Assembly: GCA_014728085.1 (NCBI GenBank)
Contig: WJMF01000039.1
Coordinates: 1 to 64,000 of the forward strand
Source of the DNA: Candidatus Zhuqueibacterota bacterium
GTDB taxonomy: Bacteria; Zhuqueibacterota; Zhuqueibacteria; Residuimicrobiales; Oceaniaggregativiventaceae
DNA length: 64,000 nucleotides
Direction: 5' to 3'
Under the pieces are notes generated by a model. It saw nothing but the letters and a program-made list of their open reading frames with translations, had not been told where the DNA came from and did no database searches. Made by a program: the position numbers and the translations under genes. Below, piece by piece: positions 1 through 64,000 of the stretch (position 1 is its first letter; every line of letters begins with the position of its first letter).

Positions 1-3000
1 ACAAAGAGGGATACTTTGGTGTTGCGCCAGTTTCCAAAGTCCACACCGGAGCTGACCCTGTCACCGCTTCCCGACCCCGAACCGGAGGGTCCGTTTGCGG
101 CGCCCCACCAGTTATTGCGGGCGTTAACAGACGCTACAGATCCCTTGTGATGCACACCGTATCCGCTGTTGTCCATAATATTATTTTTATGGATGAGCGG
201 ATCGCTGCTGCCGTCAACGACAATCCCGTCGCCGGCATCCCCGTAGATGGAATTGCCTACAACGGTCGCACCGGCATTGGTGAGCTGAACAGCGGTGTTG
301 GGCTGTAGATTGTTATAGATTTCGTTGCCGACGATAATGACCTGGCGCTGTTCTACATTATCGACTTTTATGCCCTCGCCGTTTTCAAAAACGCGGTTCA
401 TAAAGACTTCCATCGGACTCTTGGTGATCTCTATACCTATTTGATTGTTGCTTATGGTATTGTTTCGCATATAGCCGTCGGAACCCTTGATGCATTTGAT
501 GCCTCTGTCCTGATCCTTTATCAAATTCCCGGTGATAAAGGTATTTGCATCATAGCTGTAAATACCATCGGCATCACTATGAGAACCACTGTCGAACGAC
601 TCTCCATTGCCATTGGTGCCGATATTGTTGCTGAGGATGTGATTGTTGCCTATATTGACCTTTGAAAGATAAATTTGATGCTGAAGATTGCAGGAGATCG
701 TATTACCCATCATCACGAGCCCGGCCGAGTTTCTCACCTTGATTCCGGTCAGCGTATAGCTGACCGGCAGGGTACCGCTCGAGTCGGTTCCGATAAAATT
801 TTCGGTAATGTTGTTCCAGTTATTGCCGTTTTTGTTCACGAATATTCCATCAACTTTATTGCCGGAAATGGTATTTCTTTGAATTTCGTTTGCCCTGCTC
901 TGGCCGGTCAAACATATTCCGGTTTCATTGGAAAGCAGTACCTTGCCACTTTTATCCAGGCCGATAATATTTTTTTCGATGATCGAATTGGACACCGTGC
1001 CGCCGGAACCATCGAGCGATCCGATTCTGATTCCATATCTTGAATTCCCGGAGATTAAATTATCGTGAACATGCGTATCCGTTGCTCCTAGAGTGATCAC
1101 GATACCGCTGTGATTCGCCGCCGCTTCCTGACCGTTGGCATCACAGCCGATTTTATTGTTACGGATTTCCGTTTCGAACGAGGAATCGGAGACCCTGATA
1201 CCGATGTATTTATTTTTCAGAATCAGGTTGTATTCGATCAGGGTTTTCGCGCAGGCGTTGATATCTACAGCCGCTAACTCATGATTGCCGATTTTGTTGT
1301 TGTGAATTTTATTTTCAGCACCGCCCTGAATATATATTCCGATTCGCTGCAGAGCGGAGCCGGGAGAATTGTTGTTGTCATAACCGATAGTACAATCTTC
1401 GATTACATTCGAGTTCGATAATTCGCCGCTGATATAGATACCATATCTCCGGTTTCCATAGATGATATTATTGCGAACGGTGTTTGAAGGGCTTTGTTCA
1501 ATCCAGACACCGGCAACCTGTTGATCTTCCGAAAGCACGTTATCCTTGAATGTACACTGTTGAATATAATTCCATTCACCGCCGCTGATTTTTACGCCGT
1601 TTCCGTTCCAGTTGGTAAAGATAAAATTTTGCAGGAAACAGTATCCAGATCGAATCTCGAGTCCGTCTGTATTGCCGGCGGTACGCCCATCCAGGAGTAC
1701 GGTTTCCTCCTCCAATACGTCAAAGCGGATCGGAAATTCGATTGCCGGCAGAGGACGGGTCGGTCTGATTTCAGCATTACCCTGGCCGGGAATGCGGATA
1801 TAGACCCGGGTGACATTGTCATCCTGCATCGCATTGACATTTTCGATGGCAGCGCGAAAAGTGCATTGGTTTCCGGGTTCGTCAGCATCGGTATCGCAGA
1901 TGCCGTCGAGTAGATCATAATCGGATGCATCGCCGGGATCATTGACAATGATGCCTTTTGCCTCAATCGGCACGCTGAGCAACGGAACATCGCCATTATT
2001 TACAATTGTCAGGGCTCCGGTCCCCATTGATGCCTGGGTGATATTGCTTTTGGCCAATCCGCCCGGTGCATAGACCACCTGAAGATCGACCATCTCTTCC
2101 TCCTGAAGCGTTAGCGGCAGATTGGGTTGGTTCTCAAGCGAGAATTGCATAGCCGGTTCGATGTCGATATTCGTTATCTCAATTTCCTCCTCGCTGGGAT
2201 TGGTGACCTGGACGGTTTGTTTTGCGATTTCACCCGGAAGAGTAAGGGGAAAGACGATCGGATTGGGTTTGACCTGAAGAACGGGCTTGATATCCATTGC
2301 CAGTTTTACCACAAAAGCATCCCTGCGCACAGCGCCTGAGGTGTCCTCTCCGTATTCGGCCTGGAAGGCATTTTTTACCGGGAAATCACGGGATTTTGTG
2401 TTGCCGGTGATATAGAGATTATTCGCTTTGTCCACGGCAATATCCCGGCACCCGTCGTCATCGCTGCCGCCGAAGGTAAAGGTGAATAGAGAATCCGTCC
2501 CCTGAGCGTTGAGGGCGAATACATGGGCGTCATCGTTTAGATAGGCGGCGATGTAGACCTGTCCACTATCATCGACCGCGATTTTCCATCCCCGTGCCGG
2601 TACGGGGATGGCATAGATAAACCCGTTTCCGCTTGGCGGCAGTTTGCAGAGATAGCGGCCGGTCGGCTGCGCAAACGGTTCCGCAGTTATGGGGATGCCT
2701 CCGCTTCCCGACAGGTATAAATAGGCATTTCCGGCATTGTCCGTATCCATATCGATTCCCTGGTCGCCCGTATCTCCTCCCAGATAGGTTGAATAGACAG
2801 CGGATCTGCCGTCTGCAGAGAGCTTTGTAATAAACGCATCGGTGTTTCCCTTTTTGCTATTTTGTATTGGATTTGGTGTTGTGGGAAAATCGGTAGAGTG
2901 GGCATAACCGGTTACGTGAGCGTGCCCCTGGTTGTCTACCGCAATGCTGTTGCCATAATCGTCGAGGTTCCCTCCGATATAGGTGCTATAGATGAGGGAA

Positions 3001-4397
3001 TTTTCTCCCGATCGGCTCGGATCCAGCTTGGCGGCAAAGGCGTCGAAATAGTAGCTGGAATTTTTGGGCATCCAGCCATTTTTGCTCGGAAAACCGGAAG
3101 AAAAGGTGGTTCCGGTGACGTAAACACAGTCTGAAGGGTCGACATCGATATCGCTCGCCTGGTCATCATTTTTTCCGCCGAGAAATGTGGAATACACCAG
3201 GGAAGAGCCGTCGGCACTGAGAACGGTGACAAAGGCTTCCCACATGCCGCGGGTACCGCCGCCAAATTCGGGTTGATAGGCGTTTTGAACCGGTAAACCC
3301 TCATAGTCGGGGGTATTTGGCCGGTCATAGGAGGTGGTGCGTCCGGCAATACAGGCATTGCCGTTGCTGTCAACAACAATGGCTTCGGGATTGTCCTCTC
3401 CGTTACCGCCGATATAGGTGGAGTAAATCACATCTGATCCATCGGCATTGAATTTGGTGATAAAGGCGTCCCTTGAATATTGCGAGCTACCCTCTTTTTT
3501 ACGGGTTTGATACGCATCTGCAACCGGAAAGCCTAAAGAGCCGGTTGACCCGGTTACATAGGCGCATCCTTCAGAATCGACGGCGATACCGGATGCCGTA
3601 TCGTAATAGTCGCCACCGAGATAGGTGGCGTAGGCGATTTTTGGGTCGATGATCAGCGTTTCCGTCCTGTTATAGGAACCCAGATCAAAATGAACCCGTT
3701 TATCGAGCTGTGCAAACCGCACCTTGACCTCGTTTCTGTTTCCGTCCGAATCCTGCCAGGCCATAGGTTTTTGATAAATCAGTTTGTGGTCGTTTGCCGT
3801 CAGCACCAGATTGCCGGCCCGGTCTGTTTCGCATTGTTCTATGCCGGAAAAAAGCAGCCCAATGTCGTCCGGGTTTGCGCCGGGCTTGACGACAAAATCG
3901 AATTCAATTTGTCCATGATGAAAATAATAGACCAGGTCGATGTTGGAATAGACGTTTTTGTATTCCACCGCGGTATAGTGGGGGACGTTTGATATCCATT
4001 GATCGGGATTGTTGCCGATAAAATAGTTCGATCTGGAGGGGACCCGTCCTTTCCCTTCGGCCCCGGCATCGCGATTTGATTCAATCAGTTGCATCTGAAC
4101 CGCTTTTTGCGGGCCGGCTTTTGCCTTGTTATGAAAATCGATCAGCGATCCCGTTGAGGTTAGAAAAAAGTTGTATCCTCTGTCTCTGTAATAAAAATCC
4201 GACATGCGGTCCGTCTGTCCCAGATTTTTTTCAAAATAGAGCGGCTGTTTAAACGAAGCGTATCTCGGTGCCGACGTTTCATCATTTTCGGCTCTGGGAA
4301 CAAACCGTACGGAAAAGAGGAGAACAAACAGCGTGAAGAACAGAACATAAAAGATTGTTTTGGTGGGATTTTGCAATATAGATGAGTGCTTTTTCAT
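1..4397 (-). CDS. Giant secreted SBBP-repeat / CSLREA / beta-helix surface protein (C terminus cut by window edge)
   Basis: The minus strand is open from the ATG at 4397 to base 1, giving at least 1,465 residues; the C terminus and any sorting signal lie outside. Residues about 15-35 are a hydrophobic signal or anchor segment. Residues 45-230 resemble the domain that usually precedes SBBP repeats (FEKNLGQT-type segment). About 250-700 carries six or so SBBP beta-propeller repeats with the pattern STYLGG, then AVD, then YVTG. About 700-800 looks like an Ig-like ASH domain. About 815-856 is CSLREA-like (CDTDA followed by CTFRAAIENVN). From 860 onward there are repeated N-x-I/V rungs of a right-handed parallel beta-helix. 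Such proteins are exported and often bind or cleave polysaccharide, but no catalytic residue is identified here, so the role is open (adhesin, glycan binding or lyase). The start is the first in-frame ATG; its ribosome site is weak. Confidence 0.85.
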   Translation of the reverse strand, partial: MKKHSSILQNPTKTIFYVLFFTLFVLLFSVRFVPRAENDETSAPRYASFKQPLYFEKNLGQTDRMSDFYYRDRGYNFFLTSTGSLIDFHNKAKAGPQKAVQMQLIESNRDAGAEGKGRVPSRSNYFIGNNPDQWISNVPHYTAVEYKNVYSNIDLVYYFHHGQIEFDFVVKPGANPDDIGLLFSGIEQCETDRAGNLVLTANDHKLIYQKPMAWQDSDGNRNEVKVRFAQLDKRVHFDLGSYNRTETLIIDPKIAYATYLGGDYYDTASGIAVDSEGCAYVTGSTGSLGFPVADAYQTRKKEGSSQYSRDAFITKFNADGSDVIYSTYIGGNGEDNPEAIVVDSNGNACIAGRTTSYDRPNTPDYEGLPVQNAYQPEFGGGTRGMWEAFVTVLSADGSSLVYSTFLGGKNDDQASDIDVDPSDCVYVTGTTFSSGFPSKNGWMPKNSSYYFDAFAAKLDPSRSGENSLIYSTYIGGNLDDYGNSIAVDNQGHAHVTGYAHSTDFPTTPNPIQNSKKGNTDAFITKLSADGRSAVYSTYLGGDTGDQGIDMDTDNAGNAYLYLSGSGGIPITAEPFAQPTGRYLCKLPPSGNGFIYAIPVPARGWKIAVDDSGQVYIAAYLNDDAHVFALNAQGTDSLFTFTFGGSDDDGCRDIAVDKANNLYITGNTKSRDFPVKNAFQAEYGEDTSGAVRRDAFVVKLAMDIKPVLQVKPNPIVFPLTLPGEIAKQTVQVTNPSEEEIEITNIDIEPAMQFSLENQPNLPLTLQEEEMVDLQVVYAPGGLAKSNITQASMGTGALTIVNNGDVPLLSVPIEAKGIIVNDPGDASDYDLLDGICDTDADEPGNQCTFRAAIENVNAMQDDNVTRVYIRIPGQGNAEIRPTRPLPAIEFPIRFDVLEEETVLLDGRTAGNTDGLEIRSGYCFLQNFIFTNWNGNGVKISGGEWNYIQQCTFKDNVLSEDQQVAGVWIEQSPSNTVRNNIIYGNRRYGIYISGELSNSNVIEDCTIGYDNNNSPGSALQRIGIYIQGGAENKIHNNKIGNHELAAVDINACAKTLIEYNLILKNKYIGIRVSDSSFETEIRNNKIGCDANGQEAAANHSGIVITLGATDTHVHDNLISGNSRYGIRIGSLDGSGGTVSNSIIEKNIIGLDKSGKVLLSNETGICLTGQSRANEIQRNTISGNKVDGIFVNKNGNNWNNITENFIGTDSSGTLPVSYTLTGIKVRNSAGLVMMGNTISCNLQHQIYLSKVNIGNNHILSNNIGTNGNGESFDSGSHSDADGIYSYDANTFITGNLIKDQDRGIKCIKGSDGYMRNNTISNNQIGIEITKSPMEVFMNRVFENGEGIKVDNVEQRQVIIVGNEIYNNLQPNTAVQLTNAGATVVGNSIYGDAGDGIVVDGSSDPLIHKNNIMDNSGYGVHHKGSVASVNARNNWWGAANGPSGSGSGSGDRVSSGVDFGNWRNTKVSLF

Positions 4398-4416
4398 GGT
4401 TGGGCCCTCATGTTTG

Positions 4417-4443
4417 ATATTGATTTCATCCGGAAATCAATAT
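4417..4443 (-). promoter_or_regulatory. Perfect 11-bp inverted repeat upstream of the surface-protein gene
   Basis: ATATTGATTTC and GAAATCAATAT are exact reverse complements separated by five bases, 20-46 bases upstream of the ATG at 4397. It could be an operator or a 5'-leader hairpin. A perfect 11-bp stem is unlikely by chance in this much sequence. No T-tract follows on either strand, so a terminator is less likely. Confidence 0.5.
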
Positions 4444-5045
4444 TCCTGTTATCTGTCCGAAGAACAGAGGCGTGTGTAAAAAATGTCGGGTGTTGATCCA
4501 GCCTGGAAGCGGAGAGGATTTTTTGGGTGTTATTGGTCAATATACTGTACAGGGAAAGGAAAATCAAGATAAAATTAAAGAATATGCTTTGTTAGGGGGA
4601 TTTTGCCGCTACCGGTTATGCCCTTTGCAAGGCCAATGCTGTTTATAAAAAGTGTTTTTACAGAGGCTGTAAACGGTTTGTTGCCGCTGTGGTTCGGGCC
4701 CGGGTTTTTCCGACAGGCGGATATTTTTAATTTGAAGAGGTGTTGTGAAATGCGTATTATGTGATTTTTTAACACAAAATGTATCCAATATTCACGCATT
4801 CAGGCGGCAAGGTTTGATTTTCCATGTCAATCGACAACCGTTTACAAACGTGCGCACGGCATTGGATTATCATTGCGGTTACTGCTCTGCTGCTGATGTC
4901 GTGCCCGGTCGCGGGCATCGCCCGGTTTGGCAATCAGGCTGCGTTTGCCGTTTTGATTTTTATCATTGCAGATACGGTTAAAACAGGCCTGCCGGGGAGA
5001 ATGCGTCCGACTCTTTTGCAGGTACTTTTTTTTATGATATTCACC

Positions 5046-5074
5046 TTGACAACAAATAGCGGAATCTCTATTTT
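5046..5074 (+). promoter_or_regulatory. Possible sigma-70-type promoter before the sulfatase gene
   Basis: TTGACA, a 17-base spacer, then TATTTT. It would give a leader of about 195 bases before the sulfatase ATG. The -35 box is perfect but the -10 box is only fair. Confidence 0.35.
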
Positions 5075-5275
5075 TAAACCGGGATATCATCAAGATGATA
5101 AACGGTGATTAGCAAAAAAAATGCGACTGTGTCAGGTGACAGGGACGTTTATATGTACATAGATATTGCGGCGGATAAAATGTGGCAGGATTTTTTCCGC
5201 ACCACCTTTAAGTTTGTAAAAACGCTGGATTGAGCGTGGTGAGTTTTATCGCGCCAGCCATTAAAGGGTGAATAG

Positions 5276-6628
5276 ATGATGAATTCAAGCCATATGAACC
5301 GAAGAACATTTATCAAAACGGCTGCCGCTTCGGCGCTGGCCCTGAACGGATTCGCTTGCCGCGCAAGAGTACCCGCTCGTAGCCAAAAGCCCAATATCGT
5401 GCTGATCATGGCTGATGATCTGGGCTATGAATGTATTGGCGCCAACGGCGGGGAATCGTATCAGACACCGGTTCTCGACAAGTTGGCTGCAAACGGCGTT
5501 CGTTTTGAGCACGCCTATGCGCAACCGCTGTGCACACCGACGCGGGTACAGCTTTTGACCGGTATCTATAATGTACGTAATTACACCGATTTTGGCGTTT
5601 TGGATAAAAATGAAACCACCTTTGCCAATCTGTTCAAAAATGCCGGTTATGCAACCTGCATAGTGGGCAAGTGGCAGCTCGGCGGGGGGGTGCAGGGCCC
5701 GAATCACTTTGGATTTGACGACTATTGCTTGTGGCAGCTGACCCCCGGCAGAACGGATTCTGAAGGACGAGACACCCGTTATCCAAATCCTAAACTGAAT
5801 GTGAATGGCAGCGTCATGGATTATAAAAATGGTGAATATGGTCCTGATGTCGTCAGCGATTATGCCTGTGATTTTATCCAAAAAAATCAAGATACCCCTT
5901 TTTTGCTCTATTATCCGATGATCCTGACTCATTGTCCTTTTGCTCCGACACCTGATTCCGAAGACTGGAATCCCGAGGACAAGGGGTCGCTGAGCTATAA
6001 AGGAGATCCGCGATATTTCGAAGATATGGTACGATATATGGACAAGATGGTTGGGAAACTCATTGCAACGCTCGAGTCGTGCGGGTTACGGGAAAATACA
6101 TTGATCATATTTACCGGCGACAACGGCACCGACGAGCCCATCGTTTCGATTCTGAACGGCCGGCGGGTCGCCGGTGCCAAGGGAGAGATGACGAATGCCG
6201 GCACACGGGTTCCCCTCATTGCAGGCTGGCCCGGTGTCATACCAACGGGTACTGTATGCAGGGATTTGGTGGATTTTAGCGATTTTTTTCCAACCCTTTG
6301 TGATGCCGCGGATATTCCGATTCCTGAAAACCTGAACATCGATGGTCGGAGTTTTTTGCCACAGGTAATGGGCAAGAAGGGAAAACCGAGAGAGTGGAGC
6401 TATTGCTGGTATTCCCGTAATGGGAAATCAGCAAACGCCCGTGTCTTTGCCAGGACCCGGCGCTACAAGTTGTATCAAACCGGTGAATTTTATGATATTC
6501 AAGAGGATGTTCCAGAGCAAAAGCCGTTAAAACAAGAAAATTTGAACGACCATCAACTGAAAACCAGGGCCATGCTCAATAAAGTCATCAAACGCTATCA
6601 AGGCATGAGGAAGCAAAGCCTGAATTGA
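5276..6628 (+). CDS. Tat-exported sulfatase (S1 / arylsulfatase A family)
   Basis: Hydrolyses sulfate esters, probably on a sulfated glycan in the periplasm or at the cell surface. 450 residues, normal for the family. The twin-arginine signal RRTFIK is at residues 9-14 with a hydrophobic stretch to about 28. The metal-binding DD is at 47-48. The formylglycine site is CTPTR at 86-90, matching the C-x-P-x-R rule, so it should be activated by the anaerobic or FGE maturase. The usual GKWHLG reads GKWQLG near residue 132, so the family's lysine is kept but the following His is Gln; I recall this in some S1 subfamilies. AAGGGTGA precedes the start; ATGs at 5279 and 5294 are alternatives. It lies with two glycosidase-type genes, which suggests degradation of a sulfated amino-sugar or deoxy-sugar polymer. 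Substrate unknown. Confidence 0.9.
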   Translation: MMNSSHMNRRTFIKTAAASALALNGFACRARVPARSQKPNIVLIMADDLGYECIGANGGESYQTPVLDKLAANGVRFEHAYAQPLCTPTRVQLLTGIYNVRNYTDFGVLDKNETTFANLFKNAGYATCIVGKWQLGGGVQGPNHFGFDDYCLWQLTPGRTDSEGRDTRYPNPKLNVNGSVMDYKNGEYGPDVVSDYACDFIQKNQDTPFLLYYPMILTHCPFAPTPDSEDWNPEDKGSLSYKGDPRYFEDMVRYMDKMVGKLIATLESCGLRENTLIIFTGDNGTDEPIVSILNGRRVAGAKGEMTNAGTRVPLIAGWPGVIPTGTVCRDLVDFSDFFPTLCDAADIPIPENLNIDGRSFLPQVMGKKGKPREWSYCWYSRNGKSANARVFARTRRYKLYQTGEFYDIQEDVPEQKPLKQENLNDHQLKTRAMLNKVIKRYQGMRKQSLN

Positions 6629-6683
6629 TAAACAACACGGAAATAGTCGAAATCGTTTTGCTTTATCAAAATCGGAGTAAAAT

Positions 6684-7788
6684 ATGAATGTCTTTCATTT
6701 GACCTGGCTGCGACATTTTTCAAGTTGCCTTATAAAGGTTGAATTATCAAAAGCGATGATGATTTTTATCGCCTTAAACCTCCTGGCCGTAACCGCCTGC
6801 GATCGGCAGACAAACAAAACACTGCAGGATCCGCCTCTCACGGGTATCGGAATCTATATGAATAATCCCTTTTACTGGCAATACGACCAAAAGCCGGTGA
6901 TGCTGATCGGCGGAAGCGTGAAGGATAACCTATTTCAGATCAGGAATCCGGAACAGCATCTCGACCTGTTGCGTTCTGTGGGTGGCAACTATGTCCGCTG
7001 CACCATGAGCAGCCGCGACAGCGGTAATTTCAAGCCCTATTACCAGGAAAACGAGTTGTATGATCTGGATCACTGGAATGTGGGACAATTGGGATCCGAC
7101 CGGCGGACAGGTGCGGGGGGTGGAACGGCAAAAAGATGAAACACATCCCTTTCTGTCCAGATCGAAAGTATCCAATACATTGAATGAGCCCGAGATGTAT
7201 GATTTTGTCGATATTTCCAACAACAATGCTCAGGATGGTGAAGTTCATTACCGATCCGCTCTGTTCGTACGGGAGCGCATTCGCAAGAGCGGTATGATCC
7301 GCCCCATTAACAACGTCAAGGTCTATGGCGGCACCATCTATGAAGCGTGGACCAAAGCGTGGGCCGGTTCTTTTAAGGATGGTGAGGAGCGTTTCTGGCG
7401 CAATCTGTTTGCCGGTCACGCCTCCATACGTTTTCACCGTCCGCCTAGTGGTATCGGATTGAATCCGGTGGCTCAGCAACATATAAAAAGCATGAGAATG
7501 CTCACCGATTCGCTGGATCTGTTCCGGCATGTGCCGTTCACCTCTCTTTTATCCGCGAGAGAGCCCAATGAGGCATTTTGTCTCGCCATTCCCGGTGAGG
7601 AATATGCGCTATATTTTCCGGCTGCCGGTGAGGTCGAGATCGATATCGCAGCGGGACTATACGTCTTGCGCTGGCTGCACATTCGGTCATCGGTGTGGCG
7701 AAACGCGAAAACAACGGAGAACCTGCAGACTATTTCCACACCGGATAATGACCAGTGGGTGGTGTGGATAAGGCGGAGACGCGGCTAG
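6684..7788 (+). pseudogene. Apiosidase-like (DUF4038-type) glycosidase broken by an internal deletion
   Basis: Two overlapping frames together make the start and end of one protein. Frame 1 (6684-7139) has a signal segment with possible lipobox (VTAC) and the family N terminus, reaching ENELYDLDHWN. Frame 2 (read from about 7078 to 7788) resumes at MWDNWDP and continues through YDFVDISNNN, RPINNVKVYGG and ERFWRNLFAGHASIRFHRPP to a C-terminal collagen-binding-like beta domain (residues ending WVVWI). In relatives I remember, roughly 100 or more residues carrying much of the TIM barrel lie between these two landmarks. Here they are missing and the junction at about 7075-7085 shifts frame. The product would be inactive. 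A sequencing or assembly error could cause the frame change but not the missing barrel. Neighbours are a sulfatase and a GH84-like gene. Confidence 0.8.
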
Positions 7789-7876
7789 ATAAAAGCGCTA
7801 CAGAGCGAGCAAACAGGAGGGGGGGCGCATAAAAGCCTCACCTTTTTTGTCAAAACTATACAGGAGTTGAGTTGAT

Positions 7877-9460
7877 ATGCGTTGTCTTAAAAAATTACAA
7901 AAGCCATTTACTGGTGAATGTAATAAACGCGGATTGGATTTACGGGGTGCGGATTTATTTACCACAATCATTCTTTTGCTGCTGTTTTGGTCTGCCCTGT
8001 TTTCTTCACACCCGCAACACACCGCTATTCTAGGGGTTATTCCCACTCCACAGCTGGAAAAGTATGGCGAGGACATGATTTGTTTAGCCGAACCGGCTGA
8101 ACCTGTTTTTATATCTGTGTCAGGTTCTGACCCGGCCACGGGCGCGATTGGCCAGGGATTGGCATTGCTATCCGGGCGTCTGGAATTTCTCGGCAAATGG
8201 GGGATCAGGGCAAGAAAAAACGGGGAAACGCCGAATATCGTTTTGCAAACCTGTTCAGCGCAAAAATTACATAGCATCATTCGCAGTCAGACAAATGGAA
8301 AATCGATTCAGGGAGAGCGGCTGTTGCAGGCGTGCGCGCTGCGCGCACAAAGCTCACCCAAAAACCGGCCGCTGGTGACGATCCACGCCTGCAGCGATCT
8401 GGGCATTTATTACGGTCTTGTTTCTCTTTGTCAGTTGTTGCAAAGGAATGAATCCGGACAGCTGTGCCTGCCTGCGGTGACTCTGGCGGATTGGCCGGAA
8501 ATCGCTTTGCGGCTGGCCCATGCCAATCTCTATCCGAGAAATAATTTGAAAAAAGTGAGGCGTTTTTACCGATGGCTCTCTCTATATAAAATCAACTGGT
8601 TTGGGTTTCATTTTTTCGGCAAAAAAATGGGAGATATGAAGCATTTTGGCGAAAAGGCCAGGAGCGATCTGTTGACGATTTTCACGGAAACGGATACGAG
8701 CGGTGTGCTACATGCCGTACCCTATTTTAATCCATTCAAGGGCCCGAATCACTATGATTTCAGCAAAGCAAAAGACAAAAGCCATTATGTACAACAGCTC
8801 GACTGGTTTCTCGACCACGGCGCCAAAGGTGTGGAAATAGACTATAACGATCATGGCAATGACATCAATTACCCGATCGACAAGCTCGTCAATTTCGTTT
8901 TTTCCGAAATAGTGAAAAAGCACAAAGATGCGATCATCATCTTCTGTCCGCCTTCAAAGGGAGCTGTCAGGTATTGGACACCGGCAACGCCTGAAATGGC
9001 GACTCTTGTGTCCAACATGCCTGCGAACATTTTAACCGTGTGGACCGGGCCTGACACCAGCATGTACCCCCTGTATAAACTCACGCCGGACCGCATAAGG
9101 TCCAACTGGACAGATATTACCGGGCAAAAGCCGTTTTTCTGGTTGAACCGGGTTTGTCTTGGATCTCACTTTTCCAGACCGCTGCAGGAGATACCGGGAG
9201 CACATGTGTTCAGGGGCGAGCTTTTGCCAACAGAATTGAGTCAATTGTTTCGCGGCATTCAACTGCATACCGGTATAAAAGCCGAACAAAATGGCACGCC
9301 CTACAAAAACCTGCCAGAGGGTCGTTATTCCGCCAAAGCGAATGCTTATTTAGCAACCGCAGCCGATTATGTCTGGAATCCACATGATTGGGATGCTGTA
9401 GAATCATATAAACGGGCCCGGCGCTTTGCCAAAATCATGATGCCGTTGATGCAGGAATAG
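7877..9460 (+). CDS. GH84-like beta-N-acetylglucosaminidase-type glycoside hydrolase
   Basis: 527 residues. After a hydrophobic export segment (about 27-43) comes a glycosidase N-domain typical of hexosaminidases (about 60-205, ending ACSDLGIYYGLVSLCQLL). A TIM-barrel region then begins ADWPEIALRLAHANLYPRNN. The segment VEIDYNDHGND near residue 320 sits where GH84 enzymes carry their catalytic Asp pair, but here the pattern is D-Y-N-D, so the exact catalytic residues need checking. The C-terminal LATAADYVWNPHDWDA matches the end of GH84-type barrels. AGGAG lies just before the ATG. The enzyme likely removes N-acetylhexosamine from a host or algal glycan together with the upstream sulfatase. 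The gene is intact, unlike its broken upstream neighbour. Confidence 0.7.
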   Translation: MRCLKKLQKPFTGECNKRGLDLRGADLFTTIILLLLFWSALFSSHPQHTAILGVIPTPQLEKYGEDMICLAEPAEPVFISVSGSDPATGAIGQGLALLSGRLEFLGKWGIRARKNGETPNIVLQTCSAQKLHSIIRSQTNGKSIQGERLLQACALRAQSSPKNRPLVTIHACSDLGIYYGLVSLCQLLQRNESGQLCLPAVTLADWPEIALRLAHANLYPRNNLKKVRRFYRWLSLYKINWFGFHFFGKKMGDMKHFGEKARSDLLTIFTETDTSGVLHAVPYFNPFKGPNHYDFSKAKDKSHYVQQLDWFLDHGAKGVEIDYNDHGNDINYPIDKLVNFVFSEIVKKHKDAIIIFCPPSKGAVRYWTPATPEMATLVSNMPANILTVWTGPDTSMYPLYKLTPDRIRSNWTDITGQKPFFWLNRVCLGSHFSRPLQEIPGAHVFRGELLPTELSQLFRGIQLHTGIKAEQNGTPYKNLPEGRYSAKANAYLATAADYVWNPHDWDAVESYKRARRFAKIMMPLMQE

Positions 9461-9553
9461 CTCGCCCGTTTACTCTTTTTGAAAGCATCAATGTCAACTA
9501 TCAGCAAGTGATTGTAATACCGGATTCCATAATTGCAACCCCGCCTGGATTGT

Positions 9554-9715
9554 TGCTGCAGTGTCAAATACGAGTACGTGTATCCAAACGCGCCGGAAAA
9601 CGGCCGGGAGCTGTATGCCGGCTTGGAATGGTATTTTGATTTTTTTAACAATGAACGGCGACATCAAAGATTGGAAAATCAAACACCGGCTCAAGTATAT
9701 TTGAAAATGACTTGA
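9554..9715 (+). pseudogene. C-terminal remnant of an IS3-family transposase (OrfB)
   Basis: The frame encodes the last 53 residues of an IS3-type integrase: VKYEYVYPNAPENGRELY, then EWYFDFFNNERRHQRLENQ, ending TPAQVYLKMT and a stop. The N terminus, the DDE catalytic core and the partner OrfA are missing, so it is not functional. The matching right end of the element lies about 100 bases downstream at 9818-9842. Confidence 0.85.
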
Positions 9716-9817
9716 CAATGGTGAAAAAATCGGCTACCTTCACGATAACTTCAGTCGCTCTACGGGCTCCTTTCGTTATCCCAAAGGTGTTCCTACACCT
9801 TAAAAGGTACCCAAAAC

Positions 9818-9842
9818 TGTCCAAACAATGGGGAGCGCCTCA
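9818..9842. repeat. Putative right terminal inverted repeat of the dead IS3 element
   Basis: The 25 bases from TGTCCAAACAATGGGG to CGCCTCA resemble IS3-family ends; read on the other strand they begin TGAGGCG and contain CCCCATTGTTTGGACA. No matching left end was found between 9461 and 9554, so the element lost its left part. Confidence 0.6.
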
Positions 9843-10153
9843 GAGGATAGACGCTTGTGCGCGTTGGTCAGGGTGATGATTCTTTTTTATCAAGACTGCT
9901 GAAAACTTTGAACGCTTGACACAATCTGTTGTAATTACTTTTCTTGCGGAATGACTCTGTGACACACCACCGCCGAAGAAGACGTTAAGGAATTAGGCTT
10001 TTTTACCGTCTGATAGCGTCTGGTGTCTGCATGCTTTTATCAGGGCGTTTTTTTAGCCCCAGTGGCAAATAATGCCCTGCAGGTCGTGACGGATTGTGCG
10101 GTTAACCCAATCTGCCTGCTAAATATGAATTTTCATAAAAGGAGGAGTGTTAG
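9843..10153. other. Non-coding leader region before the S74 gene
   Basis: About 310 bases between the IS3 end and the S74 gene. It contains TTGACA at 9916-9921 without a convincing -10 box, several short hairpin-capable stretches (for example CAGGGC near 10037 pairing with GCCCTG near 10073), and the strong ribosome site AAAGGAGGAG just before the ATG at 10154. No RNA family was recognised. Confidence 0.4.
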
Positions 10154-11617
10154 ATGTTAAGATTGTTTAATGTTTTGATCATTCTGGTCTTTTTGGGCAA
10201 TGTTTATGGCCAGCTCGTTGTAAAAAACAGCAGCGGCGATGTGATCATGCGGGTGTTGGACAATGGAAATGTGGGAATCAACATGAGCGTCAATCCAACA
10301 GCGGCATTGGATGTGAATGGCAAGACGCAAACAGATGAGCTGCGCATCGGTTCATCAGCCGGCAACGGTCATGTTCTGGTTACCGATACCAACGGTAATG
10401 GTAGCTGGGGTCAGGTCGGTACCGCTGGCATTGCAAACAACGCCATAAACAGCAACAAAGTCGCCAACAATACCCTGACCGCAGCAGACCTTGCGGTTGA
10501 TGTGGTCAGCCGCATCGATGGCGTGACCAACGACGGCGGCAATATAGATCTGGTGGCCGGCAGCAATGTCACCATTACGCCGAACAACTCGCAGAACCGG
10601 ATTACCATTGCCGCCAGCTCAACCGCGGACAATCTGGGGAATCACAATGCAACCAAGCGGATCGTTCTGGGAGGGCATCCTGTCTCCAACAATCATGCGG
10701 ATTCACAGGATAGATCAACATGGGGAATAACGGTCAAGGATGATGGTATTGTAAACATCTGTGATGATTCGCGAGCCGGCAAGCTGGTGGTCGGCGGAGC
10801 GTGGCCGCAACACACCACTGGTATTTATCACGGAATTGTTGCAAACAATTTGGGTGATGACTTTTCAGATCAGTATGCCATTGGCATCGTCAGCGGCTTC
10901 CCGCCGGTCTATGGGGATGATGCAATCGAGCACATTGGAGTGTCGGGCAGTATGACAGATTTTCGCACCGATGCCAATTATACGGAAGGCGGACTTGGCT
11001 GGAGCCGTTGGATTGAGAACGACTGGACCGGTCTGGGTTCCATGCATGAACTGGCTGCAATCGGCGTACGCGTAAACCACCGGGATACAGGCGGTTGGCA
11101 ATTTCCCTATTCCAACACCAATACGTGCCGCACTTCAGCCGGATGGTTTGCCAATTTTAACGACCAGACCAACGATTACGGGCTTTATGTCTGGGGCGGC
11201 TATAGAAGCTGGTTTACCAATCCCGTGGTCATCGGTGTTGGTGTGCCCAATAACGATCCCGGACCCTATGCATTGTATATCGTCGGCTCTGCTTTTGCGC
11301 TTGGCGGTACCTGGAATCCTTCTGATGTTCGCTATAAAAAAGAGATCACCGTTATAGGCGGCGCTCTGGATAAGATCGATCAATTACGCGGTGTAAACTT
11401 TACCTGGCGGCAGGATGAATTTTCCGACAAGCAATTCGAGGATGGTACGCAAAGCGGTGTGATCGCCCAGGAAGTGGAAAGTATCATACCCGAAGCGGTC
11501 AAAGTTGGCCCGGATGGCTATAAAGCCGTTTCCTATGACAAGATGACCGCTTATCTCATCGAAGCGGTGAAAGAGCTCAAAGCCCGGGTTGAAGAATTGG
11601 AAAACACAACAAAATAA
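10154..11617 (+). CDS. Secreted tail-spike-like protein with C-terminal S74 self-cleaving chaperone domain
   Basis: 487 residues: signal peptide (about 1-20), then a beta-rich N-domain with phrases such as VGINMSVNPTAALDVNGK that recur in S74 proteins of FCB bacteria, then a central beta domain, then a peptidase S74 intramolecular chaperone domain at about 390-487. The S74 Ser-Lys dyad motif SDVRYKK opens this domain at residue 390, and the domain ends in a coiled coil (LIEAVKELKARVEELE). S74 domains help trimeric fibres fold and then cut themselves off. The bacterial versions are taken to be surface fibres; phage origin is possible, but there are no phage genes nearby. Confidence 0.85.
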   Translation: MLRLFNVLIILVFLGNVYGQLVVKNSSGDVIMRVLDNGNVGINMSVNPTAALDVNGKTQTDELRIGSSAGNGHVLVTDTNGNGSWGQVGTAGIANNAINSNKVANNTLTAADLAVDVVSRIDGVTNDGGNIDLVAGSNVTITPNNSQNRITIAASSTADNLGNHNATKRIVLGGHPVSNNHADSQDRSTWGITVKDDGIVNICDDSRAGKLVVGGAWPQHTTGIYHGIVANNLGDDFSDQYAIGIVSGFPPVYGDDAIEHIGVSGSMTDFRTDANYTEGGLGWSRWIENDWTGLGSMHELAAIGVRVNHRDTGGWQFPYSNTNTCRTSAGWFANFNDQTNDYGLYVWGGYRSWFTNPVVIGVGVPNNDPGPYALYIVGSAFALGGTWNPSDVRYKKEITVIGGALDKIDQLRGVNFTWRQDEFSDKQFEDGTQSGVIAQEVESIIPEAVKVGPDGYKAVSYDKMTAYLIEAVKELKARVEELENTTK

Positions 11618-11713
11618 AGCCTGTAAAAAGGATATAAAACCGGATCTGCCGTTAAAAATTTTTCTGCTTTTTTCACTTTTCTCTGTAGTATTAAAGAAAA
11701 GCCGGGAGGAAAT

Positions 11714-12304
11714 GTGAAAAAAACAACTCTTTTTACGTTGTTTCTCTTTTTTATTCTAGTATGCCAATCTCTCTGGGCACAACACCGCGGTGCTGTTGAG
11801 GTTGGCGGGGCGTTTTCATTTCGAAATAAATCTCTTTCCAATCAAAAAATCAACAACCTGGCCAATCTCGACGGCTTGATGGGGTATTATATCAACCAGG
11901 ATTTTTTACTGGAATTCGAGCCCAAGATTGAAATGTCCTTTAACAGCGATTCCACCGGTATTTCAACCATTTTTTTACTTGGACCGGCATTTAAAGTCAT
12001 TGATATGGCTCCAAAAAATTACCGCAAACCGCGATATCGAAAATATGATCTCGGTGTGGTGGCCGCTGTTTTTACCACTTTTAGCGCCGGTGTGTGGCTG
12101 AACGGAAAGTCAGACGGAGCGAATGAAAGCGAATCCGTCCTCGGGGGTGCCTTTGCTGCCGCCATTGCGACGCATTCCAGCTTTGGTAAACGCACGATTT
12201 TGCGCGTTAAAGCGCAATACGTACACCTTATGCCCAGCGGAAATATTTCAGAAGCACAGAATATTTTTGAAATCGGAGTGGGATTTAGCGTTTTTGTGAG
12301 ATAA
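11714..12304 (+). CDS. Small outer-membrane beta-barrel protein
   Basis: 196 residues. A clear signal peptide (MKKTTLFTLFLFF to AQ at about 23) is followed by alternating hydrophobic/aromatic strands, a glycine-rich segment and a C terminus ending in an aromatic-rich strand (GVGFSVFVR), as expected for an OmpW/OmpX-like barrel. The start is GTG at 11714, chosen because GGGAGGAA lies directly upstream; an ATG two bases earlier is followed at once by a stop. No specific function can be assigned. It follows the S74 gene by 96 bases. Confidence 0.65.
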   Translation: MKKTTLFTLFLFFILVCQSLWAQHRGAVEVGGAFSFRNKSLSNQKINNLANLDGLMGYYINQDFLLEFEPKIEMSFNSDSTGISTIFLLGPAFKVIDMAPKNYRKPRYRKYDLGVVAAVFTTFSAGVWLNGKSDGANESESVLGGAFAAAIATHSSFGKRTILRVKAQYVHLMPSGNISEAQNIFEIGVGFSVFVR

Positions 12305-12307
12305 TGG

Positions 12308-12325
12308 AAAAAAGCGCACTTTTTC
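12308..12325 (+). terminator. Weak AT-rich hairpin after the barrel gene
   Basis: AAAAAG and CTTTTT pair around a four-base loop immediately after the stop codon. The stem is all A-T apart from one pair, so its strength as a terminator is doubtful. Confidence 0.3.
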
Positions 12326-12420
12326 TTGATTCTGAACAATCTATTTTTTAAATTTGATCAAGCCATAACCGTATAGCACTATAGTGATATGGTGATCTCA
12401 CTTTAGCTGGAAAGAGGACC

Positions 12421-13296
12421 ATGAAAGTAATCAGGATTTTTGTGTTGTGCATAGCAATGGCATCGCCGGGTTCCGCTCAATTTACCTATCGCTCTACAAG
12501 CAAACAGGACTCAAAACCTGTCTATTCAAAGGTAGAGCTCTATTTGAGCCAGCCGTACGAGCTCATAGATATCCCGACCGCAAGTCTTGTTAACAGCGGA
12601 GATTTTATCGCCGGACTGCGGTTCTATGAAAACGGCAGTCTTTTGGGCCGTTTGTCGGTCGGTTTGTCGAGAAAAATGATGTTTGGCGTTTCCTTTAGTG
12701 GTGAGCGCATTATCGGTGGCGATGCTGTTGATTGGAACGACACCCCCGGTGTCCAGATCGCTTATCGTATCGTTGATGAGAGCCTCATGTTTCCTGCCCT
12801 TACTCTTGGACTGGATACCCAGGGTTACGGTAAATACTGGCAGCAGAACGATTATCGCGATATGGGGATTATAGGTGAAAGCGAAACGGTCGATCCGAAT
12901 CAATACATGGTCGACCGATACGCGATCAAGCCGCGCGGCTTTTATCTGGTGGGCTCGAAGGGATACCAGTCTTTTCGCAATGTCGACCTCCATGCCGGCG
13001 TCAGCTACAGTACGGATACCAATGATCCGGACAAAGACCCGACTATATTTATGGGTATTGATATCGAACTGTCCCGGGAAGTGGCTCTGATTTATGAATA
13101 TGATTTTGGCCTCAATGATGATACCATTCATTATGCCAATAACGGCAATGGCTATATGAATATAGGTGTCAGGCTTGCTTTTCCCCAGAGCATTACGGTG
13201 GAATTTGATTTGAAGAATTTGCTGGCAAACGAGAGTCAATTTTCCGGTTTGAGACGGATCCTCAAACTCTATTATCACGGTTATATCGTCAAATAG
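12421..13296 (+). CDS. YjbH-like outer-membrane barrel protein
   Basis: 291 residues with a signal peptide (cut after SAQ at about 20). The body has the pattern of YjbH/OMP barrels linked to exopolysaccharide: DIPTASLVNSGDFIAGLRF, a GLSRKMMFGVSF strand, then repeated strands ending near residue 290. YjbH proteins are outer-membrane lipopolysaccharide/exopolysaccharide-associated barrels, but this relation rests on general strand pattern and is not secure. AGAGGA precedes the ATG. No polysaccharide synthesis genes are adjacent. Confidence 0.55.
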   Translation: MKVIRIFVLCIAMASPGSAQFTYRSTSKQDSKPVYSKVELYLSQPYELIDIPTASLVNSGDFIAGLRFYENGSLLGRLSVGLSRKMMFGVSFSGERIIGGDAVDWNDTPGVQIAYRIVDESLMFPALTLGLDTQGYGKYWQQNDYRDMGIIGESETVDPNQYMVDRYAIKPRGFYLVGSKGYQSFRNVDLHAGVSYSTDTNDPDKDPTIFMGIDIELSREVALIYEYDFGLNDDTIHYANNGNGYMNIGVRLAFPQSITVEFDLKNLLANESQFSGLRRILKLYYHGYIVK

Positions 13297-13339
13297 ATAT
13301 CCTGACAAGAGCCCCGGGGGGTGTTCGATTTTTAATGTT

Positions 13340-14668
13340 TTATTTCGCTGAACCTTTGTATTTTCGGCTTTTCAAATATTGTCTCAACTTGACCAGGGGA
13401 ATACCATATCTGGACATGAGCAAATACAAGAGCGGATATCTGATCAACTTGTAGCGGCCCAGGCTCATCAGGGTGGTTTCTACACGTTCGCCGAATTTTT
13501 CTTTTTTCGAGGCCTGCGGGGGCATTCGGTCGTAAAGAGGAGCGGCTTTGTTTTTCTGATTGAGCCGGGTTACTCTGAGCGGTGTTTTTAATCCTTTCCT
13601 GCTGGTATGGCGCTGATGCGTTTTATAGTGTTCGTTGCTCGAGACATCCTGGGCCCGGATGGCACCTTTAGAAACGGCCTGTTGCAGAATTTCGAGGCCT
13701 CTTTGTGTTCGCGCCAGTACGCGGGAATTGGCTCTGAAAAGATAATTACCGGATGGATCCCGCGTCCAGGCGTCGCTCACCGAAAGATCGGAAAATTGTG
13801 AGGAGCCGTCTATGCAGGTTTGGCAGCGTCGCGGGCTGTATAGAAACATCAGATAGTTAAACGCCCCGTCTTTATAGTTTGAATAATGCAGATCATGGAT
13901 TTTTTTGTCCGTGATGGCTCTGAATTTCCCCGGCCACTCACCACCGCGGAATTGGAAGGCTTTTACCTCTTGCGGTCGGATTTGATGAACCTGTAACAGT
14001 TCTTTGAGCATATGGGGCTCGAGCGCCATACCACAAAAAAGTCCGATGACAATGCGGATTTTTTTCTTTATTTCTTCATCTTCTTCACTCAATAAGCGAT
14101 AGCCATGTATATGGCAGGGCAGGCCGATATAAGCATAGGTTCCCGGCAGAGTTTTAACATGTTGAAAGATCGAGTTGACCGGAAGCGGGAGATATTTGGA
14201 TTGCTGGCTGCTTAAAAGGTCGTCGCGGCTGCGGGCGATGTAAACCTTGCCGCGCAGGGGGTCATTCTCATCCATACGTGTCACGATACAGCCGTCCACC
14301 AGCTTTTCCTGCAAAAGAAAGAGGGCGAGTGCGGTGATCATGCCGCCGCCGGCACCGCGCCGGCGGATTTCTTCGTCGCCGGCATAGCCGACAATCGTTT
14401 TGGTAACATGTCCGTCGAACGTGTCGAGATCGTCGTTGTGCCCGAAGGTTATTCGAGTTAAATCACGAAAGTTTAGGCGACCTCCCGGACAGGTCTTCAT
14501 GCAAAGCCCGCAATCGATGCACTTTTCCGTATCGATGACGGGAAAGTAATTTTTACTTACAGAGAGCGCATCGGTCGGACAAATTCCGATACAGGTGCCA
14601 CATCGGGTGCAAAGGTCCTGATTGGTAAAGGCGATTGAGAGTCTTTTTCTGTCTATTGATTTTGCCAT
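13340..14668 (-). CDS. FrhB-type coenzyme F420 hydrogenase/dehydrogenase beta-subunit family protein with two 4Fe-4S clusters
   Basis: 442 residues, cytoplasmic. The N-terminal ferredoxin domain has two Cys sets, CTRCGTCIGICP (20-31) and CIDCGLCMKTCP (50-61). The FrhB N- and C-domains follow (GYAGDEEIRRRGAGGGMITAL, YIGLPCHIHGYR, GLFCGM, RRCQTCIDGSSQFSDLSVSDAW). FrhB proteins bind FAD and pass electrons between ferredoxin and a second carrier; many bacterial members act without F420, for instance on polysaccharide pyruvyl or quinone-linked substrates, and the partner is unknown here. AGAGGAAA precedes the ATG. It is the last gene of a short minus-strand group. Confidence 0.85.
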   Translation of the reverse strand: MAKSIDRKRLSIAFTNQDLCTRCGTCIGICPTDALSVSKNYFPVIDTEKCIDCGLCMKTCPGGRLNFRDLTRITFGHNDDLDTFDGHVTKTIVGYAGDEEIRRRGAGGGMITALALFLLQEKLVDGCIVTRMDENDPLRGKVYIARSRDDLLSSQQSKYLPLPVNSIFQHVKTLPGTYAYIGLPCHIHGYRLLSEEDEEIKKKIRIVIGLFCGMALEPHMLKELLQVHQIRPQEVKAFQFRGGEWPGKFRAITDKKIHDLHYSNYKDGAFNYLMFLYSPRRCQTCIDGSSQFSDLSVSDAWTRDPSGNYLFRANSRVLARTQRGLEILQQAVSKGAIRAQDVSSNEHYKTHQRHTSRKGLKTPLRVTRLNQKNKAAPLYDRMPPQASKKEKFGERVETTLMSLGRYKLIRYPLLYLLMSRYGIPLVKLRQYLKSRKYKGSAK

Positions 14669-14807
14669 TTTCCTCTTTCAATATTTTTCAGCATTTGATT
14701 CTTTAAAAATCAGATCGATGTTCTTGTTACTCGTACCTTGCAGTGCTCCTTTTGCTGCTCCTGATGAGTTGTAAGCGTTATTTCAGGCGATGTATTTTAT
14801 GCTGATC

Positions 14808-15440
14808 TTACATGGCAACGGGCAGGCCGCAGAGCGAGATCATCAGTAACAGCGGAATCATCAAAAGCACGCCGGAAAGGATAACCGTGCCCACACCTTT
14901 CCACAGCGTAAAGCCGTGCGCTTCGGAGACCGTGTTATAGAGAATAATCAGTACCCACAGCCCGATCACGAGATCAACAAAGCCGATGAAATCGTAGAGC
15001 TGTCTCAATACCGGCTGAGAATCGATGAACGGGGTTTCAATAGTGAACACTTCATCCCTGAACAGGAGCCATTTTACGATCCAAAGAGGCAGGGTGGAGA
15101 CAACGGGCACCCACGACCAGGCAATAGCACGGCGCAGATCCTGCAACGATCCGTGGCCGGATAATTTATCACCGACCCATTTTAAAATCCAGCCGCCGAT
15201 GAGTACGGAGAGATAACCGCTTAGCGGGCCGAGAATGAGACAAATGGTAATGATTTGAGCGGTGGAAAAGAGTTTTCCCATTCCCTGAGCGGATGCATTG
15301 CTCAGAGCCTGGCCGATGCCGCCGAATATGATCAGAACATGATAATGGTATGAAAGCGGAGAATTGAGAACCATTCTCATGGCCTGTCGGGGCTTGAACC
15401 ACATCAGGGTCCAGATGTTTTCCGGATGTTTATGTGTCAT
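14808..15440 (-). CDS. Yip1-family integral membrane protein
   Basis: 210 residues with about five hydrophobic helices. The segments TLMWFKPRQAMRMVL, then GGWILKWVGDKLSGHG and LRRAIAWSWVPVV, are typical of the Yip1 domain. The function of bacterial Yip1 proteins is not established. No good ribosome site is seen before the ATG. It lies 47 bases downstream of the antiporter gene on the same strand, so the two may be co-transcribed. Confidence 0.7.
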   Translation of the reverse strand: MTHKHPENIWTLMWFKPRQAMRMVLNSPLSYHYHVLIIFGGIGQALSNASAQGMGKLFSTAQIITICLILGPLSGYLSVLIGGWILKWVGDKLSGHGSLQDLRRAIAWSWVPVVSTLPLWIVKWLLFRDEVFTIETPFIDSQPVLRQLYDFIGFVDLVIGLWVLIILYNTVSEAHGFTLWKGVGTVILSGVLLMIPLLLMISLCGLPVAM

Positions 15441-15487
15441 AATAAAAGGTAAATTGAGTTATAAAGAGCGGCAGAATCCCCATCCTG

Positions 15488-17203
15488 TCAAGGGGCATTT
15501 GGTTTTCTATAAGCTGCCAGCACATCATTTTGATTAATCATACCCACGAGTTTTTGCGGATTATCTTTTTCCACGACCGGAACATAGGTTATATCGCTGT
15601 ATTTCTGGAAGAGCGCCATGGCTTGTCCCAGGGTTTGATCCGGGAACAGGGCAATAGGCGAAGGTGTAGACAAATCTCTTGCCACGATCAAATGTTCCAG
15701 AGACGCATCAAAAATAATATCCCGTATAACGCTGTAATCCACCACGCCGATGAATCTGTCTTCTTTGTCGAGTACCGGGAACCGGTCGTATTTACTGTGT
15801 GCAATCGTTTGCAAAATAATATTAAACGGTGTATCTTCGGATAAGGTTTCAATATTCTTTCTCATGACATGTCGAATTAAAATGTCATGAGCGCTGTCGA
15901 GTTTATGACCTTCGGGAATACCGAGTGACTGGCGGAACTGGTTGATAATAGCGTGGAGACCGTCATAGGCATTTTCCGCAGATCGCTTTCTCAACAGTGT
16001 CAGAACCGGAACTTCACCGGCACGAACCAGGCCTTGCCGGATGGCAATTGGTCCGATGAGCTCAAAGACAACAACAGACCCGAGTATGATGGTTTGGATT
16101 TTACTGCCGATTTCAGGCCAGATATTGACCATTGTGTTGGCCAAACCAATCGCCACACCGGCCTGGGCCAGCATGGTCATGCCGATACAGCGGCAGATGG
16201 TGGTATCAAAAGGTGCAACCCGGGCACCGAGGTAATTGCCGATCATTTTTCCGGCCGTTCGCATAACAATATAGATGATTCCGAAAAAACCGACATGAAC
16301 CAGGGCATCCAGGTGCAGGTTGGCGCCGGCGATGATAAAAAAGATGACATAGAGTGGATAATCTACACCTTTGATAGCGTTGAATAGTTGTTTTGATTTG
16401 GGTGAGGCATTGGCTATGACCATTCCCATGGCGAAACTGGAAAGGAACATATCCAGTTGAAAGGTTCGCGCCAGCGCCAAAGATAAAATAACACCACCGA
16501 ACAGCAATAACAACCATTCTGTTCGAGATTCCAGAATCTGAGCCCAGAGACTGATAACAAACCCGATAGCAATACCGATCAGCGGCGAGATCAGGATTTT
16601 AAACAGAAACATTTGTGGATCCTGAGTCGGCAGCAAAAGGACCACGCCGATATCAAAGGCAAAAATGGTGATCAGATTGTTCAGTCCCACCAGGGCAAGG
16701 ACAATATCGGTCACCATGCCTTCGGATTCGTACTCGCGAATAACCAAAAGCGTTGCCGCCGGTGCCGTGGCAATCGCAATGATTCCGGTGAAAAGAGCAA
16801 ACGAAAAAATGTTTTGATTGCTCTGTAAAAACGATTTGGCTGTTACCAAAGCAAAGAGAAAAAAGGAGATGGAAACAAGGACCAGGGTTGTCGTGGTTTC
16901 GATACCGGAATGAATGAAGAGCCGGCTGCGCCAGCGGCTGAGGTATTCTCCCTTGAACTGGCTACCAATGACAACCATGATCAATGCCAGGGCGATATCC
17001 GAAAGGATACGGAGATTTGAAAGGATTTCAGAGGTGAAAAGGGTAATGCCCGTCAGTTTGGAAAACGAGGGCCCAAGCAGGAGACCGGTAAGCAAATATC
17101 CGGTGACCTTGGGTATATGTATTTTTCCGATTACCCTTGATATAAACAAGGCGGCAAGATAGGAAATTCCTAGAATCAGTAATATTGAGCCATATTCAGT
17201 CAA
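15488..17203 (-). CDS. CPA2-type monovalent cation/proton antiporter with C-terminal CBS pair, Asn-Asn in place of Asp-Asp
   Basis: 571 residues. A 12-helix Na/H exchanger domain covers about 1-390, followed by two CBS domains at about 440-565 that usually bind adenine nucleotides and gate transport. The exchanger landmark ATAPAATLLVIREYESEG (about 145-162) is present. The next helix reads ALVGLNNLITI at 170-180, where relatives I know carry an Asp-Asp pair that binds the ion; here it is N175-N176. The start is TTG at 17203, supported by AGGAG six bases upstream; there is no in-frame ATG nearby. If the Asn pair is real, classical proton antiport is unlikely. Confidence 0.85.
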   Translation of the reverse strand: MTEYGSILLILGISYLAALFISRVIGKIHIPKVTGYLLTGLLLGPSFSKLTGITLFTSEILSNLRILSDIALALIMVVIGSQFKGEYLSRWRSRLFIHSGIETTTTLVLVSISFFLFALVTAKSFLQSNQNIFSFALFTGIIAIATAPAATLLVIREYESEGMVTDIVLALVGLNNLITIFAFDIGVVLLLPTQDPQMFLFKILISPLIGIAIGFVISLWAQILESRTEWLLLLFGGVILSLALARTFQLDMFLSSFAMGMVIANASPKSKQLFNAIKGVDYPLYVIFFIIAGANLHLDALVHVGFFGIIYIVMRTAGKMIGNYLGARVAPFDTTICRCIGMTMLAQAGVAIGLANTMVNIWPEIGSKIQTIILGSVVVFELIGPIAIRQGLVRAGEVPVLTLLRKRSAENAYDGLHAIINQFRQSLGIPEGHKLDSAHDILIRHVMRKNIETLSEDTPFNIILQTIAHSKYDRFPVLDKEDRFIGVVDYSVIRDIIFDASLEHLIVARDLSTPSPIALFPDQTLGQAMALFQKYSDITYVPVVEKDNPQKLVGMINQNDVLAAYRKPNAP

Positions 17204-17312
17204 ATCAATCTCCTGAGAATTTGGATTGATAAATTATTAAAAAGAGAATTGAGAAACAAGATAAATAAAAAAAGTATTTGGAATCCCGCCTGATTTTTAG
17301 TATTTAAATTTA

Positions 17313-17330
17313 GCCAGGTGATCGCCTGGC
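17313..17330. repeat. Short inverted repeat in the antiporter/MFS divergent region
   Basis: GCCAGG and CCTGGC flank a six-base loop in the 292-base region between the divergent antiporter and MFS genes. It may be an operator, but a 6-bp stem alone is weak evidence. Nothing else was recognised in this region. Confidence 0.25.
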
Positions 17331-17495
17331 ACTCTGTTTGGTGCATTTGGGGGAAACAAAATTTGATAACTGGTATTCGAACGGGTTGCAGATTACCTTT
17401 CGATTCAATCTGACGAGTAAAGGTGATTCGGTTTTGGGATATTATCGCTCTTTTTAATCGTAAACAAACGAATATTGAGAATCAAGGAAAGGAAA

Positions 17496-18749
17496 ATGAT
17501 GCAGCAACAGGAAATTCTCTCCCCGCCGGGAAAAATGTATCGATGGATCGTATTATTCTTCATCAGCATGGCGATGTTTGGCAATTATTATGTTTATGAC
17601 AGTATTAGTCCGCTTGCCGATCTGCTCGAAAAGCAGCTGGGTATGGCGGATAAAAATATCGGGTTGTTGAACGGAATTTACAGTTTTCCCAATATTATCA
17701 TGGTATTGATCGGCGGTCTTATGATTGACCGTCTCGGTACCAAACGGGCCTCATTCATCTTCGCCGCCTTGTGCCTTGCCGGCGCCGCCATCACCTCTCT
17801 GGAAGGCGATATCGTCGTCATGGCTGCCGGCAGATTGATCTTCGGTATGGGTTCGGAAAGTTTGATCGTGGCAATAACCACGGTTATCGCCAAGTGGTTT
17901 AAGGGTAAGGAGCTTTCCCTCGCCTTTGGCCTCAATCTGACGATTGCGCGTCTGGGCACCTTTGCGGCCCTGAATTCTCCTTCGTGGGCCAGGTCATTAT
18001 ATGAACACTGGCAATACCCGCTCTTTATTGCAGTGGGCGCGGCCGTAATATCCCTGTTGTCAGTGATCGTCTACTTTTCCCTGGAAACCAGAGCGGAAAA
18101 GAAATATGATCTGGGAGAACGAGAAAAAGTGGACAAGATCGATGTTAAAACGATCTTTCGCATGAATTCTTCTTTCTGGCTTATCACAGCGCTCTGTGTA
18201 ACCTTTTATTCCGCTATTTTTCCTTTTCAGACCTTTGCGGTCAAGTTTTTTATGCAATATCACGGCCTCAGCCGCGAGGCGGCGGGATTTACCTCCAGTA
18301 TTATTACCTTTGCTTCCATGGTGGGAACACCGTTATTCGGTTATCTGATCGATCGTATCGGCAAACGAGCCAGCCTTATGATGTTCGGCTCTGTTTTGCT
18401 GGTACCGGTATATTTAATGCTGATCTATACGTCGCTGCATCCGCTGGTTCCAATGATTATGATGGGTGTGGCCTTTTCATTAATTCCTGCGGCCATGTGG
18501 CCATCGGTCGCCCTTATTGTCAAAGAAAACCGCCTGGGTACGGCCTATGGGTTAATGACCATGGTACAAAATATCGGCTTGATGTCGTTTAATCTGATTA
18601 TCGGACTTGTTAATGACTGGAGCGGTGGTTATATTGCCGGCATGTGGATTTTTTCGTGTCTTGGATTCGTCGGTATGCTGTTCTCGTATCTGCTTAAAAG
18701 AGCGGATAAGAAGCACAATGATAGCAAACTGGAAGCCTCTATGATTTAG
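17496..18749 (+). CDS. MFS transporter, MFSD1/NarK-like
   Basis: 418 residues with 12 hydrophobic helices. The loop 2-3 signature GGLMIDRLGTKRASF and the repeat GYLIDRIGKRASLM in the second half are typical of the major facilitator superfamily. The opening (NYYVYDSISPLADLLEK) resembles MFSD1-like bacterial carriers, which are linked to peptide or small organic ion transport; the substrate cannot be told. The ATG at 17496 follows AAGGAAAGGA; an upstream in-frame TTG at 17475 is less likely. A terminator follows at 18774. Confidence 0.85.
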   Translation: MMQQQEILSPPGKMYRWIVLFFISMAMFGNYYVYDSISPLADLLEKQLGMADKNIGLLNGIYSFPNIIMVLIGGLMIDRLGTKRASFIFAALCLAGAAITSLEGDIVVMAAGRLIFGMGSESLIVAITTVIAKWFKGKELSLAFGLNLTIARLGTFAALNSPSWARSLYEHWQYPLFIAVGAAVISLLSVIVYFSLETRAEKKYDLGEREKVDKIDVKTIFRMNSSFWLITALCVTFYSAIFPFQTFAVKFFMQYHGLSREAAGFTSSIITFASMVGTPLFGYLIDRIGKRASLMMFGSVLLVPVYLMLIYTSLHPLVPMIMMGVAFSLIPAAMWPSVALIVKENRLGTAYGLMTMVQNIGLMSFNLIIGLVNDWSGGYIAGMWIFSCLGFVGMLFSYLLKRADKKHNDSKLEASMI

Positions 18750-18773
18750 CTGCTTATTAAACGGTTTCATGTG

Positions 18774-18802
18774 AAAACCGGCCAATGAAAGACGGTTTTT
18801 TC
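18774..18802 (+). terminator. Rho-independent terminator after the MFS gene
   Basis: AAAACCG pairs with CGGTTTT around a 12-base loop and runs into six T residues, 24 bases after the MFS stop codon. Confidence 0.65.
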
Positions 18803-18898
18803 TGGAAAAATGGGTTGGGGGAATTGGCGGGAAGAAGATGAACAAATCCGCTGTTAGAGATTTGTAAGGTTTAAATGTATATTTTAGAGGATAATTTC

Positions 18899-19318
18899 AT
18901 GGCTATTGTATATTTAACCCGTCGGTTTCACTTTAGTTCGAGTCACAGACTCCACAGTGATATGCTGGATGAAAAAACCAATATTGAAATATTCGGTCAG
19001 TGTAATAATCCTTATGGTCACGGCCACAATTATGAGCTTGAGGTAACCATAAAAGGAACGCCGGATCCGGCAACGGGCATGATTATCAATCTGTATGATC
19101 TTAAAAAGATCGTCAACGAAAAATTGATCTCAAGCGTTGATCACAAGCATTTAAACGAGGATGTCGATTTTATGCGGGGAATCGTTCCAACGGCTGAGAA
19201 TCTGGTGGTCGAGTTTTGGCAAATTCTCAAGGATGCCTTGCCCGCCGGTGAATTGTATGAATTAAAATTATTTGAAACGCCAAATAATGTTGCACTCTAC
19301 AGGGGGGAGTGGGAATGA
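18899..19318 (+). CDS. 6-pyruvoyl-tetrahydropterin synthase (PTPS type)
   Basis: 139 residues, normal length. It converts 7,8-dihydroneopterin triphosphate to 6-pyruvoyl-tetrahydropterin, or to the 6-carboxy product in the queuosine pathway. Zinc ligands are His in SSSHRL and the two His of GHGHNY. The catalytic Cys lies in [13 protein letters not shown], the spacing of animal-type PTPS rather than QueD. The catalytic Asp-His lies in DHKHLN and the substrate-binding Glu in FETPNN. AGAGGA sits eight bases before the ATG at 18899; an ATG at 18875 is a weaker alternative. The stop overlaps the folE start by four bases (ATGA), so the two are translationally coupled and probably act in series. Confidence 0.9.
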
Positions 19319-19875
19319 GCAAATCTTTAGCCTCCATTACCAGGGAATTGCTGCATATCATTGATGAGGACCCGGATCGCGAGGGATTATTGCGAACGCC
19401 CGAGCGCGTCGAAAAGGCCTGGTCTTATTTGACCCGGGGATATCGTACAGACCTGAATGATATCCTGAACGATGCCATTTTCCACGAGGATTGCAATGAA
19501 ATGGTGCTTGTTCGCAACATAGAGTATTATAGTTTATGCGAGCACCATCTCTTACCCTTTTATGGAAGGTGTCATGTTGCGTACCTGCCCGACAAGAAGA
19601 TTATCGGTTTGAGTAAAATTCCCCGTATCGTCGATATGTTTTCATGTCGCCTGCAGGTACAGGAACGGATGACCAACCAGATCGCCAACACATTGGTGGA
19701 GGTGCTGGAACCGCATGGCGTGGCCGTGGTTATGGACGGAACTCATCTCTGCATGATGATGCGCGGTGTTGAAAAACAGAACAGCCGTGCCACCACCAGT
19801 GCTATGCTCGGAGATTTTAAAACCGACCGGCGTACACGGATGGAATTTCTCAATCTAATCCAAAACCGAACGTGA
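19315..19875 (+). CDS. folE: GTP cyclohydrolase I
   Basis: 186 residues, cytoplasmic, converts GTP to 7,8-dihydroneopterin triphosphate, the entry step to folate, queuosine and biopterin-type cofactors. Zinc ligands are in [10 protein letters not shown] (Cys, His) and [10 protein letters not shown] (Cys); the latter is followed by the family segment [14 protein letters not shown]. It starts at ATG 19315, overlapping the PTPS stop; a GTG at 19309 is possible but unnecessary, as GGGGGGAG lies just upstream. Next to PTPS it would supply that enzyme's substrate. Confidence 0.97.
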
Positions 19876-19943
19876 TGTGGCTGAAAATCTGAGATAAAAG
19901 GTCGCCCATCTTTGAATTCATAATTCAATCAAGGGAGGATTTT

Positions 19944-20633
19944 ATGTCAACACTTACCTTTTTAGGGCATGATGCTTTTACAGTTGAACATGAAGGGAAT
20001 CACCTGGTGTTTGATCCTTTTATAAGCGGAAACCCGGTGGCTACTGTCGATCCAACGGTTATCAAGGCGGATTTTGTTCTGCTGACACATGGTCATGGCG
20101 ATCATTTAGGTGACGGTATTGAAATCGCCAAAGCGAACGATGCTGTTGTTATTGCTCCGTTTGAATTGGCCACTTATTGTGGCAATAGAGGGTGTGAGGT
20201 GCATCCCATGCATATCGGGGGGAGTCATGAGTTTGCCTTTGGGCGGGTGAAATTGACCATTGCCCATCATGGATCCGGTGCTGATCTGGGTGGCGATGCT
20301 CTTGCCTATATGGGAAATCCATGTGGTTTTTTGCTCACTCTTGGCGGCAAGACGATTTATCACGCTGGTGACACCGGTTTGTTTCTCGATATGAAACTGA
20401 TCGGTGAATTGAATTCTATCGATATTGCGCTCTTGCCGATCGGCGACAATTTTACCATGGGAATAGATGACGCCGTTAGAGCGGTTGACTTTTTGAAACC
20501 AAAGCTGGTGGTGCCGATGCATTACAATACGTTTGAGGTCATCCAGTCGGATCCAAAGGATTTTAAAGAAAAAGTTGAGCAAAAAGGGGTTCATGTGCGT
20601 ATTTTAAAAGCTGGTGAGAGCATGGACTTTTAG
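19944..20633 (+). CDS. UPF0173 metal-dependent hydrolase (UlaG-like metallo-beta-lactamase fold)
   Basis: 229 residues, cytoplasmic, normal for UPF0173. The metal site is THGHGDHLGD near residue 50, with further ligands in IAHHGSG, HAGDTG and VPMHYNTF. The family's substrate is not known; relatives include ascorbate-6-phosphate lactonase. GGGAGGA lies just before the ATG. Upstream, TTGAATT and AATTCAA form a 7-bp inverted repeat (19912-19928) that could be an operator, with low certainty. Confidence 0.9.
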   Translation: MSTLTFLGHDAFTVEHEGNHLVFDPFISGNPVATVDPTVIKADFVLLTHGHGDHLGDGIEIAKANDAVVIAPFELATYCGNRGCEVHPMHIGGSHEFAFGRVKLTIAHHGSGADLGGDALAYMGNPCGFLLTLGGKTIYHAGDTGLFLDMKLIGELNSIDIALLPIGDNFTMGIDDAVRAVDFLKPKLVVPMHYNTFEVIQSDPKDFKEKVEQKGVHVRILKAGESMDF

Positions 20634-20694
20634 CCTTGATTTCAATCTATATTATCTATACCTTTCATGTTATGCTTTGTTATAAGAGGAGCTG

Positions 20695-22638
20695 ATGACG
20701 CCATCATGCTCTTCTCTGACGACTTGTGATCAATACAGGAAAAAAATAGTGACAGAAAAAATTCTCTTAATCATCCTCTTTGCCTTGTTTGTCCCTGCTA
20801 TGGCACAAAACGGTGGATGGGATCTGGATATTATGCCGCTTTCGAAGGTTAAGCCGGGTATGAGCGGTTATGGTAAAACGGTTTATTATGGAACCCGAAT
20901 TGACACCTTTGGTGTGAAAGTACTGGAAATCCTTAAAAATCTTTACCCCAAACGCGACGTGATTTTGATACGCCTGAGCGGCAGCCAGGCAGAGCGCTCG
21001 GGCGTGGTCAGTGGCATGAGCGGCAGCCCGATTTATATTGAAAACAAATTGATAGGGGCGTTGGCGATGCGGGTGGGTCAATTTATGAAAGAACCCATCG
21101 CCGCTGTCATGCCGATCGAATACATGCTGGAAGTCTCACACAAAGAGGCGCAACGCCCTGACCATGAAAATGTCTTTTCATTTTTTAGTGATTATCTCGA
21201 TTTTTATCTCTGCCGGACGCCGTCGGATTTTTGGAAGCTGATGCTTAAAAGACAATTCTCCCATCTCGCTTCCGGTGGGCCGGATCATCTGCAACCGATT
21301 GCCACACCGCTTGTGTTTTCCGGGTTTCAATCATCCGTGCTGCAGCCCTACCATGATCTGTTTCGCTCCCTCGGTTTTGTGGTGACCACGGGCAGTGCCG
21401 CGGCCAGGTCAGACGACGAAAGAAACAGCGGGATCACAGCAGGATCCGCTATTTCTCAAATATTTGTCGATGGTGATGCAACGATCAATTCAACCGGTAC
21501 GGTGACCGCTGTTGAGGGCCATAAATTGCTCGCCTTCGGGCATCATGTTTTTAATCTCGGCCCTGTTCATGTTCCCATGGCGAGAGCTCAGGTGTTGGCG
21601 ACGCTCCCCAGTATGATGGCCTCCAGTAAAATGGCAATGTCAACCGATATTATCGGGGTGTTTCGCCAGGATCGGTTGGCAGGTGTTTATGGCGAATTGA
21701 ACCGGGCCCCCTCGATGATCCCCGTTCATCTTGATATCCATTCGAATGTATTGGGCGATACGCAGTACAGGTTTCGAATGACCGATGATCCGGCCGTGAA
21801 CAACCTGACTCCCTTTTTCCTCAGGATTGCTCTTTTTCAGGCTTTTATCGCATCGCGTTTATCATCGGAATCGGCAACAACTCACCTGGAGGTTGATTTT
21901 TCTTTTGCGGATGGTGACACGCTGCACCTGCAGGATTTTTTTTCCACATACAACCGGCTGGGGGTATTGGAGACGGGATACGATGTCGCCGCTATTTGTG
22001 ATTTTATTACAAGTGCGTTGGGCGTACTGCTTGTAAATGATTTTGACGCTCCTGCGGTTGAGAAAATCGATATCCGTGGAAACATCAAGCCGGGTGAAAA
22101 TGTGGCCAAACTCAGCTCCATACGTATCGATCAATCCTCGGTTGAACCCGGAGATTCGCTACTTCTCAAAGTGATAATGCAAAAGACCAATGGTCAACGG
22201 TTGAGTTTTTTGCGACACATACCAATTCCGGATCAAAAAGACCCGGGACGTCTGACGTTGATCGTCGGCAGTGCCAGCTCTATCTTGCGATATGAGATTC
22301 AGTTGAATCCTGAAAAATATCGTCCCGTCGATTACGAACATCTGAGAACCCTTCTGGCGGAACGCCGAAAAAGCAATGCCCTTTATGTACAGCTTTGGGC
22401 CCGCGATGGCACCATGTTGGTACAGGGGCAGGAGATGAGCCAGTTACCCCCCTCGATAATGAATGTGATGGATTCCAGGCGATCGCGGGGAGAAAGCAGG
22501 AGGCTGAACAGCCGGATGCTCGAAGAGTATAAAATTCCTCTGGATTGTCTTGCAATCGGCGCGAAACATTTGATCATTCAGGTAAAGGATTCAAAAGATT
22601 CACAAAACTGGCCCGAGTTTGAGGATGACGAAAGCTAA
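20695..22638 (+). CDS. Exported S55 (SpoIVB-like) serine peptidase-domain protein
   Basis: 647 residues. Signal peptide (about 19-37, cut after AMAQ), then an S55 domain: DIMPLSKVKPGMSGYGKTVYYG (about 45-66) and the nucleophile loop SGVVSGMSGSPIY (about 102-114), where the family's Ser lies. SpoIVB cleaves in sporulation signalling, but homologues occur in non-spore-formers with unknown targets. A long beta-rich C-terminal part follows. The start at 20695 is backed by AAGAGGAG; a GTG at 20749 would give a tighter signal peptide and is a real alternative. The next gene (exported propeller) overlaps nothing but starts 19 bases after the stop, suggesting an operon. Confidence 0.8.
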   Translation: MTPSCSSLTTCDQYRKKIVTEKILLIILFALFVPAMAQNGGWDLDIMPLSKVKPGMSGYGKTVYYGTRIDTFGVKVLEILKNLYPKRDVILIRLSGSQAERSGVVSGMSGSPIYIENKLIGALAMRVGQFMKEPIAAVMPIEYMLEVSHKEAQRPDHENVFSFFSDYLDFYLCRTPSDFWKLMLKRQFSHLASGGPDHLQPIATPLVFSGFQSSVLQPYHDLFRSLGFVVTTGSAAARSDDERNSGITAGSAISQIFVDGDATINSTGTVTAVEGHKLLAFGHHVFNLGPVHVPMARAQVLATLPSMMASSKMAMSTDIIGVFRQDRLAGVYGELNRAPSMIPVHLDIHSNVLGDTQYRFRMTDDPAVNNLTPFFLRIALFQAFIASRLSSESATTHLEVDFSFADGDTLHLQDFFSTYNRLGVLETGYDVAAICDFITSALGVLLVNDFDAPAVEKIDIRGNIKPGENVAKLSSIRIDQSSVEPGDSLLLKVIMQKTNGQRLSFLRHIPIPDQKDPGRLTLIVGSASSILRYEIQLNPEKYRPVDYEHLRTLLAERRKSNALYVQLWARDGTMLVQGQEMSQLPPSIMNVMDSRRSRGESRRLNSRMLEEYKIPLDCLAIGAKHLIIQVKDSKDSQNWPEFEDDES

Positions 22639-22657
22639 AGAGAGACAGGAAGGATAC

Positions 22658-24793
22658 ATGAAGAAAATAATTTTTCTAATGATGATATTGGCCTTGCCGC
22701 TGTGGGCGGTTAAAACCCGGTTTCGTACCCAGGAAACCAGGCTTGATTTTGCCGCCGGCAAAGGCACCCATGTGTCGATTCTCAGAGGCGGCAAGCTGGT
22801 GCCCGGTCCGGCAATCCAGCCGTTGCTCAGCAGTGTCGATCCCTATATTTGGCATTCAGTTGTCAACCGGGATGGCGATATCTTTCTGGGAACCGGAAAT
22901 GATGGTCTGGTTTACAGAATCGATAGCAACGGTGACAGTTCGATATTTTTTAACGCACCCGAGCTGGAAATTTTTGCACTTGCCATGGATCATCGGAACA
23001 GACTTTATGCGGCCAGTTCACCGGACGGTAAAGTATATCGTTTGCGAGGCAGCCAAAACGCTGAGGTCTTTTTCGATCCGAATGATAGATATATCTGGAG
23101 TCTCGTTTTTGATAAAAGCGGAAATCTGTTTGTGGCAACAGGGGAAAAGGCACGAATTTATAAAATTTTACCAAACGGCGAATCAGAGATTTTTTTCGAG
23201 GGCGACCACAAGCATATCCGCTGTTTAATCACCGATGAGCAGGGTTTTCTTTACGCCGGCAGCAGCGGAAGCGGATATATTTACAGGTTCGGCCCAAAGG
23301 GTGAGCCCTTTGTATTATATGATACACAATTGGAAGAAGTTAATACGCTGGCGATTTGCCGGAAAGGGGAAATTTTTGCCGGTGCTTTTGGTGATGCGGC
23401 CGCACAATCCAAAAGTGTTATACAGCGGTTGCAAAAGGAATCCGGCGACAGTGATCAGGAAAAAGAGAACTCGAAAAGCAGCGAAGTGGTCCTTTCGCGC
23501 CAGTCTATTATGCCGGAAATGTTTATGAATGCCGGCTCCCAGCAGAATGCCCTGTTTCGCATTGATCGGTTCGGACATGCAGAGGATATCTGGCCATTCA
23601 GGGATGAAACCGTACAGGCAATCATGAGTGTTGACAGCAGTGGTATTTATGTTGGAGCAGGAGCTTCCGGGAATTTGTATCATCTGAGCCGGGAAGGCGA
23701 GGCTTCGATCCTGCTGCAGGGCCGGGATGCTTTTATTTCTCATCTGACCTATACCCGGGAACGCGCAATTTTGGTCTCAACCAGCAATATGGGAAAGTGT
23801 TTCCGCGTCGAATCCCATCCGGTAGATAAAGCTGTTTTCGAGTCAGAGCCTATTGATGCGATGGAAACTTCAGACTGGGGGAACCTGGATTGGCGAGGCA
23901 ATGAGGGTGAAGGGCGGATTGAATTTTACACCCGATCCGGTAACAGCGAAGAACCCGGGCAAACCTGGAGCGAATGGCAGCCTGCGGTAAAAGAGAATAC
24001 TGTTTACAGAATCACCAGTCCCTCTTTCAGGTTTCTTCAATGGAAATCTGTCCTCTATTCTTCGCAAACCTTCCAACCGGTGATCGATAAAGTAACCATT
24101 TCCTTCCAGGAGAAGAATCTGCCGCCGTCGATCAGTACGATTATTATTCATGAACAGGGGGAATATGCACAGCCGGAAAAACGGACGGGTTCAAATCCTG
24201 ATGAAAAAGGTATAGCATTTCCGGAAAATCTCCCTTCCATGTCTCAGAAAAAGGGCTATAGAACCGTGGACTGGATATTCAGCGATCCCAATGCGGACCG
24301 TATGATATTTGATATCGCTTACCAACGCCGGTCTTCCGGATTTTGGCATCTTCTTGCAGAGGCGCTTGAGGTCAATTATTACAGCTGGGACACTGCACAG
24401 ATGGCTGATGGGCATTATCGCTTGAAAATTTCAGCCAGTGATCATTGCAGCAACCCTGTTCAAAATACCTTTCGTCGTGAAAAGACGAGCGATATTTTTC
24501 TGGTTGATAACAGCGGTCCGATGATCTCCGAGTTCGACGCTGCTTTTAAAGATCAAAATTGGCAGATTTCATTCAAAGTACACGATGAATGGTCTTACCT
24601 GACCCGGATCGAGTATAGCGTTGATGCCGGCGGCTGGAAATTGCTGGCTCCTGTGGATCAGATCACTGATGCCAAAACCGAATGGTTCGAGCTCGACCTT
24701 GCTGCAAAAAAGAATGTAAAATCCATCGCTGTGCGGGCCACAGACAGACTTGGAAATATGAAGGTGAGCCACTATTCGATAAAAGGAGATTAA
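22658..24793 (+). CDS. Exported beta-propeller protein with C-terminal Ig-like domains
   Basis: 711 residues. Signal peptide MKKIIFLMMILALPLWA. Residues about 50-410 hold repeated propeller blades of the type DGDIFLGTGNDGLVYRI, NRLYAASSPDGKVYRL and GNLFVATGEKARIYKI (seven or so, interrupted by a charged insert near 280). After about 440, beta-sandwich domains lead to the end, where Ig-like strands such as DNSGPMISEF appear. It probably acts as a periplasmic or surface protein-binding scaffold; no enzyme motif is visible. The ATG at 22658 is chosen because AGGAAGGA lies just upstream and the signal peptide begins there. The S55 protein gene precedes it closely, so a joint role is plausible. 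Confidence 0.75.
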   Translation: MKKIIFLMMILALPLWAVKTRFRTQETRLDFAAGKGTHVSILRGGKLVPGPAIQPLLSSVDPYIWHSVVNRDGDIFLGTGNDGLVYRIDSNGDSSIFFNAPELEIFALAMDHRNRLYAASSPDGKVYRLRGSQNAEVFFDPNDRYIWSLVFDKSGNLFVATGEKARIYKILPNGESEIFFEGDHKHIRCLITDEQGFLYAGSSGSGYIYRFGPKGEPFVLYDTQLEEVNTLAICRKGEIFAGAFGDAAAQSKSVIQRLQKESGDSDQEKENSKSSEVVLSRQSIMPEMFMNAGSQQNALFRIDRFGHAEDIWPFRDETVQAIMSVDSSGIYVGAGASGNLYHLSREGEASILLQGRDAFISHLTYTRERAILVSTSNMGKCFRVESHPVDKAVFESEPIDAMETSDWGNLDWRGNEGEGRIEFYTRSGNSEEPGQTWSEWQPAVKENTVYRITSPSFRFLQWKSVLYSSQTFQPVIDKVTISFQEKNLPPSISTIIIHEQGEYAQPEKRTGSNPDEKGIAFPENLPSMSQKKGYRTVDWIFSDPNADRMIFDIAYQRRSSGFWHLLAEALEVNYYSWDTAQMADGHYRLKISASDHCSNPVQNTFRREKTSDIFLVDNSGPMISEFDAAFKDQNWQISFKVHDEWSYLTRIEYSVDAGGWKLLAPVDQITDAKTEWFELDLAAKKNVKSIAVRATDRLGNMKVSHYSIKGD
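24783..24788 (+). promoter_or_regulatory. Shine-Dalgarno site that fixes an unusual start
   Basis: AAGGAG lies inside the last codons of the propeller gene, four bases before ATT at 24793 and seven before ATC at 24796. No in-frame ATG, GTG or TTG lies near it. Confidence 0.55.
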
Positions 24794-25785
24794 TTATCAA
24801 AAGCGAGCACTGGAAAGCATTTGAACAGTTCATTGATCATCATCAGAGTTTCCTCGTCACCACGCATATAAATCCGGACGGAGATGCAATTGGCAGCCAG
24901 ATTGCACTTGGGCGTTATTTGAAACAACTCGATAAAACCGTCTACCTCATGAATTGTGATCCAACGCCCAATTATTTTTCCTTTCTGGAAGCGGATGACA
25001 ACATCGTACGCTATCATTCGCCAACTCATCGCGAACTGGTCTCTGCACTCGATGCCTGTATTGTGGTTGATATCAGTGACTGGAAACGTCTGGGGGATTT
25101 GGGCAAAACCATTCGCAAATTCGGCATCCCGGTAGGTTGTATCGATCATCATATTCCTGCAGATCTGCACGCGGATGTTCGACTGTCGGACCAGACCGCA
25201 TCCTCTACGGGAGAGCTGTTATATGACTTTTTGACCCGGGTCGATTCGGATTTTGATCAGATTATGCTTAACGCTCTCTATACCTGTTTATTGACGGATA
25301 CCGGTTCATTTAGATTTGCCAACACCACGGCGCGCACCCATGAGGTTGTTGCAGAGTTGTTGCGGCGCGGAGCGGCTTTTCGTACGGTTTACGAGCAGGT
25401 TTATGAGAGCTATTCACCCAACCGGACCAAATTAACCGGTCACCTGCTGGTCAACATGCAATTCAATGCGGACGGTCAATTGGCCTGGTTTGTATTGAGT
25501 CAGGAATTGCTAAATCAATATAACGTCGAAACCTGGGAAATCGAGGGGCTTTCTGAACTGCCGAGAAGTATTGCTGATGTTCAAATCAGCATGATGTTTA
25601 CCGAGCTTTCCGATGATCGAACCAAAGTGAGTTTTCGTTCCAGAGGAAACGTTGCCGTTCATCAATTGGCCAGTCAATTCGGTGGTGGCGGTCATCCTTT
25701 TGCTGCAGGAGCACTGATCGACCATTCTCCTGACGTAATCATCCCCAAAGTGGTACAAGCCGCCAAAGCATTATTGAGTCGCTAG
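24793..25785 (+). CDS. nrnA: DHH-family phosphoesterase (NrnA-type nanoRNase/pAp phosphatase) with a non-canonical start
   Basis: 330 residues if begun at ATT 24793. It degrades short oligoribonucleotides or pAp in the cytoplasm. DHH domain: TTHINPDGDAIGSQ, VVDISDW and IDHHIPADLH give the Mn-binding Asp/His set; the DHHA1 C-domain ends GGGGHPFAAGA. The reading frame has no ATG, GTG or TTG between a remote ATG at 24682 (inside the propeller gene) and the DHH domain, while AAGGAG at 24783 sits correctly for ATT (24793) or ATC (24796). The ATT shares its first base with the propeller stop, so translational coupling is likely. Residues before the first conserved helix then have family length. Confidence 0.85.
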   Translation: MIKSEHWKAFEQFIDHHQSFLVTTHINPDGDAIGSQIALGRYLKQLDKTVYLMNCDPTPNYFSFLEADDNIVRYHSPTHRELVSALDACIVVDISDWKRLGDLGKTIRKFGIPVGCIDHHIPADLHADVRLSDQTASSTGELLYDFLTRVDSDFDQIMLNALYTCLLTDTGSFRFANTTARTHEVVAELLRRGAAFRTVYEQVYESYSPNRTKLTGHLLVNMQFNADGQLAWFVLSQELLNQYNVETWEIEGLSELPRSIADVQISMMFTELSDDRTKVSFRSRGNVAVHQLASQFGGGGHPFAAGALIDHSPDVIIPKVVQAAKALLSR

Positions 25786-25815
25786 GTTTCCGGCCGGCGG
25801 AAGGAAAGAGTCAAT

Positions 25816-28266
25816 ATGGAATTGTTGGACCGAAATAATCTGGACATTCTCAATCATATTGCTCAGACGATATCATCCGTCCAAAATCCGGTTGAACTTT
25901 TTCAAAAAAGCAAGAGACTGCTCAAAATACTCATACCCTGTGATTTTCTATTGTACTTTATTTACGAACCTGATCAGGATCTGTTTACGGCTCCTTATGC
26001 TCTGAATGAAGAAGAACGGCAGATTACGAATCAGGACGCCATATTTTATGATATTTTGAATTCTCGCCATGCCCGGGTCAGAAATGAAAACAAAGTGCCG
26101 GTTTACCCTGGTGTGAAATGCGAGTTATACGCTCCAATCTATGACCATTTTCGGGTTTTTGGATGCCTTTATTTTGGCCGTACCCGGAACAACTATTTTT
26201 CCTATGCTGATATTCGATTGGCTGAACACGTTTCTATTCTTTTTAGATTGCCTGTCGACCGTTTACAAAAGGCATTTCTGGAGGACAACTGGGGTGAAAA
26301 GGCGGAATATTGGCAAAGGATGTATCATGATCTGATCGATGCCATCCCTTATCCTGCTGTTATCATCGGGGATGATATTCAGGTGAACCGGGAATTTCTC
26401 AATATCAGCGGATATTCAAGGGAGGAATTTTCACTGAAATCGCTTGATCAAATCTGGACCGATGCTCACATTGTAAAGGAAAATCCTCCGGCGTTATATC
26501 CGACTCATATCAACCATGCCAACGGAACGAGCATTGCCACACAGGCTTTGGTGAGGCCGATTGCGGAGCAGTCAAATCGATATTTGGTCACATTTATCCT
26601 TCAAAAGAGCGGTTCCTCCCTCGCAGCGAATATATTAAAACTCAAGCTCTATGACAGGCAAGAGGCTGATTTTGATACGCTTTTTCCCTATTTTGCCGGC
26701 TTGTTGAGAGCGCAATACATCGTTTACGTGGATTTCGGCGAAAACAAAGCGGTTCATGCTTATACCTCCCAGGGCAGTTTGGCTCATGAAAAGCTCGATC
26801 CGTTGTCGAAAGGCCCTTTTGAAGCGGTGCTGAAAAAGAAAAAAACAATGTTTATCCCCGATGTTCACAATAACTCTTTTTATTCACCCTGGACAAGGGC
26901 AGCCTTGAAGGCAAACTATCGATCTCTTGTCATGCTACCGGTTTTTACCGAAAAAAAAGCGCATGGATTGATCAATATATACTGGCAAAATGAACAGAAC
27001 TGGACAGAAAGCGACAAGAAAGATTTTACTCTTTTGCAAAATTATCTTACCCTTTATATTTTTGCCAATATGAATTTATCCCGGGCCGACAATTTCCTGG
27101 CAAAAATGAACTGCTTGCTCGGCATACAAAAGATATTTAACCGGGAAAAGGATTTGCAGACGCTGGCCCGTTTAACGGCAGAAAAATTGTCCGATGTTAT
27201 CCCATTTGATTATTTTTCTTTGAGTCTGATCAATCCGGAAGACCAGTCTACAACTTGTTATGATTACGCTTTGGAGAGATTTCACAAGCACTACCCGAAT
27301 AAAATAAACTGGAAAGCGGTACCCGGCACCTCTTTTGGTATCGTCCGGTCACTAAAGCAGGGCTCCGAGCGGTTCCCCTTTTCGCTACCCGCAAAAACCA
27401 GTATTTTGTTGATGCATCAGGAAACCTATCTCGGGAATATTGCTCTCGGACGTATTGAAGATATCCCTTTTCAAAAAAATCAGGTTCGTTTCCTCAGACA
27501 ACTGGCTATGCTTTTTTCTTTGGCTGTACATCAGAGTCACCAGCAAGAGCAATCTCCGGCTGCCCCGGAAAATCAGGTTAAAACGCTGGATGAAGATTTT
27601 ATCTTTTCCATTATTCATGATTTAAAATCACCTCTACAGAGTTTGAAAAGTTTTCATGCCTTGCTGTACGAACGCACAGAATCCAATCTGTGCGACGAGG
27701 AAAAGTATTACTATGAACGCATTGTTGCCAACCTGGATAATATAGAGAATATCATCAACGATATTTTGGTGTTGTTTCGTATAGGTCATGAAAAAGAAGG
27801 CGTTAGCGACTGTGATCTGAACTGTATTGTCGACAATGTTATAGAGTCGATGGAGGGAGCGCTGGAGAAACATAACATTCGGGTAGAGAAAGAAGAATTA
27901 CCCGTTATTCGATACAGTCAAAGCGGCATTACCCACATTTTTCAGAATTTGATATCGAACGCGAGTAAGGCTGTGAGCAACCGTTCTTTGCCGCTCATTT
28001 CCATACAAAACAAGGAAACACAGGATCATGTAACTGTCCGTATTCGGGATAACGGCGTTGGTATCGGTGAGAAAGAGATGGAATTTATTTTCCGGCCGTT
28101 TTATACCAAATCCGTTGATGGATTGCCCTCCGGTTCCGGTTTTGGCCTGACCATCACTAAAAAAATTCTCGATTTGCACGGCGGTCATATTGACGTCACA
28201 TCCACACCGGACAAGGGTACGACATTTATTCTTTCATTTCCCAAAGAGATTGTAAAATCTGTATGA
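25816..28266 (+). CDS. Soluble GAF/PAS sensor histidine kinase
   Basis: 816 residues with no membrane span. The domain order suggested by the sequence is a GAF-like domain (about 10-155), PAS (about 165-270), two more GAF-like domains (about 280-420 and 430-575), HisKA with the phosphoacceptor His in SIIHDLKSPL near 601, and HATPase (N box HIFQNLISNASKAV, G1 DNGVGIG, G2 GSGFGLTI). It senses cytoplasmic ligands of unknown nature. GGAAGGAAAG precedes the ATG, 30 bases after NrnA. The stop overlaps the next gene's start, which begins with a receiver domain, so that protein is the obvious phosphorylation partner. Confidence 0.85.
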   Translation: MELLDRNNLDILNHIAQTISSVQNPVELFQKSKRLLKILIPCDFLLYFIYEPDQDLFTAPYALNEEERQITNQDAIFYDILNSRHARVRNENKVPVYPGVKCELYAPIYDHFRVFGCLYFGRTRNNYFSYADIRLAEHVSILFRLPVDRLQKAFLEDNWGEKAEYWQRMYHDLIDAIPYPAVIIGDDIQVNREFLNISGYSREEFSLKSLDQIWTDAHIVKENPPALYPTHINHANGTSIATQALVRPIAEQSNRYLVTFILQKSGSSLAANILKLKLYDRQEADFDTLFPYFAGLLRAQYIVYVDFGENKAVHAYTSQGSLAHEKLDPLSKGPFEAVLKKKKTMFIPDVHNNSFYSPWTRAALKANYRSLVMLPVFTEKKAHGLINIYWQNEQNWTESDKKDFTLLQNYLTLYIFANMNLSRADNFLAKMNCLLGIQKIFNREKDLQTLARLTAEKLSDVIPFDYFSLSLINPEDQSTTCYDYALERFHKHYPNKINWKAVPGTSFGIVRSLKQGSERFPFSLPAKTSILLMHQETYLGNIALGRIEDIPFQKNQVRFLRQLAMLFSLAVHQSHQQEQSPAAPENQVKTLDEDFIFSIIHDLKSPLQSLKSFHALLYERTESNLCDEEKYYYERIVANLDNIENIINDILVLFRIGHEKEGVSDCDLNCIVDNVIESMEGALEKHNIRVEKEELPVIRYSQSGITHIFQNLISNASKAVSNRSLPLISIQNKETQDHVTVRIRDNGVGIGEKEMEFIFRPFYTKSVDGLPSGSGFGLTITKKILDLHGGHIDVTSTPDKGTTFILSFPKEIVKSV

Positions 28267-30089
28267 ATAAAAAACCCTCCAAAATACTTATCATAGATGA
28301 TGATATCGATCAAGCGCATTTAATGGAGTTGATACTCGAACGCGCCAACGAAGATTTTAGCGTCGAGGTTGCGAATTCCTATAGCAAGGGGCGTCTGCTG
28401 TTAAAATCGATTCATTTTGACGCACTGGTTCTCGATTATCATTTGCCGGACAAGGATGGCCTGCAGATGTTACGGGAATTTAAAGAAAGCGGAATTACTC
28501 TACCCGTGGTGATGGTTACCGGTCAGGGAGATGAACGCGTTGCCGTAGAGGCCATGCGTCTCGGAGCGATGGATTATATTGTCAAGACCAAACAGGATTT
28601 GAATATTTTACCCCGTGTCGTACAGCGTGTCATAAAAGAGCACAACCTTTCAGCACAGCTTAAGTTGAGTGAACAGCGTTATTTTGCTCTTTTTGACAAG
28701 GCCAACATCGCTATTTTTATATTATCGGCTCAGGACTATACCCTTTTAAATGTCAATAAACAATCATTGGACCTGACCGGTTACAAAAAAGAGGAAATTT
28801 TGAACCGGTCATTTTCGCTGCTGTGTTCAAAATCTTCTACTGAAGAGATCAGAAAATTTTTTGATAACCTGATTCAGAGCGGGCAATCTTCTTCTGACCA
28901 GATATCATTGGTCAAATCCGACCGGCGGCTCGTTCCCTGCGATATCAGCGGCAGCGTTGTGGCTATAGGGGAAAACCGGGTTATTCAATTATTTGCCCGC
29001 GATATCAGCGAAAAAGTTAAAATGCAAAGGCAGCTCTATCTCAGCCGGCAGCGATTGATTTCTCTTTTTGACGGTATTACGGATTTGATTTCGGTTCAGG
29101 ATCATCATCATCATCTGATCATGGGCAATAAGAAATACGCCCAGATTGCCTCACAGCACACCAGCCGCGTTGTCGGGGAGTTTTGTTATAAAGCGCTGTT
29201 TGGTCGTTCGGAACCCTGTGAGAATTGTCCGGCGGCAGAGACCTTAAAGAGAGGCAAGGCGGAGTTTGTGGAAATTTTTCATAAAGGGCGAACATTTCAT
29301 ATTTGGACATATCCAATGGCCGGGCTGGATGATAAACCTGAATTTTTGGTGGAATATGCCCGGGACGTGACCGAACAAAAGGAAATTGAAAAACAGCTCA
29401 TAAAATCCGAAAAACTGGCTGCCGTCGGATTGCTCTCTTCCGGCATTGCGCACGAGTTGCGAAATCCGCTCAATATTATCGAAACGGCAAGATATTCCAT
29501 TGAAGAATTGCTCGGTCACAAAGATCAGGCCCTCGATCACAAACTCGGACTGATCAACAAAAGTGTACGACGGGCTTCGATCATCATCGATAATCTGCTG
29601 CAATTCTCCAAACACTCGGAATATGAAAAGGAGAGAATTGATGTTGAGAAATTGCTCGATTCCACTCTTTCTCTGGTGGAAAAAGACGTGGGGTTGCGCA
29701 ACATTAAAATTAATCGCCAATATAGCGGGGTTCCAAAAGTCTTTTTTAGTCTTGACTCTCTAAAGCAGGTATTCCTGAATATTATCATCAATGCTGTTGA
29801 AGCAATGCCTGATGGAGGTAATTTTAAAATCGTTACCCGCCATCTGGAAGAAGAAACGGCCATATACATCGATTTTATCGATAACGGTGTTGGTATTTCC
29901 AAAGAGGATATCAAACATATCTTTACTCCGTTTTTTTCGACAAAAAGCCAAAAGGGCGGAACCGGTTTAGGCCTTTACCTCTCCTATACGACCGTAAAAA
30001 AGGAGGGTGGCGATTTGTTCGTTAAAAGCCGCAAAGGCGACGGAACCTCTTTTACGGTCAAGGTGCCGGTAGTGGTCGAGTCAGCCTGA
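28263..30089 (+). CDS. Response receiver-PAS-PAS histidine kinase
   Basis: 608 residues, cytoplasmic. Receiver domain 5-125 with phosphoacceptor D58 in LDYHLPDKDG, Thr in VMVTGQ and Lys in IVKTKQD. PAS 1 is at about 135-245 and PAS 2 at about 265-370; PAS 2 has a CENCPAAE motif. HisKA has His near 397 (GIAHELRNPLN), then HATPase (N box FLNIIINAVEAM, G1 DNGVGIS, G2 GGTGLGLYLS). It overlaps the upstream kinase gene by four bases. The layout suggests a relay: upstream kinase to this receiver, then its own kinase core to an unlinked response regulator. No output regulator lies next to it. Confidence 0.85.
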   Translation: MNKKPSKILIIDDDIDQAHLMELILERANEDFSVEVANSYSKGRLLLKSIHFDALVLDYHLPDKDGLQMLREFKESGITLPVVMVTGQGDERVAVEAMRLGAMDYIVKTKQDLNILPRVVQRVIKEHNLSAQLKLSEQRYFALFDKANIAIFILSAQDYTLLNVNKQSLDLTGYKKEEILNRSFSLLCSKSSTEEIRKFFDNLIQSGQSSSDQISLVKSDRRLVPCDISGSVVAIGENRVIQLFARDISEKVKMQRQLYLSRQRLISLFDGITDLISVQDHHHHLIMGNKKYAQIASQHTSRVVGEFCYKALFGRSEPCENCPAAETLKRGKAEFVEIFHKGRTFHIWTYPMAGLDDKPEFLVEYARDVTEQKEIEKQLIKSEKLAAVGLLSSGIAHELRNPLNIIETARYSIEELLGHKDQALDHKLGLINKSVRRASIIIDNLLQFSKHSEYEKERIDVEKLLDSTLSLVEKDVGLRNIKINRQYSGVPKVFFSLDSLKQVFLNIIINAVEAMPDGGNFKIVTRHLEEETAIYIDFIDNGVGISKEDIKHIFTPFFSTKSQKGGTGLGLYLSYTTVKKEGGDLFVKSRKGDGTSFTVKVPVVVESA

Positions 30090-30192
30090 TTGGAAATATC
30101 CGGCTCCCTTCGGGAATCGGTCGACATAGATATTGACATGAAGATATATAATCATTAAATTAACCGGGTTTTACAAGAATAAAGGAATAGAG

Positions 30193-31167
30193 TTGGATAT
30201 CGATACGATTGTGCGCCCTGTTGAGGAAAATCTGGCTCAATTTGAGAAAAATTTTACAAAATTACTTCATTCCAGCGTACCCTTGGCTGAACAGGTGGTG
30301 CAATACATTGCCGGAAGACGGGGGAAAAGAGTACGTCCTTTGACCGTGTTTCTTGCAGCCCGATTGCACGGCGATATCAACGATCAGACAATGAAGATGT
30401 GTTATGTGGTGGAATTGCTGCATACCGCCACGCTGGTGCATGACGATGTGGTCGATAATTCCAATGAGAGACGGGGATCCCCCACCATCAATCATTTGTG
30501 GGATAATAAAATTTCGGTTTTGGTTGGAGACTTTTTATTCTCCAAAACGCTAACCACGCTGCTCGAGATAAAAAACCATACCGCTCTTGATATTTTTTCC
30601 CAAACCACCAAAGTAATCACCGAAGGTGAATTGTTGCAAATCGAACGGGCAGAGGATTGGACAATCGATGAGGATACCTATTTTGATCTTATTCTAAAAA
30701 AAACCGCTTCCCTCTTTAGCGCTTCATGTCAATTGGGGGCACTATCTGTTGGCAGCGATCAACAGTCGCAGGAGCGGATAAATAAAGTCGGTGAATATTT
30801 TGGTATGGCATTTCAAATTCGCGATGATATACTCGATTATACAGGCGATGAAAAGGTGCTGGGAAAACCGGTGGGTAATGATATTCGGGAAAACAAAGTG
30901 ACTCTTCCCCTGATCTATGCTCTGAAAAATGCACCCCCCGAAAAAAACGCAGCAATGGTGCAGCTATTGGAAAAAGACCATATAAACAAAAATGACATTC
31001 ATTCACTGGTTACCTTTGTAAAGAATGAAGGGGGAGTGGATTACTCGATGCGTCTCGTAAAGTTTTATGTTAAAAAAGCCCTGACTTTACTCGATGCCTA
31101 TCCGCAATCTTTACCGAAACAAGCGTTCATCGATTTACTTGAATTTACCCTTGACCGACAAAAATAG
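30193..31167 (+). CDS. Polyprenyl diphosphate synthase
   Basis: 324 residues. Makes long-chain prenyl diphosphate, probably for quinones, from IPP and a shorter allylic starter. First Asp-rich motif HDDVVDNSNERRG (near 83) and second RDDILDYTGD (near 207) are both intact, with GRRGKRVRPL near the N terminus. It starts with TTG at 30193 after AAAGGAATAG; no ATG lies near. Family length is normal, and the exact chain length is not predictable from sequence alone. Confidence 0.93.
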   Translation: MDIDTIVRPVEENLAQFEKNFTKLLHSSVPLAEQVVQYIAGRRGKRVRPLTVFLAARLHGDINDQTMKMCYVVELLHTATLVHDDVVDNSNERRGSPTINHLWDNKISVLVGDFLFSKTLTTLLEIKNHTALDIFSQTTKVITEGELLQIERAEDWTIDEDTYFDLILKKTASLFSASCQLGALSVGSDQQSQERINKVGEYFGMAFQIRDDILDYTGDEKVLGKPVGNDIRENKVTLPLIYALKNAPPEKNAAMVQLLEKDHINKNDIHSLVTFVKNEGGVDYSMRLVKFYVKKALTLLDAYPQSLPKQAFIDLLEFTLDRQK

Positions 31168-31240
31168 ATATTCCTGATCATTACATCGTGTTGTTTTGCT
31201 ACAGTGGATGAATCATGATATGTTATGAAAGGATATAAAT

Positions 31241-32200
31241 ATGCCACGATCACTCGTTACGGGCGGTGCCGGATTTTTGGGCTCTCATTTATGTGAATAT
31301 TTATTAAAAAAGGGTCATCAGGTCATTGCCATGGACAACCTCCTAACCGGTACGGTGGGTAATATTGAACATTTGCAAAGCGAGGATTTTCAATTTATAA
31401 AACACGATGTTACGGAATATATTTATATTGCCGGCGCTGTTGATTATATATGGCATTTTGCTTCTCCTGCCAGTCCGCTGGATTATATGCAGTTACCGAT
31501 TCATACGCTAAAGGTGGGCGCAATGGGTACGCATAAGGCGCTGGGCCTCGCTCTGCAAAAAAAAGCCAGTTTTTTGCTTGCCTCAACATCAGAAGTATAT
31601 GGCGATCCGCTGGTTCATCCGCAGCAGGAAACCTACTGGGGCAACGTCAATCCGGTTGGGCCGCGCGGGGTTTATGATGAAGCAAAACGGTTCGGAGAAG
31701 CTCTGACAATGGCCTATCATCGCCATAATCATGTTGATACCAAAATTGTCCGCATTTTTAACACCTATGGTCCCCGTATGCGTCCCAAAGACGGAAGGGC
31801 GATACCCACATTCATACCCCAGGCCCTGAACGGAGATCCCCTGACCGTGTTCGGCGATGGACACCAAACGCGCAGTTTTTGTTATGTAGCGGATTTGATC
31901 GATGGTATTTACCGGTTGATGATGTCTGAATATCACCAACCGGTCAATATTGGAAATCCGCATGAGATGACGATCCGGCAAATCGCGGATTTGATCATCG
32001 ATCTGATCAAAAGCCCGAGTAAAATCATCAAAAAACCGCTGCCGGTGGATGATCCCAAAGTGAGGCAACCTGACATTAAACTGGCCAAAGAGTTGCTGGG
32101 CTGGGAACCGCAATTTCCAATCAAGGATGGATTAGAAAAAACGATAGACTGGTTTGCCGCAGTACTCGGTCCCAAAAGCAATACCAGTAAAAACAAGTGA
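31241..32200 (+). CDS. UDP-glucuronate decarboxylase-type NAD-dependent epimerase/dehydratase
   Basis: 319 residues, extended short-chain dehydrogenase. NAD-binding [10 protein letters not shown] (8-17), the UXS hallmark [11 protein letters not shown] (about 73-83), the TSEVYGDP strand and the catalytic Tyr-Lys pair in YDEAKRFGE (about 147-155). The reaction converts UDP-glucuronate to UDP-xylose, for surface polysaccharide. The stop overlaps the next gene, a heptosyltransferase-like GT9, by four bases, so both likely serve the same envelope glycan. Confidence 0.9.
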
Positions 32201-33234
32201 TTTCATCCCCAAAACACATACTTGTTATTCGTTTTTCCTCGATCGGGGATATTGTTTTAACCTTTCCGTTATTGCGGATGCTTAAAAACAAATTTCCCAA
32301 TGCCGGAATAGATTTTGTTGTCAAAACGCAATATGCAGAACTGGTTGAAAAAAATCCGTTCGTTGATGCGTTATATCGATTTGACAAAAAAGATGGATGG
32401 TTCCCTCTTTTACGGATTCGAAAGGCGGTTCAAAAACAAGACTATGACTTGATTGTCGATTTGCAAAGCAATTTTCGCAGCTTTGTTATCAAGGTTTTTC
32501 AGAATGCCCGGGTGGTCTCCTACAAAAAGCCATTTATCAACAGATTACTGCTGGTTCTTTTAAAATACAATCGTTTTACGCCTGCCAAACCTGTCTATCA
32601 GCGTTATATTGATACCCTCCATGCAAGCGAAAAAGCCGAACCCGATTTTATCCCGGACAGGGCTACATGTGTTTTGGCAGCTAGCCGGTTGACAGAGCAG
32701 GGATTTCAGCAGAGAGAATTGAATATCGCTTTTATACCGGGAGCCGGAAAAGCGACAAAACGGTGGCCTGCGGATTATTATGCTCAATTGGGTGGGTTGT
32801 TGAGTCGTCAGCCGCTGATAAAAATCTGGGTGCTCGGCGATGAAGGGGACAGAGAGCCGGCCGCAGAGATATGCCGCGCCATTCCCGGTCGCTGTATCGA
32901 TCTGACCGGAAAATTTTCCCTTATGGAATCCGCTTGTGCGCTGTCGAAAATGGATGCTGTTGTCAGCAATGACAGCGGTTTTATGCATATCGCCGATGCC
33001 CTGCAAAAGCCTGTGATCGCTATTTTTGGTCCTACCACAGGGGAATTCGGCTTTTATCCCCGGAACGCCAACGCAAGGGTGATTGAGTGTAAAGATCTTT
33101 ACTGCCGTCCCTGTTCTCATGTGGGACCGGATCGATGTCCGGAGAAGCATTTCAGGTGTATGCGGGATATCAAGCCGGAGGTTGTTTACAATCGAATCGT
33201 CGAAGATATTCTGCCAATCACCGGAAAAGTATGA
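32197..33234 (+). CDS. GT9-family glycosyltransferase (ADP-heptose:LPS heptosyltransferase-like)
   Basis: 345 residues, inner-membrane-associated cytoplasmic enzyme. N-domain [20 protein letters not shown]-domain [15 protein letters not shown], the nucleotide-sugar site [14 protein letters not shown] and IAIFGPTT. The family adds heptose to the lipopolysaccharide core. It starts with GTG at 32197, sharing four bases with the UDP-glucuronate decarboxylase stop. Near its end a Cys-rich segment ([19 protein letters not shown]) matches the family's usual C-rich tail. Confidence 0.9.
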
Positions 33235-33382
33235 TCATTATCACGGGTGAACACAGGCGCGAAACCGAAGGTACCGCTTTTTTAACAAATTGAGACAGGG
33301 AGAGCATCTCTATGCTTTTCTATTACGAAAAAAGTTTGTATATTTTATGCTAAACAACTAAATAGCAGGAGGAACTACACAT

Positions 33383-33757
33383 TTGAAGTCTAAGGAACTT
33401 GCCGACCATGTGGCACAAGCCGTTTTGGAGAAAAAGGCAACCGACGTCATCATTATGGATATAAGCACATTAACCTCGATGGCCGATTATTTCGTCGTAT
33501 GTACGGTGGACAGTGATATTCAGTCTAAAGCGGTGGTCGAACATGTTTTGGAAAAATTGCGACAATATAGGATTAAACCGTGGCATAGCGAAGGGCGTAT
33601 GAGTTATCAGTGGGTTTTAGTTGATTTTGTCGATGTTGTCTTGCATGTTTTTTTACCGGAAAAGCGAAAATTTTACAATTTGGAACGGTTATGGGGAGAT
33701 GCCGTGATAAAGGAGATTAAGGATTCAGATGGACTTACAGAACCACATCAGAAATAA
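33383..33757 (+). CDS. rsfS: Ribosomal silencing factor RsfS
   Basis: 124 residues, binds ribosomal protein uL14 and blocks subunit joining when nutrients are low. Family segments KATDVIIMDISTLTSMADYF, SDIQSKAVVEHV, WHSEGRMSYQWVLVDFVDVVLHVF and LERLWGDA are all present. It begins with TTG at 33383 after AGGAGGAA. The stop overlaps argS by 29 bases, so the two are made together. Confidence 0.95.
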   Translation: MKSKELADHVAQAVLEKKATDVIIMDISTLTSMADYFVVCTVDSDIQSKAVVEHVLEKLRQYRIKPWHSEGRMSYQWVLVDFVDVVLHVFLPEKRKFYNLERLWGDAVIKEIKDSDGLTEPHQK

Positions 33758-35381
33758 ACTCGAAAATGCTATTGAGAAGAGCGGATTTGGTACAGCCGTT
33801 GAAGACTATATGCTTGTGCTTGAAAAGCCCAAACAGGAAAATTTTGGTGATATTTCCACACCGGTGGCAATGAATCTTGCCCCTGTGGTTAAGCAGGCAC
33901 CCCGGCAAATAGCTCAGCGGATTGTCGATCAATTTGAAATCGATCCCTATTACATAGAAAAAATTGAACTCGCTGGTCCGGGGTTTATCAATTTTTTTCT
34001 TTCAAAAAAATGTTTACAGAACGCGGTGGCTCAAATTAATGAACAGGGACGTACCTATGGCCACAGTGATTTGCACAAGGGTAAATCCGCCCAATTTGAA
34101 TTCGTTAGCGCCAACCCCACCGGGCCTTTGAATATTGTCAGCGCCAGAGCCGCTGCTGTCGGAGATGTTTTGAGCAATCTGCAGGCAGCGATTGGTGTCG
34201 ATGTGGAGCGTGAATTCTATGTCAACGATGCCGGTCGACAAATCCGATTGTTGGGTGCTTCCCTGAACAGCCGGTATATGACTGAACTGGGACATGATGA
34301 ACCGGTACCGGAGGATGGCTATCATGGTCATTATTTAAAAGAGCTGGCTGAAGAGCTGGTGCAAAACGAAGGGGATAAATATGCCGCTTTGGATAAGGAA
34401 AAGCGCCTTGAAGCGTTGAGCCGGTTGGCATTGGAAGAGATGTTAAAACGGCAAAAAAAGAGTTTACAGCATTACAGGTTGCAGTTTGATAACTGGTATC
34501 GCGAGAGCAGGTTGCGTCAGAAAAAAGCCCATCTCAAGCTACTGGATTTGTTTAAAGAAAAAAAGCTGGCCTATGAAAAAGATGGTGCAATATGGTTCCG
34601 GTCCGGTGATTTCGGTGATGAAAAGGATCGGGTGTTGGTAACCCGGGAAGGAGAGCCGACCTATTTTTTGGTTGATATCGCCTATCATCAAACCAAATAT
34701 GAACGTCGTTTTGATAAAGTATACGACATCTGGGGTCCGGATCACCATGGCTATATCGGCCGTATGCAGGCCGCCATGCAGGCGTTGGGTCATGGTAAAG
34801 AGAGCTTTCAGGTCATTATTGTACAGCAGGTCAACCTTTTTCGGGATGGTAAAGTGGTTAAAATGTCCAAGCGCGCCGGTGAAATCATCGAGATGGATGA
34901 ATTGATCGAGGAAGTCGGGGTTGATGCGGCAAGATATTTTTTTGCTGACCGGCGTTTGTCGCAACCGCTCGATTTTGATATTGATCTGGCCAAAAAACAG
35001 TCCGATGAGAATCCGGTTTATTATGTTCAGTATGCACATGCCCGCATATGCAATATTTTGAGATTTGCCCGCGAAAAAGAACTCGAGCCGGACGAAGAAG
35101 CGCTTTCTTTGCTGAACAACGAGTCGGAGATGTCCTTGATTAAAAAAGTAATCGACTTTGTCGATATTGTCGAAAAGGCGGCTTTAAATCTGGAGCCGCA
35201 TCGGTTAACCAATTATTTGCACGAGCTGGCAACTGTTTTTCACAGATTTTATCACGACAATCGGGTTGTCAGCGAGGATGCCGCCTTGACCGGTGCTCGT
35301 TTGGCTCTGGTGACAGCGGCACGGCAGGTTTTTGCCAATGGATTGGAAATTCTCGGCGTTTCAGCGCCTGAAAATATGTAA
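33729..35381 (+). CDS. argS: Arginyl-tRNA synthetase with diverged HIGH motif
   Basis: 550 residues, charges tRNA-Arg. N-terminal Arg-tRNA synthetase domain (about 1-90), class I core, and the anticodon-binding domain after about 430. The second signature KMSKRAGE near 380 is canonical. The first signature is not: after SANPTGPL, where arginyl enzymes normally have H-V-G-H, this protein has N135-I136-V137-S138, losing both histidines. The rest of the core, including REFYVNDAGRQIRLLG, is intact and the gene sits in a housekeeping run, so I expect it to be functional or a lineage-typical variant. Confidence 0.95.
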   Translation: MDLQNHIRNKLENAIEKSGFGTAVEDYMLVLEKPKQENFGDISTPVAMNLAPVVKQAPRQIAQRIVDQFEIDPYYIEKIELAGPGFINFFLSKKCLQNAVAQINEQGRTYGHSDLHKGKSAQFEFVSANPTGPLNIVSARAAAVGDVLSNLQAAIGVDVEREFYVNDAGRQIRLLGASLNSRYMTELGHDEPVPEDGYHGHYLKELAEELVQNEGDKYAALDKEKRLEALSRLALEEMLKRQKKSLQHYRLQFDNWYRESRLRQKKAHLKLLDLFKEKKLAYEKDGAIWFRSGDFGDEKDRVLVTREGEPTYFLVDIAYHQTKYERRFDKVYDIWGPDHHGYIGRMQAAMQALGHGKESFQVIIVQQVNLFRDGKVVKMSKRAGEIIEMDELIEEVGVDAARYFFADRRLSQPLDFDIDLAKKQSDENPVYYVQYAHARICNILRFAREKELEPDEEALSLLNNESEMSLIKKVIDFVDIVEKAALNLEPHRLTNYLHELATVFHRFYHDNRVVSEDAALTGARLALVTAARQVFANGLEILGVSAPENM

Positions 35382-35403
35382 GTCATAAACAGGTGAGGTA
35401 AAA

Positions 35404-36330
35404 ATGAGTGTACTCGTGGTAGGTTCAATGGCTTATGACTCGGTCATCACCCCCCGGGATGAACGCGACCAGGCTCTTGGCGGTTCTGCCATGTTTTTTT
35501 CGGCTGCAGCCAGTTTTTTTACAGGCGTGGATCTGGTGGCCGTGGTGGGCGAGGATTTTGAGATCAAGGAACTCGACTTTTTAAAAAAACGCGGCGTGAA
35601 TCTGGACGGCCTGGCTTTGGAGAAGGGCGAGACGTTTCGCTGGAAAGGCCGTTATCTCGATGATATGAATGAACGTGAAACGATATATACACATTTGAAT
35701 GTCTTTGAGCATTTCAAGCCTTCATTGCCGGAGCATTACCGGGATAACCGGTTTATTTTTTTGGCCAATATCAATCCGGATTTGCAATACAACGTTTTGG
35801 AGCAGGTCAGGGATCCCCAATTTGTCGCGATGGATACGATGAATTTTTGGATAACCGGAACTCCGGAAGAATTGAAACAAACACTCTCCAAGGTGGATGC
35901 GCTGATTATCAATGATTCAGAGGTCAGATTATTATCAGATGAGCAGAACATCTTTATCGGCGCCCGGAAAATACAGCAAATGGGACCGCGAATTTTAATC
36001 ATCAAGCGCGGCGAGTATGGTGCCACGTTAATTCATGGCAATTCCTATTTTAACTGTCCTGCTTTTCCCGTGGAGCAACTCTTCGATCCCACTGGTGCAG
36101 GTGATACATTTGCCGGAGGGTTGCTCGGATATCTCGCCCGCACGGATAAAGTGGATAATGAAAACCTGAGACGTGCCGTTGTCTATGCAACAGCTCTCGC
36201 CTCTTTCTGTGTCGAAGCCTTCAGCGCCGACCGTCTTAAAGAGCTTACAACTAAAGAAATTCAAAACCGGAGCGAAGAAATTTATCATATGACCCGGTTC
36301 GAATTAAAAAATGCATGGGAAAAAGCATGA
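35404..36330 (+). CDS. PfkB-family sugar/nucleoside kinase
   Basis: 308 residues. N-terminal PfkB signature GGSAMFFSAAASF and C-terminal signature DPTGAGDTFAGG, with the catalytic Asp in GAGD. Typical members phosphorylate ribose, fructose or adenosine; the substrate is not determinable here. AGGTG and spacing suit the ATG at 35404. It overlaps the yjbQ start by four bases and follows argS by 22, so it is part of the same run. Confidence 0.9.
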   Translation: MSVLVVGSMAYDSVITPRDERDQALGGSAMFFSAAASFFTGVDLVAVVGEDFEIKELDFLKKRGVNLDGLALEKGETFRWKGRYLDDMNERETIYTHLNVFEHFKPSLPEHYRDNRFIFLANINPDLQYNVLEQVRDPQFVAMDTMNFWITGTPEELKQTLSKVDALIINDSEVRLLSDEQNIFIGARKIQQMGPRILIIKRGEYGATLIHGNSYFNCPAFPVEQLFDPTGAGDTFAGGLLGYLARTDKVDNENLRRAVVYATALASFCVEAFSADRLKELTTKEIQNRSEEIYHMTRFELKNAWEKA

Positions 36331-36746
36331 AAGTCATTACAGAAACCATTCCGGTGTCAACAAAGGGAAATGCCGATATCATCGATATTACCGGCCAGGC
36401 CAGAGAGCGCCTGGATAAAAGCGGCCTCAGTGACGGTATGGTTCATTTTTTTGTCTCCGGTTCGACAGCAGCAATAACGACGACCGAATATGAACCCGGC
36501 CTCATAGAGGACCTTCCGGAAGCGCTGGAAAGAATCGCTCCTTCCGGGAGTGACTATCATCACGACGCCACATGGGGAGATGGCAACGGCCACTCGCATG
36601 TCCGTGCTTCCTTTTTAGGTCCCGGATTGGGGGTTCCGTTTGCAAATGGCCGTATGGCGTTGGGAACCTGGCAACAGATTATTGTGATTGATATGGATAA
36701 CCGCTCCAGAAAACGGGAAATCATCATGCAGATGATGGGAATCTAG
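36327..36746 (+). CDS. YjbQ / UPF0047 secondary thiamine-phosphate synthase-like protein
   Basis: 139 residues, normal length. Conserved region DYHHDATWGDGNGHSHVRASFLG carries the family's His residues (split here for length), followed by GTWQQIIVIDMDNR. Weak thiamine-phosphate synthase activity is reported for this family, but its main role is uncertain. The ATG at 36327 shares four bases with the PfkB stop, the likeliest start; an ATG at 36315 is possible. Confidence 0.9.
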   Translation: MKVITETIPVSTKGNADIIDITGQARERLDKSGLSDGMVHFFVSGSTAAITTTEYEPGLIEDLPEALERIAPSGSDYHHDATWGDGNGHSHVRASFLGPGLGVPFANGRMALGTWQQIIVIDMDNRSRKREIIMQMMGI

Positions 36747-36784
36747 CGTTTTTTGCCGTGCCGGCCTTATGGAATACCAAACCT

Positions 36785-37540
36785 ATGATTCGTATAGAGG
36801 ATCTTTATTTTACCTATTTAAATAGCGAACGGGGGATTTTCAAGATAAATCTTGAAATCAACCGAAATGAGTTCATTGCCATAATAGGGTCTAATGGTTC
36901 AGGTAAAACCACGCTTGCCCGCTGTCTGAATGGTCTGATTATCCCTTGCAAGGGACGCGTCCTGGTCGATGGACTTGACACGGGAGATTCTCAAGAAATT
37001 TTCGAGATTCGCCGCAGGGTCGGCATGGTTTTTCAAAATCCGGACAATCAAATCGTGTCGGCTACTGTTGAGCGGGAGATCGCCTTTGGCCTTGAAAATA
37101 TAGGTATACCGACCAGAGAAATGATAATGAGAGTCGAACGCATGTTACAACAGTTCGACCTGCAAAAACTGCGAAAAAAATCCCCTCACTATCTATCCGG
37201 GGGCGAAAAACAACGTCTGGCGCTGGCCAGCGTGATGGCTATGGAACCGCGCTATCTCGTTCTCGATGAGCCGACCTCCCTGCTCGATCCGCGTGCGCGT
37301 AAAGAGATTATGCAAACATGCAAACGCATGAGCGAAGAGATGACCGTCGTTTTAATCACACAATTTCCGGAAGAAGCGCTCATGGCCGATCGTTTGCTGA
37401 TCATGCATCAGGGTAATCTTTTCGCGGATGATCACCCGGCAGCGCTCTTTTCCCGCTTTGACCTGATGCGTAAACTCGGCCTTGAACCTCCCATGCAATT
37501 CAAAGTAGAAAATGAATTGCATAAAAGCGGGTTGATTTGA
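36785..37540 (+). CDS. Energy-coupling factor ABC-transporter ATPase (CbiO/EcfA-like), orphan
   Basis: 251 residues. Walker A GSNGSGKTTL, Q-loop FQNPDNQI, signature LSGGEKQR and Walker B YLVLDEPTSLLD are intact. FQNPDNQIVSATVEREIAFG is typical of ECF ATPases that energise vitamin or Co/Ni uptake. The usual EcfT partner, S component and second ATPase are not in this window, so it must act with unlinked genes or has lost them. The ATG at 36785 fits the family N terminus; a GTG at 36758 is the alternative. Neighbours are YjbQ and a broken ThuA gene. Confidence 0.85.
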   Translation: MIRIEDLYFTYLNSERGIFKINLEINRNEFIAIIGSNGSGKTTLARCLNGLIIPCKGRVLVDGLDTGDSQEIFEIRRRVGMVFQNPDNQIVSATVEREIAFGLENIGIPTREMIMRVERMLQQFDLQKLRKKSPHYLSGGEKQRLALASVMAMEPRYLVLDEPTSLLDPRARKEIMQTCKRMSEEMTVVLITQFPEEALMADRLLIMHQGNLFADDHPAALFSRFDLMRKLGLEPPMQFKVENELHKSGLI

Positions 37541-37574
37541 ACATTTTTCTCGATCAAAGAGGAGAAAACAACCG

Positions 37575-37823
37575 GTGTTAACATGTAAACGATTTGTTTC
37601 TTATTGTGCCGTCCTTTCAGCCCTTCTTTGCCTGCTCGTGGCAGTGTCGGTACATTCTTTGTTGTCTGCCACCCATCCTGAAAGCGAAACCATTATAGCC
37701 TGGAAAAATCGATATGCTGGTTCCCGTACTTTTTATATTCAGCCCGGTCATAATCACCATGCTTTTAATAACCCAAATTATCGCAGGTTGTTGCGGAATG
37801 CGATTTTGTGGGTGAGCCGGTAA
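37575..37823 (+). pseudogene. Collapsed ThuA-domain protein (signal peptide joined to C-terminal fragment)
   Basis: 82 residues. A full signal peptide (hydrophobic 10-30) is followed directly by SETIIAWKNRYAGSRTFY and QPGHNHHAFNNPNYRRLL, RNAILWVS, which is the C-terminal end of a ThuA domain (normally about 200 residues longer upstream). The frame, a strong AGAGGAGA site and a GTG start are intact, so an in-frame internal deletion is likely. ThuA proteins are linked to trehalose or other sugar use and glycan breakdown. The fragment lacks most of the fold. It may still be made but would be inert. Confidence 0.7.
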
Positions 37824-37848
37824 ACAAACGATCGATTAGGATAACCCT

Positions 37849-38430
37849 GTGGCCTTTTTGCGTTTGTATATTTTTTTAACACTATTGTTGCTGAATGCTT
37901 TTTTCGACCAGCCTGGTGAAACCAATTTGTCCTTTGAAAAAGCCCGAAAGGCTTTTGATTATCTAAACCGCATACGGCAGCATCCGGATTCCATCAGTGA
38001 TGACGTTGGAGTAGATTTGAGCTATGTGGAACCCAGGCACAGACTTGTGTGGAATGACACTCTGGCAGCAGTCGCTGAAGCCAAGGCCCTGGATATGGCC
38101 AAAAGAAATTATTTCGATCATCAGACACCTGAGGGATATGGCATTAATATTCAAATACATCTTGCCGGCTACCGTCTTCCCAAAGACTGGATTAAAGACG
38201 AGAGCAGTAACTATTTTGAATCATTGGGAGCAGGATATCGCGACGGTATTGACTTGATCAACGGCCTGATTATAGATGAGGGTACACCGGGGTTGGAACA
38301 TCGAAGGCATTTACTCGGTATTGATGAATTTTGGTCAGACTGCCGGGATATCGGCATCGGTATTGCTGAAAACCCAAAGAGCACGTTCAAGACTTGTGCA
38401 TCTATTATTATTGCAAAACACAATTTTTGA
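37849..38430 (+). CDS. Secreted CAP (SCP/PR-1) domain protein
   Basis: 193 residues. A hydrophobic leader (4-18) is followed by the CAP fold: helix LNRIRQHPDSI, the segment LVWNDTLAAVAEAKALDMAK, then YFDHQTPEGYG with the His, and IDEGTPGLEHRRHLLG near 150 with the second His/Glu pair. CAP proteins act outside the cell; bacterial ones may bind sterol or metal or act as proteases, with no consensus. It starts with GTG at 37849 and follows the ThuA fragment by 25 bases. Confidence 0.85.
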   Translation: MAFLRLYIFLTLLLLNAFFDQPGETNLSFEKARKAFDYLNRIRQHPDSISDDVGVDLSYVEPRHRLVWNDTLAAVAEAKALDMAKRNYFDHQTPEGYGINIQIHLAGYRLPKDWIKDESSNYFESLGAGYRDGIDLINGLIIDEGTPGLEHRRHLLGIDEFWSDCRDIGIGIAENPKSTFKTCASIIIAKHNF

Positions 38431-38626
38431 CGAATACCCTTTCTTTTATAGCTTTTTCTCCCGTATCGCCTTTCAGGCTCAGAACATGTCCTCTTCACCA
38501 TCGCCTCCAGTGCCACCAGGGCTGTCTTCGCGTCTGGATTAATAATTGTTTATATTCTATCTCAGGCTTAACATGACGATTGGCGCTTTTCTGCTGTGAC
38601 CATCGTGAAAACGTCTGTTATAATCG

Positions 38627-38655
38627 AGTCCAAGCGTTACCTGGACTTTTTTTTT
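38627..38655 (+). terminator. Rho-independent terminator
   Basis: AGTCCA and TGGACT pair around a nine-base loop and are followed by a run of nine T residues. It lies about 200 bases beyond the CAP stop codon, so it closes that transcript or a small RNA made within the gap. Confidence 0.7.
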
Positions 38656-38697
38656 GCGGTTTTCCAGCAAAAGGATTCCATATCGGGATGCGGCTTA

Positions 38698-38733
38698 TAA
38701 AACAGACGCAGCTTTACGCATGTGTCTGTTTTA
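38698..38733. repeat. 10-bp inverted repeat
   Basis: TAAAACAGAC and GTCTGTTTTA are perfect reverse complements around a 16-base loop. The A- and T-rich ends allow a bidirectional terminator; an operator is another option. Confidence 0.45.
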
Positions 38734-38876
38734 CAAGCCTGCGGATATGGTCAATTGCAGGGAGGCGGTTCATCGGTTCATTTTATTATATAACGTATCA
38801 TGTGTTTAAACGTTCTGAGTCCGGGCCTTGAGCGATAAAATTTTTATCTGGATGGAAGCGATCGGGTGGACATTAG

Positions 38877-38905
38877 TTGACATTTTAAAATAATTGCTTT
38901 ATATT
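38877..38905 (+). promoter_or_regulatory. Sigma-70-type promoter of the hybrid kinase gene
   Basis: TTGACA, a 17-base spacer and TATATT, the best match to the consensus seen in this window. It would start RNA near 38912, giving a leader of about 137 bases. GACATT occurs twice, at and just upstream of the -35 box, and may be a binding site. Confidence 0.65.
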
Positions 38906-39048
38906 GGAAAGAGCATCATTGCCGAGCACCTACCGTATTACATTCCTTTAATTAAACATGCTTACAGGACCGGCGGCCTTTTGGCTATCGGATTGATCTG
39001 GAATTGGAATTTAGACGTGCCTGAACGAGGGGGTAAAACAGGAGCGCC

Positions 39049-40980
39049 ATGCAGCAGACTCTTCCAAAGCAGAGCTTGATTCCAACGGCTCTGGGACAGT
39101 TTTTTAATAGATTTTCGCAACAGCACAAGTTGGACTTTAATTTCTACAGGTCTGATGGTACTCTCCTTTTAAATTTTTCATCTATTTTGCATAAAAATAC
39201 CAAAAGCTTGTCTGCAGCAATTTTACAGCAAAACCTCGATGTAAAACATATTACCCTTGGCAGACGCGAGGTGCTCTACACGACGTTTTGTAAAGCCCGC
39301 GTTTGGCAGGTTACCAGTCCGGTAATGGATTCAGAACGGTTGCTGGGTTATTTTTCCTTCGTCAAGGTTTATGGCGAGCCGGATTCACCGCCACAATTGA
39401 ATAATAGCGACGATTTAACTCATTTGCTGGATTCAGCCTCTTTTCAGCCGACCCGTGGTTTGATCAGCATGGTTGAGGAATTACAGGATCAAATTACCGT
39501 TTTGCTGCAGTGTAAACCGACGGCACCGGAAACCAAAGCCGCTTTCATTCTGGATAAGAACGATCGTGTTTTCGCCTGGAACCAGGGGATGGTTGAAATT
39601 TTTAATATAAAGTCCCCATCTATTGTGGGATCTTCTTTTTCTCAAATCCTTTACAGAGAGCATAAACAACGATGGCAAGACGCCGTACGGCAATTTCGTC
39701 AGAAGAAAGAACCGTTATCCGTGAGCGTATGGGGAGTCAATCGCGATGGTGAGGTGATCAAGCTGCGGACCCGCTTTTTACAGGATAACACTCTCGGGCA
39801 GGGATTTATCCAGGTCAAAATTGAAGAATCGGTTCAAATTTCCATATCTCATCTTCAAAAAATCCGGGATGTGCGAAATGACATGGCGGATATCACCCCC
39901 CCCCGGAAAGCATCACAGCATATTTTACCTCACAAGACCATTGCCCGTTTTGCCAGACATCTGGAAACTCACCTCTCGGCTATAGCAACACAATTTTCTT
40001 CCGTTTCACCCTTTCTGGAAGGTAAATTTCATTCCCGTTTTTTCCAGATACATAAACAGATGAATAAACCTTTTCACCTGTTGCAACCGCTGTTGGATCT
40101 GGATATCCGCATTGGGAGAAAAGTGCCTTTTGATTTGAAAGACCTTTTGTACAAGGCTGCCGGGCTGCAACAACAGTTTTTCCAGGATCGTTTTCATTTT
40201 CATTTTGAATGTGAGGCAGAATCGTTCATGGTCGATTGTGATCCGCCGCTGTTGTTTCGGGCACTGCAATATCTTATCAATAACGCCCGTGAAGCGATTT
40301 CAGAGGGCGGGGATATTCGGATTTCACTCTCCCCTGCGAGAATGTGTTTTGACAGCAGTGACGAGGCGGTATTGTTGTGCAAGCTGGTTATCAGCGACTC
40401 GGGGAAAGGTATTTCGGAATCGGGCATGGAACATATTTATAAACCATTTTTTACGCTCAAGCAGGGCAACCATTTCGGCGTGGGGCTGAGCGCTGCAAAG
40501 CACATTATCGAGTTACATCAGGGCACCATTCAGGTTTCCTCAAAACCGGAAACGGGTACAAAAGTCATCATCTATCTGCCAATGCTTGCCAATCAAAATC
40601 ACGAGGGTATTATGTCTAAACAACAGGCAGGAATTCTTATTATTGAGGATGAAGAGGATCTTCTCAAGATCAGTACGATCGTCCTGCAACAGGAAGGATA
40701 TCAACTTTTTACATCCAGAACGGCAAAGCAGGCTCTGCAAATTATGCAGGAGAACACTGACACAATCCGTTTGGTGGTGCTGGATATTATGCTACCGGAC
40801 ATGGATGGTCTGGAATGTGCCGAGAAACTCCGTAAAATCAAGCCGGATATTTCTTTTATTATTTCGAGTGGCTGGGCGCCTTCCAAGCGCTATCAACCTG
40901 TTTTGGATCGCAAGGGCCAGTGGTTGCAAAAACCCTATCCGCCGGATGATTTGGCGAACGCCGTAAAGAAAAGTCTTTGA
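39049..40980 (+). CDS. Hybrid histidine kinase-receiver with poorly matching phosphoacceptor box
   Basis: 643 residues, cytoplasmic. An N-terminal region (1-160) has no clear family. PAS is at about 165-275 (FILDKNDRVFAWNQGMVEIFN). The dimerisation segment reads FARHLETHLSAIATQF near 306; aligned with hybrid-kinase H boxes (AHDFNNLLTAI) the usual His falls on Arg, with a His one residue later. HATPase is at about 385-505 (N box LQYLINNAREAI, G1 DSGKGIS, G2 FGVGLS), then a receiver at about 525-640 with phosphoacceptor Asp in VVLDIMLPDMDG. If the His is truly displaced, autophosphorylation may be changed. ACAGGAGC precedes the ATG; the stop lies one base from the convergent ychF stop. Confidence 0.85.
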   Translation: MQQTLPKQSLIPTALGQFFNRFSQQHKLDFNFYRSDGTLLLNFSSILHKNTKSLSAAILQQNLDVKHITLGRREVLYTTFCKARVWQVTSPVMDSERLLGYFSFVKVYGEPDSPPQLNNSDDLTHLLDSASFQPTRGLISMVEELQDQITVLLQCKPTAPETKAAFILDKNDRVFAWNQGMVEIFNIKSPSIVGSSFSQILYREHKQRWQDAVRQFRQKKEPLSVSVWGVNRDGEVIKLRTRFLQDNTLGQGFIQVKIEESVQISISHLQKIRDVRNDMADITPPRKASQHILPHKTIARFARHLETHLSAIATQFSSVSPFLEGKFHSRFFQIHKQMNKPFHLLQPLLDLDIRIGRKVPFDLKDLLYKAAGLQQQFFQDRFHFHFECEAESFMVDCDPPLLFRALQYLINNAREAISEGGDIRISLSPARMCFDSSDEAVLLCKLVISDSGKGISESGMEHIYKPFFTLKQGNHFGVGLSAAKHIIELHQGTIQVSSKPETGTKVIIYLPMLANQNHEGIMSKQQAGILIIEDEEDLLKISTIVLQQEGYQLFTSRTAKQALQIMQENTDTIRLVVLDIMLPDMDGLECAEKLRKIKPDISFIISSGWAPSKRYQPVLDRKGQWLQKPYPPDDLANAVKKSL

Positions 40981-40981
40981 A

Positions 40982-42070
40982 TCAGACGGCAAAGCGAAAG
41001 GTTATGATGTCGCCGTCTTTTACCGTATAGTCGCGTCCTTCCAGTCTCATGACGCCATCGCTTTTGCATTTGGCCAGACTTTTGCGTTCTATAAAATCAT
41101 CATAGTGAACCACTTCGGCGCGAATAAAGCCTTTTTCAAAATCGGAATGAATGGTTCCGGCGGCTAGCGGCGCTTTTGTGTTGTCCGGAACCGTCCAGGC
41201 CCTCACTTCGTCCTCACCAACTGTGAAAAATGAAATCAACCCCAACAAGTCATAAGAGATTCTCACCAGTTTTTCCATGGCCGAGTCTTTTATGCCGAGG
41301 TCTTTGCGGAACAATTCGGCTTCTTCCCCCTCGAGTTGCTGAATCTCCATTTCGATCTGCGCCGCTATCGTCAGTACGGCCGTGTTTTTTTCCTGAGAAC
41401 CCTTCAGGTTCTTCGAAACTGTTGTGTCATCGGTCAGTTGGTTTTCATCAATATTGAGCACCAGGATCAATGGTTTTTGCGTGAGGAATTGATAGCCGCG
41501 TATGAGATGTTCTTCATCGACAGTAAGCGTTGCATTGCGCAGCAGGATTTCCTCTTCCAACTCTTTTAAAAGTCCTTGCAAGAGCGTATGTTCCTTAATA
41601 TCCGGATCGTTTTTTTTGACCCGCATTTGTCTTTCCAGGCGATCCAGTCTGTTTTCTATGATGCTCATGTCACTAATGATAAATTCTGATAGTATGATAT
41701 CTAAATCGCGATTGGGGTCGAGTGAACCGAGGGGATGGGCGACATTGGGATTTTCAAAACTGCGCAGAACGATTAAAATTGCATCCACCAGGCGAAGTTG
41801 ACCAAGAAAATGATCGCTGAACCCCTGTTTTTTCTGCTGATCCGGATGGATTCCGGCAAGATCGATATATTCGATGGTGGCCGGGACTTTTTTCTGTGGG
41901 GCAAATACATTATTGAGCTGCTCCAGTCGTTCGTCCGGTACCTTGATAACAGCATGATGTGCATCTTCCTTGCCTCCTGAATAGGCTGTCGTGCTGACTT
42001 GCTGGCCGGTTAAAGCATTATATAAAGTGGTTTTGCCTGATTGTGGCAATCCTACGATACCGATTTTCAT
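40982..42070 (-). CDS. ychF: YchF/OLA1-type translation-associated GTPase/ATPase
   Basis: 362 residues, cytoplasmic Obg-family P-loop enzyme that binds ribosomes and prefers ATP in many bacteria. Walker A GLPQSGKTTLYNALT differs from the common GLPNVGKST but keeps G-x4-GK-T. IDLAG gives the G3 motif and LNIDEN the NxxE-like motif that causes ATP preference. Coiled coil at about 130-200 and a C-terminal TGS domain (RAEVVHYDDFIERKS to end). The gene runs against the hybrid kinase gene with a one-base gap. Confidence 0.95.
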   Translation of the reverse strand: MKIGIVGLPQSGKTTLYNALTGQQVSTTAYSGGKEDAHHAVIKVPDERLEQLNNVFAPQKKVPATIEYIDLAGIHPDQQKKQGFSDHFLGQLRLVDAILIVLRSFENPNVAHPLGSLDPNRDLDIILSEFIISDMSIIENRLDRLERQMRVKKNDPDIKEHTLLQGLLKELEEEILLRNATLTVDEEHLIRGYQFLTQKPLILVLNIDENQLTDDTTVSKNLKGSQEKNTAVLTIAAQIEMEIQQLEGEEAELFRKDLGIKDSAMEKLVRISYDLLGLISFFTVGEDEVRAWTVPDNTKAPLAAGTIHSDFEKGFIRAEVVHYDDFIERKSLAKCKSDGVMRLEGRDYTVKDGDIITFRFAV

Positions 42071-42319
42071 TACGAATCCTTGTTATACGGTTCAAATGCC
42101 GGGGGTTTTGTCGTATCCATAAAAATAATGTTATTAAACTTTAAGCGAACAGAAAATATAACGGTCTGAATCCGCAGATGCAAGTGAAATAATAAAACGG
42201 GTTACGTTATTCGGGCGATGGATGCCATATTTCCGGTTTGATATTTCCGATAAAATGGCTAGATTGTGCACATAGCAATATTCGAACTGGCTTTTATTAT
42301 ATCAAGGGAACATTTGCAA

Positions 42320-43150
42320 ATGGCACAATCACAAAAAACAGGTTCCATGGTTTGTCCCAATTGTGGTAAATTGATTTCATCAAATGCCAAAACCTGTATG
42401 CACTGCGGCATGAAAAATCCCGGTCGATGGAATAAAAATCGCTTTCCGGGCTCTTTACTTGGCAATTTCAGTGATCCGATATTGATTATCAGGAACTGCT
42501 GTATTATACTATACCTCATTAGTCTTCTGATCGATGTCAGTGCCTTGTTTCGCATGCGCGGAATCTTGTCATTTCTTTCACCCAGCAGCGAGGCATTGTA
42601 TTATCTCGGTATGACCGGTCAGAGTTTTATCTTCGTTTTAGGCAGGTTTTGGACCCTGATCACAGCTATCTATTTACACGGCAGTATATTGCATATCCTC
42701 TTCAACATGCTATGGCTTCACCAGATGGGTCATATGGTGAATAGTCTTTTTGGGGCCAGTCGCACATTTCTTATTTTTACCCTGGCTGGTATTTTTGGAT
42801 ATGTTGTTTCCAGTATTTTTAGTCCCCATCCCACGATCGGCGCTTCCGGTGCTATTTTTGGTCTTTTCGGTGCGCTGGTTTTTTATGGCCGTCATCGGGG
42901 CGGCAGCTTTGGAATGGCTATTTTTCAGCAGGTGGGTACCTGGGCACTTGTTCTCTTTTTTATGGGGCTGTTTATGTCCGGAGTCAACAACTGGGCGCAT
43001 GCCGGTGGATTTGTCGGTGGTTATCTGTCTGCCAGCTTTTTGGGATACCAGGAGCGTGGTGTTGAAACGCAATCCCATCGCAAGGCTGCCCGCCATGCAG
43101 CGTTTATAACTGTAATGGCTTTTGTAATCCAAGTCGTCGTTGCCCTCTAA
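42320..43150 (+). CDS. Rhomboid intramembrane serine protease with N-terminal zinc ribbon
   Basis: 276 residues. A zinc ribbon (CPNCGKLISSNAKTCMHCG) at about 12-30 precedes a six-helix rhomboid core. The nucleophile loop GASGAIFGLFGAL gives the catalytic Ser, and NNWAHAGGFVGG the catalytic His. Typical substrates are membrane-anchored proteins. The ATG at 42320 is chosen because the zinc ribbon starts 11 residues later; an upstream ATG-like start at 42266 would add a hydrophobic run without a ribosome site. The 248-base region before it has no other feature. Confidence 0.9.
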   Translation: MAQSQKTGSMVCPNCGKLISSNAKTCMHCGMKNPGRWNKNRFPGSLLGNFSDPILIIRNCCIILYLISLLIDVSALFRMRGILSFLSPSSEALYYLGMTGQSFIFVLGRFWTLITAIYLHGSILHILFNMLWLHQMGHMVNSLFGASRTFLIFTLAGIFGYVVSSIFSPHPTIGASGAIFGLFGALVFYGRHRGGSFGMAIFQQVGTWALVLFFMGLFMSGVNNWAHAGGFVGGYLSASFLGYQERGVETQSHRKAARHAAFITVMAFVIQVVVAL

Positions 43151-43165
43151 CAGTCTGTTCATTCT

Positions 43166-44008
43166 ATGAAAATAGCCGCAATCATTCCCACATATAACCG
43201 TGCTGATATGGTCGTGGAGGCCCTTCGGTCCGTATTAGCGCAAACTCGTCCCGCAGATGAAATTATTGTTGTCGATGATGGTTCCAGGGATGAGACCAAA
43301 AACCGGTTATCACCCTTTTTACCAAAAATCAGGTATCTCCATCAGGAGACACGAGGCGTTTCTGCTGCCCGAAATCTGGGCATAAAACAGTCGCATGCCG
43401 AGTGGCTTGCTTTTCTCGACAGCGATGATTTATGGATGCCGGAAAAGCTCGGCCAACAGGTAAATTATTTGCAAAGATTTCCTCGCTATAGGATTTGTTA
43501 TACGGATGAGGAGTGGAGAAAGAATCAAAAGTGGATAAATCAAAAACGAAAACACCGAAAATTCAGCGGTCCTGTCTATGAAAAATGCCTGCCGCTTTGC
43601 ATGATCAGTCCCTCCTCGGTCATGATTCATCGCTCTGTTTTCGAGCAGGTCGGTATGTTTGACGAAAAATTGCCTGCGTGTGAGGATTATGATCTTTGGT
43701 TGCGCATCTGCAGCCGCTATCCGGTGCTGTATGTTGACAGGCGTTTGATCGTCAAGCGCGCCGGAGAGTGGTGGCAGCTGTCCGGGCAGCATAGTCTTGA
43801 TAAATATCGAATTATTGCGTTGGATAAAATTTTGCGGGCTGGACAACTCGATGAGGAGAAGAGCAGGCAGACGCTTTTCGCTTTACAGGAAAAGTGCCGG
43901 ATTTATCGCATTGGCTGCCAAAGGCATGGCCGCCATAAAGACGTACAGTGGGTGGAGCGCGTTTTGTGGCAATATGGAATGATTGAGAAAAAGCAAAATG
44001 AAAACTGA
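43166..44008 (+). CDS. GT2-family glycosyltransferase
   Basis: 280 residues, cytoplasmic face. GT-A fold opening IAAIIPTYNRADMV, with EIIVVDDGSRDET and the metal-binding LDSDDLW. It adds a sugar to an envelope polysaccharide or lipid; the donor is unknown. It starts 15 bases after the rhomboid stop and is followed by a beta-hydroxyacid dehydrogenase. Confidence 0.93.
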   Translation: MKIAAIIPTYNRADMVVEALRSVLAQTRPADEIIVVDDGSRDETKNRLSPFLPKIRYLHQETRGVSAARNLGIKQSHAEWLAFLDSDDLWMPEKLGQQVNYLQRFPRYRICYTDEEWRKNQKWINQKRKHRKFSGPVYEKCLPLCMISPSSVMIHRSVFEQVGMFDEKLPACEDYDLWLRICSRYPVLYVDRRLIVKRAGEWWQLSGQHSLDKYRIIALDKILRAGQLDEEKSRQTLFALQEKCRIYRIGCQRHGRHKDVQWVERVLWQYGMIEKKQNEN

Positions 44009-44024
44009 TTGAAAAGGAGGAGGA

Positions 44025-44903
44025 ATGAAAAATTTGGGTTTTATCGGACTTGGTATTATGGGCAGACCAATGGTAATGAACCTGCTCAAGGCGGGTTTTT
44101 CAGTAACCGTTTACAACCGGACTGCTGATAAGATGAAAGAAGCAATCAATGCCGGTGCCAGGACCGCAAATTCTCCGCAACAGGTGGCTGAACAAGCCGA
44201 TATCATTATTACCATCGTTACTGATTCTCCGGATGTAAACCAGGTCATTACCGGCAAGAAGGGCGTTTTAAACGGGATAAGCGGGGGCAAAATCGTCATT
44301 GACATGAGTACCATATCGCCTGCTGTGACGCAAAAACTTGCCCGGGAGCTTTCTGCCAAAGGGGCGCATATGCTTGATGCACCGGTCAGCGGTGGCGATA
44401 GCGGCGCAAAGGCCGGTACGCTGGCGATTATGGTTGGCGGCGAGGAAAAGGTCTTTAAGGCGTGCCTGCCTGTTTTCGAAGCAATGGGGAAAACCATCAC
44501 ATATGTCGGTGGTCATGGCATGGGTCAGACGGTTAAATTATGCAATCAGATATTGGTCTCCGTGACCAACCTGGCGGTTTGCGAGGCGATCACGCTGGCG
44601 AGAAAGAGCGGTGTGGATCCTCACGTCATGATTCAAGCGACGAGCGGGGGAGCAGCCGGCTCCTGGCAGCTTGAAAATCTTGGCCCCAAAATGGCCGACA
44701 GAGATTTTGCCCCCGGATTTATGATCGAATTGCAGCAAAAGGACTTAAAATTGGCTCTCGAGGCGGCAAGAACGCAAAATATTCCGGTACCGGCCCTTGG
44801 ACTTGTGCATCAATTGTTCATGGGCTGCCAGGCTGCCGGAGAAGGACGGGAAGGAACCCAGGCGTTGATCAAGTCGATTGAAAGGCTGGCAGCAATTCAG
44901 TAG
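44025..44903 (+). CDS. Beta-hydroxyacid dehydrogenase (tartronate semialdehyde reductase / GarR-like)
   Basis: 292 residues, cytoplasmic NAD(P)-dependent oxidoreductase. Rossmann motif GLGIMGRPMVMNLLKAG, substrate signature DAPVSGGDSGAKAGTLA and the catalytic Lys in VKLCNQI near 170. Closest in pattern to 2-hydroxy-3-oxopropionate reductase, which acts in glyoxylate or glucarate breakdown; 3-hydroxyisobutyrate dehydrogenase-like roles remain possible. AAAAGGAGGAGG precedes the ATG. Confidence 0.9.
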   Translation: MKNLGFIGLGIMGRPMVMNLLKAGFSVTVYNRTADKMKEAINAGARTANSPQQVAEQADIIITIVTDSPDVNQVITGKKGVLNGISGGKIVIDMSTISPAVTQKLARELSAKGAHMLDAPVSGGDSGAKAGTLAIMVGGEEKVFKACLPVFEAMGKTITYVGGHGMGQTVKLCNQILVSVTNLAVCEAITLARKSGVDPHVMIQATSGGAAGSWQLENLGPKMADRDFAPGFMIELQQKDLKLALEAARTQNIPVPALGLVHQLFMGCQAAGEGREGTQALIKSIERLAAIQ

Positions 44904-45002
44904 GCAGGAAAATTTCCCGCAATTTCTTTTTAAAAACCGTATATTATTAAAACCGGAGAGATTTCATATCAAACCCGTGGCTGACCTTTAGTAAAATTGA
45001 TT

Positions 45003-46817
45003 ATGGATATGCGAGACTGTTTTCTTATTATTCTATTTCTCTTTTTATTCCAGGGACAAAGTACTCCACAACCCAATAGCAAGAGGAGCATTACTTATAT
45101 TCCTTCCGCCAATGGCTTTTGCTATGTTGCCTATAATTTAGTCGAAAACAAAGTCGATATTTTTCAGCCACATATTGTTGATCTCTGGGATGTCGGTCAA
45201 ACGACGCCTGATCTGATTGAATCCGTTGAATTCAAACTTGCTGTTCGCAACAAGCGTGCTGCACTCTCGGCATTGCCGGTGGAGAGCGTTAGCTATGAAG
45301 ATGGTACCGGCATCATACGGGTAGATTCAAAAATCAAAGATCATTCTCTGACGCGTTATTTTTGGACGCCGATGGTGCTTGATTATAAAGTTTTACTCAT
45401 GGTTTGCCATGTTGAAAATGCTGCTTTTCTGAACCTGGATCCGGATCAGATCGAAGTTCATCTGAACACGTCCAGTCCCGACTTTTATGTTGTCCGTATG
45501 AGTCAGATAGATGGCCAGGATTTATGGGTCGGCGCTGCCCTTATCTACAGACCGGGGATATCTGAACGTACTTTTGGACAATTAAAAGATGAATTGTTTC
45601 AGGCAAAACCAAAAAATCTTGTCGAAGCGGAAAAACGCTGGTGGCGGCATTGGCATCATTTTGAAAATCTTCCCGCCAATATTTACGGCAAGCTGCATCA
45701 GGCGGTATTGCAATCAGCTGTGTTCTTGAAAATGGCGCAATGCCGGGAACCCGGGCCTTCTTATGGTCAGATCGTTTCACATTTATCTCCCCATTATCCC
45801 AAAGTCGCCATTGTCAGCGATATGGCCTATGCGATAGTTGCACTGGCTTCTTTGGGGCATTTTCGGGAGAGCAAAGCGGCACTCACCTTTCTTCTCAATA
45901 GTAATGCCAATCAATTCAAATGCCGTAAATTCGGCCGGATAAAATGGGGACTGTGTGAGGATTATTTGATTTCTCTTTACTATTATACCGGTCTCGGCCA
46001 TGAACGTTCGGTATGGAAGAATAATGCTCCTGTCCTTCATCTCGACGGCAGCGGACTTTTTTTGTGGGCGATGCATGAATATGTCAGCAAAAGTGCTGAC
46101 CGCCGTTTTTTTTACAATAAGGAAGCAAAAATCGAGAAAAAGGTTGTTTATCCCCTTGTCAACGCTATTGATGAAGAGGGGTTGATTCAGAATGATTCCG
46201 GCTGGTATAATCTCCCGGCACCGGGCGAGCATTTTACGCTCAGTTCTGCCAGCGCTTTTAAGGGCTTGACTTGTGCCGCCGTGCTTTTCAGAGAAAGCGG
46301 TGCGGTGGATCTCTCCACTGAACTGATTAAAATCTCGTCGCAGTTACGAAATACCATGCTTTCGAAACTCGTTGTCGGCGAGTCAGGTGTTATCGCTCGC
46401 AGTCTGGAACAAAAAAAATGGCCTGATTTCCTTGACGGCACAACAGTCGAGGTCATCAATTGGTCAGTTGTCGATCCGCATTGGAAAACCGCCTTGTCCA
46501 CTTTGAATGCTATGGAATCTTTTCTTCGCCTTGCAGAGCCTTCGCGGGGATTCAGCCGTGATTATGAACGAGACGATAAAAAGCGCTCCGAAAATCTTTT
46601 CGTTAATCTGCGCAGTATCGAGGCCCTGAACCGGGCGACAAGGATCGATCGTGCCAATGAGTTGCTCGATTGGGTAATGGAGCTGATTTCTTCCAACACG
46701 TATATGATTTCCAGCACGTTGCAGGCCGGTACACTGAGATATGAGGGAACCTATCCGGTTATCGGCCGAGGGGCGGGAGCCTGTATATTAGCGGTGTTTT
46801 CATATTCCAAATTTTAA
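45003..46817 (+). CDS. Exported GH15-like (alpha/alpha)6-toroid protein
   Basis: 604 residues. Signal peptide (about 1-20). N-terminal beta-sandwich to about 190, then an alpha-helical toroid (RRWW-type entry at WWRHWHHFENLPANIYGKLHQ, then AVLQSAVFLKMAQ and YPKVAIVSDMAYAIVALASLG) with the look of glucoamylase-type GH15 enzymes. I could not locate the two catalytic Glu residues with confidence, so it may be an inactive or distant member. The start is ATG 45003; a TTG at 44997 is possible. The next gene is a large lipoprotein only 15 bases away. Confidence 0.55.
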   Translation: MDMRDCFLIILFLFLFQGQSTPQPNSKRSITYIPSANGFCYVAYNLVENKVDIFQPHIVDLWDVGQTTPDLIESVEFKLAVRNKRAALSALPVESVSYEDGTGIIRVDSKIKDHSLTRYFWTPMVLDYKVLLMVCHVENAAFLNLDPDQIEVHLNTSSPDFYVVRMSQIDGQDLWVGAALIYRPGISERTFGQLKDELFQAKPKNLVEAEKRWWRHWHHFENLPANIYGKLHQAVLQSAVFLKMAQCREPGPSYGQIVSHLSPHYPKVAIVSDMAYAIVALASLGHFRESKAALTFLLNSNANQFKCRKFGRIKWGLCEDYLISLYYYTGLGHERSVWKNNAPVLHLDGSGLFLWAMHEYVSKSADRRFFYNKEAKIEKKVVYPLVNAIDEEGLIQNDSGWYNLPAPGEHFTLSSASAFKGLTCAAVLFRESGAVDLSTELIKISSQLRNTMLSKLVVGESGVIARSLEQKKWPDFLDGTTVEVINWSVVDPHWKTALSTLNAMESFLRLAEPSRGFSRDYERDDKKRSENLFVNLRSIEALNRATRIDRANELLDWVMELISSNTYMISSTLQAGTLRYEGTYPVIGRGAGACILAVFSYSKF

Positions 46818-46832
46818 TCAGGGTGAGCTTGT

Positions 46833-48908
46833 ATGAAAGTATTTCGGTTTGTTTTTATTCTCTTTTCCGGTATTGTGTTGTTACTGTATTGCCGTCTGGA
46901 TCCGCCTCAAGCCCCCCGCTGGCGGAGCAATTTACAAGTGCCTCTGGTCGATACGGTATTGACGGTAGAAAATGTTCTCGACTCTTATGACCAGGCTTTT
47001 TTCTATGCCGATGGTATGCTCGGTTTAAAAATCGATAGTTATTTGGACACGACGTTTATACGCGATTATTTTATCCTGCCTAATGTTTATGATGATTTTA
47101 CCCTGGGCGTCACGGATATCAACCTGCCCCGGGTGGTGCCCGGTACGAGTCGCTTTTTTTTTAGTGAACTCTATTCCGGAGCGGCAGGTTTACAAAATCA
47201 GGATGTTGTTGTTCCCGCTTTTGAGTTTAACAATGTGACGGGAAGCCGTCTGCAAAACCCTGATTTTCAATCTGCCGAGATCAGATATGGAGCCGCAATA
47301 GCTGTTTTCCATAATCGCTTACCCGTTGACCTGTACGATGTCGTACTCTATCTAAAAGATGTGCAAAGCGGAGACATATTGCTAAAAACCGATGATCCGA
47401 TTCAGGTCGGATCGCAGGATTCCGTAAAAATAGAGTTACAGGTTTCGGATAGTCGTATCGATACGCATACGGCCTGGATGATCAGCGGCAAATCGAATGG
47501 TTCCGGAAACAACAGCGTCAACGTCAGTGAGGATGACCGGATCGATCTCTATCTCGTGTTGGAGCGCGTTGTTGTCTCCGCGGTGGAGGCGGATCTGCCT
47601 GACCTGCAACTGGACAGGGAGCAACATGTTCTTTTTGGCCAGGCCTATCAGATTATGCAAGTCGGCATGAAAAGCGGTACGCTGCGTTTTGATATTTTAA
47701 ATCAAATGCCATTTGATATCGATATTGTCATTACAACGCAACAAATTTTTAAAGAGAATTCCGATGCGTTTATTCAATTGCCCATCAAGTTACAAGCCGG
47801 TAAAGAGCGCAATATCGAATTGGATATCTCGGATTATGTTATCGATCTGACCCAAAATCAATTTTTCATTTTTTCCGATCTGGTGATTCATATTAGCGGC
47901 GAAATAAAAAATCATTCTGATCAAATTGTTCACCTTGACGAATCGACGGATATTGATGTCAGTGTCGCTCTGGAGGACCTAAACATTCAATATATTGAAG
48001 GCGCTTTTGATCATCAGCGGGTTGAGCTCGATAGCATGGAAAAGAAGGTCGAATTTGATCAGTTTGGAGATCTCAGCGGGGTAACATTGGAGGATGCACA
48101 GCTGGTTGTCGATATTTTTAGCACACTATCCGTACCCATTAAATTCCAGGGTCAGGTATGGGGTATTGCGGGAAATGGTAACAAATCGGTCATGCATTTT
48201 AGTGAACAAATACAGCTCAGCGACGGTGATGGTGAAATGCATACGCAATTACCGCTGTATACGCCGGAAAACAGCGAGATTCTGCCGTTTGTCAATTTAC
48301 AGCCGGAAAAAATCATTGCCTTCGGCAGCGCCTGGATCGGTGATGGTACAGCGGTTGGCCGGATCAACGGATGGGACTATATCCGGGCTGAGTATACACT
48401 GGAAATTCCGGCTCATCTTACCTTGCAGGAGCGCCAGATTCGGGTCGATACCATACAATATCAAATTTTACCCGCCGACTATGCGGTTGAGGAAAACAGC
48501 GCGATTACACAAATCGATGCCGGGCTTTCCAACCGCCTGTATAGCGCCACCATTAAGACAATCAGTCAAAATAAACTGCCACTGGGGGCTCGGCTCCGCT
48601 TTTACTTTGCTCAGGATTCTGCGAATTTGTTTACTTCGCCGGATATGCTTCTGGGACCGGTTCGGTTGGATGCTGCAGGCATCGACCAGGAGGGAAAAGC
48701 CCGGGATGTCGTTGTACAAAAATTCGAGTTGATTATACCGGCGGAAAAAAGCTATCTATTCAAAAATGAGGGCAGAACTCCTAAAGATTTGTTCGTTGCC
48801 ACCGAAGTCATACTCGCCGATTCCGGCGGGCAAACGATTCAGGTTTTTGATTCGGATTATATCCAGATATCAGCTCTGATTGATATAAAAATCGATGTCG
48901 ATTTTTAA
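46833..48908 (+). CDS. Large lipoprotein of unknown function
   Basis: 691 residues. A signal peptide with lipobox-like LLLYC at about 16-20 suggests anchoring to a membrane. The rest is almost entirely beta-strand pattern with many D/N/E residues and few helices; no known domain, repeat or catalytic motif is visible. It follows the GH15-like gene in the same direction and may be a surface partner. The gene ends just before the GntR promoter. Confidence 0.6.
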   Translation: MKVFRFVFILFSGIVLLLYCRLDPPQAPRWRSNLQVPLVDTVLTVENVLDSYDQAFFYADGMLGLKIDSYLDTTFIRDYFILPNVYDDFTLGVTDINLPRVVPGTSRFFFSELYSGAAGLQNQDVVVPAFEFNNVTGSRLQNPDFQSAEIRYGAAIAVFHNRLPVDLYDVVLYLKDVQSGDILLKTDDPIQVGSQDSVKIELQVSDSRIDTHTAWMISGKSNGSGNNSVNVSEDDRIDLYLVLERVVVSAVEADLPDLQLDREQHVLFGQAYQIMQVGMKSGTLRFDILNQMPFDIDIVITTQQIFKENSDAFIQLPIKLQAGKERNIELDISDYVIDLTQNQFFIFSDLVIHISGEIKNHSDQIVHLDESTDIDVSVALEDLNIQYIEGAFDHQRVELDSMEKKVEFDQFGDLSGVTLEDAQLVVDIFSTLSVPIKFQGQVWGIAGNGNKSVMHFSEQIQLSDGDGEMHTQLPLYTPENSEILPFVNLQPEKIIAFGSAWIGDGTAVGRINGWDYIRAEYTLEIPAHLTLQERQIRVDTIQYQILPADYAVEENSAITQIDAGLSNRLYSATIKTISQNKLPLGARLRFYFAQDSANLFTSPDMLLGPVRLDAAGIDQEGKARDVVVQKFELIIPAEKSYLFKNEGRTPKDLFVATEVILADSGGQTIQVFDSDYIQISALIDIKIDVDF

Positions 48909-48914
48909 TTTTTC

Positions 48915-48943
48915 TTGACAAAGAATCCCGAGTCTGTTATGTT
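48915..48943 (+). promoter_or_regulatory. Promoter of the mini GntR regulator
   Basis: TTGACA, a 17-base spacer, then TATGTT. It lies just after the lipoprotein stop codon and puts the transcript start near 48950. Confidence 0.55.
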
Positions 48944-48954
48944 TAAGAAAACCA

Positions 48955-48971
48955 AATATACCAGGTATATT
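48955..48971. promoter_or_regulatory. Palindromic operator, probable autoregulatory site
   Basis: AATATACC-A-GGTATATT is a perfect 8-bp dyad around one central base. It overlaps the expected transcript start and lies 15 bases before the regulator's ATG, in the position for a repressor of its own gene. GntR-type operators are often short dyads with GT/AC half-sites. Confidence 0.55.
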
Positions 48972-48985
48972 AGATCGTTTCATGA

Positions 48986-49222
48986 ATGCTTCCAAGTCCT
49001 CTTTATCAGCAAGTGGCCGGATCCCTCCGCGAGGATATCATATCCGGCACCTATAAATACGGATCGCAATTGCCTTCCCAGAAAGAGCTTGCCGAAACTT
49101 TTACCGTAAGCCTGATCACCATCAAGCGTGCTCTCTATGAGCTCGTGCAGGAAAATTTGCTTTATAGTCAACCCGGTAAAGGCATTTTTGTCGGCTTATT
49201 ATCGTTACCTGCAAAACATTAG
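48986..49222 (+). CDS. Stand-alone GntR-type winged helix protein
   Basis: 78 residues: PLYQQVAGSLREDIISG, then GSQLPSQKELAETFTVSLITIKRALYELVQ (split here) and GKGIFVG, which is a complete GntR DNA-binding domain. The usual effector-binding C-domain (FadR, HutC or LacI-type) is absent, and the frame stops nine residues after the wing, shorter than the smallest common GntR subfamily (YtrA, about 120). A promoter and dyad lie directly upstream and a terminator downstream, so it looks like an intact unit rather than a random fragment. No ribosome site is visible. Confidence 0.75.
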   Translation: MLPSPLYQQVAGSLREDIISGTYKYGSQLPSQKELAETFTVSLITIKRALYELVQENLLYSQPGKGIFVGLLSLPAKH

Positions 49223-49268
49223 CTGTAAAATATATGGCCTTAACCAGCCACTCACAGTCCTTAATGCG

Positions 49269-49316
49269 AACGTCCGTGCCGGGCTTTTATTGCAGAGCTC
49301 GACACGGACGTTTTTA
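49269..49316 (+). terminator. Strong Rho-independent terminator
   Basis: AACGTCCGTG and CACGGACGTT are perfect 10-bp reverse complements, followed by a T-run. It lies 47 bases after the GntR stop codon and closes that unit. Confidence 0.8.
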
Positions 49317-49374
49317 ATTCAGTTCAACCTAATTCCGGCTATCATTCCTTTTTAGAACCATCGATCCGTCTTTA

Positions 49375-49986
49375 TCAATGGAACAGGAGGCCGGCTTTGA
49401 TGGGCAAATAACTCATATTGTCCTCTTCTGCGAAGGCAATATTATATTTGCCTTCGATAAAGAGAGACATATTGGGTGATATTGTCAAATCGACACCGGC
49501 GCCGACGCCAACACCAAAATAGTTATCCGTTTCGCTTTCGATGGTACTCATGGTCATTCCCTGATACTTGATATCCGCTTCACCGCCGGAGAGGAAAAAC
49601 ATGCCTGCGCCGCCGATCAGGTAAGGTGAAATAGGGCTCATCGGCGGAGCGATGGAGAATTTGACATTGGCCAGAACAGCAATCGAGGAGAGACTTCCAC
49701 CATCGACGCTGATACCGGACACGCCCATGGCGAATTCATCGAGCAATTCGTCCTCATTGATTCCAAAACTGGTGTAATCCACTGTTCCAACAAGTTTCAT
49801 GTTTGGACCAAAAGCAAATTCTGCGCCGCCTCCAACGTTAAATCCGGTTTTCCAGTAATCCTTGAATTCATCCGGTCCCATCGGCATTGCCATCCCCCCG
49901 TTTATGAAAAAATGCGGCATCATCTGGGCGTAAAGCGGTGAACCGGCCAAGCAAAGTAAAAGTACCATAAAGATATAACGTTTCAT
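49375..49986 (-). CDS. Outer-membrane beta-barrel protein (OmpA/OmpW-like)
   Basis: 203 residues. Signal peptide to about 20 (SPLYAQ), followed by the typical barrel opening PHFFINGGMAMPMGPDEF, glycine-rich strands and the ending KYNIAFAEEDNMSYLPIKAGLLFH. AGGAGG stands just before the ATG. Function unknown; such proteins are common in FCB genomes. Confidence 0.75.
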   Translation of the reverse strand: MKRYIFMVLLLCLAGSPLYAQMMPHFFINGGMAMPMGPDEFKDYWKTGFNVGGGAEFAFGPNMKLVGTVDYTSFGINEDELLDEFAMGVSGISVDGGSLSSIAVLANVKFSIAPPMSPISPYLIGGAGMFFLSGGEADIKYQGMTMSTIESETDNYFGVGVGAGVDLTISPNMSLFIEGKYNIAFAEEDNMSYLPIKAGLLFH

Positions 49987-50783
49987 GATTTACCTCCTGT
50001 TTTAATGTGTGGAAAGAGCGTCATTTCGTAGATTGAAAGACAATCGTTTGTCAGGCAAGCAAGGAAAGGATGCTGTGTTCGTTTTTTTCTCCGCTTTGAG
50101 ATGTCCTGTTATCAGCGGTTATTGTACCGAAGAAATATTGCGTTTTCTGCTATAAAAAGCAAGAAAAAAAAGTATTTTGAGGAGAGAAACAATCGGCTGG
50201 TAATGTGATTATACCAAAGCGCATAATCTTTGGTCGTGATATAGCCATCCAGATTAAAATCCGTTAGATAATATCCAGGCGTATCATACCGGATAGATTC
50301 AAGCCATAACTGTAAATCCTTCGTGTCGGTGCGGTTATCTTTAATCGCTTCCGCACCGATGAGGGCTACATTTGGCCCGTCGAGAATTTAGAGCGAATCG
50401 CTGAATGTCTGGTTGTTAAGATCAAGTTCCGGACAATTTATTCTTTTCTCCGTTGACCACGTGGTTAATATATTTTATCAGAATGTGTAATATTTCGCAT
50501 ATATTGAGGTGCTGGTTACAGGATCTATGCAAAAGCGTTTCTACTGCTTTATGATATGGTTCACGTTAAATCCATCCGAATATTACGAAATAATCCTGGC
50601 TGATATATTGTTTTACGTTTTAGATAATACTGTCATTATCAAAAACGAAACCGTATCATGGAACATTGCTAAAATTATACAGTCATCGAATTACAAAGTG
50701 TGTCTAAAAAAACATTGTCCATTTCATTACAGGTGTGACAACCAATCGTATTTTATCCTATCTTATGTCCGGGGGTTTATGTC
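49987..50783. other. Gap with a decayed gene remnant and a palindrome
   Basis: About 800 bases. It contains the dockerin-like remnant at 50112-50432 on the minus strand, a 16-base near-palindrome centred on CCACGTGG at 50453-50468 and a doubtful short frame at 50509-50787. I see no complete gene or RNA. Confidence 0.55.
50112..50432 (-). pseudogene. Remnant of a secreted protein's dockerin-like C terminus
   Basis: The minus-strand frame ending at the stop codon 50112-50114 encodes LDGPNVALIGAEAIKDN, then QLWLESIRYDTPGYYLTD and FNLDGYITTKDYALWYNH, a calcium-binding D-x-N-x-D-G repeat seen at the C termini of secreted FCB proteins. An in-frame TAA at 50388-50390 separates it from a coherent upstream part (ELDLNNQTFSDSL), so the protein is no longer made whole. 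Most of the gene is gone. Confidence 0.75.
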
Positions 50784-50787
50784 ATGA
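50509..50787 (+). CDS. Doubtful small open frame before cusC
   Basis: 92 residues with a Cys/His-bearing segment (KKHCPFHYRCDNQS). It has no family match. Its stop overlaps the outer-membrane channel ATG by four bases, which hints at coupling, but composition and the weak start (GTG) make it quite possibly chance. Confidence 0.25.
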   Translation: MLVTGSMQKRFYCFMIWFTLNPSEYYEIILADILFYVLDNTVIIKNETVSWNIAKIIQSSNYKVCLKKHCPFHYRCDNQSYFILSYVRGFMS

Positions 50788-52019
50788 GAGCATTTCTTTT
50801 CGTTCTGGTTGCTTTTGTTGTTTTATATGCCGAATCTCCAAAATCTGCTGACGAGTATGTCCGGCTGGCCCTAAAGGCCAATCCGGATATTCGTTCGGTT
50901 CAGTATGCCTACAAAGCAGCTTTGGAGGAGGCTCCGATCAACAGCACATTGCCGGATCCGACGATCATGACCGAAGGGCGGGGTATACCGACTGATCTCG
51001 GCAATTTTGAGGAGACGCGAGAATGGATGTTTATGCTGGAGCAAAGAATCCCGTTTCCCGGAAAATTGAGTCACATGCAAAGAAAAAGCGAGATCAATGC
51101 GGTGGAAATGGAATTCAAATCTGATGATGTTAGGAATCAAATCATAAAATGGGTAGAACAAACCGTATATCGTATCGCCTATCTGGATAAAGCACTGGAG
51201 ATTTATCAACAGCAAATTGATTGGATGCAGAGGTTTGAGGAGATTGTGAAATCCAGATATACGGTGGGAAGCGCAACGCGCCAGGAGTGGCTAAAGGCCG
51301 GGATCGAATTACAGCATCTTTTAGCGGAACGGATTGAGCTGGAGGAGAGACGGACAAACCAGGTCAGGCTTCTTAACCGCCTGCTCGATCGGCGCCTCGA
51401 TCATCCGGTTGCGGTTGAGTCTTTGCCCTCTGATTTGCCTACGATCCCCGAACAGGAGCTGGATTCTTTGCTCACCCACAATAATCCGGCTCTGCTGGCC
51501 GCGCAACAACGACAGCGTTATGCAGGGGTTGACGTTGGATTGGCAAAGCTGAGCCTTTATCCGGATATTGCATTGATGGGTGGCCTCATGGTTATGAATA
51601 ATATGGATGACCGCTTAATGGGGCGGATTTCGATGACGTTACCGTTTCTTCCCTGGTCCGGAAAAGATAGCGGTGCCAGAATTGAAAGAGCTAAAATTAT
51701 GAAAAGCAAAAGCATTCTCGATTATAATTACCTGAGGGAAAAGCTGTTGCAACAGCTTTTTAATGTATCGTCTTCTCTGCACACTATTCAAAAACAAAAA
51801 GCTTTATATGATGAGGAAATTTTGCAATCTTATCAGCAACTGATCGAACTATCCCTGGCCGATTATAAAACCGGAGGTGAAAGTTACATTGCCGTCATCG
51901 ATAATATACGCAAACTGCTCAAAACTCAAATCACCTACTGGTCATTGATTCAAAAATATATGCATAACCGGGCGGAGCTGGAATATACGCTCGGATCAGG
52001 AATAAAAGGAGCATCATAA
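50784..52019 (+). CDS. TolC-family outer-membrane efflux channel (CusC-like)
   Basis: 411 residues with a signal peptide (MRAFLFVLVAFVVLYAES). Two repeated coiled-coil halves with TolC signatures: ALKANPDIRSVQYAYKAA and LAAQQRQRYAGVDVGLAKL followed by DIALMGG. It forms the exit duct for the Cus pump. The next gene begins inside its stop codon (TAATG), so the three Cus genes are one operon. Confidence 0.88.
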   Translation: MRAFLFVLVAFVVLYAESPKSADEYVRLALKANPDIRSVQYAYKAALEEAPINSTLPDPTIMTEGRGIPTDLGNFEETREWMFMLEQRIPFPGKLSHMQRKSEINAVEMEFKSDDVRNQIIKWVEQTVYRIAYLDKALEIYQQQIDWMQRFEEIVKSRYTVGSATRQEWLKAGIELQHLLAERIELEERRTNQVRLLNRLLDRRLDHPVAVESLPSDLPTIPEQELDSLLTHNNPALLAAQQRQRYAGVDVGLAKLSLYPDIALMGGLMVMNNMDDRLMGRISMTLPFLPWSGKDSGARIERAKIMKSKSILDYNYLREKLLQQLFNVSSSLHTIQKQKALYDEEILQSYQQLIELSLADYKTGGESYIAVIDNIRKLLKTQITYWSLIQKYMHNRAELEYTLGSGIKGAS

Positions 52020-53863
52020 TGAAAAATCAAATATTATCAAAAATAAAGGAAAACCGGGGAATTATACTGGCTTTTACGATCATCGCTTTTTTAGCCGGTT
52101 ATTTGATCAGTGGTTCATCCGTAGAGTATAGCGAAAAAACAGCCGAGAGCGAGGAGGTGGAGGTGTGGACATGTTCCATGCACCCGCAGATCAGGCAACC
52201 GGAACCCGGCCTTTGTCCGATTTGTGGCATGGACCTTATTCCGGTAGAAAAAGAGCAAAGTGACCGCGAGCTTGGCCCGGCGGAGCTTGAACTGTCTTCA
52301 ACGGCGAGAAAACTCGCTGATATACAAACCACGGTGGTTGAGCGCAAATGGATCCCGCATCAAGTTCGGCTCTATGGTAAAGTGGCGGTTGATGAAACCC
52401 GATATAAAACCATTACGGCCTGGGTGGGTGGACGGATTACAGAGTTGTATGTAGATTATACAGGCCTGACCGTTAAAAAAGGCCAACCTTTGTTGCAGCT
52501 CTACAGTCCTGATCTCTATGTTGCACAAAAGGAGTATCTCCAGGCCGTTCAATCCGCGGACAATGCGTATTCGCATCAGGAAACCATGTCTAAAAAACTA
52601 CTTTTTTATGGATTAACCGGGGAGCAAGTGGATTCTCTGGAAAAAAGCGGTCAGGCTGACCCTTATACGATCATCAGCGCACCGATCGGGGGTGTTGTGT
52701 TGAATAAAAAAGCGCTCAGAGGAGAATATGTTCAAACCGGGACCGTTTTATACGAGATCGCCGATCTGAGCCGGGTTTGGGTCTATCTTAATGCTTATGA
52801 AACCGATCTTTCTTTTTTGCAGGAGGGCCAGGGCGTCTCTTTTCAGCTTAAAGCCTTTCCGGGAAAACTGTTTGATGGAAAAATTGATTTTATCGATCCG
52901 GCTTTGGACCCGCAAAGCCGCACCATCAAAGTTCGCGTTATCGCTGCAAACAACGACTTGAAACTCAAACCCGGATTGCTGGTGACGGCAACGGTTTTCA
53001 GTAAAGAGAGACCACAGGAAGAAAAACCCCTGGTCATACCTGCTTCGGCAGCTCTGGTTACCGGAGAGCGGGCTGTGGTCTATGTCGCTGACGGCTCAAA
53101 GCAGGGTGTATTCGCCGGTCGCGAAGTGGTGCTGGGTGAACGCTTAAACGATCATTTTGTTGTCGCCCTCGGATTAACCCCTGGCGAACGCGTGGTAACC
53201 AATGGCGCTTTCAAAATCGACAGTGAAATGCAAATCCGGGCCAAGAAAAGTATGATGAATCCGCAAGGCGATGAGGGGATGGTCACACATACTCATGCCG
53301 AAATGGTATCGACAGAACAACCGCAGCACCGCCATGGAGAAACGCAAACAGAACACGATCAAATGACGGAAAAGCAACGTAAGCAGAAGAAGCCTATGCC
53401 TGAAGACTTTTATAAACAGCTGAAAACGGTCATCAGCCGCTACTATACGGTCCAACAGGCACTCAGTCAGGATGATGGCGAAAAGGGAGCGGAGGCGGCT
53501 GAAAATCTGAAAATCGCTGTTGCTGCAATGGATGCGGATTATGGTCATGGATGGGCTGAGATATACGGCAAATTTGAACGTTTTGCCGAGACTTTGGCTG
53601 TAGCAGAAAACATCAATAAAGAACGCAAGGCCTTTGAACAACTTTCGAATACCTTGATACAAATAGTATCTGCATATGGTATACCTGAAGATATGGTTGT
53701 TGAGCAATACCACTGTCCGATGGCGTTTGACGACAAGGGAGCTGACTGGTTGAGCAATCGCGGCAAGGTGGAAAATCCCTATTATGGTTCACAGATGTTT
53801 CGCTGTGGCAGCAAGGTAAAATCATTTAGCGATACTGAAACAAAGGATTCAGAGCATGAATAA
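52019..53863 (+). CDS. cusB: CusB-type metal-efflux membrane-fusion protein with heavy-metal-binding and DUF3347 domains
   Basis: 614 residues, periplasmic adaptor. N-terminal anchor (13-33). Heavy-metal-binding domain CSMHPQIRQPEPGLCPICGM at about 52-71. HlyD-type hairpin and beta-barrel at about 80-415. A His-rich linker (THTHAEMVSTEQPQHRHG) at about 422-440. C-terminal DUF3347 at about 460-610, ending YHCPMAFDDKGADWLS and NPYYGSQMFRCG, which has Cys/Met/His typical of Cu(I) sites. It links the TolC channel to CusA and probably hands Cu/Ag to the pump. The stop overlaps cusA by eight bases. Confidence 0.92.
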   Translation: MKNQILSKIKENRGIILAFTIIAFLAGYLISGSSVEYSEKTAESEEVEVWTCSMHPQIRQPEPGLCPICGMDLIPVEKEQSDRELGPAELELSSTARKLADIQTTVVERKWIPHQVRLYGKVAVDETRYKTITAWVGGRITELYVDYTGLTVKKGQPLLQLYSPDLYVAQKEYLQAVQSADNAYSHQETMSKKLLFYGLTGEQVDSLEKSGQADPYTIISAPIGGVVLNKKALRGEYVQTGTVLYEIADLSRVWVYLNAYETDLSFLQEGQGVSFQLKAFPGKLFDGKIDFIDPALDPQSRTIKVRVIAANNDLKLKPGLLVTATVFSKERPQEEKPLVIPASAALVTGERAVVYVADGSKQGVFAGREVVLGERLNDHFVVALGLTPGERVVTNGAFKIDSEMQIRAKKSMMNPQGDEGMVTHTHAEMVSTEQPQHRHGETQTEHDQMTEKQRKQKKPMPEDFYKQLKTVISRYYTVQQALSQDDGEKGAEAAENLKIAVAAMDADYGHGWAEIYGKFERFAETLAVAENINKERKAFEQLSNTLIQIVSAYGIPEDMVVEQYHCPMAFDDKGADWLSNRGKVENPYYGSQMFRCGSKVKSFSDTETKDSEHE

Positions 53864-56800
53864 TCCTGAGAACATGACTTTCCTCGACAAGATTATTGCG
53901 TTCTGTTTGAACAATAAAATCGTCATTTTTTTATTGTTATTAATTATTATTGCCTGGGGTGTACTGGTTGCCCCGTTTGACTGGGATATTTTTACTGATT
54001 TGAGAAATCCGGTATCCGTGGATGCCATCCCGGATATCGGCGAAAATCAGCAGATTGTATTTGTAGAATGGCCGGGAAGATCACCGCAGGATGTAGAGGA
54101 TCAAATTTCTTATCCTCTGACAACAGCTCTGCTCGGTTTGCCCGGGGTTAAAAATATTCGTAGTTTTTCGATGATGGGTTTCAGCACCATTTATATCATA
54201 TTCAGAGAAAATATAGAGTTTTACTGGTCCCGTTCCCGGATACTTGAAAAGCTCAACAGTTTGCCCCCCGGAACCCTGCCTGATGGTGTACGGCCCAATT
54301 TAGGCCCGGATGCCACGGCTTTGGGGCAGGTGTTCTGGTATACGCTGGAGGGACGCGATCCTCAGGGTCGTCCGGCGGGAGGATGGGATTTACATGAGCT
54401 GCGGACAATACAGGATTATATCGTTCGTTACGCCCTCATGTCGGCCCAGGGCGTTTCAGAGGTAGCATCCGTAGGTGGGTTCGTTCAGGAGTATCAAATC
54501 GATGTCGATCCGGATGCTCTGCGAAATTACGACATCACCTTACCGCAAGTGATTCAGGCGGTGAAAAACTCCAATCTCGATGTCGGTGCCAGAACTCTGG
54601 AGATCAATAATGTCGAGTATGTGATTCGCGGTATTGGCTTTGTCAAAGAAATAAGCGATCTGGAAAATGCCGTTATCACTTCTGTCGATAATGTGCCCCT
54701 TTTTATCAAAAATGTTGCCCACGTCAGCAGAGGTCCTGCCTTGCGCCGGGGTGCCCTGGACAAAGCAGGGGTTGAGGCGGTTGGCGGCGTTGTGGTGGTG
54801 CGCTATAATGAAAATCCTCTGCAGGCTATACAAAATGTAAAGGAAAAGATTGCAGAAATTGCACCTGGTTTGCCACAAAAGAAATTGGATGATGGCAGCA
54901 TCAGTCAGGTTACCATTGTTCCTTTTTATGACCGTACCGAGTTGATTTATGAGACCCTGAATACGCTCAATTCCGGTTTGTCGCAGCAGATTCTTATTAC
55001 GATTATTGTGGTTCTTTTACTGGTTATGCACTTGCGCAGTTCTATTTTGATCTCTGCGATGTTGCCCTTGGCGGTGCTGATGACTTTTATCGCTATGAAG
55101 CTATTCGGGGTGGATGCCAATATTGTCGCGCTGTCCGGAATCGTCATCGCTGTCGGAACCATTGTTGATATGGGTATTGTGATCACGGAAAATATTTTCA
55201 AACACCTGCAATCAAAGAAGGAAGATACTTCCACATTTAAGGTGGTCTTTACGGCAACCCTTGAGGTCGGTGGTGCGGTGATGACCGCTGTGTTAACCAC
55301 AATTGTAAGTTTTTTGCCGGTATTCACCCTGCAGGCTGCGGAAGGCAAGCTGTTCAGACCACTTGCTTTTACCAAAACCTTTGCCCTCTTTTCGTCTATT
55401 GTACTTGCACTTTTGGTCATTCCGCCTCTGGCGCAACTCTTTTTTACCGGACGTATTCGGGGAAGGCGTTTGCGGCAATGGATATATGGGATCGGACTGC
55501 TATTGGGGATATTGGTTTCGATTTTTTTCGCTTTGGCCGCCGGACTGATTATCGTACTGCTCAGCAGCGCCGGCCTGATTCAATTCATGGTGCCGGCTAT
55601 AAAGACGAATCGCTGGCTGAATATTGCACTGGTTGTTTTGGTTACCCTCATTTTGGCGGCTTATTGGATGCCGCTGGGTATAGGCAAAGGTATCCTGAAC
55701 TTTTTCTTTGTTGCCATCACCATCACATTTTTTCTGGGCTTTTTTCAGGTGATTAAACATTATTATCCCCGTATTCTGCGCTGGGCCCTGGATCACAAGA
55801 GCTATTTCCTGATTTTGCCGGCCACAATTGTTTTAATGGGGGTCCTGACCTGGCTCGGATTTGAGACCCTGTTCGGATGGCTTCCGCGCCCGGTCAAGCG
55901 CTTCGCACCTGTTAGCACAGTGGCACATGCCTTTCCCGGCCTGGGTAAAGAATTTATGCCTTCGCTTGACGAAGGCGCCTTTCTCTATATGCCAACAACG
56001 ATGCCGCATGCCTCTATCGGTGAGGTCATGGATGTGTTGCGCAAGCAGGATATGGCATTGCAGGCTTTACCGGAAATTGAAAGCGCGGTGGGAAAATTGG
56101 GGCGGGTGGAATCGGCTCTGGATCCGGCCCCGGTATCCATGATCGAAACCGTTATCCATTATCGCGATGAATATTATCAGGAGAATAATGAATATGTAAA
56201 ATACAGATTTGACAGCGACAGCGTTGATTATGCCCGTGATTTTGACGGAAATTTGATGCATGCACTTGATCATCAGCCCTATAAAGTAAAAGGGATTTAT
56301 TTGCGCGATGAAAATGGTGGTCTTATTTCCAGCCGCAGCGGCAAGCCATTTCGGTTATGGCGCCGGGCTCTTGATACGGAATATAACCCCGGCCGTATCC
56401 CCTGGACCGGTATTCAGTCTTCGAATGATATTTGGGACGAGATTGTTCGGGTGACCAAAATTCCCGGTACCACCTCTGCACCCAAATTGCAGCCTATCGA
56501 AACGCGCCTGGTTATGCTGCAGAGCGGCATGCGTGCCCCAATGGGCGTTAAGGTAAAAGGCCCTGATCTCGAAATAATTGAAAATGTCGCCCTTGAAATA
56601 GAGACTTTTCTTAAAGAGGTGCCTTCAATACGGTCGGAAACCGTGCAGGCGGATCGTGTTATTGGTAAACCCTATCTGGAAATTCATATTGATCGGGACA
56701 AAATTGCCCGTTATGGCGTATCGGTGAAATCTGTTCAGGATATCATCGAAACCGCTATCGGAGGAAAAACGATCAGCAGGAGCGTAGAGGGTCGTGAGCG

Positions 56801-57713
56801 TTATCCAATCCGGATACGGTATCCACGCGAATTGCGCAACAGTTTAGAGGATCTGCGTAACGTTGTGATCCCGGCCGCCGGTGGCATTCAGCTACCACTG
56901 GGGCAGATGGCCTCCATAGACTATGTGCGGGGTCCTCAAATGATCAAAAGTGAGGATACATTTTTAACCGCCTATGTCATTTTTGATAAAAAAGAAGGCC
57001 ATGCCGAAATCGATGTCGTGGAGCAGGCGAAAACATACCTGAAGCATAAAATGGAAAATCAGGAATTGACGCTGCCGGCGGGCGTCAGTTACAAGTTTGC
57101 CGGTAATTATGAGAATCAGGTCAGAGCCGAAAACCGCCTCATGATTATTATACCTGTTTCGCTCTTTGTCATTTTTCTTATCCTCTATTTTACATTTCGC
57201 TCTGTGATCACCACAACCCTGATCTTTTCCAGTATTGCCGTGGCATGGGGAGGTGGCTTTTTGTTGATATGGTTGTATGGTCAGCCCTGGTTTTTGGATG
57301 TAGCACTGCCCGGCATTGATTTACGGCAACTGTTTCAGGTGCATCCGGTTAATCTCAGCGTTGCTATTTGGGTAGGTTTTCTGGCACTGTTCGGTATTGC
57401 TTCCGATGACGGGGTCATAATCGCCACCTATCTCGACCAGCAATTCGAGCGGCAAAAGCCGGACACGACCAGCAAAATCCGGAAGACCACGGTCGAAGCA
57501 GGACTGCGACGGGTTCGGCCAATGCTGATGACCACGGCCACTACGGTGCTGGCCCTGCTTCCGATTATGACCTCGACCGGAAGAGGGTCCGACATCATGG
57601 TGCCCATGGCCATCCCGGTGTTCGGCGGCATGTTGGTGGCGATCATAACCATGTTTGTTATACCGGTGCTCTATGCCATGCTGAAGGAGCATCAATTACG
57701 GAAAGAACGGTAG
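53856..57713 (+). CDS. cusA: Oversized CusA-type Cu(I)/Ag(I) RND efflux pump
   Basis: 1,285 residues versus about 1,040-1,050 in typical CusA. The proton-relay Asp lies in VGTIVDMGIVITEN near 435. Three Met of the CusA metal path can be placed in LYMPTTMPHAS, APVSMIETVIHY and RLVMLQSGMRAPMG. Two extra stretches explain the length: about 530-690 has additional hydrophobic helices and a loop before the GKEFMPSLDEG landmark, and about 770-850 has an extra segment around LRDENGGLISSRSGKPFRLW. Inner-membrane, proton-driven, exports Cu or Ag through CusB and the TolC channel. No metal-sensing regulator is adjacent, though a two-component pair follows on the opposite strand. Confidence 0.95.
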   Translation: MNNPENMTFLDKIIAFCLNNKIVIFLLLLIIIAWGVLVAPFDWDIFTDLRNPVSVDAIPDIGENQQIVFVEWPGRSPQDVEDQISYPLTTALLGLPGVKNIRSFSMMGFSTIYIIFRENIEFYWSRSRILEKLNSLPPGTLPDGVRPNLGPDATALGQVFWYTLEGRDPQGRPAGGWDLHELRTIQDYIVRYALMSAQGVSEVASVGGFVQEYQIDVDPDALRNYDITLPQVIQAVKNSNLDVGARTLEINNVEYVIRGIGFVKEISDLENAVITSVDNVPLFIKNVAHVSRGPALRRGALDKAGVEAVGGVVVVRYNENPLQAIQNVKEKIAEIAPGLPQKKLDDGSISQVTIVPFYDRTELIYETLNTLNSGLSQQILITIIVVLLLVMHLRSSILISAMLPLAVLMTFIAMKLFGVDANIVALSGIVIAVGTIVDMGIVITENIFKHLQSKKEDTSTFKVVFTATLEVGGAVMTAVLTTIVSFLPVFTLQAAEGKLFRPLAFTKTFALFSSIVLALLVIPPLAQLFFTGRIRGRRLRQWIYGIGLLLGILVSIFFALAAGLIIVLLSSAGLIQFMVPAIKTNRWLNIALVVLVTLILAAYWMPLGIGKGILNFFFVAITITFFLGFFQVIKHYYPRILRWALDHKSYFLILPATIVLMGVLTWLGFETLFGWLPRPVKRFAPVSTVAHAFPGLGKEFMPSLDEGAFLYMPTTMPHASIGEVMDVLRKQDMALQALPEIESAVGKLGRVESALDPAPVSMIETVIHYRDEYYQENNEYVKYRFDSDSVDYARDFDGNLMHALDHQPYKVKGIYLRDENGGLISSRSGKPFRLWRRALDTEYNPGRIPWTGIQSSNDIWDEIVRVTKIPGTTSAPKLQPIETRLVMLQSGMRAPMGVKVKGPDLEIIENVALEIETFLKEVPSIRSETVQADRVIGKPYLEIHIDRDKIARYGVSVKSVQDIIETAIGGKTISRSVEGRERYPIRIRYPRELRNSLEDLRNVVIPAAGGIQLPLGQMASIDYVRGPQMIKSEDTFLTAYVIFDKKEGHAEIDVVEQAKTYLKHKMENQELTLPAGVSYKFAGNYENQVRAENRLMIIIPVSLFVIFLILYFTFRSVITTTLIFSSIAVAWGGGFLLIWLYGQPWFLDVALPGIDLRQLFQVHPVNLSVAIWVGFLALFGIASDDGVIIATYLDQQFERQKPDTTSKIRKTTVEAGLRRVRPMLMTTATTVLALLPIMTSTGRGSDIMVPMAIPVFGGMLVAIITMFVIPVLYAMLKEHQLRKER

Positions 57714-57758
57714 AACGGAAATCACAGGATTAGCAATGCCTTTATTCACATTTTTGTA

Positions 57759-59129
57759 TCAAAATGGAATTTTGTTCTGAATAGTATACTTTTTCAACTT
57801 GTATCTCAGATGGCGTTCGCTCATACCGAGCAGGTCGGCTGCTCTGGTCTGGATTCCATTGGCTTTGCGGAGCGCTTCTGATATCAGTTTTTTTTCGAAC
57901 GCTTCGACCCGCTCTTTAAATGAACCGTTCGATAGAGAATAATTATCCGTTTCGCAGGCATTTTGTACACCCAGGGGAAGGTCATTGACCTGGATGATCT
58001 CGTCGCGGCTCAGAACGACCACCTGCTCAATAATATTCTCCAGTTCTCTCACGTTACCGGGATAATCGTATTTCATCAACCGGTCCAATGCTTCACGTGA
58101 AAAGCCGTCTATTTGTTTTTGGTTTTGATCTGCATAGCGCCGGATAAAGTGGTCGGCAAGAACGGGGATATCTTCCCGGCGTTGTCGCAGGGGCGGGAGA
58201 TGTATGTTAACCACATTCAAGCGGTAATAGAGATCCTGGCGAAAGAGACCATTCTTCACCTGTTCTTCCAGAGGGTGGTTGGTCGCGGCCAGGACGCGCA
58301 CATCGATCGAAAAAGGAGTGGAGGAACCGATTCGTTCGATTTGCTGTTCCTGCAGAACGCGCAGGAGCTTTACCTGGGTATGAAGCGGAATATCACCGAC
58401 TTCGTCGATGAAGAGGGTTCCGTGATTTGCCGCTTCAAAGCGTCCTTGTCGTTGCTGTTGGGCGCCGGTAAAGGCTCCTTTTTCATGGCCAAACAATTCA
58501 CTTTCGACAAGATTATCCGACAGAGCGGCCATATTGACGGCCACAAAGGGCTGATCCCGGCGGTTACTGGCATAATGTATAGCCCTTGCCACGAGTTCCT
58601 TGCCGGTACCGCTTTCCCCGGTGATTAATACCGTGGCATGGCTTTCCGCCACCCGTGCAGCAATATTCAAAGCCTGTTCCATTGCCGGACTGGTGCTAAT
58701 GATACCTTCGAAGGAAAGGCGTTCGTTAACGAGTTGCCGTAATCTCTTGTTTTCCGATACAAGCTGTTTGTGTTCCAACGCTCTGGAAAGGGTCAATTCG
58801 AGCTGTTCCAGATCCACCGGTTTGGTTATGTAATCCACAGCGCCGTTTTTCATCGCTGCCGTGGCATCCTCGATACTGCCATAGGCAGTCATCATAATTA
58901 CATCGATATTGGGATTCAATGCTTTGATTTGTTTTAATAATTCCGCCCCGTCCAACTCCGGCATGCGCATATCGGTTAACACCAGGTCTATCGCTTGCTG
59001 CCGAAGAATCTCCAGAGCCTCCAGCCCGTGTTGGGCAGCATGGATGGTATGTCCTCTTTTTTTTAAATATCCGCCCAGCATTTCCCGCTGGGATTTTTCG
59101 TCATCCACGATGAGTATTTTGTTTGACAT
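57759..59129 (-). CDS. NtrC/ZraR-family sigma-54-activating response regulator
   Basis: 456 residues. Receiver (1-120) with phosphoacceptor Asp in LTDMRMPELDG, a AAA+ core with Walker A GESGTGKELVARAIH (near 172), the sigma-54 contact loop GAFTGAQQQRQGRF and Walker B GTLFIDEVGD, then a Fis-type helix-turn-helix (RAADLLGMSERHLRYKLKKY). It activates sigma-54 promoters when phosphorylated by the kinase encoded 2 bases upstream. A -24/-12 promoter and a dyad lie in the divergent region (61255-61402), its most likely target. Confidence 0.96.
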   Translation of the reverse strand: MSNKILIVDDEKSQREMLGGYLKKRGHTIHAAQHGLEALEILRQQAIDLVLTDMRMPELDGAELLKQIKALNPNIDVIMMTAYGSIEDATAAMKNGAVDYITKPVDLEQLELTLSRALEHKQLVSENKRLRQLVNERLSFEGIISTSPAMEQALNIAARVAESHATVLITGESGTGKELVARAIHYASNRRDQPFVAVNMAALSDNLVESELFGHEKGAFTGAQQQRQGRFEAANHGTLFIDEVGDIPLHTQVKLLRVLQEQQIERIGSSTPFSIDVRVLAATNHPLEEQVKNGLFRQDLYYRLNVVNIHLPPLRQRREDIPVLADHFIRRYADQNQKQIDGFSREALDRLMKYDYPGNVRELENIIEQVVVLSRDEIIQVNDLPLGVQNACETDNYSLSNGSFKERVEAFEKKLISEALRKANGIQTRAADLLGMSERHLRYKLKKYTIQNKIPF

Positions 59130-59131
59130 GT

Positions 59132-61186
59132 TTACTCCGTTACGGGTAGATAAATTGTAAATACTGTACCTTCTTCGGGCTTGCTCTGCACATCGATTGT
59201 GCCATGATGTTGGGAAATGATCTGCTGTACGATGCTCAGACCGATTCCCGTACCCGTTTCCCGGGTGGTATAGTAGAGATTGAATATTTTGTCAAGCTCT
59301 TCCTCTTTAATGCCTTTGCCGTTATCTGTTATTTTGATCTCGAGACGATTATCCTCTTCTCTACACGAAAAATGAACCCGATCTCCCCGGGAACAAGCTT
59401 GTAGTGCATTTTGGCCGATATTGAGAAATACCTGTCCAAGCCGGTCTGCATCCGCTTCAATGTCGACCCGGGAAGGGCAATCGCTTGTGATTCGGATTCC
59501 CTTTTCAGCTGAAGATTGCTGTAAAAGCGTCATCACATTTTGCAAGACAGATTTGATATCGATTTTTGTTTTATTCAACTTGCCGGGTTTTGCAAATCGC
59601 AGGAATTGTTGAATGATATCGTTAATCCTGCGCGTTTCATTGACTATAGTGGATGCCATTGCGTTATATTCATCCTCTTGCGGTTTGAATTCGGTTTTAA
59701 AACGCTGCGCAATCATCCCGATGGCGTTCAGGGGATTGCGAATCTCATGTGCCACGCCGGAGGCCAGATGCCCCATGGCGGATATCTGGTTTTGACGCTT
59801 TAAATTCTCTTCCAGCTTTTTTTGTTCTGTAATATCTTTAACCACGGCGAAAACCGAGTCCAGCTCGCCACCTGGTGACATGACCAGCCCGATATAGAGC
59901 GATACGATGTATTCCTGACCGCTGAGAAATATTTTTTCTTCCTCATAGCGATGCGATCGCTTTGCAAGAAGCGCTTTTCGCAGATAAGGACAGAGAGCTT
60001 TGAGTTCGGTTTCACATGGTTTTCCCAATAGCTTTGCTGCCCGTACCTGAAAAAGCTGCTCTGCAAACGAGTTGACCAGAGTAAGATTGCCATTGCGATT
60101 GATGGCAACGACAGCATCCGACATGTTTTCGAGGATATTACCGGCATAGCTTTCGATACGTTGATAGGCTTTTTGCAACTCGCGATAATTTTGATGGCTG
60201 ATCACCCAGTTGGCCACGATGGCCCCAAATATGAGTAAAAGTAAAGAGGATATCACAATCCGGGTGATGCTGTTGCGCTGTGTCTCCTCGATGTGTTGTG
60301 TTCCCAGGCCGAGGCGGAGGATTTCCTTTTGGTCATAGGAAAAGGGATGGATGATTTCCAAAACCTTTTCGTCCTCATAGTCGACAAACCTTGTATATAA
60401 TTCCCCGGATTGCAGTGGGTCGTTGCTGCTTTTAAAGGGCAAGGTCAGAAAGGAATCTGCCGACATGGTGCTCATGGAATCCACACCCTCGGTAGCGATT
60501 AAAATATTGGCTGTATCCTGAAGGACGATATACTCGATGCCTGGATTTTTACCGATGTTCTGGATAAGCTTGCCCAGCCCGACGGTTTTGCGAAAATCGA
60601 GCATCTGTTGCGCATCGATATTCAGGACGATAACGCCGCCGAGACGGCGTCGCTTGGCAACAGCAAACCGCTGCCCCGGCCCAAAACGACTGCTGTGCAA
60701 TCCCATAATCAATTCATCATTACCCTCGATCCGAATAGCGTGCATGAGCTCGGGAGATGCCTGAGGTTGACTGTTGTGGAGATGCGCATGAGAACTTTTA
60801 ATGCGTTTGCCTTTTTCATTGTATATGTTGATTCGAAAAATACGATTCTGTTCCGATAAAGCATAAAGCTTTTCATCCGATAAAGCACCCAGATAATCCA
60901 GTTCTTCGATAAGACGGGCATTATTGAGCAATCGTTCGGCAACCAATTCTTCTGTAAGGGCATAAGAGACCAGGCTATTCCTTGACCCTTCTTCCAATGC
61001 CGTGATCAACGCTTTGGATTCTTCCTGCAAAATATGGACAAGCTCTCTTCTTGCGCTGATAATGTCTACGACAGCGGACACCAGCAAGATGCCTGCCAGC
61101 ACCAGGGTTACGGGCACCAGGACTTTGATACTTACCTGAAAAGGTCGCCGGGGCAGGTTTGATTTTTGTTGAAATGGAGATTGCAT
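59132..61186 (-). CDS. ZraS/AtoS-like membrane sensor histidine kinase
   Basis: 684 residues. TM1 at about 24-44, an extracytoplasmic sensor domain at about 45-310, TM2 at about 311-330, PAS at about 350-460 (ENMSDAVVAINRNGNLTLVN), HisKA with phosphoacceptor His in SGVAHEIRNPLNAIG (near 475), and HATPase (N box VFLNIGQNALQA, G1 DNGKGIK, G2 GTGIGLSIV). The external sensor looks like a dCache/sensory domain whose ligand is unknown. The cognate regulator follows after 2 bases. The gene is divergent from the Ca-binding-repeat gene at 61442. Confidence 0.93.
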   Translation of the reverse strand: MQSPFQQKSNLPRRPFQVSIKVLVPVTLVLAGILLVSAVVDIISARRELVHILQEESKALITALEEGSRNSLVSYALTEELVAERLLNNARLIEELDYLGALSDEKLYALSEQNRIFRINIYNEKGKRIKSSHAHLHNSQPQASPELMHAIRIEGNDELIMGLHSSRFGPGQRFAVAKRRRLGGVIVLNIDAQQMLDFRKTVGLGKLIQNIGKNPGIEYIVLQDTANILIATEGVDSMSTMSADSFLTLPFKSSNDPLQSGELYTRFVDYEDEKVLEIIHPFSYDQKEILRLGLGTQHIEETQRNSITRIVISSLLLLIFGAIVANWVISHQNYRELQKAYQRIESYAGNILENMSDAVVAINRNGNLTLVNSFAEQLFQVRAAKLLGKPCETELKALCPYLRKALLAKRSHRYEEEKIFLSGQEYIVSLYIGLVMSPGGELDSVFAVVKDITEQKKLEENLKRQNQISAMGHLASGVAHEIRNPLNAIGMIAQRFKTEFKPQEDEYNAMASTIVNETRRINDIIQQFLRFAKPGKLNKTKIDIKSVLQNVMTLLQQSSAEKGIRITSDCPSRVDIEADADRLGQVFLNIGQNALQACSRGDRVHFSCREEDNRLEIKITDNGKGIKEEELDKIFNLYYTTRETGTGIGLSIVQQIISQHHGTIDVQSKPEEGTVFTIYLPVTE

Positions 61187-61254
61187 CTGTATGGCAATCC
61201 TGTCTCTGTTTTTTTAAAATGTACGATTTTTTTGTTTTTAAATCAATGAATAGT

Positions 61255-61289
61255 CGACCATTTCGTCGAAAAGTTCGACTTTATGGTCG
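61255..61289. promoter_or_regulatory. 35-bp dyad, probable enhancer-binding (UAS) site for the adjacent NtrC-type regulator
   Basis: CGACCAT (61255-61261) pairs with ATGGTCG (61283-61289), and inside it GTCGAA (61265-61270) pairs with TTCGAC (61274-61279). Both arms share the same axis at 61272. It is 122 bp upstream of the -24/-12 elements, a normal distance for an activator of sigma-54 polymerase. It also lies 69 bases before the divergent kinase gene and could control it. Confidence 0.65.
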
Positions 61290-61386
61290 TTTTTTTTTGT
61301 TTGGGTTTTTCTCTTTTTTCGCTTTTTTGTTATTTTTTATTGAAAACATTAAAGTTATATTTATTTCATGTTCCGATGCCGAGTTT

Positions 61387-61402
61387 TGGCATACTGCTTG
61401 CA
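61387..61402 (+). promoter_or_regulatory. Sigma-54 (-24/-12) promoter
   Basis: TGGCATACTGCTTGCA: the -24 GG and -12 GC are 10 bases apart, and TGGCA and TTGCA match the consensus closely. It would start RNA near 61413, 29 bases before the ATG at 61442. Confidence 0.8.
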
Positions 61403-61441
61403 AATAAAATACCAGAATTAGTGCAATATAGGAGAAAATCG

Positions 61442-62146
61442 ATGAATCGTTTTTTACAAATAATCCTCATCAATGCGATGTTGATGATTTTTGCCTCAAC
61501 CCGGGTTGTCGCTCAAACGGAGAGCAATGAAAACAAAGCGGTGGAAAATAAAAAAGTACCGGCCTACAACCCCAAGGCTCCGGATCATGACGGCGATGGC
61601 ATTCCCAATGGTCAGGATCCGGACTATCAGCGAAAAGCCGGTCAATCCTCTGTGGATAAGAACGACGCCGGGCAGCAGCCGTTTTCCGGAGAGGGAGAAG
61701 GTGATACCGGCGAGACAGATCCGGATACCGGATCGGAAGTTGATCTTCAGAGTCCAAACAAAGAGCAATTGCAAAATCGACACAGCCAGCCCAACGGTTT
61801 TGTCGACGAGAACGGCGACGGTCTGAACGATAATGCTCCGGATGCCGACGGTGACGGTATTCCCAATGGCCAGGATGAAGACTATGAGCCTCCTCGTGAT
61901 GGCAGGGGATGGGGAAGAGGTCACGGCATGCACGGTTTTATCGATGAGGATGGCGATGGATTTAACGACAATGTTCCCGCTTTCTTTGAGCCTGACGGAA
62001 AAAAAGGGGGGTGGCAGCGGCCGGAGGAGTGTTTTGGCCGGGGAGCTCGAGCTGGTCAGGAGTTCGGTCGGGAACCGGGAAAGGCCGGTCCCGGCGGTCC
62101 GGCCGGCAAAGGCAAAGGTCCCGAAGGCGGTAAAGGTGGCGAATAA
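61442..62146 (+). CDS. Secreted acidic protein with calcium-binding (thrombospondin-3/EF-hand-like) repeats
   Basis: 234 residues. Signal peptide (MNRFLQIILINAMLMIFAS to AQ at about 25). At least four repeats of the D-x-D/N-x-D-G type: DHDGDGIPNGQDPDY, DENGDGLNDNAPDADGDGIP and DEDGDGFNDNVPAFFEP. The C-terminal tail is glycine/proline/lysine-rich (GPGGPAGKGKGPEGGKGG). AGGAGA stands before the ATG; an upstream frame to 61283 is rejected because it would run through the promoter. Being under the sigma-54 promoter and next to a barrel and a cytochrome suggests a role at the cell surface, perhaps matrix or docking. Confidence 0.8.
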   Translation: MNRFLQIILINAMLMIFASTRVVAQTESNENKAVENKKVPAYNPKAPDHDGDGIPNGQDPDYQRKAGQSSVDKNDAGQQPFSGEGEGDTGETDPDTGSEVDLQSPNKEQLQNRHSQPNGFVDENGDGLNDNAPDADGDGIPNGQDEDYEPPRDGRGWGRGHGMHGFIDEDGDGFNDNVPAFFEPDGKKGGWQRPEECFGRGARAGQEFGREPGKAGPGGPAGKGKGPEGGKGGE

Positions 62147-62195
62147 ACAATTGTTCTCTCGGATGATTAAATCCACATAAACCAGGGTGACAGAT

Positions 62196-63332
62196 ATGAA
62201 AGTATCCTTTTTTCTTTTTTCAATGCTTCTGATCCTCCTCGCAGTTCCCGCTCAGGCTCAGTTCGGCGTTTCGTTTCAAACCTATGGTGGCTATGCCAGC
62301 AATGTATTTGCCAATTATCGTCAATTACCCGATTATTACAATGCTCTTACTGCCAGCGTTTATCATGACTGGATCGATTCCAGTTCCGGTTTGCGCCTGT
62401 CCTATCAGGGTGATTTAACCCTGTTTGATGAGTATAATTATCGAAATTTTCATACGCATGAGCTTGGCATAAAAGTGTACACGTATACAAGTTCAACGGG
62501 TAACAGACTGAATGCCGGTGTTGACATCGCAAAACGGCTTTATAACGGGGATTATCGCTGGTATGAATACAATCAGGCGTATGTTTATAGCAATATTAAG
62601 GTCATTCTATCACATCAACTCTATGGTTATGCCGGCGGCGATTTTCGGGTGCGCAAGTACAGCCTTTTGGTTCCCTTTTCTTACTGGCAGAATACATGGT
62701 TTTTGCGCCTGAGCCGGTTTTTTAACAGTGGTACGTCGGTGATTCTTGAGGGAAACTATTTTCTTAAAACCTATCTCAATAACAACACAGTCAGCCCCTT
62801 GCCGGAGTTTCCCGAACTCTATACCTCCGGTACTGGTAACAACAGACAAATCGCTGCCAGCCTGCGGTTGGCACAATCCATTGATTCCAGGACGGGCATT
62901 AATGCGGAGATTGTTGTCAGACGTACCTTGAATAACTCTGTTCGCTATCTCGGTACCGGAGATGGACTCTATTATTCTGATGATGATATTTTTGATGATC
63001 CATACAGCTATGACTCTGAGCAGCTGAATATAAGCTTGAAACGCAAGTTCGGTTGGAACATCCGGATGTCAACGGGCCTTGTCTTTATGGATAAACACTA
63101 TACCGGGCGTTTGGCGCTGGATTTAGACGGATATGCTTTTGCAGATTCGAGAATGCGGCATGACAAACAATCCCTGATATGGATCTCTTTTGACAAGTCT
63201 TTTCGCTATTTGCGTGCTTTACAACCCATCACCCTGGCGGTCGATCTCGCCTGGATGCAGAATTTTTCCAATGATCCCTATTACGATTATAAAAAGAGCT
63301 ATTTTTCCGTCGGACTGGCCCAAAGTTTTTAA
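62196..63332 (+). CDS. Outer-membrane beta-barrel, porin-like candidate beside a multiheme cytochrome
   Basis: 378 residues. Signal peptide MKVSFFLFSMLLILLAVPAQA. Many amphipathic strands rich in Tyr/Arg/Asn follow (for example FQTYGGYASNVFANYR, HELGIKVYTYTSSTG and ending KKSYFSVGLAQSF). AGGGTGA stands before the ATG at 62196; a GTG at 62187 is less likely. It is 49 bases after the Ca-binding-repeat gene and 107 before the cytochrome. A conduit for electrons or substrates is plausible; there is no proof from sequence alone. Confidence 0.65.
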   Translation: MKVSFFLFSMLLILLAVPAQAQFGVSFQTYGGYASNVFANYRQLPDYYNALTASVYHDWIDSSSGLRLSYQGDLTLFDEYNYRNFHTHELGIKVYTYTSSTGNRLNAGVDIAKRLYNGDYRWYEYNQAYVYSNIKVILSHQLYGYAGGDFRVRKYSLLVPFSYWQNTWFLRLSRFFNSGTSVILEGNYFLKTYLNNNTVSPLPEFPELYTSGTGNNRQIAASLRLAQSIDSRTGINAEIVVRRTLNNSVRYLGTGDGLYYSDDDIFDDPYSYDSEQLNISLKRKFGWNIRMSTGLVFMDKHYTGRLALDLDGYAFADSRMRHDKQSLIWISFDKSFRYLRALQPITLAVDLAWMQNFSNDPYYDYKKSYFSVGLAQSF

Positions 63333-63439
63333 AGGAATACTTTTTCAGGAAATTTTGATTCTCACTTGTATATTCGCTCCTAAATGAATATCTTTTATCA
63401 AGAGTTGTCAATTGATATTTGCATCACCTGGAGGTGAAT

Positions 63440-64000
63440 ATGCACATGTATCGTCTTGTCTTGATGATCCTGATCAGCGCCTGTTTAATCTCTGCAGCAG
63501 AAAACAATTCCGCCGGGCGCTGTATGGTTTGCCACAAGGAAAAAACAAGGGGACTCTACAATCAGTGGTTTAACTCCTCTCATGCCATGCACAATGTTAC
63601 CTGTATAGATTGCCATCGGGCGAAAAAGAATGAAAAGGATTCATTTTTACATTACGATGCTTACATTGCCACTCTGGTTACCCCAAAGGATTGCGGCACC
63701 TGTCATCCTGCAGAAATGAAACAAGTGTCTGGTTCACATCATGCCAGGGCCGGGCAGATTTTGGAAAGCAATGATGCGTATCTCGCTCACGTCGCTGCCG
63801 GTCATCCGGTTGCAATTCAGGGATGTGAAAGTTGTCATGGCGCCAATGTCGTTATCGACAGCAAAGCTGAGAACAAGCTGGCCAAAACCACCTGGCCCAA
63901 TTCCGGTATCGGTCGTATGAATCCGGATGGTTCGCTGGGCTCCTGCAATGCCTGTCATACCCGCCATGCGTTTTCCCGGGCCCAGGCCCGTCAACCGGAA
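63440..64000 (+). CDS. HAO-like multiheme c-type cytochrome (C terminus outside window)
   Basis: At least 187 residues are visible. The N terminus MHMYRLVLMILISAC is a signal peptide and fits a lipobox (ISAC), so it may be a lipoprotein. Five CxxCH heme sites appear: CMVCH, CIDCH, CGTCH, CESCH and CNACH. The segment SCNACHTRHAFSRAQARQPE is characteristic of the hydroxylamine oxidoreductase-like octaheme family, so three or more further hemes are expected beyond the edge. It acts in the periplasm or on the surface in nitrogen-oxide or electron transfer. GGAGG sits five bases before the ATG at 63440. Confidence 0.9.
   Translation, partial: MHMYRLVLMILISACLISAAENNSAGRCMVCHKEKTRGLYNQWFNSSHAMHNVTCIDCHRAKKNEKDSFLHYDAYIATLVTPKDCGTCHPAEMKQVSGSHHARAGQILESNDAYLAHVAAGHPVAIQGCESCHGANVVIDSKAENKLAKTTWPNSGIGRMNPDGSLGSCNACHTRHAFSRAQARQPE

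Follow-up and report, generated by a model that had tools for sequence, protein, structure and literature searches.

Does the right-hand end of this stretch of DNA encode one signal-controlled device for carrying electrons across the outer membrane, or do separate groups of genes meet there? The window, that is, the whole stretch of 64,000 nucleotides analysed, corresponds to positions 1-64000 of the 89712 in contig C114, which belongs to a draft genome of 5.19 Mb; the contig was also read to the right of the window, beyond position 64000. A regulator gene and a kinase gene occupy the minus strand, and genes for a secreted repeat protein, an outer-membrane barrel and a multiheme cytochrome diverge from them on the plus strand. 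The original prediction treated the three diverging genes as one module, either a porin-cytochrome conduit or a nitrogen-oxide-handling complex. We conclude, with a probability of about 0.78, that two independent units abut here: a surface module comprising kinase, regulator, enhancer, promoter, repeat protein and barrel (unit 1), and an HAO-like cytochrome with its ImcH-type partner (unit 2).

Scope of the comparison

The class was sampled with 63 genomes. Neighbours within 6 kb were counted at 36 barrel loci; open reading frames were picked simply and the assemblies are drafts, so that an absent neighbour in these tallies may reflect a contig end. Enhancer and promoter sites were sought at the 30 barrel loci whose upstream sequence extends to 2 kb or more, with 150 shuffled and 30 reversed sequences as controls. 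A tandem enhancer (UAS) was called when at least 14 of 16 positions matched, and a sigma-54 box was looked for 90-150 bp downstream of it. Homologues were aligned for the barrel family (alignment A1) and for the repeat protein (A2). An Rfam scan of the extended locus gave no match.

Two flanking groups of genes were seen. On the left, an RND pump of the AcrB/CzcA type (window 53856-57713) is convergent with the regulator gene, their 3' ends lying 46 bp apart. To the right of unit 2 are two GntR regulators, a CBM9 protein, an SDR and a TRAP-like transporter (L002:6501-14461, equivalent to C114 66501-74461), which look unrelated and resemble a separate uptake cluster.

Kinase, regulator, enhancer and promoter

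The regulator (57759-59129, minus strand) is an NtrC/AtoC/ZraR-type response regulator with receiver, sigma-54 AAA+ and Fis HTH domains (Pfam Sigma54_activat, E 4.7e-73; Response_reg, E 6.9e-33); its best NCBIfam match is AtoC, at 539 bits, which is under the cut-off. The adjoining sensor histidine kinase (59132-61186, minus strand) has a periplasmic double-Cache-like sensor together with PAS, HisKA and HATPase domains. A model of the sensor domain (pLDDT 88.6) matched mostly Cache-type ligand-binding domains in the PDB, at modest TM scores of about 0.3-0.45.

Between the divergent genes lie two regulatory elements. One, absent from the original prediction and added here, is an enhancer at 61255-61289 consisting of tandem CGAC-N6-GTCG palindromes with centres 21 bp apart, a putative site for the regulator; it has a single exact (0-mismatch) copy in its own genome. 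The other is the sigma-54 promoter that had been predicted, TTGGCATACTGCTTGCAA (61386-61403, plus strand), recognised by pattern match. Its core, TGGCAY-N5-TTGCW, occurs at one site in the window (61387-61402), against 0.19 expected by chance, and the box starts about 130 bp past the start of the palindrome pair. The repeat gene is preceded by a sigma-54 box in nearly all relatives, and the palindromes recur as well: a tandem enhancer was found at 22 of the 30 loci, and every one of these 22 has a sigma-54 box 90-150 bp downstream. The combination appeared in none of the 150 shuffles and none of the 30 reversed sequences.

The repeat protein and the barrel

The gene next to the promoter (61442-62146, plus strand) encodes an acidic protein of 234 aa with a signal peptide and DxDGDGxPNG repeats of Ca-binding-like type, and so bears out the secreted repeat protein that was originally described. 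The outer-membrane barrel that follows (62196-63332, plus strand) was likewise confirmed. Its start is more likely ATG 62196 than GTG 62187, and its AF2 model (pLDDT 91) has 16 strands, which begin at residue 24, straight after the signal peptide, leaving no N-terminal domain. The statement that neither protein has a named family holds for the repeat protein, which matches nothing in Pfam or NCBIfam, but needs amending for the barrel, whose C-terminal 122 residues alone give a weak match to PF04575 (SlipAM; E 1.8e-5, 24.9 bits against a cut-off of 22).

Might the barrel then be a relative of the type 11 secretion (Slam/DUF560) proteins that lacks their TPR region and exports the Ca-repeat protein? 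Matches to PF04575 turn up in 12 of 33 members of the barrel family (best E 1.7e-7), and the barrel gene is almost always beside one gene for a secreted protein. Type 11 secretion proteins carry an N-terminal TPR domain ahead of the barrel, whereas our protein starts directly with its strands, and the PF04575 match in the window protein is confined to C-terminal strands. The cargo differs in type as well: T11SS cargo typically carries a C-terminal barrel domain (PMC12282271), and none was recognised in the repeat protein. A fold search returned generic porins and AlgE at TM about 0.5, with no MtrB among the 50 matches listed, and a profile of the barrel found no credible match among PDB sequences. 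We consider export of this kind unlikely.

Conservation of unit 1

The barrel family is present in 40 of the 63 class genomes, and its named relatives are labelled mostly candidate division KSB1. An orthologue of the repeat protein adjoins the barrel at 33 of the 36 loci tallied; the regulator lies within 6 kb at 27 and the kinase at 21, in a sample that includes truncated contigs. In Ignavibacteria and Bacteroidetes assemblies the regulator and barrel are retained, as mostly are the repeat gene and kinase; enhancer and sigma-54 box are clear at both Bacteroidetes loci, and the enhancer is unclear at the Ignavibacteria locus. Gene order is not fixed, since the genes of unit 1 may be divergent, convergent or on the same strand. 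In many relatives the gene past the barrel points in the opposite direction, which places the end of the operon at the barrel. A paralogous second set, consisting of a tailed protein of about 500 aa, a repeat protein and a barrel, with kinase and regulator in most cases, was also seen (L103, L108, L112, L117, L181).

The closest known arrangement is ZraPSR of Escherichia coli, in which a kinase-regulator pair is divergent from the gene of an exported metal-binding protein across a shared spacer and has essentially one target (PMC8249747). Unit 1 in our genome shares with it this divergent layout, a kinase, an NtrC-family regulator, essentially a single target and a sigma-54 promoter at an adjacent gene for an exported protein. 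It differs in that this protein is an unrelated one with Ca-type repeats and no Pfam or NCBIfam match that would link it to ZraP, in having an outer-membrane barrel in addition, and in the variable gene order among relatives. More generally, control over the cell exterior has been widely connected with sigma-54 (PMC3162934). A word-based search of a limited literature collection retrieved nothing relevant to the module, and to that extent unit 1 is an undescribed, strongly conserved two-component-controlled surface module, without a named family save for the weak SlipAM match. We infer that it functions at the cell surface.

The octaheme cytochrome and its ImcH-type partner

The cytochrome gene starts at ATG 63440 on the plus strand, and its first 187 codons lie in the window (63440-64000). 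Reading on to the right, as the original prediction had proposed, showed that it ends at contig position 64756, giving a protein of 438 aa with eight CXXCH motifs, and that a second gene follows at 64860-66341. The HAO-like multiheme cytochrome of the original prediction is therefore real, and octaheme. The idea that it might be a lipoprotein fared less well: a lipobox-like ISAC is present in our protein, but no lipobox is kept at the equivalent place in relatives, and we rejected lipidation as a family trait. Against the PDB the best structure is 4qo5, the octaheme protein of Ignicoccus hospitalis (E 5e-41, or 6.7e-78 by profile, with homology across most of the length), and the match to NeHAO has E 4.5e-20. 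A cross-linking tyrosine marks oxidative HAO; the C-terminal part of our cytochrome gave no usable alignment to NeHAO, and catalysis may run in either direction. Our protein is shorter than the HAO-family proteins it resembles and is paired with an ImcH-type quinol dehydrogenase; its reaction is a predicted one. The in-vivo role of the Ignicoccus protein, the closest HAO-family structure, is unknown (PMC4429474).

The second gene, outside the window, encodes a NapC/NrfH-superfamily membrane multiheme protein of 493 aa. Its hydropathy peaks fall in windows starting at about residues 16, 52 and 106, CGTACH is at residue 137, and there are five CX2CH motifs. The traits published for ImcH are three N-terminal membrane stretches, an adjacent CX3CH, five to nine CX2CH and a length of about 495-519 aa (PMC6295460). 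The product, at about 490 aa, agrees with them in its three hydrophobic stretches near the N-terminus, its membrane-adjacent CX3CH and its five CX2CH, and on these published traits it can be classed as ImcH-type. It differs from the ImcH of Geobacter and others in that its gene adjoins that of an HAO-like enzyme.

What does the pair do? Five genomes (G017, G006, G010, G007 and G002) have cytochrome homologues with 62-67% identity, and in all five a NapC/ImcH-type gene comes directly after. The pair in G002 has a divergent prismane/Hcp gene as its neighbour. Behind the pair come YgbA_NO, DUF438, PAS/hemerythrin and DUF1858 genes in G017, and, close by, DUF438-hemerythrin-PAS and DUF1858/DUF2249 genes in G006. 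Genes of this nitrosative-stress type stand beside the pair at L037:6062-8113 and L038:4827-6571. Regulons that respond to nitrogen oxides have Hcp as a core component and often include hemerythrin-like genes (PMC1274295). Because the pair stands beside nitrosative-stress genes in three relatives, reduction of nitrite, NO or hydroxylamine is its likely job, and from family and neighbourhood unit 2 is probably a quinol-fed nitrogen-oxide reductase. Nitrogen-oxide handling can thus be retained for the cytochrome alone, but not for a complex of the three genes first grouped together. The neighbours of more distant cytochrome homologues are Rieske, cytochrome b and other multihaem genes. FNR-like sites were seen upstream of one of eight HAO genes (that of G006), too few to be of use.

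One module or two

In its own genome the cytochrome gene follows the barrel gene on the same strand after a gap of 107 bp, in which a simple scan found neither a terminator nor a promoter-like site, and adjacent barrel and multiheme cytochrome genes recall the MtrCAB/Pcc conduits. This is the setting for a conduit reading in which the barrel would hold the octaheme cytochrome with the repeat protein outside. The original prediction would have dropped the conduit if the three-gene set proved not to be conserved, and the set, with an HAO-like gene within 6 kb of the barrel, occurs at only one of the 36 barrel loci, that of the genome in which it was noticed. None of the five relatives with the HAO-ImcH pair has a barrel within about 10 kb of it or a repeat gene nearby. 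Four of them (G017, G010, G007 and G002) do have the barrel elsewhere: in G017 it is 1.29 Mb distant on the contig that carries the pair, and in the others it is on a separate contig. The partner that the cytochrome does keep is the ImcH-type gene, and in no other genome examined is it near the barrel. Conduit barrels are large and MtrB-like, with over 20 strands; the one here is small, its fold matches ordinary porins, and there is no outer-surface cytochrome at the locus. Since the set is not conserved and the barrel is too small, we rejected the conduit, which seems to us very improbable.

Is the cytochrome nevertheless expressed from the sigma-54 promoter? Because the same-strand gap is short and without a recognisable terminator or promoter-like site, read-through into the HAO-ImcH genes is possible in this genome. 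Placement of the cytochrome under that promoter was not confirmed, given the gap and an arrangement that is not conserved, and enhancer or sigma-54 control of HAO itself was rejected, as no enhancer with sigma-54 box was found upstream of the HAO gene here or in the five relatives. Signal control, as originally claimed, applies to the repeat protein and barrel, for which kinase, regulator, enhancer and promoter are conserved.

Other genes behind the same enhancer

In some relatives the same enhancer is found upstream of other exported proteins, usually together with a sigma-54 box. Cytochromes of about 645 aa with five hemes, an MtrC/MtrF-like domain and a FlgD/Por_Secre_tail-type C-terminus occur in 15 of the 63 class genomes (for instance at L178:1167-3203 in G008, L102:5999-7936, L107:9064-10995 and L088:1353-3320). 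DUF2202 proteins with a secretion-tail domain lie behind tandem palindromes in G033 (L172:989-2245), where there is a sigma-54 box, and in G021 (L179:1388-2362), where none was seen. In G052 the enhancer precedes a tailed protein of about 500 aa, ahead of the barrel paralogue. Two genomes from a single genus encode proteins of about 1600 aa with DUF2334/GHL6 behind the same tandem palindromes (L174:4109-8998 in G009; L175:4708-9501 in G013).

These observations raise the question of whether the regulator runs a wider surface redox regulon, into which the HAO-ImcH pair was recruited behind the barrel here, to be expressed from the sigma-54 promoter. The pentaheme gene of G008 carries a tandem enhancer and a sigma-54 box of its own, the same family adjoins or sits within the barrel module in G013, G009, G019 and G054, and a DUF4405 membrane protein comes after the barrel in G021 and G035 (in the latter judged from the sequence start only). 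Yet only one of the 15 pentaheme genes is so equipped, which leaves a redox theme among the enhancer-linked genes possible rather than established; other linked genes, such as that for the 1600-aa protein, are not obviously redox; the HAO genes here and in the five relatives lack the enhancer; and at the barrel module of many relatives redox genes are missing altogether. We regard recruitment of this kind as quite unlikely. A broader version, about equally doubtful, has the dCache-kinase/sigma-54 system governing a lineage-specific surface redox regulon, with the Ca-repeat protein and barrel as its core and electron-transfer genes added lineage by lineage (HAO-ImcH here; in a relative, a surface pentaheme cytochrome under an enhancer of its own). 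If it were true, a soluble signal would start respiration at, or close to, the outer surface.

Proposed functions and significance

With two independent units as the preferred reading, comparison of genes and sites suggests the following scheme. A periplasmic signal would be sensed by the dCache-type histidine kinase, which would phosphorylate the NtrC-type regulator; this would bind the tandem CGAC-N6-GTCG palindromes and activate sigma-54 RNA polymerase. Transcription would then yield a two-gene operon for the secreted acidic Ca-repeat protein and the 16-strand barrel, which by analogy with ZraP/ZraSR in envelope stress would most likely modify or protect the cell surface. Separately, to judge from family and pairing, the ImcH-type membrane cytochrome would pass electrons from quinol to its HAO-like octaheme partner in the periplasm, whose most likely reaction is the reduction of nitrite, NO or hydroxylamine.

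A false conduit candidate is thereby removed and replaced by two testable units. The strict conservation of one regulated operon across this class of uncultured bacteria, and as far as Ignavibacteria and Bacteroidetes assemblies, argues for an important surface function, and the enhancer motif can be used to read out the regulon genome by genome. With nitrosative-stress genes as its neighbours, the HAO-ImcH pair suggests quinol-linked nitrogen-oxide reduction outside the NrfAH system.
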